This document shows positions 1 through 36,745 of a stretch of 36,745 nt of DNA, piece by piece. Numbering within the stretch: the first letter of the stretch is position 1; the number at the start of each line of letters is the position of its first letter. Source of the stretch: an uncultured Gammaproteobacteria bacterium. Lineage in GTDB: Bacteria; Pseudomonadota; Gammaproteobacteria; Arenicellales; CALHMG01. The DNA is taken from NCBI GenBank assembly GCA_938034705.1, contig CALHMG010000186.1, positions 69,110 through 105,854 on the forward strand, given 5' to 3'. The notes beneath the pieces are model-generated. The model was not told the origin of the DNA and made no database searches. It saw nothing but the letters and a program-made list of their open reading frames with translations. Both the position numbers and the translations under genes were made by a program.

Positions 1-1
1 A

Positions 2-109
2 CGGCTGTATTTCACGCGCGATCGCGACTGCTGCTTTAAGGCGTTTTTGCACAACAGCTGGTTTGGCGCCGCCGTGTTCACGGGCGTGATTCTGGGCTTC
101 CTGCCGTAA
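2..109 (+). CDS. ubiA: 4-hydroxybenzoate polyprenyltransferase, C-terminal end (partial)
   Basis: The window opens inside this gene; only the last 35 codons and a TAA stop are present. The peptide contains RDRDCCFKAFLHNSWFGAA followed by a short hydrophobic stretch. This matches the end of UbiA, where an arginine/aspartate-rich turn and a C-F-x-A-F-L-x-N-x-W motif precede the last transmembrane helix. UbiA is an inner-membrane enzyme that joins the polyprenyl tail to 4-hydroxybenzoate in ubiquinone synthesis. It converges with the downstream minus-strand gene, whose stop lies 12 bases further on. The assignment rests on a short fragment, but the motif is distinctive. Confidence 0.82.
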   Translation, partial: RLYFTRDRDCCFKAFLHNSWFGAAVFTGVILGFLP

Positions 110-121
110 CGCTTCGCTGAC

Positions 122-595
122 TCAGTTGTTGTAGGCGCGATCGAATCGATCAGACGAGAACCCGGACAGCAGCTGCTTGCCCACGCGAATCAGCGGCACG
201 CCGTTACCGCCGAGCTTCTGGTATTCACGGTTAGCGCGACTGTTTTTTTCGATATCGTATTCACGGAATCTGACGTTGTTCGCGCGAAAGTAGTTGCGCG
301 CTTTGACGCAGTAAGGGCACCAGCTTGTGCTGTACATGATGACCGCAGGCTTGACGGTGTCCGCCGCCGGCAGATCCGGCGCCGGCCCTGCGTTATAGGT
401 GCTGAAGGTGCCCTTGATTTCCTGCTGTACCGCGTCGGCCGGTGGCTGATCCCCGAAGTGCACCTTGCCGTTTTCGTCAACCCACTTGAAGACACCCGCC
501 GACGCGACAATCGGGAGCGCGCACAGAGCGACGCCGATCAGAAGAACTGTGATCGATAGCTGGCGACTCATCAGTGACTGGATCGCTGAAACCAT
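122..595 (-). CDS. Secreted DUF4124-glutaredoxin domain protein (CPYC)
   Basis: A protein of about 158 residues with three parts. First comes an N-terminal signal peptide (hydrophobic core ITVLLIGVALCALP ending in ASAG). Next is a DUF4124 segment (GVFKWVDENGKVHFGDQPP). Last is a glutaredoxin-like domain with the redox motif CPYC (in YSTSWCPYCVKARNYF) and the cis-proline region GVPLIRVG. The frame stays open 29 codons upstream, but those residues do not look like a signal peptide. The ATG at 595 (weak GGGA upstream) or the one at 571 are the likely starts. It is probably a periplasmic thiol-disulfide protein; its substrate is unknown. A second protein of the same architecture lies at 18021-18554 with CDSC at the active site. 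Confidence 0.8.
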   Translation of the reverse strand: MVSAIQSLMSRQLSITVLLIGVALCALPIVASAGVFKWVDENGKVHFGDQPPADAVQQEIKGTFSTYNAGPAPDLPAADTVKPAVIMYSTSWCPYCVKARNYFRANNVRFREYDIEKNSRANREYQKLGGNGVPLIRVGKQLLSGFSSDRFDRAYNN

Positions 596-748
596 GTGGC
601 ATTCCCGAAGTGACCGAAGTCCTTCAAGCGTAATCAAATCGCGTCCAGGCGTTGCGCCAGCGCCGCGAACAGGACTTAGCACCCGGTACAGACGGTCCCG
701 TCGATGACCGACTGACCGGGCGAATGTCCCCGAGGGACATGGGAGGTG

Positions 749-2167
749 TTACGAATTCGCCTTCCGGTAGTGATCCATCACAACCTGTGAGACGCAGCCG
801 GTCAGGCGCCGAGCCGTCTCAAGATGCAGAAATTCATTGGGGCCGTGGGCGTTGGATGCCGGGCCGAGAACACCGGTGACAAGAAACTGCGCTGCCGGAA
901 ATTTCTCTCCCAGCATGCCCATGAACGGGATGGTGCCGCCTTCACCCATGTACGCACAGGGCTTGTTGAACCACTGCTGCGACGCAGTTTCCAGTGACTT
1001 CTCGAGCCAGGGTGCGAGTTCAGGAGCGTTCCACCCGTTCGCGCTTTTTTCGATCTCAAAACTCACCTCGCAACCGTATGGCGGGTCGGCTTCAAGTATT
1101 TCTTTCATGGCCTGCGTTGCACGTTTGGCGTCTCCTGACGGTGGCACGCGCATGGACAGTTTGGCCGACGTCACGGGTCGCAGCACGTTACCGGCGTTGC
1201 CAAGGTCGGGCAGACCGTCGATGCCGGTGATCTCAAGTGCCGGCCGCCAGGTGCGATTCAGGATCAGCTCCTTGAGATCGGTATCGGCTGCGTTCATGCC
1301 GTCGACAAACGGAAACTTGGTCCAGACTTCGTCCTGCAGCACCGTGGCAGCGTATGCGGCCTGGTCGACGCGCTGCCCGGGAATTTCGACGTTCATCGCT
1401 TCGATGATCACTTTTCCGGTTGCTTCATCTTCGATGCGTGACAGCAGCTGCCGCAGGACCCTGAAGCTTGACGGCACGATGCCACTGGCGTCCCCCGAGT
1501 GGACACCCTCTTCGAGTACCTTGACGTTGAGGTTGCCGCCGGCCATACCGCGAAGACTCGTGGTGCACCACAGCTGATCGTAGTTGCCACAGCCTGAATC
1601 CAGACATACGACAAGATCGACATTGCCAATGCGGTCAGCGAGATGATCAATGTAAAACGGAAGGTCCGGACTACCGCTTTCCTCACTCGACTCGATGATG
1701 AGTTTGAGATTGGCGTGTGGGATGTCCTGTTCCTGAAGCGCGCGGATCGCCGTGAGCGATGCGTAAAGGGCGTAGCCGTCATCGGCGCCGCCTCGTCCAT
1801 AAAGTTTGCCGTCCTGAAGGACGGGTTCCCACGGTCCAAGTCCGTCGCGCCAGCCGGTCATCTCCGGCTGCTTGTCCAGGTGCCCGTAAAGCACGACGTT
1901 GTTTGAACCGGAGCCTTCCACTTCGATATAGATGAGCGGGGTACGCCCTTCAAGGCGCACCACCTCTACCGTCATGTCCCTGACTTTCTGCTGTTTCGCC
2001 CAGGCCACCATCATGTCGACGGCGTCATCCATGTAGCCATGCTGCGCCCAGTCCGGGTCGAACAGCGGTGACTTGTTCGGGATGCGGATGTAGTCGGTCA
2101 GCTCCTGAATGATCGAATCATCCCAGGCCGTGTTGACAGTGGATTGAACGGTGTTGAAATCGAACAT
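749..2167 (-). CDS. M20 family metallopeptidase (dipeptidase)
   Basis: A 472-residue cytosolic di-zinc peptidase of the M20 family. Metal-binding motifs can be read in order: LYGHLDKQPE (His96), GRGGADDGYAL (Asp129/130), SSEESGSPD (Glu162/163, catalytic base plus ligand), VVCLDSGCGN (Asp190) and, near the C-terminus, NAHGPNEFLH. The lid domain lies between the last two. Length and motifs fit the carnosinase/Xaa-dipeptidase branch rather than ArgE or DapE. The open frame runs 91 codons further upstream, but that sequence is low in family character. The ATG at 2167 (MFDFNTVQ) begins where family members begin. It is divergent from phnC with 243 bases between; nothing ties it functionally to the phosphonate genes. 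Confidence 0.88.
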   Translation of the reverse strand: MFDFNTVQSTVNTAWDDSIIQELTDYIRIPNKSPLFDPDWAQHGYMDDAVDMMVAWAKQQKVRDMTVEVVRLEGRTPLIYIEVEGSGSNNVVLYGHLDKQPEMTGWRDGLGPWEPVLQDGKLYGRGGADDGYALYASLTAIRALQEQDIPHANLKLIIESSEESGSPDLPFYIDHLADRIGNVDLVVCLDSGCGNYDQLWCTTSLRGMAGGNLNVKVLEEGVHSGDASGIVPSSFRVLRQLLSRIEDEATGKVIIEAMNVEIPGQRVDQAAYAATVLQDEVWTKFPFVDGMNAADTDLKELILNRTWRPALEITGIDGLPDLGNAGNVLRPVTSAKLSMRVPPSGDAKRATQAMKEILEADPPYGCEVSFEIEKSANGWNAPELAPWLEKSLETASQQWFNKPCAYMGEGGTIPFMGMLGEKFPAAQFLVTGVLGPASNAHGPNEFLHLETARRLTGCVSQVVMDHYRKANS

Positions 2168-2249
2168 GGTGTTACCGGGTTTGGACCAATGGACTGAAGT
2201 TAAGTCGCTGATTGTACTCAGAACTGACAACGCCTTGGCGAAAATGGAA

Positions 2250-2271
2250 CTGTCGCCGTTATTCGCGACAG
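2250..2271. promoter_or_regulatory. Inverted repeat in the M20/phnC divergent promoter region
   Basis: CTGTCGC at 2250-2256 and its exact reverse complement GCGACAG at 2265-2271 are separated by 8 bases. The repeat lies in the 243-base region between the divergent starts of the M20 peptidase (2167) and phnC (2411). Perfect 7-base arms in a divergent promoter region suggest a repressor or activator site. It does not match the direct-repeat Pho box. A GATACT hexamer at 2398-2403 lies only 7 bases before the phnC ATG; if it is a -10 box, the phnC mRNA would be essentially leaderless, and no Shine-Dalgarno sequence is visible. Confidence 0.4.
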
Positions 2272-2410
2272 CAGAAATAAGTACGTTCGGGCCGATAGCC
2301 GATTCTTCGGATCCGGTCGCTTCCTGTGGCACGACCGATGCGGGTGTCGATTCTGATCTGCTAGCGTGGCGGTAACGCCCGTGTAATGACTGCTGACGAT
2401 ACTGTTTTCC

Positions 2411-3190
2411 ATGGCTCTGATTGAAATACGCAACGCCCACAAGACATTTGGCCCAACCGTCGCGCTTGATGATGTCTCGTTTGATATTGATCAGGGAGAA
2501 ATGGTTGCTCTGGTAGGGCCGTCGGGCTCGGGCAAGTCTACGTTAATTCGCATCATCGCCTGTCTCGACACGCTCGACAAAGGGACCAGCGGCACGCTGC
2601 GTCTTTTCGATCAGGACGTGCAGGCCGGCGGGCGGATTCTTCGCGCGATGAAGCAAATCCGCAAACGTGTCGGTGTGGTTTTTCAGAGCTTTAACCTGGT
2701 CGGTCGACTGACCGTTGAAACCAATGTGCTTACCGGTCTGCTTGGCCGCGTGCCGAAGTGGCGTGGGGCGCTCGGCAGATTCAATACCGAGGAGCGCGAG
2801 AAGGCGCTGCTTGCGCTTAACCGCGTTGGAATTCTGCAGCAGTCACGTCAGCGTGCGTCGACGCTTTCAGGCGGTCAGCAGCAGCGGGCCGCCATTGCGA
2901 GAGCTCTGGTGCAGGAATCAGAAATCATCATGGCCGACGAGCCTGTGGCGTCGCTTGATCCGGCCGCTGCCGATCGCGTCATGGGCACGCTGTCCCAGAT
3001 CAATGCAGAAGACGGTGCCACCGTACTGGTGTCGCTGCACCAGATCGAATACGCGCTCAAGTACTGTGACCGGGTGATCGCCCTGAAAGATGGCGAACTC
3101 ATTTACGACGGTCGTTCGTCAGACACGAGCGCAGATTTTTTTACCGAGTTGTATGGAAGACGTATCGACCTTGATGACGACAAAGAGTAG
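2411..3190 (+). CDS. phnC: Phosphonate ABC transporter, ATP-binding protein
   Basis: A 259-residue ABC ATPase. The Walker A motif GPSGSGKST is near residue 36, the Q-loop is in VVFQSFNLVGRLTVETNV, the signature is LSGGQQQR, and the Walker B is IIMADEPVASLDP, followed by the H-loop histidine in SLHQ. The NxLxG(L/R)LGR-type sequence after the Q-loop is characteristic of PhnC. It powers uptake of phosphonates through PhnE. It is the first gene of phnCDE; phnD follows after 109 bases. The start codon has no obvious Shine-Dalgarno sequence. Confidence 0.95.
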   Translation: MALIEIRNAHKTFGPTVALDDVSFDIDQGEMVALVGPSGSGKSTLIRIIACLDTLDKGTSGTLRLFDQDVQAGGRILRAMKQIRKRVGVVFQSFNLVGRLTVETNVLTGLLGRVPKWRGALGRFNTEEREKALLALNRVGILQQSRQRASTLSGGQQQRAAIARALVQESEIIMADEPVASLDPAAADRVMGTLSQINAEDGATVLVSLHQIEYALKYCDRVIALKDGELIYDGRSSDTSADFFTELYGRRIDLDDDKE

Positions 3191-3299
3191 TCGCGCATCG
3201 AACACGCGTTGGTACGGTTGGAAAGAGGAAACGACTCAAGTTCCTGAGGGCTGAGTCGAATAAAACAGAGTCGTATAACGCTGTAATGGAGGAAACCAC

Positions 3300-4310
3300 A
3301 TGAAGAAGTTACTGACGGGATTCGTCGCCGTCCTGATGCTGGCAAGCGCCAGTGCCAAGGCCGAGATTCCCAATCCCCTGAACGTTGGAATTATTTCTAC
3401 GGAATCATCCCAGGTGCTCGAAGCCAACTGGCAGCCGTTCCTCAAGGACATGGCCGCTACGCTCAACGTCGAGGTGAAGCCATTTTTCGCATCAGACTAT
3501 GCGGGAATTATCGAAGCCATGCGTTTCGACAAAGTGCATCTTGCGTGGTTTGGCAACAAATCAGCGATGGAAGCTGTTGACCGTGCCGGTGGCGAAATTT
3601 TCGCTCAGACTATCAAACAAGACGGTACCGAAGGCTACTACTCACTGCTGATCGCTCGCGCAGACAGCGGCATCAACAATCTTGACGATGTTCTCAAGTG
3701 CGACAAGTCGCTGACATTCGGCAACGGTGACCCCAATTCAACATCCGGTTTCCTGGTGCCAAGTTTCTACGTGTGGGCCCAGAACAACAAAACACCAGCT
3801 GACTGCTTCAAGCGTGTCGTTCAGTCCAACCACTCGGGCAACGCACTTGCGGTTGCAAACGGCAAAGTTGACCTCGCGACCAACAACACGGAATCGATCT
3901 ACGACCGTCTTGCCAAGACCAATCCCGAAGAGTTCAAGAAGATCAAGGAAGTGTGGCGTTCACCGCTCATTCCTTCAGATCCCATGGTCTGGAAGAAGTC
4001 GCTCAGCCAGGCAACCAAGGAAAAGCTGTCTTACTTCTTCCTGCAGTATGGCCGATTCGGCGACATCGAGAAGGTACGCAAAGAGCGCGCTAACCTCGCG
4101 AAAATGAGTGACGGTTGGGGTCCTTTCCTCGCGTCATCCAACGCACAGCTCATTCCGATTCGTCAGCTTGCGCTGTTCAAGAAAAAACTTGCGCTTCAAA
4201 GTGACACGAAGATGGACGCAGGTGACAAGGACAAGAAGATCGCCGAGATTGACGCTCAGCTTGCTAAAGTTGCCGAGTTCAAAGAGGCTGTAGGTGACGG
4301 CGGAAACTGA
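3300..4310 (+). CDS. phnD: Phosphonate ABC transporter, periplasmic binding protein
   Basis: A 336-residue substrate-binding protein with a signal peptide (cleavage near ASAKA, residue 21) and a strong ribosome site (GGAGG, 7 bases before the ATG). Family motifs are GIISTESSQVLEANWQPFL, DYAGIIEAMRF and FGNGDPNSTSGFLVP. In E. coli PhnD the STS triad binds the phosphonate group (here Ser147-Thr148-Ser149). A Glu in NNTE and an Asp in IPxDPxVW contact the amino group of 2-aminoethylphosphonate. Both appear here as Glu198 and Asp227 by eye alignment, so 2-aminoethylphosphonate or a close analogue is the likely ligand. A Lys-rich helical tail follows residue 270, as in E. coli. Confidence 0.95.
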   Translation: MKKLLTGFVAVLMLASASAKAEIPNPLNVGIISTESSQVLEANWQPFLKDMAATLNVEVKPFFASDYAGIIEAMRFDKVHLAWFGNKSAMEAVDRAGGEIFAQTIKQDGTEGYYSLLIARADSGINNLDDVLKCDKSLTFGNGDPNSTSGFLVPSFYVWAQNNKTPADCFKRVVQSNHSGNALAVANGKVDLATNNTESIYDRLAKTNPEEFKKIKEVWRSPLIPSDPMVWKKSLSQATKEKLSYFFLQYGRFGDIEKVRKERANLAKMSDGWGPFLASSNAQLIPIRQLALFKKKLALQSDTKMDAGDKDKKIAEIDAQLAKVAEFKEAVGDGGN

Positions 4311-4334
4311 TCCGCCAAAGGACACACACCTTCA

Positions 4335-5198
4335 ATGAGTGATTCTCTGATTCAAGGCCGCCCGCATACCGGGCGGCCTTCGAAAATGGATCTCGACAGC
4401 GACACTGCAAAGTTGCTCGAGGCCCAGATGGCACCTGACTGGTCCAGACGCGGATTTAATCTGATGATCTGGGCGTGCGTCATTTTGCTGCTGGCCTGGG
4501 CCTTTGGCGCCGCCGAGATCAGAAATGCCACATATTTGTGGACGGATGCCGGCAACATGGCCAAGTTTGCCGGCGACTTCGTGCCACCTGATTTTTACGG
4601 CTGGGAGCACTACCTCGAACAGATGGTGACGACCGTCAAGATCGCGATGTGGGGGACCGCGCTGTCGGTGGTTGTTGGAATTCCGTTTGCGCTCCTGTGT
4701 TCAGAAAACATTGCGCCTGGCTGGGTTGTGCAACCCGTGAGACGTTTGATGGATGCGTTTCGTGCGATCAACGAAATCGTGTTCGCCATGTTGTTCGTTG
4801 TAGCGGTCGGTCTTGGACCCTTCGCGGGCGTTATGGCGCTGTTCATTCATAACACCGGTATTGTTGCGAAACTTTTCTCGGAATCGGTCGAAGCGATTGA
4901 TCCCCGGCCGGTCGAAGGCATCAAGGCAACCGGTGCCTCTTACATGCAGCAGATTATCTTTGGCGTCATTCCCCAGGTATTTCCGCTTTGGTCTTCGTTT
5001 ACGCTCTACCGATTCGAAACGAATGTGCGTGCGGCAACGGTGCTGGGCATCGTCGGTGCCGGTGGTATCGGCCTGGTTCTGTGGGAGAACATTCGCGGCT
5101 TCGAATACGCCAAGACCGCGGCCATCATGATTATTATCGTGTTGACCGTCAGCATCATTGATTTCATCTCTCAACGCCTTCGTCGCAAACTGATCTAG
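4335..5198 (+). CDS. phnE: Phosphonate ABC transporter, permease
   Basis: A 287-residue inner-membrane permease of the MetI-like fold. The first helix lies near residues 40-58, then [38 protein letters not shown] and two C-terminal helices follow. The EAA coupling loop reads [17 protein letters not shown], with [13 protein letters not shown] before it, as in PhnE. The start is uncertain. The ATG at 4335 has only a distant AAAGGA, and its first 17 codons contain a perfect 11-bp hairpin (4354-4380). The next in-frame ATG, at 4386, comes just after that hairpin and would give [12 protein letters not shown] as N-terminus. phnD ends 24 bases upstream. Confidence 0.93.
4354..4380 (+). promoter_or_regulatory. 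Perfect 11-bp hairpin at the phnD/phnE junction
   Basis: AAGGCCGCCCG (4354-4364), a 5-base loop CATAC, then CGGGCGGCCTT (4370-4380): a perfect, very GC-rich stem of 11 bp. It is not followed by a T run, so it is unlikely to be a complete intrinsic terminator. It may be an mRNA stability or attenuation hairpin that lets phnD (the binding protein) be made in excess over phnE. It overlaps codons 7-16 of phnE if the upstream ATG is used. Confidence 0.65.
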
Positions 5199-5245
5199 TT
5201 CGGTCTTGTGGAGAAGGGTTCATCAACCGCGAAGGTTCGGGACAT

Positions 5246-6385
5246 ATGGCGTCGACTGAAAACGCTTGCTGGGAATATTCAAACCCGGTAGGGGTGCACT
5301 TCGGCGCTGGCGTCTTCGCGTCACTGGGCGAGCAGCTCAAGGGGCGCGCCTACGCGGTGGTCACCTACCCGGATCCGGTTTTTCAGGATCTTGTGGTGAG
5401 GCTTGCGGACATTGCGGGCAAGGCCTCGCTGGTTATCAGCGATGTTGCGCCTAACCCCGACTACGTGTTGCTGGGTGAGCAATGTTCGCGCTTCGCCAGT
5501 GCCGGTCGCGTTGACGTGATTGTTGCGATCGGTGGCGGTTCAGCCATCGACTCGGCGAAGGTTTTCGCGGCCGCGGGCAGCGACTTTCAGGTCGTTGCCA
5601 ACTGGCTTGAGCAGGGCACTGGTGCCGACAGTCTTCAGTCAACGCCGATCATCGCGGTTCCAACGACTGCCGGTACCGGCAGTGAGGTGACGTGCTGGGC
5701 GACGGTCTGGGACGAGTCCAAAGGCAAGAAGTATTCTCTGGCGCGTCCTGGTCTGTATCCACAGTCGGCCTGGGTCGATCCCGAGTTGATGTTGAGCATG
5801 CCTCGAGGTCTAACCGTTGCGACGGCTCTTGATGCACTTTCCCACTCGCTGGAGAGCATCTGGAACGTGAACGCCAATCCTGTCTCGGCCAACTACGCGG
5901 TGACTGCGGCGCGCGACGTCATGGCCTACCTGCCGCAACTGGTCGATGACCTGGGCAATCTGGAATTACGCACTCATCTGGCCCGCGCGGCGACTTTCGC
6001 TGGCCTCGCGTTTTCCAATACCAAAACCGCTATCGCTCACAATATTTCCTATCCGATTACGCTGGAGCATGGCGTCCCTCACGGCATCGCCTGTTCGTTC
6101 ACGCTGCCGACGGTACTCAAGAGCGTCATCGGTACCGGTGGCGATACCGAACGCTCCCTTAAAGCCGTATTCGGCGATGACCTCGATGCGGGCGCAAGAG
6201 ACCTCGTGACTTTCATGCAGAATCTGGGTGTTTCGACACGAGCCACAGACTACGGCCTGAAAGAGCAGGAATGGAATGAAGTCGTCGAAGCCGCATTCGC
6301 CGGGGAACGAGGTCGAAACTTTGTTGGCACGCTTGACCATTTTCAGTCTGCCGCGAGAGCGCTCGACACAGCTGGCGTTTCCTGA
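5246..6385 (+). CDS. Iron-containing (group III) alcohol dehydrogenase, phosphonate-linked
   Basis: A 379-residue NAD(P)-dependent, metal-dependent dehydrogenase. The nucleotide-binding motif GGGSAIDSAK is at 96-105, followed by PTTAGTGSEVT. The four metal ligands are visible as Asp196, His200 (ALDALSHSLES), His265 (TAIAHNIS) and His279 (HGVPHGIA), with spacing almost identical to FucO. It begins 47 bases after phnE on the same strand, so it is probably cotranscribed with phnCDE. Group III dehydrogenases associated with phosphonates interconvert phosphonoacetaldehyde and 2-hydroxyethylphosphonate. That role here is an inference from context; no PhnW, PhnX, PhnA, PhnY/Z or C-P lyase gene is in the window. 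Confidence 0.85.
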   Translation: MASTENACWEYSNPVGVHFGAGVFASLGEQLKGRAYAVVTYPDPVFQDLVVRLADIAGKASLVISDVAPNPDYVLLGEQCSRFASAGRVDVIVAIGGGSAIDSAKVFAAAGSDFQVVANWLEQGTGADSLQSTPIIAVPTTAGTGSEVTCWATVWDESKGKKYSLARPGLYPQSAWVDPELMLSMPRGLTVATALDALSHSLESIWNVNANPVSANYAVTAARDVMAYLPQLVDDLGNLELRTHLARAATFAGLAFSNTKTAIAHNISYPITLEHGVPHGIACSFTLPTVLKSVIGTGGDTERSLKAVFGDDLDAGARDLVTFMQNLGVSTRATDYGLKEQEWNEVVEAAFAGERGRNFVGTLDHFQSAARALDTAGVS

Positions 6386-6421
6386 TTTGTCACCCATCAC
6401 CGCCGTCACTGGAGAATGACA

Positions 6422-7234
6422 GTGAGCAAAACAGTGAAGAGGCTGCTTATCATGGTCGCCCTGCTGTACGGCGTGATGCTGGCACTGTTCATGTTCTTTG
6501 AATCTTCCCTGATGTACCCCGCTCCTGATCCTGCAAACGCGAACTGGGAGCCCGATGAAATCGCATTTGAAGATGTTCAGTTTGCGTCCCGCGACGGAAC
6601 CCCCCTGCACGGCTGGTTTTTTCCTCACGAGCAACCCCGTGCGGTAGTGCTGTTCGCCCACGGTAACGGCGAACAGGTCGCGTGGCTCGGGAAGGAGATG
6701 GCGGTGTTGAGCGATCTCTATCGGGTGAGCATCTTCGCGTTTGACTGGCGCGGATACGGCAAGAGCGGTGGTAAACCGGACGAGGCCGGCATTCTTGAAG
6801 ATGCCGAAGCGGCCCATGCATGGCTGGCCGGGCGCACCGGACTGGCGCCTGACAAAATTGTTCTGTGGGGTCGCTCCATTGGCGGTGCTGTTGTCGTGCA
6901 CCTCGCAGCCGAAAATGGTGCCAAGGGTCTGATCCTCGATCGAACATTCAACTCGATGGTCGATGTTGCCGCCGGCCACATGCCGTGGCTGCCAATCAAG
7001 ACGTTTCTTAAAAACCGATATCCTTCCGAGGAGCGTATCAAGCGCTATGACGGTCCCCTGATTCAGTTTCATGGTACGCCGGATCGCGTTGTCCCCTATT
7101 CGACGGGACGTGCTTTGTTTGAAGCCGCCGTATCCAGCGACAAGCAGTTCATTACGTCGGAGCGACTTGGCCACAACGATCACTGGCCCAAGGAACTGCA
7201 TCGTGCAGTCGATCTCTTCATCGATTCGCTATAG
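6422..7234 (+). CDS. Membrane-anchored alpha/beta hydrolase
   Basis: A 270-residue protein with an N-terminal hydrophobic helix (about residues 7-27) that probably serves as an uncleaved anchor, then an alpha/beta hydrolase fold. The oxyanion region is LFAHGNGE, the nucleophile elbow is GRSIGG (Ser152), the acid is in GTPDRVVPYS and the histidine in LGHNDHW. It resembles the S33/ABHD13-17-like group of serine hydrolases. I chose the GTG at 6422 because GGAGA (6411-6415) lies 6 bases before it; the in-frame ATG at 6416 is too close to that site. It starts 36 bases after the dehydrogenase and may be the last gene of that operon. The substrate is unknown. Confidence 0.8.
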   Translation: MSKTVKRLLIMVALLYGVMLALFMFFESSLMYPAPDPANANWEPDEIAFEDVQFASRDGTPLHGWFFPHEQPRAVVLFAHGNGEQVAWLGKEMAVLSDLYRVSIFAFDWRGYGKSGGKPDEAGILEDAEAAHAWLAGRTGLAPDKIVLWGRSIGGAVVVHLAAENGAKGLILDRTFNSMVDVAAGHMPWLPIKTFLKNRYPSEERIKRYDGPLIQFHGTPDRVVPYSTGRALFEAAVSSDKQFITSERLGHNDHWPKELHRAVDLFIDSL

Positions 7235-7320
7235 CGTTGTTTCATGGTCGAGGGTGCACGCAAGAGAGACTTACGCTAGATTGCGGGTACTAACGTCAGG
7301 TCATCAGGAATCCGATTGCA

Positions 7321-8169
7321 GTGTCCGACATCTTTGACTTCTCAACCGAGGTTCCCCGCTTTGCCGTGATGGGCAACCCCGTCGCGCACAGCAAGTCCCC
7401 TCTGGTGCACAGCGAGTTTGGAAAACAGACCGGCATCGCGCTGGAGTACACGGCGATCCAGGTTGACCTCGGTGGATTCAATCAGGCGGTCGATGGTTTC
7501 AGGGCTGGTGGCGGTCGCGGTCTGAATGTGACGGTACCGTTCAAGGGTGAAGCCTGGAGTTATGCGGACGAAAAGACCGCGTACGCGGAAGTCGCTGGAG
7601 CAGTCAATACGCTGGTGTTCGACAACAGTGCCCCGGTATCAGGTGACAACACGGACGGTCGTGGACTCGTTCGCGACATCCAGGAAAACCTCGGGGTCGC
7701 GATTGCCGGACGTCGGGTATTGATTGTTGGTGCCGGTGGAGCCACGCGAGGTGTCGTCAAGCCAATTGCTGACGAGAATCCTGAGAGCGTTGTGATCACC
7801 AATCGAACTGCCGACAAGGCTGTCACGATCGCAAAAGAGCTCAGTTCGCACAGCAACGTGTCGATTGAAGGATGTGGACTCAATGACGTTCACAAACGCA
7901 ATTTTGATCTCGTTATCAATGCCACCTCTGCGAGCATCGGTGGTGACGTGCCTGATGTCGGTGGCGATTGCGTCAAAGGCGCCGAGCTTGTGTACGACAT
8001 GATGTACGGCACCGAGGCGACCAGCTTCATGAAATTTGCAGACAGTCACGGAGCGTCACGCAGCGCCGACGGTCTTGGCATGCTTGTCGAACAGGCGGCT
8101 TTTTCGTTTCAGCGATGGCTAGGCGTGTTTCCTGAAACCGGGCCGGTTATTTCGCTTCTGCGTTCTTGA
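7321..8169 (+). CDS. aroE: Shikimate dehydrogenase
   Basis: A 282-residue protein with the AroE signature throughout. VMGNPVAHSKSPLVH (substrate serines) is at 17-30 and NVTVPFKGE (catalytic Lys75) follows. Then come AVNTL, GDNTDGRGLV (catalytic Asp112), the NADP loop VGAGGATRG (137-144) and NRT in ITNRTADKA. The C-terminal DGLGMLVEQAAFSFQRW carries the substrate Gln. It reduces 3-dehydroshikimate to shikimate with NADPH. The start is GTG with AGGA about 11 bases upstream. It is one of two shikimate-pathway genes here; the DAHP synthase is about 600 bases away on the other strand. Confidence 0.93.
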   Translation: MSDIFDFSTEVPRFAVMGNPVAHSKSPLVHSEFGKQTGIALEYTAIQVDLGGFNQAVDGFRAGGGRGLNVTVPFKGEAWSYADEKTAYAEVAGAVNTLVFDNSAPVSGDNTDGRGLVRDIQENLGVAIAGRRVLIVGAGGATRGVVKPIADENPESVVITNRTADKAVTIAKELSSHSNVSIEGCGLNDVHKRNFDLVINATSASIGGDVPDVGGDCVKGAELVYDMMYGTEATSFMKFADSHGASRSADGLGMLVEQAAFSFQRWLGVFPETGPVISLLRS

Positions 8170-8183
8170 GTCAGATTCGATTT

Positions 8184-8639
8184 TTATCTTTTCTGGCGCA
8201 CATAAAGTGTTCGCGTGACGCGCGCTATCACCACGTCGGACTCATCGATGATGTCCGTTGAGATGTCTTCAAGATACTTTTGGCCATCGCTGGTGCCCGT
8301 ACGGATACGGTCGACCAGCGCATCGTCAATCTGAAATTCGGCACGCACATGACTCTTGCCGGGTTTGAGGTATTCGATGGAGCCCTTCTGGTCCCACACC
8401 CAGTATTGACGATCGAGTACGTTCAGCAGCATTACGGCATAAAACGCATCCGTCATACTGTAGAGCGATCCGCCGAAGTGCGTGCCGACAAAATTGCGGT
8501 TGTACCAGCGTAACTTCATCTGGACTCGAGCTTCGCGCCAGTCTTCGCTCATATAGGTACAGCGAATACCCGCACCAAGATATGGCGGCCACAAATTGAC
8601 GCCAAAGCGAAATACTCGAGGGGATACGTTCAGCGCCAT
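8184..8639 (-). CDS. DUF4442 hotdog-fold thioesterase-like protein
   Basis: A 151-residue soluble protein of the DUF4442 family, related to PaaI/YiiD hotdog thioesterases. Recognisable stretches are NLWPPYLGAGI, WYNRNFVGTHFGGSLYSM (hotdog helix region with GTHFGGS) and KGSIEYLKPGKSHV. The family is thought to act on acyl-thioesters, but the substrate is not known. It lies downstream of the DAHP synthase on the same strand, 136 bases away, with a perfect palindrome (8684-8701) between. It converges with aroE, with 14 bases between the stops. Confidence 0.82.
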   Translation of the reverse strand: MALNVSPRVFRFGVNLWPPYLGAGIRCTYMSEDWREARVQMKLRWYNRNFVGTHFGGSLYSMTDAFYAVMLLNVLDRQYWVWDQKGSIEYLKPGKSHVRAEFQIDDALVDRIRTGTSDGQKYLEDISTDIIDESDVVIARVTRTLYVRQKR

Positions 8640-8683
8640 AAATTTAACCCGGTTCGACGATCACAGCTTGCCCGCTCTCCGGG

Positions 8684-8701
8684 GTTCACAAGCTTGTGAA
8701 C
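8684..8701. promoter_or_regulatory. Perfect 18-bp palindrome upstream of the DUF4442 gene
   Basis: GTTCACAAGCTTGTGAAC is fully self-complementary. It begins 45 bases before the DUF4442 start codon. On the plus strand it is followed at once by TTTTT (8702-8706), so it could also act as an intrinsic terminator for plus-strand transcripts running past aroE. Read on the minus strand there is no T run, so it would not terminate the DAHP synthase mRNA. An operator for a dimeric repressor and a terminator are both possible. Confidence 0.5.
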
Positions 8702-8729
8702 TTTTTCAGTATCATCGAACGCCGTTTGC

Positions 8730-8752
8730 GCCTGAATCGCGAAGGTTCAGGC
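8730..8752 (-). terminator. Hairpin downstream of the DAHP synthase gene
   Basis: GCCTGAA (8730-8736) pairs with TTCAGGC (8746-8752) over a 9-base loop. It begins 24 bases beyond the stop of the minus-strand DAHP synthase. There is no T tract, so termination is uncertain; it may only stabilise the 3' end. Confidence 0.3.
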
Positions 8753-8775
8753 ACACGGTTGCTGCCCTTTCGACT

Positions 8776-10158
8776 TTATGAAGGCTTGAGCTGATCGGCG
8801 ATAAGAAACGCGAGTTCAATGCTCTGACTTGCGTTGAGTCTTGGATCGCAATGGGTATGGTAGCGATCGGCCAGGTCTTCATCGCGAATCGCGTGAGCGC
8901 CACCGATACATTCGGTCACGTCTTGACCCGTCATCTCAACGTGTATTCCACCTGCGATCGTACCTTCGGCATCGTGGGCTTCGAAGAACTCACGAACCTC
9001 CTGCATGATGCGTTCAAACGGTCGAGTTTTGTATCCGCTCTCGGCTTTGATGACGTTGCCGTGCATAGGATCGCAGGACCAGACAACGTTTCGCCCTTCT
9101 GCTTTGACCGCGCGCAGCAGTTTGGGCAGGTGTTCGTGAACCTTGCCCGCGCCCTGGCGGCTGATGACCGTCAGTCGACCGGCTTCGTTTTCCGGATTGA
9201 GAATATCGATCAGACGAAGCAGTTCATCCGGAGAGATCGAAGGGCCAGCCTTGATGCCGATGGGGTTTTTGACACCGCGCAGGAACTCAACATGTGCGCT
9301 GTCGAGCTGACGGGTGCGGTCACCAATCCACAGCAGGTGTGCAGAGGTGTCGTACCAGTCGCCGGACGTCGAGTCGATCCGCGTCATCGCCTGCTCGTAG
9401 CGCAGCAGCAGCGCTTCGTGAGAGGTGAAAAAACTGGTCTTGTGCAGCTGGGGTGAAGACTCGGCATCGATGCCGCACGCGCGCATGAACTCCAGAGCCG
9501 AGCCAATATTCTCGGCCATCGCCTGATAGCGTGCGCCCTGGGGGCTGTCCGCCACAAAATCCATGTTCCAGCGGTGGACCTGATTCAGGTCTGCGTAACC
9601 ACCCTGGGCGAATGCACGTAACAGATTCAGTGTCGATGCAGCCTGTGAGTAGGCCTGCAGCATGCGCTCGGGGTTAGGGTCTCGATCCTTCTTTGAAAAG
9701 TCGATGCCGTTAATAATGTCGCCGTGGTAGCTGGTGAGCTCGACCTCGTCCTTGGTTTCGGTTGGCGCCGAGCGAGGCTTGGCAAACTGCCCCGCCATGC
9801 GTCCGACCTTGATGACGGGCTTTTTTGCCGCATAGGTCATGACAACCGCCATTTGCAGCAGCACCCTGAAGGTGTCGCGGATTTTGTCGGGATGAAATTC
9901 CGCAAAGCTCTCTGCGCAGTCACCACCCTGCAACAGAAATGCGTCACCCGTGACGGCGTCCGCCAGCTTCGATTTCAGGTCGCGGGCTTCGCCTGCGAAC
10001 ACCAGAGGCGGGAAAGTACTGAGCTGATCAATCACCGTGTCCAGCGCGGCCTCATCCGGATACGTCGGTATCTGGCGGATTGAACTCTTGCGCCAACTGG
10101 TTGGAGACCAGTCGTCAGCGTTGGAAGAAGATGAGGCGTGAATAGACGTCGGGCACAT
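8776..10158 (-). CDS. 3-deoxy-7-phosphoheptulonate synthase, class II
   Basis: A 460-residue class II (plant-type) DAHP synthase, which condenses phosphoenolpyruvate and erythrose 4-phosphate in the first step of the shikimate pathway. Motifs in order are WSPTSWR near the N-terminus, [61 protein letters not shown], and the C-terminal [18 protein letters not shown] with [14 protein letters not shown]. Length matches the class II family and differs from the roughly 350-residue AroF/G/H enzymes of E. coli. The Ser-rich first 15 residues are not conserved. It is not in an operon with aroE, but both lie within 3 kb. Confidence 0.95.
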
Positions 10159-10375
10159 AGTCAGGATGTTCTTGGGCTGATCTGGGTGATTAATAAAGCG
10201 CCACTTGGGAGCGCTGCGAATCCGCAGGCGCAGCAGGTTGGCCGCAGTACGGCCAGTAATGATAGCTACGGGCTGCGAGAAAAACGACCTTAATCAGTGA
10301 TATCCGAGCGATATTTCGCCCTGATTCCCTTTTTCGACAGGGTTTTCACCACGGGGCATTCGCGAATGGCCCGGA

Positions 10376-11725
10376 CTAGCGCATGGTGACGAGCTCTTCC
10401 CCTGCGGTCGGGTGGATCGCCACGGTGCGATCAAAGTCAGCTTTGGTGGCACCCATCCGAACCGCAACCGCAAAGCCCTGGATGATTTCGTCTGCCGCTT
10501 CACCCACAACATGACAGCCGATGACTTTCTCCTCGGGGCCAAGACAGATGAGTTTGCACACCGTTGGCTGCTTTCGTTCCAGCACCGCGAAATACATATT
10601 GACGAAGCGACTGCGGTAAACCTTGACCGCATCACCATGTTCCGCGCGGGCCTGCTCCTCGCTCACACCGACCGTACCGATCGGGGGATGGGTGAAGATT
10701 ACGGTTGCGATATTTTCGTACTCGAGTCGAGCATCACTTTGTTTGTCGAACAGTCGATCAGACAGCTTGCGTCCCGCCGCAATCGCAACGGGGGTGAGCG
10801 CGTCGCGACCGGTGACGTCGCCTACCGCATGCACGTTCGCAACGTTGGTGTTCTGAAAGTCGTCGGTGGGGATAAAACCCCGGGCGTCTGTTTTGATACC
10901 GGTTTGCTCCAGACCAAGATCCTCGGTTGCCGGCGCGCGACCGATGGCCCAGATCAGACAGTCATAGCCCGCCAGCGTGTCGCCGGCGTCGGTCGTCAGC
11001 GTCAGTGACCCGTCGCCCTGTTTTTCGATGGCGGTGAGCTGAGTCTGGCGCCGCAGGTCCATGCCCATCTCGGCCATGTTTTCCATCACCACTTCCTGGA
11101 GGTCGCTGTCGAAGCTGCGCAGGACAGAGTCCTTGCGCAGAAACAGCGAAACGTCCGAGCCGAGTCCCTGCAGCACGCCGGCGAGTTCCGCGGCGATGTA
11201 GCCGGCGCCCACTACCGCGACCTTCGCCGGCCTGTCCTCGAGTTCAAAAAAGCCGTCAGAGGAGATTCCGTGCTCTGCACCCGGGATATCGGGCCAGGTC
11301 GGGAAACCACCTGTCGCGATGAGGATGTGGTCGGCGGTATAGCGCTCTCCTCCCGCTTCGACCGTTTTATCATCGACAAATCGTGCGCGTGCGTTGACCT
11401 GTTCTACTTTCGAGTTGGCGAGATTGCGGTCGTAGATTCCGTTGAGTCGCGTTATGTACGCGTCACGTCTGGACTTCAAGTCGGGCCAGCTGAAACCGTT
11501 GACGGTCACGTCGAAGCCGTAACCTTTCGCGTCGTGCAAAAATTCGGCAATTCGCGACGTGCTCCACATAACCTTTTTGGGTACGCAGCCGACGTTGACG
11601 CAGGTGCCGCCAATCGCGCCGTCTTCGAAAAGCACAACCGATGCGCCGTATTCGGCCGCCCGTCGGGCGGATGCGATTCCACCACTGCCACCGCCAATTA
11701 CCAGATAGTTGAAATGTTTTGCCAT
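10376..11725 (-). CDS. gor: Glutathione-disulfide reductase
   Basis: A 449-residue FAD- and NADPH-dependent cytosolic reductase. The FAD motif GGGSGG is at 11-16, the redox-active disulfide CVNVGC is Cys42/Cys47, and the NADPH motif GAGYIA is followed by FLRKDSVLR, whose arginines favour NADPH over NADH. The dimer-interface catalytic pair is in HPTAGEE (His438, Glu443). FEDGAIGGTCVNVGC and GRAPATEDLGLE also fit Gor rather than dihydrolipoamide dehydrogenase. It is divergent from the M3 peptidase gene, with a large inverted repeat (11765-11799) in the 132-base region between. Confidence 0.94.
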   Translation of the reverse strand: MAKHFNYLVIGGGSGGIASARRAAEYGASVVLFEDGAIGGTCVNVGCVPKKVMWSTSRIAEFLHDAKGYGFDVTVNGFSWPDLKSRRDAYITRLNGIYDRNLANSKVEQVNARARFVDDKTVEAGGERYTADHILIATGGFPTWPDIPGAEHGISSDGFFELEDRPAKVAVVGAGYIAAELAGVLQGLGSDVSLFLRKDSVLRSFDSDLQEVVMENMAEMGMDLRRQTQLTAIEKQGDGSLTLTTDAGDTLAGYDCLIWAIGRAPATEDLGLEQTGIKTDARGFIPTDDFQNTNVANVHAVGDVTGRDALTPVAIAAGRKLSDRLFDKQSDARLEYENIATVIFTHPPIGTVGVSEEQARAEHGDAVKVYRSRFVNMYFAVLERKQPTVCKLICLGPEEKVIGCHVVGEAADEIIQGFAVAVRMGATKADFDRTVAIHPTAGEELVTMR

Positions 11726-11764
11726 GATGATTTAGAAGTTACTCAATCGGATGCACAATGCGCC

Positions 11765-11799
11765 TAGACTTGTCAGGTCTGACTCAGACCCCAAGTCTA
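11765..11799. promoter_or_regulatory. Nested inverted repeat between gor and the M3 peptidase gene
   Basis: TAGACTTG (11765-11772) pairs with CAAGTCTA (11792-11799). Inside it, GGTCTG (11776-11781) pairs with CAGACC (11785-11790) over a 3-base loop. The structure sits 40 bases from the gor start codon and 59 from the peptidase start, so it could control both. The core GGTCTGAC also occurs in the intergenic region near 33513, which leaves open that it is a dispersed REP-like sequence. Confidence 0.5.
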
Positions 11800-11857
11800 C
11801 ATCAAGCCACAAGCCCTTTAATCTTCCAGAACTGTCGAACAGGAACCCGAACGATCG

Positions 11858-12349
11858 ATGAGCACGACCAAAGCCAAGACGCGCAAAAAAGCCGCCAAAA
11901 AAGTTACCAGAAAATCCAGCAAGAAAGCATCGAAGAAGGTTCAGAAGAAATCGACATCGAAAAAAACCAAAAAGAAGGCGGCCCGCAAGACGACGCGTAA
12001 AGCCGCAAAAAAGACTGCCAAAAAGTCAGCGAAGAAAGTAGCGAAGAAAGCAGCGAAGAAAGTTACGCGCAAAAAGACGACCAGAAAGTCCGCCAAAAAG
12101 TCGACGACAAAAAAGGCGACGCGCAAGACCGCCAAGAAGTCCACCGCGAAAAAATCCGCTCGCAAGGTAACGAAGAAAACAGCGTCAAAGACCGCCGGCA
12201 AGACTGCAAAGAAAACCACACGCAAGGTCGCAAAAAAGACTGCCAAAAAGACGGCTGCAAAAAAGGTCACGCGCAAAGTTGCAAAAAAGGCGACTGCCAA
12301 AAAGACCGCCGGCAAAAAATCAGCAAACCGCAAGACACCATCCGGTGCT
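11858..12349 (+). repeat. Low-complexity Lys/Ala/Thr/Arg coding repeat
   Basis: A-rich, imperfectly repeated DNA (units such as GCGAAGAAA and GCCAAAAAG) encoding the basic tail of the peptidase. The repeats are short, degenerate and in frame, with both AAA and AAG lysine codons. This suggests selection on the protein rather than recent slippage alone. Antisense frames through this stretch give long false open frames. Confidence 0.85.
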
Positions 12350-14386
12350 AATCCGCTGCTCGCCGCGGGCCTCGCTGATTTTGCCAAGATCAAACCCGCA
12401 CATGTGATCCCGGCTCTCGATGCTGTGCTCAAAGAGGGTCGAGCGCTGATCAAGACTCTGGAGAAAATTGATCGACCCACGTGGGACAATTTTTGTGCGC
12501 CGCTTGAAGATCTCGACGACCGTCTCTCCCGGATGTGGGCGCCCGTTTCACATCTCAACGCCGTCAGGGATTCTGAAGCGCTACGCAAGGCGTATGAGGA
12601 GGCGTTGCCCAAGCTGACCGAATGGTCGACCCAGATTGGTCAGAACGAAAAACTGGCAACCGCGTATCGAAAGGTCTCCGAAGGCCGGGAATTCAACAGC
12701 CTCAGCGTCGCCCAGAAGCGCATCGTGACAAACGCCATTCGTGATTTCCGACTGTCAGGTGTCGATCTGCCAAAAGATGACAAGGCTCGCTACATGGAGC
12801 TCAGTCAGGAACTGTCTTCACTGAGTAACGAATTTTCCAAGAACGTACTCGACGCTACGCATGGCTGGCACATGGACGTTGATGATGAGTCGCGTCTCGC
12901 AGGCCTGCCCCAGTCGGCGCTTGATCTTGCCCGGCAGACGGCGGAGCAAAATGGCGTGGAAGGTTGGCGCTTCACGCTCGACTATCCGTCTTTTGGTCCA
13001 ATGGTGACCTATTGCGATGACCCGAAGCTGCGTCGGGAGATGTATGAAGCTTATGTCACTCGCGCCAGTGACCAGGGTCCCAATGCGGGCGAATGGGATA
13101 ACACCGAGATCATCCGCAAGATTCTCGGGCTGCGTCAGGAGATGGCCAAGCTCGTTGGGTTTGAAAACTATGCCGAGTATTCCCTGGCGACAAAGATGGC
13201 CGGCAGCTCGCGTGAAGTGGTGTCATTTATTCGGGATCTCGCAGCCAAGTCTCACAGTCAGGCGAAGAAAGAGTTCGAGGAAATATCCGAATTCGCGACC
13301 CAGGAGTTTGGCAAGCTGGTGCTGAACGCGTGGGATCTCGGCTACTACGCCGAAAAACTTCGCGAGCAGCGATACGCGTTTACGGATGAAGAGGTGAAGC
13401 CGTATTTCCCGGTCGACAAAGTCCTCAACGGCATGTTTGAAATCGTTGGCCGTCTGTTCGGAATCAAAGTCAGGGCCGCCGATGGCGCATCGACGTGGCA
13501 TGAGGACGTGCAGTTTTTTGAAATTCTTGATGAAGACAACAGCGTGCTCGCCAATTTTTATGTGGACCTTTATGCGCGTGAGAAAAAGCGCGGTGGTGCG
13601 TGGATGGCCGGCGCGCTTGGCCGGTACCGACATGCCGAAGGCCTGCAGAAGCCGGTTGCGTTTTTGACCTGCAATTTCTCGCCCCCGGTAGGCAACAAAC
13701 CAGCGCTGCTGACTCATGGTGAAGTGACGACGCTGTTTCACGAGTTTGGACACGGACTCCATCACACCCTGACAAAGATTGATCACCTTGGGGTTTCAGG
13801 AATTTCGGGTGTTGCCTGGGACGCGGTGGAACTCCCGAGCCAGTTTCTCGAAAACTGGTGCTGGGAAAGCGAAGCACTGGCGCTCATTTCCGGACACTAC
13901 AAGACGGGCAAGGCGCTGCCGAAAAAGCTTCTGGAGAAGATGCGAGCCGCACGCAACTATCAGGCTGCGATGCAGATGGTTCGACAGCTCGAGTTTTCGC
14001 TTTTCGATATGCAACTGCATGCGAGCTACAACCCGAGCGGTAAAAAGAGCGTGCAGAGCGTGCTTGATGATGTTCGCAAGGAAGTTGCGGTTGTGCCTGC
14101 TCCGGATTTCAATCGGTTTCAGAACGGGTTTGGCCACATCTTTGCTGGCGGCTATGCGGCGGGCTACTACAGCTACAAGTGGGCCGAGGTCCTGTCGGCC
14201 GATGCGTACAGTCGATTTGAAGAAAACGGAATTTTCGACAAAAAGACCGGTACGGAATTTCGACAGACCATTCTTGAAAAAGGTGGGTCTGAAGATCCGA
14301 TGGATCTGTTCGTGGCCTTTCGTGGGCGCAAGCCAACGGTCGATGCGCTGCTGCGCCATTCCGGGCTGACGCAAACCGGCGCGTAA
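11858..14386 (+). CDS. prlC: Oligopeptidase A (M3) with a histone H1-like N-terminal tail
   Basis: An 842-residue fusion. Residues 1-164 consist almost only of Lys, Ala, Thr, Arg, Ser and Val in short AKK/TRK/TAKK repeats, like AlgP or bacterial H1-like proteins. From NPLLAAG (165) the rest, 678 residues, matches oligopeptidase A over its whole length. It contains WAPVSHLNAV, VTYCDD, ASDQGPNAGEWDN and the zinc site HEFGH (628-632), with the third ligand Glu658 in DAVELPSQFLENW. E. coli OpdA is about the same length as this second part. It degrades oligopeptides, including signal peptides, in the cytosol. No ATG, GTG or TTG occurs near the domain boundary, so the tail cannot be removed by choosing another start. 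The tail may bind nucleic acid; that is inference. Confidence 0.9.
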   Translation: MSTTKAKTRKKAAKKVTRKSSKKASKKVQKKSTSKKTKKKAARKTTRKAAKKTAKKSAKKVAKKAAKKVTRKKTTRKSAKKSTTKKATRKTAKKSTAKKSARKVTKKTASKTAGKTAKKTTRKVAKKTAKKTAAKKVTRKVAKKATAKKTAGKKSANRKTPSGANPLLAAGLADFAKIKPAHVIPALDAVLKEGRALIKTLEKIDRPTWDNFCAPLEDLDDRLSRMWAPVSHLNAVRDSEALRKAYEEALPKLTEWSTQIGQNEKLATAYRKVSEGREFNSLSVAQKRIVTNAIRDFRLSGVDLPKDDKARYMELSQELSSLSNEFSKNVLDATHGWHMDVDDESRLAGLPQSALDLARQTAEQNGVEGWRFTLDYPSFGPMVTYCDDPKLRREMYEAYVTRASDQGPNAGEWDNTEIIRKILGLRQEMAKLVGFENYAEYSLATKMAGSSREVVSFIRDLAAKSHSQAKKEFEEISEFATQEFGKLVLNAWDLGYYAEKLREQRYAFTDEEVKPYFPVDKVLNGMFEIVGRLFGIKVRAADGASTWHEDVQFFEILDEDNSVLANFYVDLYAREKKRGGAWMAGALGRYRHAEGLQKPVAFLTCNFSPPVGNKPALLTHGEVTTLFHEFGHGLHHTLTKIDHLGVSGISGVAWDAVELPSQFLENWCWESEALALISGHYKTGKALPKKLLEKMRAARNYQAAMQMVRQLEFSLFDMQLHASYNPSGKKSVQSVLDDVRKEVAVVPAPDFNRFQNGFGHIFAGGYAAGYYSYKWAEVLSADAYSRFEENGIFDKKTGTEFRQTILEKGGSEDPMDLFVAFRGRKPTVDALLRHSGLTQTGA

Positions 14387-14890
14387 CGGGCGGACTTTCG
14401 TTCCAACACGCACTCCACCACGGGCGTCAGTGAATTGACGTCCGTGGTGAGTGACGAACACCCGGTGTGGTTGCGTAGTTGGTTTCCCCCGGCCGCGCAC
14501 GCAGGCTTCGAGCCGCCCTGACGACGACGTGCTCGCCGGTTTCTGCTTCGAAGCTCACGAAAAACCGAGGCGCTCGCACGCAACTGAGTCATGCGCTGTA
14601 CTTGTGTTGCGACACTGCGGCGCCGAGCGACTACGGCTTACTGATTGATAATGCTGGCCTTAACAAAGCGCTTTGGTCGAGGTGTGTCGATGGTGCGACA
14701 CTGCGCAGGCCAGACGCGATCTTTTACCAGATTATCGTGAGCTTTTCATAGAAGAACAGTAGTATTCGGCCGACCAGAGGTTTTTCAAGCTCTGGCAGGC
14801 TGCCCGGTAGGGAGGAAGTACGAGGCAGCGATTACAAACCGCACGGATGCCGGGTTTGAGCCTCACGTGTGGAACATAAAAGGAGCTGCT
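14387..14890. other. 504-base region without a gene (peptidase to FG-GAP protein)
   Basis: No convincing coding sequence in any frame. The left end holds a strong hairpin (14411-14453). A 12-base direct repeat TGCGACACTGCG occurs at 14608-14619 and 14694-14705. Near the right end, CCAGAG (14774-14779) pairs with CTCTGG (14790-14795). The sequence after it is rich in short complementary segments and leads to AGGAG before the ATG at 14891. The right part may be a structured leader of the secreted protein, but it matches no riboswitch I can recognise. Confidence 0.5.
14411..14453 (+). terminator. Strong hairpin after the M3 peptidase gene
   Basis: CACCACGGGCGTCA (14416-14429) pairs with TGACGTCCGTGGTG (14436-14449) with one G-U pair and a 6-base loop. 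CACT and AGTG extend the stem across a one-base bulge. It starts 25 bases after the stop codon. There is no T tract, so it may be a factor-dependent or 3'-end-protecting hairpin. Confidence 0.55.
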
Positions 14891-17770
14891 ATGTCTCGCA
14901 CCGATTCGGGTAGAACCCGTTATGGGCACAGGCGTCCCAGGGCGTCATCGATAACCATTCTTTCGACTGCTTTGATGCTGCTGTTTACGACCAGCGTCAG
15001 CGCACAATCTCTTTTTACCGACGTGACCGGGTCGGCCATCAAGGAGTTCTCCACCGAAAACTGGGGCGCATCCTGGGGTGACTACAACGGTGACAGCTGG
15101 CCGGATCTGTTTGTAAACAACCACCGACAGCGCCCCATCCTGTATCGCAACAACGGCAACGGAACACTCACCGACGTCACGCTGCAGGTTGATACATCGA
15201 GGAGCTGGCTCGGCAACCGCCGAGCCGACCATCATGGTGCCGCGTTTGGTGACTTTGATGCAGACGGTGATGACGATCTGTACGTCATTACCAACAGCTG
15301 CTGCTACTCGGACTTAATGGTCAGCGACGGAACGTATTTTTCCAACGAAGCGGCCGGTCGCGGTCTGCCCGAGCTTGAAGGCATTTCGTCTGCGTGGATC
15401 GACCTGGACAACGATGGTTCGCTTGATCTTTCTGCGAACGGCGAGTCGATTTTCACTTCCAACGGTTCGGGCACCTTCAACGGGGCGCGCCAGTTCGCCG
15501 TGTGTGAAGAAACCGACTTCATCATGCATACCGATACGACGGGTGACGGACGCCCGGAACTGATCTGCGGTCGCGAGGGCGCTTTCCCCGCCGCGGCGTT
15601 CGACATCAGTTCAGGCAATCCAGTTGACGCGACGGCATCCGTTCCGAGAATTCCGAATATTATCGATGCAGTCGCGGCGGATTTTGACAACGATCTGAAA
15701 GCCGACATCTTCGCGCTTCGCGGCATCGCTCTGCCCAACCAGGCGGCGCTGATCAACCCAACGCGTATCGAAGCGGCTCTCGACGCATCGCCAGCACAGG
15801 GCGAAGGCACGATGAAGTTTCGCGGCGGCGGTGTGGTCACCATGACCGTATTTGCACGCAGCCCGGCAGTTGAATTCAGAACAGGTAGCGGGGCCGCGGC
15901 TACGCGTGCAGCGCAAATTACGCTCGATCCCAACGATCCCCAGGTTGTAGGTCTTCCGAGCGGACGAAATTTCAACGGATTTTTCATCAGCTACAGCCCG
16001 GCACAGGATGAGTGGACCGTGGTGCAGGCCGGACCCCAGGGTTGGTGGTACACGTACGTCGTAATCGAAAGTCAGTCGGCGATGTCGGCGGTAAGTTTTG
16101 ACGGCCTGAGAAGTTTTGAGGGTCCGATAACGCCGTTCATGTACGTCGGTTCTGCAAGCGGCTACAGCAACCAGACCGCGGCCGCCGGCCTCAGTCTTGG
16201 CCTTCGGTGTGTATCCATTGGCGCCGGCGACTTTGATAACGACATGGACATTGACCTGTATCTGGTTTGCAGAACAGGCGTACAGAACATCAGTAACCGA
16301 CTACTGCTGAACAACGGCAACGGCCAGTTTACCCAGGTCGCTGCCGCTGGGGGTGCGGCGGGACCAACCGGTAGCGGCATCACATCTGGTGCCGGTACCG
16401 GTGAGAGTGTTGCGATTGCCGACTACGACAACAACGGCTTTCTCGATCTTTTCGTCACCAACGGCATGAACACCCAGCCATTGCGAGTGGGTGGTCCAAG
16501 CAAGCTCTATCGCAACAACGGTAACAGCAACAACTGGCTGAAGATTGACCTGCGCGGTACGACTTCGAATCCTGATGGCATCGGCGCACGAGTTGTTGTC
16601 ACGTCCGGTGGTGTTTCGCAGTTGCGTGAGCAGGGCGGCGGTTACCACCGATGGTCACAGAACCACAGGCTGCTGCACGTTGGCCTTGGCAGCAATAACA
16701 GTGCCTCGGTGACTATTAGCTGGCCGAGTGGACAGGTCGACAGCTTTAACGTCGGCCAGGTTAATCGCACCATCCGCGTCAGCGAAGGTAGTGCACCTGT
16801 TGTCGTTGCCGGCACTGCACGTACTGGCTTTCCGATCAGCCCGGGTGACGAGTGTGGCGATCCGGGCTTTTACGAAGGTCTGGATCGCGGTGTGTTTCTG
16901 ACCAAAAACTGCACCACGGGTCGATGGTCCGTGCGTGCGGCGGCAGCAAACTCTGCTAACCAGATCGATTTTGCCGGCAACATTGTCAGCCCGTCGGCGT
17001 TGACCGGAATAAACGGCAACTCACTTGAAGGTATTGATCGCGTAACCCCAACCGGCAACGGCCTGACATTTCTGATGCGTCTTGCGGGACTTGGGGTGGA
17101 CGGTTTTGACTTTACGGCACCGTCGAACGGCGAGGTGTGTTTTACGCTGACCTCACCGGGTCCGCTGTACTTTGGCGGTCGACATCTACCGGTCAACGGC
17201 AACATTAACCTCAACACCGGCCTCGCCTGCGGGGTGACGCCACCGGTCGGCGGCAGCACCGGGGGCGGAAGCACTGGCGGAAGCACTGGCGGAAGCACCG
17301 GCGGAAGCACTGGTGGAAGCACTGGCGGAAGCACCGGTGGTAGCACCGGTGGCGGTTCAGGCGGCGCGGACTGCGGCCCGCCGGATCTTAGCGGCACCAC
17401 GGCAAGAGCCATGTACTTCTGGCGCGACTGTGAATTCGGTGAATATCGCCTGCGGCTGTACTCCGGCGGAAGCAGTCAGGTACTGCGAATCGACGGCACA
17501 ATACAGCCGGACAATGCCTTTCGCTGGGTTCGAGGTTATGAACTTGAAAGCAGCGACGAGCTGACCCAGCCTGGTGGCGACGCACAATTCGTGTTCCGTG
17601 CTGTCGGAGCCGGCGTCGACGGTCTTGATTTTGACCTTAACGACGGTCAGGGCGCGTGTCTCGCGATTACGGGCAGGTTTACGGTCCCGATCTACGCCGG
17701 CAAGAACCGCACTCGGGTGACGGAGCCGGTGAATATGCGGACCCTTGAGAGCTGCGTACTCGACGACTAG
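14891..17770 (+). CDS. Secreted FG-GAP/VCBS-ASPIC protein with duplicated C-terminal domain
   Basis: A 959-residue exported protein. A signal peptide ends near SVSA-QS (residue 38). Six calcium-type FG-GAP loops follow: GDYNGDSWPDLF, GDFDADGDDDLY, DLDNDGSLDL, DFDNDLKADIF, DFDNDMDIDLY and DYDNNGFLDLF. Residues about 547-632 form an ASPIC/UnbV domain (GIGARVVVTSGG, WPSGQVDSF). Two related domains of about 130 residues (about 653-780 and 826-956) then flank a GGST linker. Each carries a Cys near its start, CTTGRW or CEFGEYR, a GLGVDGFDF or GAGVDGLDF motif, and a later Cys pair. I do not recognise that domain. The start at 14891 follows AGGAG by 5 bases. Domains of this type are found in CRTAC1-like surface or extracellular proteins; the ligand is unknown. 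Confidence 0.85.
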   Translation: MSRTDSGRTRYGHRRPRASSITILSTALMLLFTTSVSAQSLFTDVTGSAIKEFSTENWGASWGDYNGDSWPDLFVNNHRQRPILYRNNGNGTLTDVTLQVDTSRSWLGNRRADHHGAAFGDFDADGDDDLYVITNSCCYSDLMVSDGTYFSNEAAGRGLPELEGISSAWIDLDNDGSLDLSANGESIFTSNGSGTFNGARQFAVCEETDFIMHTDTTGDGRPELICGREGAFPAAAFDISSGNPVDATASVPRIPNIIDAVAADFDNDLKADIFALRGIALPNQAALINPTRIEAALDASPAQGEGTMKFRGGGVVTMTVFARSPAVEFRTGSGAAATRAAQITLDPNDPQVVGLPSGRNFNGFFISYSPAQDEWTVVQAGPQGWWYTYVVIESQSAMSAVSFDGLRSFEGPITPFMYVGSASGYSNQTAAAGLSLGLRCVSIGAGDFDNDMDIDLYLVCRTGVQNISNRLLLNNGNGQFTQVAAAGGAAGPTGSGITSGAGTGESVAIADYDNNGFLDLFVTNGMNTQPLRVGGPSKLYRNNGNSNNWLKIDLRGTTSNPDGIGARVVVTSGGVSQLREQGGGYHRWSQNHRLLHVGLGSNNSASVTISWPSGQVDSFNVGQVNRTIRVSEGSAPVVVAGTARTGFPISPGDECGDPGFYEGLDRGVFLTKNCTTGRWSVRAAAANSANQIDFAGNIVSPSALTGINGNSLEGIDRVTPTGNGLTFLMRLAGLGVDGFDFTAPSNGEVCFTLTSPGPLYFGGRHLPVNGNINLNTGLACGVTPPVGGSTGGGSTGGSTGGSTGGSTGGSTGGSTGGSTGGGSGGADCGPPDLSGTTARAMYFWRDCEFGEYRLRLYSGGSSQVLRIDGTIQPDNAFRWVRGYELESSDELTQPGGDAQFVFRAVGAGVDGLDFDLNDGQGACLAITGRFTVPIYAGKNRTRVTEPVNMRTLESCVLDD
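17264..17347 (+). repeat. 12-bp tandem repeat encoding GGST, seven units
   Basis: Seven consecutive units of consensus GGCGGAAGCACY, differing only at third positions, encode Gly-Gly-Ser-Thr seven times (residues 792-819). Similar degenerate units flank it on both sides. Because the unit is a multiple of three, copy-number changes would lengthen or shorten the linker without breaking the frame. Confidence 0.95.
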
Positions 17771-17822
17771 ACGTCGGGCGCAATCTCAAACCGGGGCGGC
17801 GTCGACAATGGCGCCGTCGATG

Positions 17823-17849
17823 AGGATCCAGCCGCAATGGCTGGGTCCT
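17823..17849 (+). terminator. Hairpin after the FG-GAP protein gene
   Basis: AGGATCCAGCC (17823-17833) pairs with GGCTGGGTCCT (17839-17849), one U-G pair, 5-base loop, 53 bases after the stop. Only TT follows, so it is a weak intrinsic terminator at best. A second small stem, CGCTGG with CCAGCG, follows near 17897-17917. A TATACT hexamer at 17946-17951 could be the -10 box of the next gene. Confidence 0.55.
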
Positions 17850-18020
17850 TGTCAGTTTGACCCGCGTCGCACCGATTACAGGAAAAACTCCCAGCGCCGC
17901 TGGTCTTTCAGGCCAGCGTTTGCCTGTTAATCGCCATACCTTGTCTATACTGATTTCAAAGCCGCCAGCCAGTGCGCCGGTGGCCAGTTCTCAATCAGTG
18001 ACAAGAAGAAGTAAACCGTG

Positions 18021-18554
18021 ATGATGGGACCGTTGAATCAGATATTTCCCGCAACGACAGCACTGCTGGTTGTCAGCGCACTGCTGTTTTCGCCGATCTC
18101 GTCGGCAGGCAAACTGTACAAATGGGTTGATGCCGACGGCAACGTCTCGTATCAGGACACGCCTCCACCTGACGGCCAGAAGTATGAAGCTACTCAGCTG
18201 TCAGAAAAGAAGCTGGGCAGGTTGAAGACAGAGACAGCGGATACCAAGCTGGACGATATCGCCAACGCTGCACCGATTTCTCTTTACATCGTCTCCGACT
18301 GCGACTCCTGCGACTTCGTGCGCAGCTTTCTCGATAATCGAGGTGTTCCCTACACCGCAAAGAACGTCGAGAGTGATGAAGCGCTGAAAGACGAACTCAT
18401 GAACAAGGCCAAGAAGATGCAGGTCCCGGCGACGGAAATTGGCGGAAAAGTTGTTTTCGGATATCGAAAGGCCGAAATCGAAAGCGCGCTTCAGGCAGCG
18501 GGCTATCCATCGTCAAAACCTGCGGCCGAAAAAGAAGCCGTCAGCCAGAACTGA
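18021..18554 (+). CDS. Secreted DUF4124-glutaredoxin-like protein (CDSC)
   Basis: A protein of about 177 residues with the same plan as the one at 122-595. The signal peptide (TTALLVVSALLFSPISSAG) is followed by DUF4124 (KLYKWVDADGNVSYQDTPPPDG) and a thioredoxin-fold domain with CDSC (YIVSDCDSCDFVRSF) and a cis-proline segment (QVPATEIGGKVVFGY). The GTG at 18018 and ATGs at 18021 and 18024 are all in frame; AAGAAGAAG just upstream suits any of them. It probably acts in periplasmic thiol chemistry. It is followed by a clear intrinsic terminator, so it is likely a single-gene transcript. Confidence 0.82.
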   Translation: MMGPLNQIFPATTALLVVSALLFSPISSAGKLYKWVDADGNVSYQDTPPPDGQKYEATQLSEKKLGRLKTETADTKLDDIANAAPISLYIVSDCDSCDFVRSFLDNRGVPYTAKNVESDEALKDELMNKAKKMQVPATEIGGKVVFGYRKAEIESALQAAGYPSSKPAAEKEAVSQN

Positions 18555-18591
18555 TCACGACGGCGCGAATACGCGCACGACAGATCGTGAG

Positions 18592-18624
18592 AACGCCGTT
18601 GCGACCGAGCAGCGGCGTTTTTTT
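18592..18624 (+). terminator. Rho-independent terminator
   Basis: AACGCCGTTGC (18592-18602) pairs with GCAGCGGCGTT (18609-18619), one wobble pair, 6-base loop, then an unbroken T run to 18624. It lies 37 bases after the stop of the DUF4124-glutaredoxin gene. It is the clearest intrinsic terminator in the window. Confidence 0.92.
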
Positions 18625-18677
18625 GTGGGTGCGAACGCGTCTTTGGCAGCGGCGGTCTGATATGCGATGGTCTTGTC

Positions 18678-19445
18678 ATGATCATTGCGACCTGGAACGT
18701 CAATTCGCTGCGCGTGCGCCTGCCCCAGGTTCTCGACTGGCTGCGCCAGAATCCTGTGGACGTTCTGGCCCTGCAGGAAACCAAGGTTACCGATGACAAG
18801 TTTCCGGTCGATGAGTTTGCCGCAGCCGGCTACGCGGTGACGTTTTCGGGTCAGAAGACTTACAACGGCGTGGCGCTGATCACGCGTGAGCCCGCTACCG
18901 ACGTGCTTTTCGACATTCCCGGTCTGGATGACGATCAGCGACGCATTATCGTCGCAACCGTTGGCGATACCCGTGTCATGAACGTCTATGTCCCCAACGG
19001 TGAGTCAACGGACTCTGACAAGTACGACTACAAGCTTCAGTGGCTGCAAAAGATCACCCGTCATGTTGTCAAAGAGCTCAAGGCACACGAGTACTTTGTG
19101 ATTGTTGGCGATTTCAATATTGCGCCTGCGGACCGTGATGTCTACAAGCCCGAACGCTGGAAAGACAAGGTTCTGTGCAGCAAGCCTGAACGCGCGGCTC
19201 TGGACAAGCTCATGAAAGCCGGACTCGTTGATACTTTCAGAGAGTTTGAACAGCCAGACGCGACCTATTCGTGGTGGGACTATCGCTTTAACGGGTTCAA
19301 ACGTAACGCCGGGCTTCGTATTGATCTGATACTGGCAAACACCGCGCTGAACGAGTACTGCCACAGTTCCACAATCGATTCGCAACCGCGGGGACTGGAG
19401 CGGCCGTCCGACCATGCGCCCGCCGTCGCGCGGTTTGCCGACTAG
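18678..19445 (+). CDS. xthA: Exodeoxyribonuclease III
   Basis: A 255-residue AP endonuclease/3'-5' exonuclease of the EEP fold. Active-site residues line up with E. coli ExoIII: Asn7 (ATWNVNS), Glu34 (LQETKV), Tyr in VYVPNG, Asp145 and Asn147 (VGDFNIAP) and the catalytic His in SDHAP. SWWDYR and RIDLIL are also typical. It acts in base-excision repair. It begins just after the terminator at 18592-18624 and is therefore transcribed separately from the upstream gene. No strong ribosome site is visible before the ATG. Confidence 0.95.
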   Translation: MIIATWNVNSLRVRLPQVLDWLRQNPVDVLALQETKVTDDKFPVDEFAAAGYAVTFSGQKTYNGVALITREPATDVLFDIPGLDDDQRRIIVATVGDTRVMNVYVPNGESTDSDKYDYKLQWLQKITRHVVKELKAHEYFVIVGDFNIAPADRDVYKPERWKDKVLCSKPERAALDKLMKAGLVDTFREFEQPDATYSWWDYRFNGFKRNAGLRIDLILANTALNEYCHSSTIDSQPRGLERPSDHAPAVARFAD

Positions 19446-19620
19446 CCAGGCTTTGGGGCGCGCATGGCGGTCCTGGAGGCTCGGTGCCGGGATAATCTCG
19501 CGACAGACGTTGTCTGAACAACTGATTCCGTCCGCGTTGTGGCGGGCGTCTTTCGCCGTTAACAACACGCCAGGTCGGTCCACACGGACTGAAAAATGAT
19601 TAGCTTGCAGAGGATCCAGA

Positions 19621-20838
19621 ATGCCAAAAGAAAAAGTTACCTTTCAGGGCCATGATGGCGAAATGCTGGCCGGGATGCTTGAGCTCCCGTCATCGACTCC
19701 GCGGGCCTGTGCGATCTTCGCGCACTGCTTTACCTGTTCCAAAGACATTGCAGCGGCGAGTCGAATCTCCCGGGCGCTGACGCGACACGGTATTGCGGTG
19801 CTGCGATTCGACTTCACGGGTCTTGGCAACAGCGATGGTGATTTTGCGAATACCAATTTTTCGAGCAACGTTGATGATCTGCTTGCGGCGTCGGCTTTTC
19901 TTGAGACGAAATTAATGTCCCCGGCGTTGTTGATTGGACACTCGCTTGGCGGCGCGGCTGTGCTGGTTGCCGCTTCCAGGCTGCCCGAGCTCAAAGCCGT
20001 GGTCACTATCGGTGCTCCGGCAAGTGCCCAACATGTCGAACATCTTTTCAGTGACAGCAAGCAGGCGATTCTCGAACACAACGAGCAGACGGTTAATCTG
20101 GGCGGGCGCGAATTCAATATCAAAAAGCAGTTTATTGAAGACCTTGCGCGGTACGCGTCTACAAATCACATTGGCACCCTGCGCAAGGCGCTGCTCGTCT
20201 TTCACTCTCCGATCGACAATATCGTCCCGATTGATGAGGCCTCACGTATCTTCACAGCGGCACGTCATCCCAAGAGTTTCGTTTCCCTCGACCGAGCTGA
20301 TCATCTTTTGTCGCGCACGGAGGATTCAGAGTATGTGGCCGCGGTGATCTCGGCTTGGGCCAGCAAGTTTGTCCCTGATGAGAATGCTGTTGAACAGGCG
20401 GCGTCGGTTGCTCCAGGGGAAGTTCGGGTTGACGAAGCAGACAAAAAATTTGCCCGCACGATACAGACGGACTCCCATGTCTATCTTGCCGATGAGCCAA
20501 CCAAAGTGGGTGGTGGTAACCGTGGTCCGGATCCGTACGAGTATCTGCTGTCCGCGCTGGGTGCGTGCACGTCGATGACTATCCGCATGTACGCCAACCA
20601 CAAGAAGATTCCTCTGGAAGATGTCTCGATTACCCTGAGGCACACGCGGGAGCACGAAAAGGATTGCGAAAATTGCGAAAGCGGCGAGCGCATGCTTGAC
20701 GTGATCGAGCGAGACATCGCGCTCGTTGGCGATCTGGATGAATCCGTGCGTGCCCGGCTGATGGAAATTGCAGACCGGTGCCCCGTACACCGCACGCTTG
20801 AAAACGAGATCTCGATTCGATCAAACGCGTTGCGATAG
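19621..20838 (+). CDS. Bifunctional alpha/beta hydrolase-OsmC family protein
   Basis: A 405-residue fusion. Residues 1 to about 250 are an alpha/beta hydrolase with FAHCFTCSKD, FDFTGLGNSDG, the nucleophile elbow GHSLGG (Ser108), SPIDNIVPIDEA and DRADHLLS. Residues about 265-405 are an OsmC domain with GPDPYEYLLSALGACTSMT (Cys316) and DRCPVHRTLE (Cys387), the two cysteines of OsmC/Ohr peroxidases. Such fusions are known in proteobacteria, though their physiological substrate is not settled. AGAGG lies about 8 bases before the ATG. Its stop codon abuts the stop of the convergent acyl-CoA ligase with no base between. Confidence 0.92.
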   Translation: MPKEKVTFQGHDGEMLAGMLELPSSTPRACAIFAHCFTCSKDIAAASRISRALTRHGIAVLRFDFTGLGNSDGDFANTNFSSNVDDLLAASAFLETKLMSPALLIGHSLGGAAVLVAASRLPELKAVVTIGAPASAQHVEHLFSDSKQAILEHNEQTVNLGGREFNIKKQFIEDLARYASTNHIGTLRKALLVFHSPIDNIVPIDEASRIFTAARHPKSFVSLDRADHLLSRTEDSEYVAAVISAWASKFVPDENAVEQAASVAPGEVRVDEADKKFARTIQTDSHVYLADEPTKVGGGNRGPDPYEYLLSALGACTSMTIRMYANHKKIPLEDVSITLRHTREHEKDCENCESGERMLDVIERDIALVGDLDESVRARLMEIADRCPVHRTLENEISIRSNALR

Positions 20839-22383
20839 TCAATCCCAGAATGGTTTTCGCAGTTCGGATTTCAGGACTTTGTTGGTTGCCGACAGCGGCA
20901 TCGGCTCGGTGCGCCAGCTGAACGAACGCGGGCACTTGTAGTGGGCGAGCCGGTCACGGCAAAAACCGATCAGCTCCTGTTCGTCCGGCTTGGCACCGTC
21001 GGCGAGAATAACAACGGCGTGGACGGCTTCGCCCCATTTTTCATCCGGTACGCCAATGACGGCGCATTGATCGACGGCGGGATGCGTTGAAAGAACGTTT
21101 TCGGTTTCGATCGGATACACGTTTTCGCCGCCGCTGATAATCATGTCCTTGGTTCGACCGGCGATGAACAGATAGCCCGCCTTGTCGATCCAGCCGGCGT
21201 CGCCCGTGTGAAACCAGCCGTCTTTGATGGCGGCCCGGGTTTCGTCCGGGCGATTCCAGTAGCCGTGGGTGACGTTGGGCCCACGCAGAACGATTTCGCC
21301 TGTGTCTCCCTGAGGAACTTCGGCGCCGGCCTCGTCGCAGATTTTGAGATCGACATAGGGCATCGAACGACCCACAGATTCCAGCAGTCTTGCACCATCA
21401 CCTTCGAGGATGTGTTCTACCGGATCGAGGATGGTAATCACGGGCGAGGTTTCGGTCATGCCGTAGGCCTGCATCAGCTCGACGCCCGGAAATTCGTGCA
21501 TCACGCGTTTTGCGAGCGCCAGTGGCGTCGGCGCGGAGCCGTACGTGATTCGCCGCACTGATGACGTATCGAAATCACTGAATCGTGGATGGTCGAGGAT
21601 CATCTGCAGCATGGTTGGCACAAACTGCGTGATCGTCACGCGGTGTTTTTCAATGAGCTCGAGAAATTCAACGACTTCAAATCTGGCCATCACCACGGTG
21701 TGTGTACGCGCCAGCGGCGACATGTAGACGCGGGCGCCGCCGGCAGTGTGGAACATGGGGCCATTGAGCAGGCTGACGTCTTTTCCGCGCAACCCGTATC
21801 GGGGAATCACGCCTCGGGAGTTGGCGGTGATGTTGTTGTGCGTGAGTCTTACACCTTTGGGGCGACCGGTGGTGCCGCTCGTATAGAACAGGACCACCGT
21901 GTCATCGTCGGCGCTGGACTCGGCGCTGGCGATCGTCTGCTGCGCTATCAGCTGTTCGATGTGGACGGTGTCATCGGGCGCTTCATCAAATCCGCTGTAG
22001 ATGAGTGTCTCGACGCTGTCACATTTGCGTTTGATGAGTCTTGCCTGTTCGAGATGCTGTCGGTCGGTGACAAGAATTCGAGGCGTGCAGTCGTCGATCA
22101 GTTCGCACAGCTCGCGCTCGGAGAGTCTGTAGTTGACGGGCACAAATATCCCGCCGATCAACGAAGGCGCGAAGTAGCAGGTGTACTGCCAGTGGGTGTT
22201 CAGACTGAGTACGGCGATGCGGTCACCGGTTGTGGCACCCAGCGACTCCAGCGCGCCGGCAAGATACCGGCAGCGATCGAATTCTTCGCGCCAGGTCGTG
22301 CTGACGTGTTCAAAGGTTACGGCTTTTTCGTCCGGCATTTCCTGCGCGACGTCGCGCAGTTGATCAACAAGCCGGGTTGTCAT
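20839..22383 (-). CDS. AMP-dependent acyl-CoA synthetase/ligase
   Basis: A 514-residue ANL-superfamily enzyme. The P-loop is YTSGTTGRPKG (167-177). QAYGMTETSP, GEIVLRGPNVTHGYW, GWFHTGDAGWID and GRTKDMIISGGENVYP follow. The C-terminal catalytic lysine is Lys502 in TNKVLK, where most relatives have Gly before that Lys. It activates a carboxylic acid to its CoA thioester. Its ATG overlaps the acyl-CoA dehydrogenase stop (ATGA), so the two are translationally coupled. The frame is open 80 codons further upstream, but that is overlap with the dehydrogenase gene. The chain length of the substrate is not evident. Confidence 0.92.
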   Translation of the reverse strand: MTTRLVDQLRDVAQEMPDEKAVTFEHVSTTWREEFDRCRYLAGALESLGATTGDRIAVLSLNTHWQYTCYFAPSLIGGIFVPVNYRLSERELCELIDDCTPRILVTDRQHLEQARLIKRKCDSVETLIYSGFDEAPDDTVHIEQLIAQQTIASAESSADDDTVVLFYTSGTTGRPKGVRLTHNNITANSRGVIPRYGLRGKDVSLLNGPMFHTAGGARVYMSPLARTHTVVMARFEVVEFLELIEKHRVTITQFVPTMLQMILDHPRFSDFDTSSVRRITYGSAPTPLALAKRVMHEFPGVELMQAYGMTETSPVITILDPVEHILEGDGARLLESVGRSMPYVDLKICDEAGAEVPQGDTGEIVLRGPNVTHGYWNRPDETRAAIKDGWFHTGDAGWIDKAGYLFIAGRTKDMIISGGENVYPIETENVLSTHPAVDQCAVIGVPDEKWGEAVHAVVILADGAKPDEQELIGFCRDRLAHYKCPRSFSWRTEPMPLSATNKVLKSELRKPFWD

Positions 22384-23528
22384 CCCTTGCCCACCAGGCT
22401 GCGCCCGATGATCTCGCGCATGATTTCGCCGGTGCCGCCGGCGATGCGACTCATTCTGGCGTCGGCCCAGGCGCGCGCAATGGGGTACTCCCACATGTAG
22501 CCATAGCCGCCAAACAGCTGCAGACAGTCGTCGAGCAGTTCGCACATCATTTCTGCCGACAGCATCTTGGCCATTGCCGCATCTACGGCGTCGAGCTCGC
22601 CCTTGAGGTGGGCTTCGATACATCGATCGACAAAAACACGCAGCATGGTCGTCTGGGCCTTGACGTTGGCAAGAGAAAAACGCGTGTTCTGAAATGCGGC
22701 AATTGATCGACCAAAAGCCTTTCGGTCCTGTACGTAGTCAACCGTCCAGTCCAGAGCGGCCTCGAGCGTGGCCGTGCACTTGATGGCCTGGATCAACCGC
22801 TCCTGGGCAAGCTGCTCCATGAGCTGGCCAAATCCTCCACCTTCGGTGCCGAGCAGATTTGACACCGGCACGCGCACGTCGTCAAAGAAGAGTTCTGAAG
22901 TGTCCTGGGCCTTCCAGCCGATTTTCTCGAGATTGCGACCGCGTCGAAAGCCCGATCTGTCGGTCTCGACAATGACGAGACTGACGCCGCGCGCGCCTTC
23001 GTCGGGGTTGGTCTTGCACGCCACGATGACGAAATCACACATCTGGCCGTTGGTGATGAAGACTTTCTGTCCCGTTACAACGAGATGGTCGTCCTCAATT
23101 CGCGCACGGGTTTTTATGCCCTGAAGATCCGAGCCGGCCACAGGCTCGGTCATGGCGATTGCGCCGATCGCCTCCCCCGACACCATCTTCGGCAGCCATT
23201 GCTGTTTCTGGTCTTCGGTTCCGTAGTGAATGATGTACGGGCACACGATGTCTGAGTGCAGTCCAAACCCCGGGCCGGTTGCGCCGATGCGCGAGAGCTC
23301 CTCCATCACGATCGTGCCATGAAGAAAGTCTCCACCCGGTCCGCCGTAAGCCGTTGGCACTGACGTGCACAGCAGGCCGGCACGGCCGGCTTCAAGCCAC
23401 GCTTCGCGACTGATCTGTCCATCTTTTTCCCACTGGGCGTGGTGCGGAGCAATGTGTTCGTCGACAAAACGGGCGGTGGTGTCGCGAAACAGATTGTGGC
23501 CTTCGTCAAAGAGGGTGCGCGGGAACAT
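22380..23528 (-). CDS. Acyl-CoA dehydrogenase
   Basis: A 382-residue FAD-dependent acyl-CoA dehydrogenase. Motifs are AMTEPVAGSDL (126-135), KVFITNGQMCDF, FFDDVRVPVSNLLG and the C-terminal QLFGGYGYMWEYP with GGTGEIMREIIGRSL. The catalytic base is likely Glu243 in AQERL, the helix-G position used by long-chain and isovaleryl-CoA dehydrogenases; the position near the C-terminus used by medium-chain enzymes is Gly here (RIAGGT). It oxidises an acyl-CoA to the 2-enoyl-CoA and passes electrons to ETF. It lies between the asparaginase-like gene (3 bases upstream) and the ligase (4-base overlap). Confidence 0.94.
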   Translation of the reverse strand: MFPRTLFDEGHNLFRDTTARFVDEHIAPHHAQWEKDGQISREAWLEAGRAGLLCTSVPTAYGGPGGDFLHGTIVMEELSRIGATGPGFGLHSDIVCPYIIHYGTEDQKQQWLPKMVSGEAIGAIAMTEPVAGSDLQGIKTRARIEDDHLVVTGQKVFITNGQMCDFVIVACKTNPDEGARGVSLVIVETDRSGFRRGRNLEKIGWKAQDTSELFFDDVRVPVSNLLGTEGGGFGQLMEQLAQERLIQAIKCTATLEAALDWTVDYVQDRKAFGRSIAAFQNTRFSLANVKAQTTMLRVFVDRCIEAHLKGELDAVDAAMAKMLSAEMMCELLDDCLQLFGGYGYMWEYPIARAWADARMSRIAGGTGEIMREIIGRSLVGKG

Positions 23529-23531
23529 GGA

Positions 23532-24536
23532 TCAGTACCTGTCGAACCGGGTCTGGATGCCGGCGGCATCTTTCGCCACGGTGAGAGCGAGCATCGCGAG
23601 CACTCGTGCTTTTTGTGGATTGAGGTTGTCTGCGGTGACGGAGTTCCGGCCCTGCTTGGTCTTGATTGGGGTCACACGTCCACTGCCCGCGCGCGACGAC
23701 TGAATCACGATGACGCCATTGTCGACCGCATCGTTCAGCGCCTTGAGCAGTGACTGTGTGACAAGCCCCGGGGCAAATCCGGCAACGACAATAGCGCGCG
23801 CGCCGGCTGACACAAATGCTTCGACTGCAACGCCGTCAGCGCCGCCGTAACAGTAGGCGATGTCGACGCGTGGGAGATCGTCGAAGCCGGAGACGTCAAA
23901 TTCTGTATTCGGTGCACAGTCGCGAACCGGCTTTCTGTAAAAGTTGACGCTGTCGTGATCGGCGTGTCCCAGCACGCCAAACTCGGGTGCTCTGAACGTC
24001 TGCATCCTGAAGGTTGAAGTTTTGGTCGCTTCGCGAGCCGCATGAACTTCACCGTTCAGACAGACCAGCACACCCAGACCGCGGGCGGCCGGTGTAGAAG
24101 CAACGCGCGCGGCGTTGACGAGATTAAGCTGCGCGTCAGAACTCAAGCCGGTGAACGGACGCTGCGCACCGACAACGACGACCGGAATATCGAGCTTGAC
24201 GGTGAGGTTAAGAAAGTAGGCCGTCTCTTCCAGTGACGCCGTGCCGTGGGTGATCACGACACCGCTGATGCCTTCGTGGTGATCGGGAATCTCGTTCACG
24301 GTCTTCACCAGTCGCAGCCAGTCGGCGGGTGTGATTTCGGTACTGCCGACCGCCATGAACGGAACGACGACAGGCTCGCAGACATCGTTCAGATTCGGCG
24401 TTCTCTCTACGACCTCATCGACGTTGTAGACCAGGCCGCGATCGATGTAGTTGACGAGTTCGAGCGGGTCGGCGCCTCGCGACGAGATGGTGCCGCCAGT
24501 GCCGATAATTGCGATGCGTTGTTTGGGCATATTCAT
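23532..24536 (-). CDS. Asparaginase-family protein
   Basis: A 334-residue protein of the asparaginase/glutaminase fold with no signal peptide, so cytosolic. The first nucleophile motif GTGGTIS is at 12-18, the second region is ITHGTASLEET (96-105), and the catalytic lysine is in REATKTSTF. In typical type II enzymes the second motif is HGTDT; the substrate-binding Asp is Ala100 here, so the substrate may differ from asparagine. AAGG 7 bases before the ATG supports the start at 24536. It heads a tight operon with the acyl-CoA dehydrogenase and ligase, an unusual partnership. Confidence 0.85.
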   Translation of the reverse strand: MNMPKQRIAIIGTGGTISSRGADPLELVNYIDRGLVYNVDEVVERTPNLNDVCEPVVVPFMAVGSTEITPADWLRLVKTVNEIPDHHEGISGVVITHGTASLEETAYFLNLTVKLDIPVVVVGAQRPFTGLSSDAQLNLVNAARVASTPAARGLGVLVCLNGEVHAAREATKTSTFRMQTFRAPEFGVLGHADHDSVNFYRKPVRDCAPNTEFDVSGFDDLPRVDIAYCYGGADGVAVEAFVSAGARAIVVAGFAPGLVTQSLLKALNDAVDNGVIVIQSSRAGSGRVTPIKTKQGRNSVTADNLNPQKARVLAMLALTVAKDAAGIQTRFDRY

Positions 24537-24618
24537 AGCTCGACCTTAGCCGTTTGATATTGAAGTGCACATCACTCGTCCCCATACTCAGAACAGGGAA
24601 CTTGATAACGGGCGAATC

Positions 24619-25008
24619 ATGACTACAGCTGCACTGATTGTTGTTGGAATTTTCGGAGCGATTCTGCTCGTCACCGGAGTCGCCTGGGTCATCCGGCCGG
24701 ACCATCTGCTTGGCACCGTTACCCGGGTGTGGCGTTCTCCTGCCGGCCTGCCCGCTGCCGTCGGCATTCGGCTGTTTCTCGGTGTGGCCCTGCTGCTCAG
24801 CGCATCCGCCAGTGCCCTTCCGGGTCTGTTCACGGTCCTTGGCTGGCTGTCCCTTGCCGGTGCGCTGCTGGTGCTGCTTGGGCGCTCCTGGGTTGACCGG
24901 ATTCTCGACTGGCTAAGCGCCCGAAATACCTCATTTTTGAGGATCCCGGCGCTGCTGGCCGCTCTCATCGGCGGTGCGCTGGTCTACGGTGTGATCCCAG
25001 CGTTCTGA
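24619..25008 (+). CDS. Small integral membrane protein, unknown function
   Basis: A 129-residue hydrophobic protein with four predicted membrane segments: TTAALIVVGIFGAILLVTG, IRLFLGVALLLSASASALPG, LFTVLGWLSLAGALLVLLG and a last one ending GGALVYGVIPAF. Between the first two is WVIRPDHLLGTVTRVW. I do not recognise the family. The ATG at 24619 begins directly at the first membrane segment; the frame is open 18 codons upstream but the extra residues are polar. It is divergent from the asparaginase-like gene, with 82 bases between. Confidence 0.7.
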   Translation: MTTAALIVVGIFGAILLVTGVAWVIRPDHLLGTVTRVWRSPAGLPAAVGIRLFLGVALLLSASASALPGLFTVLGWLSLAGALLVLLGRSWVDRILDWLSARNTSFLRIPALLAALIGGALVYGVIPAF

Positions 25009-25038
25009 CCCGGACCCGGGCGAACTGCTGCAGAAATT

Positions 25039-25054
25039 CGGGCGGTCTCGCCCG
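25039..25054 (+). terminator. Small GC hairpin after the membrane protein gene
   Basis: CGGGCG (25039-25044) pairs with CGCCCG (25049-25054) over a 4-base loop, 30 bases after the stop. No T run follows. It is a possible weak terminator only. Confidence 0.3.
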
Positions 25055-25124
25055 CGTAAAATTAAACAAGTTGAAGTCGCAAAAGTTCCGCTACGGCCGG
25101 CGAATGTAGGGTTAAATAAGGGCC

Positions 25125-26219
25125 ATGAGAGGTCCACAAAACCAGTCCGTGCCCCCGGGGATGCTTGCGCAGGGCGCGCAGAATCTTCTGCGCGGCTGTA
25201 TGGACGTTCGCCCCGGTCAGTCGATGCTGATGGTGTGCGAGGACCCGTCTGAAAACTATTACGACACGGTAGCGCCCGAGGCCGTTGCGCAAGCGGCCGT
25301 TGCGGCAGGGCTCAGGGTTTCAAAGATAACCGCACCGGTTGTCGAATGTGCTGACAGCCTGCCGGACGATCTTGTCAGCGCCATGAGCGATGTGGATCAC
25401 ACCGTATTCTTTGCGCGCATTGGCGATCAGCTGCGGTTTACGCCAAACAGTTTCAGAAACCCGCCCGTTATCATGTACACGATCGACGGCGAGATGCTGG
25501 GATCGAGTCTGGGTACGTCGTGCTTCTCGACGTTCTACCGCATCAAGCGATGTTTTGACCTGCTCGCCGAGAACGCCAGGGAAATTCACATCACCTGCCC
25601 TGCCGGTACCGACATCAGGGGTTCGATCAAAGCCGGCAGCGTTACGGAGGAAGTCAGCGCTCGACGTTTTCCCTGGCTCGTTACGCAACCGGTGTGTGCG
25701 TCCGGGTTCTCGGGTCAGATTGCGCTGACGAAATTTTTGACCGGTACCGGCACTCACCGATATTCGCCCTACACGCGATTGCTTGGAGGCACGGTGATGG
25801 CGCTCATCGAAAGCGGGTACGTTGTCGACCTTGAGGGTGCAGCGGCCGATGTCGCGATAGTGCGTTCGCATCATCTCGATATCGCGAAACGCTACGGGCT
25901 TGATCCGTGGCGAGTGCATTCATGGCATGCGGGAATACACCCCGGCTGCGGCTACCACAAGGCCGCGTCAGAACACTTTGAGCGCTGGAGCGGGGCTGCT
26001 TTTGGCAATCCGCGAATCCTCCACTTTCATGCATGCGCTGACTCGCCGCCGGGCGAGATCTCGTGGAACCTCTTCGATGCGACGGCGAAGTTTGATGGCG
26101 AGGCGGTCTGGGAGAATGGTGCAATTCGCGCGACGCGAGTCCCAGGTCTCAGCGATGTTCTCGACTCAAGCGGTCTTGGCAACCTCTTTGCCAACCCGGA
26201 TCGATCGATCGGTCTCTAG
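25125..26219 (+). CDS. M29 aminopeptidase/NicX-like metalloprotein, function unknown
   Basis: A 364-residue soluble protein. The N-terminal part (GAQNLLRGCMDVRPGQSMLM) and the C-terminal part resemble the superfamily that holds thermophilic M29 aminopeptidases and 2,5-dihydroxypyridine dioxygenase (NicX). Candidate metal ligands cluster in WHAGIHPGCGYH (His268, His272) and LHFHACADSPPGEISW (His300, His302, Asp306). NicX uses two His and one Asp for iron, so a mononuclear metal site is plausible. The exact reaction is unknown. Its stop shares a CTAG with the stop of convergent prmC. AAGGG lies only 2 bases before the ATG, so a later start cannot be ruled out. Confidence 0.55.
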   Translation: MRGPQNQSVPPGMLAQGAQNLLRGCMDVRPGQSMLMVCEDPSENYYDTVAPEAVAQAAVAAGLRVSKITAPVVECADSLPDDLVSAMSDVDHTVFFARIGDQLRFTPNSFRNPPVIMYTIDGEMLGSSLGTSCFSTFYRIKRCFDLLAENAREIHITCPAGTDIRGSIKAGSVTEEVSARRFPWLVTQPVCASGFSGQIALTKFLTGTGTHRYSPYTRLLGGTVMALIESGYVVDLEGAAADVAIVRSHHLDIAKRYGLDPWRVHSWHAGIHPGCGYHKAASEHFERWSGAAFGNPRILHFHACADSPPGEISWNLFDATAKFDGEAVWENGAIRATRVPGLSDVLDSSGLGNLFANPDRSIGL

Positions 26220-27049
26220 ATTCGACCTTCGGTGACACGTTCGTTCGTGCTCAGATCCCGATGCGTGACGACACTCGCGTAGCCGGCGTTTTCAAGCATG
26301 CTTCGGGTCGCGAGGCCTTGATCAAAACCATGTTCAAGCAGCAGCCAGCCGCCGGGCTTGAGGTGCGGCCGGGCGCCTGAGCAGATTGCGTGGAGATCAT
26401 CGAGTCCCTCGGGACCTGCGGTGAGCGCGGCACGAGGCTCAAAGCGAACGTCGCCCTGCTTCAGGTGCGGATCGTCATCGGCAACGTAGGGCGGGTTCGA
26501 AACAATCACGTCGAATTGCCGTGACTCGAGCATCTCGAACCAGACACTTTGAATGAACTCGATGTGCTCGAGCCGATGCGTTCGTGCGTTGGCTTTGGCG
26601 ACGGTGAGCGCGGCCGTGCTGACGTCGGTTGCGGTGACGTTGGCGCGAGGTCGCTCGCTGGCGATAGCGAGGGCAACGGCGCCACTGCCGGTGCCAAGAT
26701 CAAGAACGTTTACGGCTTTGTTGACCGGCACATGCTTGAGCGCCTGTTCTACCAGCAGCTCTGTCTCCGGCCTTGGCACGAGAACATCAGGGGTTACCTC
26801 GAGACGCATCGACCAGAATTCCCGGTGGCCCGTGATGTGGGCAACCGGCTCACCTGCCAGCCGGCGCATGACGGCATTCTGGTACGCGAGGCGCTGCTCG
26901 GCGCGCGGTGTTTCGTTGCCCTGGCTGATCAGGCCGGCTCGAGTGAGCGAAAAAACTTCACACGCAAGGGCGTTGGCGTCGATGCGTGCGGTCGCGCTGA
27001 CCGCACCAAGGCGGCCTGTTGCGTCGACAATAAGCTGTTCAAGCGTCAG
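26216..27049 (-). CDS. prmC: Peptide chain release factor N5-glutamine methyltransferase, CTG start
   Basis: PrmC methylates the GGQ glutamine of release factors. The SAM motif LDLGTGSGAVALA and catalytic NPPY (185-188) are clear, with RLAGEPVAHITGHREFW and VLVPRPETE before them. Translation upstream of the first ATG (26869) continues in frame through a normal PrmC N-terminal domain (LTLEQLIVDATGRLG, then ATARIDANALACEVF). It reaches the prfA stop without any ATG, GTG or TTG. The only likely initiator is CTG at 27049, 3 bases after the prfA UAA, with GAGAG 9 bases before it. That start gives 277 residues, the same length as E. coli PrmC. Starting at the ATG would delete 60 conserved residues. 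Confidence 0.88.
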   Translation of the reverse strand: MTLEQLIVDATGRLGAVSATARIDANALACEVFSLTRAGLISQGNETPRAEQRLAYQNAVMRRLAGEPVAHITGHREFWSMRLEVTPDVLVPRPETELLVEQALKHVPVNKAVNVLDLGTGSGAVALAIASERPRANVTATDVSTAALTVAKANARTHRLEHIEFIQSVWFEMLESRQFDVIVSNPPYVADDDPHLKQGDVRFEPRAALTAGPEGLDDLHAICSGARPHLKPGGWLLLEHGFDQGLATRSMLENAGYASVVTHRDLSTNERVTEGRI

Positions 27050-27052
27050 GGC

Positions 27053-28138
27053 TTAACTCTCGTTAAGTGCCGCGAGCTGATCAGCCTGGTGTTCAGACAC
27101 CAGAGGTTCGATGACCTGATCAACGTCGCCGCCGATGACTTCGTCGAGTTTGTACAGCGTCAGATTGATGCGGTGATCGGTGACCCGGCCCTGGGGGAAA
27201 TTGTAAGTGCGGATTCTCTCCGAGCGATCACCGGATCCGACGAGACTCTTGCGGGCCGCGTCCGTTTCGCTTTTTTGTTCGCTGCGCTCCTTGTCGAGAA
27301 TGCGTGCGTGCAGCACGCCCATCGCGCGTGCCTTGTTCTTGTGCTGCGAACGTTCGTCCTGACACTCGACGACGATGCCTGTTGGCAGATGAGTGATGCG
27401 CACCGCTGAATCCGTACGGTTAACGTGCTGGCCGCCGGCGCCGGACGCGCGGTAGGTATCGATACGCAAGTCGGCCGGGTTGATGTCGATGTCGTCGATC
27501 TCGTCCGCTTCCGGGATGACGGCAACGGTGCATGCGGAGGTGTGAATCCGCCCCTGGGATTCCGTTTCGGGTACTCGCTGAACGCGATGAGCACCGGACT
27601 CGAACTTCAGGCGCGAGTACGCGCCACGTCCAACCACTCTGGAGATAATTTCCTTGTAGCCACCGTGCTCGCCGTCACTCTGGTTCAGAACCTCAACGCT
27701 CCAGCGCCTGCTCTCGGCGTAGATTTGATACATGCGAAAGAGGTTGCCTGCGAAAATTGCGGCCTCGTCACCACCGGTGCCCGCCCTGATTTCCAGAAAA
27801 ATATTGCGGTCATCGTTGGGGTCTTTGGGAACCAGCAGTTTCTGCAGGCTCGCCTCGCAGTCTTCGAGCTGCTGCTTGAGTGGCCCTATTTCTTCCGACG
27901 CCATTTCGCGAATGGATTCATCGGCGTCAGCGGCCATGGCTTCGGTGTCGGCGATCTCGTCGATCAGACGTTGCTGGGTCTGAAACGCGTCGACAACCGG
28001 ATTGAGTTCGGAAAGCTCGATCGAGAGCGCGCGAAACCTGTTCTGGTCGCCGATAACGTCCGGGTCGGACAGCAGCGCGTTGATTTCTTCAACACGCTCC
28101 ACGACCTGTTCGAGTTTTGCCGCAAGAGATTTGTTCAT
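27053..28138 (-). CDS. prfA: Peptide chain release factor 1
   Basis: A 361-residue RF1. The stop-codon recognition tripeptide is P-E-T (190-192, in [14 protein letters not shown]), fitting the PxT motif of RF1 and not the SPF of RF2. The peptidyl-hydrolysis motif is GAGGQHVN, with Gln237 the PrmC target. RF1 terminates translation at UAA and UAG. Its own stop is UAA followed by GCC, and prmC continues in the same frame. In gammaproteobacteria hemA normally lies directly upstream; here 457 bases without a gene precede the ATG. Confidence 0.97.
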
Positions 28139-28595
28139 GATGTCGCGTTTAATGTCACGCTGCCGGTGAGGGTGTCAAGGGACATGCCTGACGTTGTGCG
28201 TTCCGGTGCCGTGTTTAAGCTCAAGATTGGAAGTCCCGGGTGATCGAATGGCCGGACACAGTCGTACATAGACTATGGCAATTACGAACGCGGTGCTCGG
28301 GATCCGGCGCGGAACTTTTCGGGGCCGACGCGATCTCAAGATCAGTCCCGGACGTCACCGGCATGCGACGCTGGCGAGGCGCAAAAACCGGATTGGCAAT
28401 AGCCAGCCCGCCCGGTCGCGGATCCCCCCGTTTCGTCGGGCCGCTGGACCTGCAGGTGGCGAGTGACATGGTTAAGACCGGGTTCATGGCATATCTTGTA
28501 AAAACAGCCCAAAACACCATTTTGTCCGGCAAATCGGCCGGCGGTGGACTGATATAGTTCCAAGAGACGGCGCTACCGAAGGCAGGGAGCATTCA
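28139..28595. other. 457-base divergent region without a gene (prfA / TPR protein)
   Basis: No credible coding sequence. A 123-codon minus-strand frame here has no family resemblance. In related genomes hemA usually occupies this position beside prfA, and I see no remnant of it. The region must hold the promoters for prfA-prmC and for the TPR-lolB-ispE genes. A TATAGT hexamer at about 28554-28559 could be the -10 box of the TPR gene, but no good -35 box is found 17 bases before it. Confidence 0.55.
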
Positions 28596-30374
28596 GTGCA
28601 AAGCAAATTCAATTATGAGTCAGTCTGCAATGCAGCGAAACGTGCTGCGGCGTTGGCGTCTGTTGGGTCGCTGGCGATCTTTGCGCTGGGCGGATGCGCG
28701 AGCCTGGGTATGGCCCCGAAGGCCGAGGTTGCGGAAAAGCCCGCTGAGGTTGCTCCGGCGCCCGCCCCGGTAGAGCCCGCTCTTCCCGATGTCGAGCTGA
28801 CGGCCGATCTCCTGTACGACCTGCTGGTCGCTGAAGTTGCCGAGCAACGTGGCGTCACCGACGAGGGTTTGAAAGCCACCGTACGCGCCGCCCGGGCTTC
28901 GAGCGATCCTCGCCTTGTCGCTCGTTCAACGCGACAGGCCATTCGCCAGAAAGATTTTGATACCGCACTTGAAAGCGCAAAGGAATGGATCGAGCTGCGT
29001 CCGGACTCGACGCTGCCTCAGGAAGCGCTCGCTATTGTTCATCTCGCGCGAGGCGAGCTCGACGAGGCTGAAACCGTTCTGACAACTCTCGTCACTGAAT
29101 CGAAGGATCTCAGCCAGACGTACAGACGCGTCGCTGATTTGATGGTGCGACAGCAGAAGCGCGAGGGGTTCCTGCCAATTCTCGAACGCCTCACCACGAT
29201 GAATCCGGACAACCCGGACGCGTGGTACTCGCTTGCCTTTTTTGCCGACCGTGACGACGCCGATGCGCTTGCCAGCGAGGCGATCGAGAAATCGCTGACG
29301 CTCAAGCCGGACTGGGAAGATGCGGCGCTGGCCAAGGCCGGGTATCTGGTGCAGGACGACAAGATGGATGACTACATGTCATTCACCGAGGACTTCCTTT
29401 CACGCAACCCCGCTGCCAACAAGTATCGCCTGCACTACGCGCGCACGCTGGTAGACCAGGGTAAATCCGAAAAGGCGCTCGAGCAGTTCAAGATTGCGGC
29501 TGACGCTGATCCGGAAAATGCTGACGCAACCTATGCAATCGGCATCCTGAGCATCCAGACCGAGAACTACAAACAGGCCGACACCTACCTGCGGCGTGTT
29601 CTCGAGATCAGACCGGACAACGATCAGGCCCGGCTTTACCTCGGACAGGTTTCGGCCGAGCTTGAAAATTTTGAGATGGCAGAGCAGTGGTATACGTCTG
29701 TCAGCTCCGACGCGTACTCATTCGAGGCACAGCGGCTTCTGGGTCTGATGAAGGCAAAGCAGACCAACGTTGACGATGCGATTACGCATCTGAAGTCTCT
29801 TGCTCCCAACAATGATGAAGATCGCGTTCAGCTGTATCTGACACAGGAGCAGTTGCTTCGTGAGGCCAAGGAGTTGCCGCGAGCGCGCGAGGTGCTGGAC
29901 GAAGCGCTTTCCGTCTTCCCCGAAAACGGCGACCTTCTCTACGCCCGGGCGCTGGTGACGGCACAGCTTGAGGACGTCGACACCCACGAGAGAGATTTGC
30001 GCAAGCTGATCGCCAACGAGCCTGAAAACGCTCACGCTTACAACGCGCTTGGCTACACGCTGGCCGATCAGACTGATCGGGTTGAAGAGGCGCTGAAACT
30101 GGTAACGAAAGCCCTTGAGCTGCGTCCCGAGGACCCGTTCATCATCGACAGCATGGGCTGGGTTCAGTACCGACTCGGCAACCTCGAATCGGCGCGCGAC
30201 TACCTGCAAAAAGCGCTGGCTGCCCGACCGGACGCCGAGATTGCCGCCCATCTGGGGGAAGTGCTCTGGAAGCTTGGCGAGCGTGAGGAAGCGAAAAAGA
30301 TCTGGAAAGAGGCGATGAAAACCTCGCCGGACAACGACGTGCTTAAAAAGACCGTCGAAAAACATATTGACTGA
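28596..30374 (+). CDS. Tetratricopeptide-repeat lipoprotein
   Basis: A 592-residue protein with a lipoprotein signal (lipobox LGGC, Cys34), an Ala/Pro/Glu-rich linker (residues about 40-65) and then a long array of TPR-like helical pairs to the C-terminus. Examples are ALEQFKIAADADPENADATY, ARLYLGQVSAELENFEMAEQ and HAYNALGYTLADQTDRVEEA. It is probably held on the periplasmic face of the membrane and used for protein-protein contacts. A TPR protein at this place, before lolB, is also known in other gammaproteobacteria. GGGAG lies 7 bases before the GTG start. lolB follows after 28 bases. Confidence 0.88.
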   Translation: MQSKFNYESVCNAAKRAAALASVGSLAIFALGGCASLGMAPKAEVAEKPAEVAPAPAPVEPALPDVELTADLLYDLLVAEVAEQRGVTDEGLKATVRAARASSDPRLVARSTRQAIRQKDFDTALESAKEWIELRPDSTLPQEALAIVHLARGELDEAETVLTTLVTESKDLSQTYRRVADLMVRQQKREGFLPILERLTTMNPDNPDAWYSLAFFADRDDADALASEAIEKSLTLKPDWEDAALAKAGYLVQDDKMDDYMSFTEDFLSRNPAANKYRLHYARTLVDQGKSEKALEQFKIAADADPENADATYAIGILSIQTENYKQADTYLRRVLEIRPDNDQARLYLGQVSAELENFEMAEQWYTSVSSDAYSFEAQRLLGLMKAKQTNVDDAITHLKSLAPNNDEDRVQLYLTQEQLLREAKELPRAREVLDEALSVFPENGDLLYARALVTAQLEDVDTHERDLRKLIANEPENAHAYNALGYTLADQTDRVEEALKLVTKALELRPEDPFIIDSMGWVQYRLGNLESARDYLQKALAARPDAEIAAHLGEVLWKLGEREEAKKIWKEAMKTSPDNDVLKKTVEKHID

Positions 30375-30402
30375 ATCAACGCGCGCAGGGAGTCTTCGCT
30401 GC

Positions 30403-31134
30403 ATGAGACTTCAACTGCCAAAGCCGTCGGCTCGTGCCGTCGTAACCCTGCTGGTGGCCGTCGTGCTGGCGGGCTGCTCGATCACCCCCAAACAGATTTC
30501 ACTGCCCATTCCGGGCAAGGCCAAGGACGCCAAAGTGGAGCGTCAAAAGGTCTGGGACACGCACAAGGAGCGTCTGGTCACGCTGCGCGAGTGGTCCATG
30601 AAAGGGAAAATGGCCGTCAAGACCGCCCAGAAAGGCGGCTCGGCAACCGTGATCTGGGATCGCGACTTCGCAAAACACGATGTTGAAATCTACGGCCCGT
30701 TCGGCGGCGGTCGAATTCGTCTCGCCGAAGATGAATTTGGCGCAACGCTGACCGACAACAAAAAGAACGTCACGATTGGTGAGACCGCCTACAAGCTGCT
30801 GTATCAGGAGGTTGGCTGGCCGGTGCCGTTTGATGCCCTCAAGTACTGGATACTGGGGCTGCCCATTCCAGATGTGTGGGCCGAGTGGGAGTTGAACCCC
30901 GCGGGCTATCTTGGCTGGTTACGTCAGGGCGGCTGGGAGATTACGTTCGAAGACTATCGCGATCGCGAAGGTATACCGATGCCGCGCAAGATCAAGCTTT
31001 CCGCGTTGCCCGGAACGGTCAATCTGCGATTTCCCGATGGTCAGACAAGCGAGATGCTCGACGTAAAATTTGTGGTGCAGAGCATCAAGCTGTCGGCGAA
31101 GAAAGCAGCCAAGGCGAAGACACCATCGGGCTGA
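30403..31134 (+). CDS. lolB: Outer-membrane lipoprotein receptor LolB
   Basis: A 243-residue lipoprotein with lipobox LAGC (Cys25). The LolB fold sequence is visible: REWSMKGKMAVKT, GGSATVIWDRDFAKHDVEIYGPFGGG, YWILGLPIPD, GYLGWLRQGGWEITFEDY and PRKIKLS. LolB accepts lipoproteins from the carrier LolA and inserts them in the outer membrane. The ATG at 30403 follows AGGGAG by 10 bases. The frame is open to a TTG at 30367, but that start would add residues before the signal. It sits between the TPR gene and ispE, as in other gammaproteobacteria. Confidence 0.92.
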   Translation: MRLQLPKPSARAVVTLLVAVVLAGCSITPKQISLPIPGKAKDAKVERQKVWDTHKERLVTLREWSMKGKMAVKTAQKGGSATVIWDRDFAKHDVEIYGPFGGGRIRLAEDEFGATLTDNKKNVTIGETAYKLLYQEVGWPVPFDALKYWILGLPIPDVWAEWELNPAGYLGWLRQGGWEITFEDYRDREGIPMPRKIKLSALPGTVNLRFPDGQTSEMLDVKFVVQSIKLSAKKAAKAKTPSG

Positions 31135-31137
31135 TCA

Positions 31138-32073
31138 GTGGCCACCTACCCTGCCCCGGCAAAGATCAATCTGTTCCTGCACGTTACGGGTCGTCGCGAT
31201 GACGGCTACCACCTGCTGCAGACCGCGTTTCAGTTCATAGACTTTGAAGACAGCCTGGAGATCGACGTCACCGACGTTGATGAGGTTCTTCGCCTTGAAG
31301 GCGCTGACTATGTCGATGCAGACGAAGACCTTGCGGTTCGTGCCGCCTGGGCGCTTAAGCGGCTGACCGGGTGTCGGCGCGGTGCTCGCATCAAAGTGCA
31401 CAAGGAGATTCCGGCCGGCGCCGGTCTTGGAGGCGGAAGCTCGGACGCCGCGACGGTTCTGGTGGCCCTGAACGAGCTGTGGGACACCGGGCTGGACGAG
31501 CACGCTCTGGCAAAGCTCGGGCTTGATCAGGGCGCTGATGTACCGGTGTTCGTCCACGGGTTCGCTGCTTTTGCTCAAGGCGTGGGCGATGAGCTGACGC
31601 CTTACACCTGGCCCGAGCGCCACGGCCTGCTGGTCGTGTCTCCCGTACACGTCTCGACACCCCGGGTGTTTGCAGATGCTCAATTGACACGCAATACACC
31701 CGCAATCACAATACGCGACCTTGAAAAGGCGTCTGTAGGCAACGATCTTCAACCGGTAGCGCGTCGATTGTTTCCAACCGTAGGCGAAGCGCTGGATATC
31801 CTGAGCGGGATCGAAGAATTCGAGACGCCACGGATGTCGGGAAGTGGCGGCGGGGTGTTTGCCTTTGATACTCTTCGCTACGACTCAGGGCGACTCGAAC
31901 ATCTGGCTCGTGAGCTGGACGGACGACTGAACGGAAACACTGTCGCGAAGCAACAGACTCGACCCCGCGGTAGCGCAAGTGCAGACGGGTGTGAAAGGTG
32001 GACGGTCCGGCCGTTTAAGACGCTGAATCGTAGTACTCTTCACGAGCGAGTATTTGGGGCGAGTATTCGGTAA
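31138..32073 (+). CDS. ispE: 4-(cytidine 5'-diphospho)-2-C-methyl-D-erythritol kinase
   Basis: A 311-residue GHMP kinase of the MEP isoprenoid pathway. PAPAKINLFLHVTGRRDDGYHLL is split by the catalytic-lysine region near residues 6-27. The ATP loop is IPAGAGLGGGSSDAA, followed by GADVPVF, and the C-terminal motif is PRMSGSGGGVFAF. It is somewhat longer than E. coli IspE. The extra residues lie near the C-terminus before LNRSTLHE, which aligns with the usual LNRSPL end. The start is GTG, 3 bases after the lolB stop, so translation is probably coupled. Confidence 0.93.
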   Translation: MATYPAPAKINLFLHVTGRRDDGYHLLQTAFQFIDFEDSLEIDVTDVDEVLRLEGADYVDADEDLAVRAAWALKRLTGCRRGARIKVHKEIPAGAGLGGGSSDAATVLVALNELWDTGLDEHALAKLGLDQGADVPVFVHGFAAFAQGVGDELTPYTWPERHGLLVVSPVHVSTPRVFADAQLTRNTPAITIRDLEKASVGNDLQPVARRLFPTVGEALDILSGIEEFETPRMSGSGGGVFAFDTLRYDSGRLEHLARELDGRLNGNTVAKQQTRPRGSASADGCERWTVRPFKTLNRSTLHERVFGASIR

Positions 32074-32099
32074 GAGTGAAGTCAAGACATCAGGAATAT

Positions 32100-32176
32100 T
32101 GGGGTGTAGCCAAGTGGCCTAAGGCACCGGATTTTGATTCCGGCATTCGTAGGTTCGAATCCTACCACCCCAGCCA
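32100..32176 (+). tRNA. tRNA-Gln (TTG)
   Basis: A complete cloverleaf with encoded CCA. The acceptor TGGGGTG pairs with CACCCCA, the discriminator is G, and the anticodon stem CCGGA/TCCGG holds the loop TTTTGAT with anticodon TTG. The T arm is GTAGG-TTCGAAT-CCTAC. It lies between ispE and prs, the usual place in gammaproteobacteria. TTTTT follows the CCA directly. Confidence 0.96.
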
Positions 32177-32354
32177 TTTTTCTGACCCGGAGCGCGACAA
32201 GGATACTTGGGCCTTGCGAGTTCGGGTCTGAACGCGAAGCGCCGCGCAACAACAGCCTCGCTGCTTCTGACGATCGATCCACAAAGTTGTGGTTACTGAA
32301 TCAGCGCAGGGGCAAGTCGACCCTTACAAGTCGATCCTTAGGAGATGACGACGC

Positions 32355-33305
32355 GTGTCTGTCGAGAACCTGGCCTTGTTTTCCGGAAACGCCAACCCGG
32401 ACCTCGCTGCTGAAATCGCAACGCATCTCGGAATACCGCTCGGACGAGCGATGGTCGAACGCTTCAGCGATGGCGAAGTAAACGTAGAGCTCCTCGAAAA
32501 CGTTCGCGGACGTGACGTATTCATCGTGCAGCCGACCTGCGCTCCCAGCAACGACACACTGATGGAGCTGCTGATCATGATCGACGCTCTGCGTCGTTCC
32601 TCGGCCCAGCGCATTACGGCAGTGATCCCCTACTTTGGTTATGCACGACAGGATCGACGGCCGCGCACGGCGCGCGTCGCGATCTCGGCCAAGCTGGTTG
32701 CGTCGATGATCAGCACCGCTGGCGCAGACCGCGTGTTGATCATGGATCTTCACGCCGATCAGATTCAGGGATTTTTCGATATCCCGACCGACAACATCTA
32801 CGGATCGCCCGTGCTCATCAGCGACCTGTGGAAGCGCAAGCTCGACAACCTGCTGGTTGTCTCACCGGACGTGGGCGGCGTTGTTCGTGCGCGCGCGATG
32901 GCCAAACAGCTTGAGGCGGATCTGGCGATTATCGACAAGCGCCGACCAAGGGCCAACGAAGCCAAGGTGATGCACATCATCGGCGAAGTGCAGGGGCGCA
33001 ACTGTGTGCTCATGGACGATATGGTCGATACCGCCAACACGCTGTGTCAGGCGGCAACGGCGCTCAAGGAACATGGTGCCGAGAACGTTTTTGCCTATTG
33101 CACCCACCCGGTGCTGTCGGGCCCGGCGATCGACCGGATCACCGCGTCAGAACTCGATGAAGTGGTGGTTTCCAACACAATCCCGCTGTCCGAGGCCGCC
33201 CGGGCCAGCGGCAAGATCCGCCAGCTCAGCGTCGCTGAACTGCTGGCAGAGTCGATCCGGCGTATTGCCAACGACGACTCCGTCAGCTCGCTATTCATGG
33301 ATTAG
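32355..33305 (+). CDS. prs: Ribose-phosphate pyrophosphokinase
   Basis: A 316-residue PRPP synthetase. Family motifs are [26 protein letters not shown], the flexible loop [28 protein letters not shown], the catalytic segment KRRP and the PRPP loop [12 protein letters not shown]. It makes PRPP for nucleotide, histidine and NAD synthesis. AGGAG lies 11 bases before the GTG start; an ATG at 32345 is out of frame. tRNA-Gln is upstream and rplY downstream. Confidence 0.97.
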
Positions 33306-33325
33306 GGCCGAATTGGCCTGTTTTT
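33304..33325 (+). terminator. Possible terminator after prs
   Basis: A short stem around GGCC-GAATT-GGCC, extended by A-T and G-C pairs across a bulge, followed by TTTTT at once after the prs stop codon. The stem is short; the T run and position support it. Confidence 0.45.
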
Positions 33326-33736
33326 CAGCTTTTTATGTCCCGGGGCAAGATCCGGGGTTCGAGCCGGTTCCGTCGCCGGCCCCTTGAACCTGCTGCTTCT
33401 TTAGGCCAGAATTCGCGGCCCGCCTGAATGCCCTCAAGCGCCCCGGCCAGCCGCCGCCAGTTCGGCTGCTACCAGCTGTCATTCTCGAGTCTGTATAGAT
33501 GAATGACCCTGGGTCTGACCGGACGATGTGGAGCCGTTCCGGGAGGGCGCCGGTCTCCAGATTCGGGGTCAGGTTTAGGGTCAGATTCGAAACTGGAAAT
33601 CTGGACCTGGCCCGCGGGGAATTCGGACTGAAGTAGTGACTTCAGCTAACCGGAAGTAACGAACACTTAAATCAACATTCACCGCGCGTTTGCCGCACCT
33701 GCGACAGCGTTCGGTTGAAGAGATCAGGATACGATC
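33306..33736. other. 431-base region without a gene (prs to rplY)
   Basis: No coding sequence is evident. It contains GGGTCTGACC near 33513, then GGGGTCAG and GGGTCAGATTC within 33565-33588, and a stem CAGATT (33582-33587) with AATCTG (33598-33603). GAATTC with a G/C-rich flank occurs near both 33409 and 33620 in roughly inverted order. This looks like a decayed REP or MITE-like sequence inserted between prs and rplY. A perfect hairpin at 33628-33645 lies in the likely rplY leader. Confidence 0.45.
33628..33645 (+). promoter_or_regulatory. Perfect 7-bp hairpin upstream of rplY
   Basis: CTGAAGT (33628-33634) and ACTTCAG (33639-33645) with a 4-base loop, 91 bases before the rplY ATG. It could be a leader element or an operator; nothing else in the sequence decides between these. 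Confidence 0.35.
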
Positions 33737-34429
33737 ATGGCCGCTGACTTTCAGCTTACGGTTGAGCCCCGCGAGGGCAAGGGAACCGGTTCCTCACGAC
33801 GCCTGCGACGCGAGGGCCTGGTACCGGGCATCCTCTACGGCGGTACCCGCGACAACCTGTCGATTCAGCTCAAGCACAACGAGCTGCTCCACAGTCTCGA
33901 GGTCGAGGCGTTTCACTCAGCCATTATCACGCTCAAGTACGGCGAGATCGAGCAGGACGTTGTTATTCGTTCTGTCGACATGCATCCGTACAAGCAGCAG
34001 GTCATGCATGTAGACCTGCAGCGCATCGACGAAAACGCAACGCTGCGTATGACCGTGCCGATTCACTACATGGGTGAAGACGACGCACCGGGCGTGAAGC
34101 TCGACGGCGGTATCGTGACCAAGATGATCAACGAAGCCGAAGTCCAGTGTCTGCCGAAGAACCTCCCGGAGAACCTGGAAGTCGATATCGCAGCTCTGGG
34201 TCTGAACGAGTCGGTTCACCTGAGCGATCTCAAACTGCCTGAAGGCGTTGAGCTGGTTCACTTCATCTCTGGTGGTGAAGACCTCGCGATTGCCGCAGTA
34301 GCGCCGCCGAAGACATCGGCCGCGGACGAAGCTGAGGACGCAGCCGCTGAAGCAGAAGGCGAAGAGGGCGAAGCCGCCGACGGCGCCGACAGTTCTGGCG
34401 ATGGTGGCGATTCGGGCGACGACAGCTAG
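33737..34429 (+). CDS. rplY: 50S ribosomal protein L25/general stress protein Ctc
   Basis: A 230-residue, two-domain (Ctc/TL5-type) L25 that binds 5S rRNA. The N-terminal part has GKGTGSSRRLRREGLVPGILYGG. The middle has HPYKQQVMHVDLQRI and the C-terminal beta domain has VPIHYMGEDDAPGVKLDGGIV. It ends in about 40 acidic, Ala/Glu/Gly/Asp-rich residues, probably disordered. E. coli L25 has only the first domain. GATCAGGATACGATC before the ATG contains AGGA about 10 bases upstream. Confidence 0.96.
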   Translation: MAADFQLTVEPREGKGTGSSRRLRREGLVPGILYGGTRDNLSIQLKHNELLHSLEVEAFHSAIITLKYGEIEQDVVIRSVDMHPYKQQVMHVDLQRIDENATLRMTVPIHYMGEDDAPGVKLDGGIVTKMINEAEVQCLPKNLPENLEVDIAALGLNESVHLSDLKLPEGVELVHFISGGEDLAIAAVAPPKTSAADEAEDAAAEAEGEEGEAADGADSSGDGGDSGDDS

Positions 34430-34445
34430 TCGCGCACGACGCAGC

Positions 34446-34475
34446 CGGCGCGCTTCGTTTTTTCGCGGCGCGCCG
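34446..34475 (+). terminator. Inverted repeat after rplY
   Basis: CGGCGCGC (34446-34453) pairs with GCGCGCCG (34468-34475), enclosing a loop that itself contains TTTTTT. It lies 17 bases after the stop. The T run is inside the loop, not after the stem, so its role in termination is unclear. Confidence 0.45.
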
Positions 34476-34486
34476 AACGAATTCAG

Positions 34487-34514
34487 ACGGCGTAGCGAAC
34501 ATTCGCTGCGCCGT
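34487..34514 (+). terminator. Second hairpin between rplY and pth
   Basis: ACGGCGTAGCG (34487-34497) pairs with CGCTGCGCCGT (34504-34514), one wobble pair, 6-base loop. TT then G follows, so it is a strong stem with a poor T tract. With the stem before it, it forms a double hairpin separating rplY from pth. Confidence 0.5.
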
Positions 34515-34664
34515 TTGCAGTTCTAAACCCCGAACGTTATCAATGGCCGCTTGTGCCGCAGGATCTTTAAAAAGTTGATCAACTGGCTGGCAAAGCTTCT
34601 TGGACGACCTGCCGCAGCTGTGCCTGATCGGCAAGAACCACCAGAATCGGAAACCGCACCTCCC

Positions 34665-35276
34665 ATGGACGGCATCGCACTCATAGTTGGGCTGGGTAAC
34701 CCCGGCGATCAGTACGCCCAAACCCGTCATAACGCGGGCTTCTGGTTTATCGACGAGCTGGCGCGCGACTATGGCGCGACGCTGAAGGCTGAGACCAAGT
34801 TCACCGCGGAACTCGGCAAGTGCATGATCGGCGACAGGACAGTGTGGTTAATGAAGCCACAGACGTTCATGAATCTCTCCGGCAAGTCGGTTGGCCCTTT
34901 TGCACGCTTTTACAAAATCGAGCCCGAGAACATTCTTGTACTGCACGATGAGCTCGATTTCCCCGCTGGTGTTGCGCGAGTGAAATTTGGTGGCGGCGCC
35001 GGTGGCCACAACGGCATCACCGACATTGCCCAGAAGCTTGGCTCGAAAAACTTCTACCGTCTGCGCATCGGCGTTGACAGGCCGGGTGATCCGGCGAAAG
35101 TGGAGTCCTGGGTGTTAAAGCGGCCGTCCAAAGAGGACGATCATAAGATCAACGACGCGATTTACGAATGCGGTCGTCACATGCGCGAACTGGTTGCCGG
35201 CAAATTTGAAGACGCCATGACCAGCATTCACACCAATTTGAAGCTTCCGGCGAAAAACAAGCCGGCGGCAAAGTAA
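34665..35276 (+). CDS. pth: Peptidyl-tRNA hydrolase
   Basis: A 203-residue Pth that frees tRNA from stalled peptidyl-tRNA. Active-site residues are Asn12 and His22 ([19 protein letters not shown]), and the Asp in [21 protein letters not shown] and [11 protein letters not shown] follow. The frame is open upstream for 38 more codons to a TTG at 34551, with no ATG. The added residues (Lys-rich, then Pro/Glu-rich) are not a family feature, so the ATG at 34665 is preferred although its ribosome site is weak. Confidence 0.94.
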
Positions 35277-35296
35277 ACCAGACACAGGAAAGAGTT

Positions 35297-36388
35297 ATGG
35301 GATTTCGTTGCGGCATTGTGGGTCTGCCTAACGTGGGCAAGTCAACGCTGTTTAATGCGTTGACCAAGTCAGGCGTGCAGGCCGAGAACTATCCCTTTTG
35401 CACCATCGAGCCCAACGTCGGCATCGTCGAGGTGCCGGATCAGAGACTCAAGCCGCTGTCGGACATCGTCAACCCCGAGAAGGTGCTGCCGGCAGCGATG
35501 GAGTTTGTCGACATCGCAGGTCTGGTTCGCGGTGCGTCCCAGGGCGAGGGGCTTGGCAATCAGTTTCTGTCACACATCAGAGAAGTCGACGCGATCGCGC
35601 ACGTCGTACGCGCCTTTGATGACGACAACGTTACCCACGTGGATGACAAGGTCGATCCCGGCAGCGACATCGAGACGATCAACACCGAGCTTGTTCTCGC
35701 CGATCTCGACACCGTCACCAAGGCCCACGACCGCGCCGAGCGCGGCTCAAAGTCCGGTGACAAGGATCAGATTCGACTGCGCGATCTGCTGGTCAAGGTG
35801 AAGGCGCATGTTGAGGAGGGCCTGCCTGTTCGCAGTATGGAGTTCGAAAAAGAAGACGCCGAACTCATGCGCCCGCTGTGTCTGATCACCCAGAAGCCGA
35901 CGATGTATATTGCCAACGTTTCTGAAGACGGCTTTACCGACAACGCGTATGTCGACGCGATCACCGCGATTGCCACCAGCGAAGGTGCCGAGATCGTGAC
36001 AGTCTCAGCCAACATCGAAGCCGAAATTGCCGAGCTCGAGGATGACGAGAAAGCCGTGTTCCTCGAGGAGCTTGGGCTGGAAGAGCCTGGCCTTGATCGG
36101 GTCATTCGCGCTGGATACAGCCTGCTCGGTCTGCAGACGTTTTTCACCGCCGGCGAAAAAGAGGTGCGGGCCTGGACGGTACGGGTGGGATCGACGGCGC
36201 CCCAGGCCGCGGGCCGTATCCATACTGATTTTGAGAAGGGCTTCATCCGGGCGGAGACCACCGCCTACGACGACTATGTTGAGCACGGCGGCGAAAATGG
36301 CGCCAAAGAGGCCGGAAAACTGCGTCTTGAGGGCAAGGAATACATCGTCAAGGATGGCGATGTGATGCATTTTCGCTTTAACGTCTAG
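35297..36388 (+). CDS. ychF: Redox-regulated ATPase YchF
   Basis: A 363-residue Obg-type P-loop NTPase. G1 is [10 protein letters not shown]3 is [10 protein letters not shown] and the G4 site reads NVSE, the NxxE variant that makes YchF prefer ATP over GTP. A coiled-coil insert and a C-terminal TGS domain ([15 protein letters not shown]) follow. YchF/OLA1 associates with ribosomes. AGGAAAGAG just before the ATG is a good ribosome site, and pth ends 20 bases upstream, so the two are likely one operon. Confidence 0.97.
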
Positions 36389-36428
36389 GCGCGAAGATCG
36401 AAGGCTTTTATCTGGCCGTTCGCCTCGC

Positions 36429-36461
36429 TACAATACGCGGCCGGCAGGTCTAACCTGCCGG
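36429..36461 (+). promoter_or_regulatory. Probable -10 box and perfect hairpin upstream of tRNA-Met
   Basis: TACAAT (36429-36434) resembles a -10 box; the best -35 candidate 17 bases before it (TTTTAT) is poor. Directly after it, CCGGCAGGT (36441-36449) and ACCTGCCGG (36453-36461) form a perfect 9-bp stem with a 3-base loop. The hairpin could be the 5' end of the tRNA precursor or a terminator of ychF; no T tract follows. Confidence 0.45.
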
Positions 36462-36548
36462 TTGCAGGACCCGTCAGCGCAATGCCGGCGGCAGATCAGG
36501 AGATTGACGAGAAGGTCGGTCGCAAGATCAAAACCAAGATACAGAAAT

Positions 36549-36625
36549 GGCTATGTAGCTCAGCTGGTTAGAGCACAGCATTCATAATGCTGGGGTCGGT
36601 GGTTCAAGTCCACCCATAGCCACCA
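36549..36625 (+). tRNA. tRNA-Met (CAT), elongator
   Basis: A complete cloverleaf with encoded CCA. The acceptor GGCTATG pairs with CATAGCC, the discriminator is A, and the anticodon stem CAGCA/TGCTG holds the loop TTCATAA with anticodon CAT. The G1-C72 pair and similarity to the E. coli elongator tRNA-Met argue against initiator or the tRNA-Ile2 form. Confidence 0.94.
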
Positions 36626-36644
36626 TCTCCTGACACGGTCCATT

Positions 36645-36688
36645 CCGGTCACATGGTTTACACCTTATACCGGAGACATGGTTAACAC
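36645..36688. repeat. Two IS-like end repeats after tRNA-Met
   Basis: CCGGTCACATGGTTTACAC (36645-36663) and CCGGAGACATGGTTAACAC (36670-36688) are direct copies differing at three positions, 25 bases apart in phase. An inverted fragment TCTCCGGTGT follows at 36691-36700. Multiple boxes of the form ACATGGTTNACA with CCGG are typical of the ends of some IS481-like transposons. This may be the end of an element running past the window edge or a leftover end; no transposase is seen here. Confidence 0.5.
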
Positions 36689-36711
36689 TTTCTCCGGTGT
36701 GAATGGATTGG

Positions 36712-36731
36712 GGGCCGGTTCAACCCGGCCC
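36712..36731. terminator. Hairpin at the right edge
   Basis: GGGCCGG (36712-36718) pairs with CCGGCCC (36725-36731) over a 6-base loop. It lies beyond the IS-like repeats and may be a terminator of the tRNA-Met transcript or part of the element. No T tract is visible. Confidence 0.35.
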
Positions 36732-36745
36732 TCAGCTTTATCGAC

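Follow-up and report, generated by a model that had tools for sequence, protein, structure and literature searches.

Based on profile searches, alignments and a survey of related loci, we found that prmC in the window (the whole stretch of DNA that was analysed, 36,745 nucleotides from an uncultured gammaproteobacterium) lacks any ATG, GTG or TTG where its conserved coding region begins, a state that is rare among prmC loci. Translation of this gene probably begins at a non-standard CTG codon at positions 27049-27047 of the minus strand, and likely does so by reinitiation after prfA. The sequence-only reading had offered CTG initiation coupled to termination as its simpler explanation, and the 3-base gap between the two genes, the complete N-terminal domain and the initiator methionine of a relative in the same alignment column support it as the best one.

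Junction of prfA and prmC

Both genes lie on the minus strand. The upstream gene, prfA (27053..28138), runs from an ATG to a UAA and encodes a release factor 1 of 361 aa, which scored 555.2 bits against NCBIfam TIGR00019 (cut-off 423.25). Its 3' end reads AAC GAG AGT TAA and is followed in frame by GCC CTG ACG CTT GAA CAG CTT ATT, with a 3-base gap, one codon, between the UAA (27053..27055) and the proposed CTG start codon (27047..27049). Counted from this CTG, prmC (26216..27049) encodes a release factor N5-glutamine methyltransferase of 277 aa; the TAG that closes its frame ends at 26216, and the frame holds 278 codons from stop to stop. The first standard start in the frame is an ATG (26867..26869, Met-Arg-Arg-Leu) at codon 61 from the CTG, in agreement with the earlier claim that prmC has none directly after the prfA UAA. 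A second internal ATG (26807..26809) is where the database gene call, P0001, begins. The proximity of the two genes is shared with other loci, as prfA was detected beside prmC in 209 of the 248 loci surveyed.

The assignment of the product to PrmC was clear (298.3 bits against TIGR03534, cut-off 199.1), and N185, P186, P187 and Y188 of the NPPY motif were invariant in an alignment of 11 sequences. Residues 5-74, counted from the CTG, matched the PF17827 PrmC_N profile over its full length (1-71 of 71). This match was absent in the piece begun at the internal ATG, and also in the relatives P0003 and P0005 as recorded. A start at the internal ATG thus drops conserved sequence, as had been proposed, at a cost of 60 residues and the PrmC_N match. 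The CTG was also correctly said to restore the usual length, since the initiator Met of P0004, which is 61% identical over its length, falls exactly in the CTG column of the alignment. The alignment with P0004 is gap-free from residue 1, with 35 of 60 residues identical in residues 1-60, and residues 8-60 are identical to P0002 at 30 of 53 positions. Among solved structures, E. coli HemK/PrmC (1t43 and 2b3t, the latter being the complex with RF1) ranked top by sequence comparison, with residues 13 to 276 aligned.

On the other side of prfA, hemA is absent from the stretch between prfA and the divergent upstream gene (28139-28595). In many gammaproteobacteria hemA sits beside prfA. No glutamyl-tRNA reductase above the TIGR01035 cut-off was found in the same genome, and a 5-aminolevulinate synthase (TIGR01821, 647.6 bits) was found in it (L222, G000:C351). 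As the genome is 85% complete, hemA may lie in its missing part.

Relatives, other prmC loci and the choice of start codon

The protein itself is recorded as P0001 from an internal ATG onwards, with 197 aa, so that the gene caller removed 80 of the 277 residues and passed over an available ATG (26869) as well. The closest PrmC relatives, P0003 (73% identical) and P0005 (about 72%; 71-73% for the pair), come from other assemblies and are recorded as 221 aa only, beginning at the Met equivalent to the internal ATG at 26869. When the search was scored on residues 82-277 alone, which gives full-length proteins no advantage, 4 of the best 120 of 7,997 matches were shorter than 230 aa, namely the top three (P0001, P0003 and P0005) and the more distant P0282. 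P0002 is recorded from residue 8 and is 7 residues short, which is weak evidence.

P0003 is known from four contigs, the longest of size 7089, P0005 from a contig of size 3716 and P0002 from one of 8103. Two RF1 proteins of 361 aa, P0123 (94% identical) and P0122 (93% identical), have the same source and size as the contigs of P0005 (3716) and P0002 (8103), respectively. As a complete RF1 goes with the same source and size, these two contigs seem to run through prfA, and the contig of at least one of the two closest relatives seems to include a complete prfA; no separate RF1 was tied to the contig of P0003 among the matches listed. From these records we infer that P0003 and P0005 also have a non-standard start and that the CTG may be conserved among them, although the truncated records could instead stem from a badly chosen start in gene calling. 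The record P0282, a PrmC of 209 aa that starts with MAYLTG and lacks PrmC_N, may be due to a frameshift, to a wrong gene call or to another non-standard start.

The survey comprised 248 partly redundant prmC loci, the present one included: 80 from a GTDB scan, 31 (with the present one) plus 71 from the order, and the rest from the class, where 30 loci and 40 of the further listed places were taken from the search. L002 (another methyltransferase) and L216-L222 (not prmC loci) were dropped before counting, and L112, L184, L185, L186, L200 and L212 were dropped as repeats. Some redundancy is left in the counts: L004, for example, nearly duplicates L007, certain genomes contribute two loci, and the two collections may have species in common. 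With the G.REFW motif as anchor, 247 of the 248 loci were readable, the exception being L178. Only the present locus (L001) and L094 had no ATG, GTG or TTG in the 50-130 codons before G.REFW (2/247), where a standard start within that stretch is counted as available and is not proof of use. Two further candidates, L148 and L080, were rejected as artefacts of the N-terminal extension of the P0010 query, and both have an ATG.

L094 belongs to another family of the same order (genome G040) and reads TCA GGA GAG TAA T CTG CTG ACT ATC GGC. Its CTG CTG is located at the expected start position behind AGGAGAG, a strong Shine-Dalgarno-like stretch with a duplex energy of -7.8 kcal/mol. In L094 no standard start appears in frame until a TTG some 26 codons downstream, and because of that TTG a shortened protein is possible in this locus. 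L102 (G041), from the same genus, carries an in-frame GTG immediately ahead of the prfA stop. A tree of 59 rows grouped L001, P0003 and P0005 in one clade (support 100/97), with P0002 and P0004 next to it, and placed L094 apart, together with L102. The well-supported branches of this tree require the start-less label to have changed at least twice, with P0002 counted under that label.

Some variation was also observed at other loci. In L193 (G401) the column where the start is expected reads CTG ACG ATC, but there is also an in-frame ATG, 12 codons further upstream and overlapping the 3' end of prfA. In L178 (G031) only residues 84-272 match, and the N-terminal part was alignable to no query. 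In L083 (G024) and L107 (G023) the prmC frame runs on without a stop for 666 and 678 codons and spans prfA, which is read in a different frame; this is probably compositional.

These loci bear on the possibility that the real start is an ATG (or GTG or TTG) obscured by one wrong base from sequencing or assembly of the MAG contig. The CTG is one base away from three standard starts, and the genome (G000) is a draft of 380 contigs at 85% completeness. GTDB holds no other genome of its genus or family, and the GTDB contig scan gave prmC relatives at most 54% identical. However, the two closest relatives share the truncated gene call in other assemblies, and the order-mate G040 has CTG CTG at the same place. 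A frameshift or indel error was rejected on the ungapped alignment with P0004 from residue 1. Given that the records of the two closest relatives start no earlier than the equivalent internal Met, a base error is probably not the explanation, and we consider it improbable.

A codon-score scan of the 105,854-base contig gave 89 gene-like frames, among which prmC had the top coding-like segment before any standard start, scoring 16.3 across 61 codons. The next frames scored 6.3 and 5.8, and prmC alone exceeded 10. CTG starts as a general habit were rejected, as the state was seen in 1 of the 89 frames on the contig. If translation began at the internal ATG at 26869, PrmC would here lack its N-terminal domain, which is exactly what gene callers report for P0003 and P0005. 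However, the 60 codons ahead of this ATG score as coding, first among the 89 frames, and encode the full PrmC_N match and the 35 residues identical to P0004; E. coli 2b3t also aligns across this region from residue 13 on. Additionally, the internal ATG has no Shine-Dalgarno (SD)-like stretch (+0.2 kcal/mol), and a start at this position is very unlikely.

SD duplex energies were determined as pairing with an assumed 3' end of 16S rRNA, for prmC over the 20 bases before the CTG. A weak SD-like stretch, GAGAG (27057..27061), is present within the last prfA codons, 12 to 8 bases before the CTG. The sequence-only reading had identified this motif but placed it nine bases upstream, whereas 7 bases lie between. 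The stretch pairs as a 3-bp match only and gave a best duplex of -3.0 kcal/mol; the median across 171 further prmC starts was -2.5. After the UAA the only near-cognate candidates are the CTG, an ACG (27046) and an ATT (27031, codon 7). Both ACG and ATT are in frame near the N-terminus, and AUU starts E. coli infC (PMC9845219), but neither codon is aligned with the Met of P0004. The ACG reached the same -3.0 kcal/mol but with a shorter spacing, and the ATT (+0.4 kcal/mol) has no SD-like stretch. The CTG is therefore the best placed of the near-cognate candidates, the others being worse by position or SD pairing, and there is little chance that either of them is the start.

A small hairpin, CTTAAC-GAGA-GTTAAG (27052..27067), is looped at GAGA, and its 3' arm includes the UAA. 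Neat as it looks, it was rejected as a structural signal, since it is ordinary by energy: -4.1 kcal/mol alone (27067-27052), a z of -1.24 for the 81-base fold, rank 59 among 168 prmC 5' regions for the energy of the region, and equally low energy in 169 of 500 shuffles. A perfect 6-bp hairpin was found in 6 of the 168 prmC 5' regions, and the hairpin of L094 is weaker (rank 101/168). Being energetically unexceptional, the hairpin is no pillar of the case; its opening by ribosomes on prfA would be compatible with coupling, as a possible detail that is suggestive only.

Shared frame of prfA and prmC

The sequence-only reading had pointed to the common frame of the two genes and to a feedback loop like that of prfB, in which readthrough of the UAA would yield an RF1-PrmC fusion. 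The first part is correct in the window, where one codon separates the genes and readthrough would give a product of 640 residues. As a kept feature the common frame did not hold: among 207 other adjoining loci, the standard prmC start was in frame with prfA in 42 (less than a third), at +1 in 65 and at +2 in 100, the commonest offsets being -4 (35 loci), -8 (25) and -1 (20). The CTG of L094 is also out of frame with its prfA. With 42 of 207 loci in frame and L094 in another one, there is no sign that selection keeps the shared frame.

The feedback itself was not borne out. The prfA stop is UAA and not UGA, and RF1 and RF2 alike recognise UAA (PMC5373646). As both release factors read UAA, unlike the UGA of prfB, a shortage of RF1 alone would not cause readthrough. 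The RF1 proteins P0122 and P0123 also end at 361 aa. Taken with the frames above, this makes a regulatory fusion the most improbable of the explanations weighed here.

Coupled initiation and known systems

Initiation at the CTG coupled to termination of prfA accounts best for the locus. Ribosomes that finish prfA would remain on the mRNA, retained there by GAG(AG) within the final prfA codons, and fMet-tRNA would be placed on the CUG three bases past the UAA. The closeness of prmC to the prfA stop, which is common among the loci, suits termination-reinitiation. In E. coli, re-initiation is described as enhanced by SD sequences and reduced by distance (PMC2268962); at the present junction the start lies 3 bases past the stop, and the SD-like duplex (-3.0) is weak and near the median (-2.5).

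As CUG is a poor initiator, the output of PrmC would be low relative to that of RF1, which would suit an enzyme that modifies its substrate once. Neither the wild-type initiator tRNA nor its M1 variant is described as initiating efficiently on CUG, and CUG initiation complexes are described as less stable (PMC11497404). A change from AUG to CUG was reported for just 2 of 61,358 reconstructed AUG starts (PMC5622118). An excess of IF3 is reported to lower re-initiation and to inhibit initiation from non-canonical starts (PMC2268962). Ribosomes that idle at stop codons under depletion of release factors are reported to reduce the expression of downstream genes within 30 nt (PMC8073009). Because of this effect, PrmC made from the CTG site would probably fall when termination slows, if the report extends to the present organism.

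A more speculative extension, to which we give a rather low probability, is that prmC in at least two lineages of the order arrived independently at CUG behind the prfA stop. The codon would then be kept because it is weak, depends on IF3 and is used only by ribosomes coming from prfA, so that it sets the ratio of PrmC to RF1. If true, this would be a built-in dimmer, through which termination and initiation quality control would act on the activity of release factors.

Bacterial CUG starts are very seldom recorded, one reason being that gene callers ignore them. A search of the literature by titles and abstracts, with subscription journals mostly outside it, gave no mention of prmC starting at CUG. 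A conserved domain that overhangs the front of a called gene offers a way to find such genes. As a small clade apparently retains a CUG start in this termination-machinery gene and a second case occurs in the order, the locus would provide a natural test of weak starts in coupled operons.

On our best reading, the CTG of prmC is a further case beside known rare start codons such as the AUU of infC. The latter gene is autoregulated by its own product, IF3, which inspects the start codon. As in infC (PMC9845219), a gene of the translation machinery here has a start other than AUG, GUG or UUG, which would limit its expression. Unlike in infC, the codon is CUG and is set behind a stop codon, and direct autoregulation is not expected, because PrmC is not known to act in initiation. 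The locus also resembles termination-reinitiation pairs, in which the start lies a few bases from the upstream stop and an SD-like stretch lies in the upstream gene (PMC2268962, PMC6728339, PMC10666635). The pairs described in those papers have standard starts, typically overlapping as ATGA or TGATG, whereas here a CTG follows after a 3-base gap. A third likeness is with the programmed frameshift of prfB, as both concern a release-factor operon with possible translational feedback. The prfB frameshift is described as autoregulatory (PMC8073009). In prfB an in-frame UGA and a +1 shift lie within one gene, whereas prfA and prmC encode two complete proteins that are parted by a UAA and need no shift.
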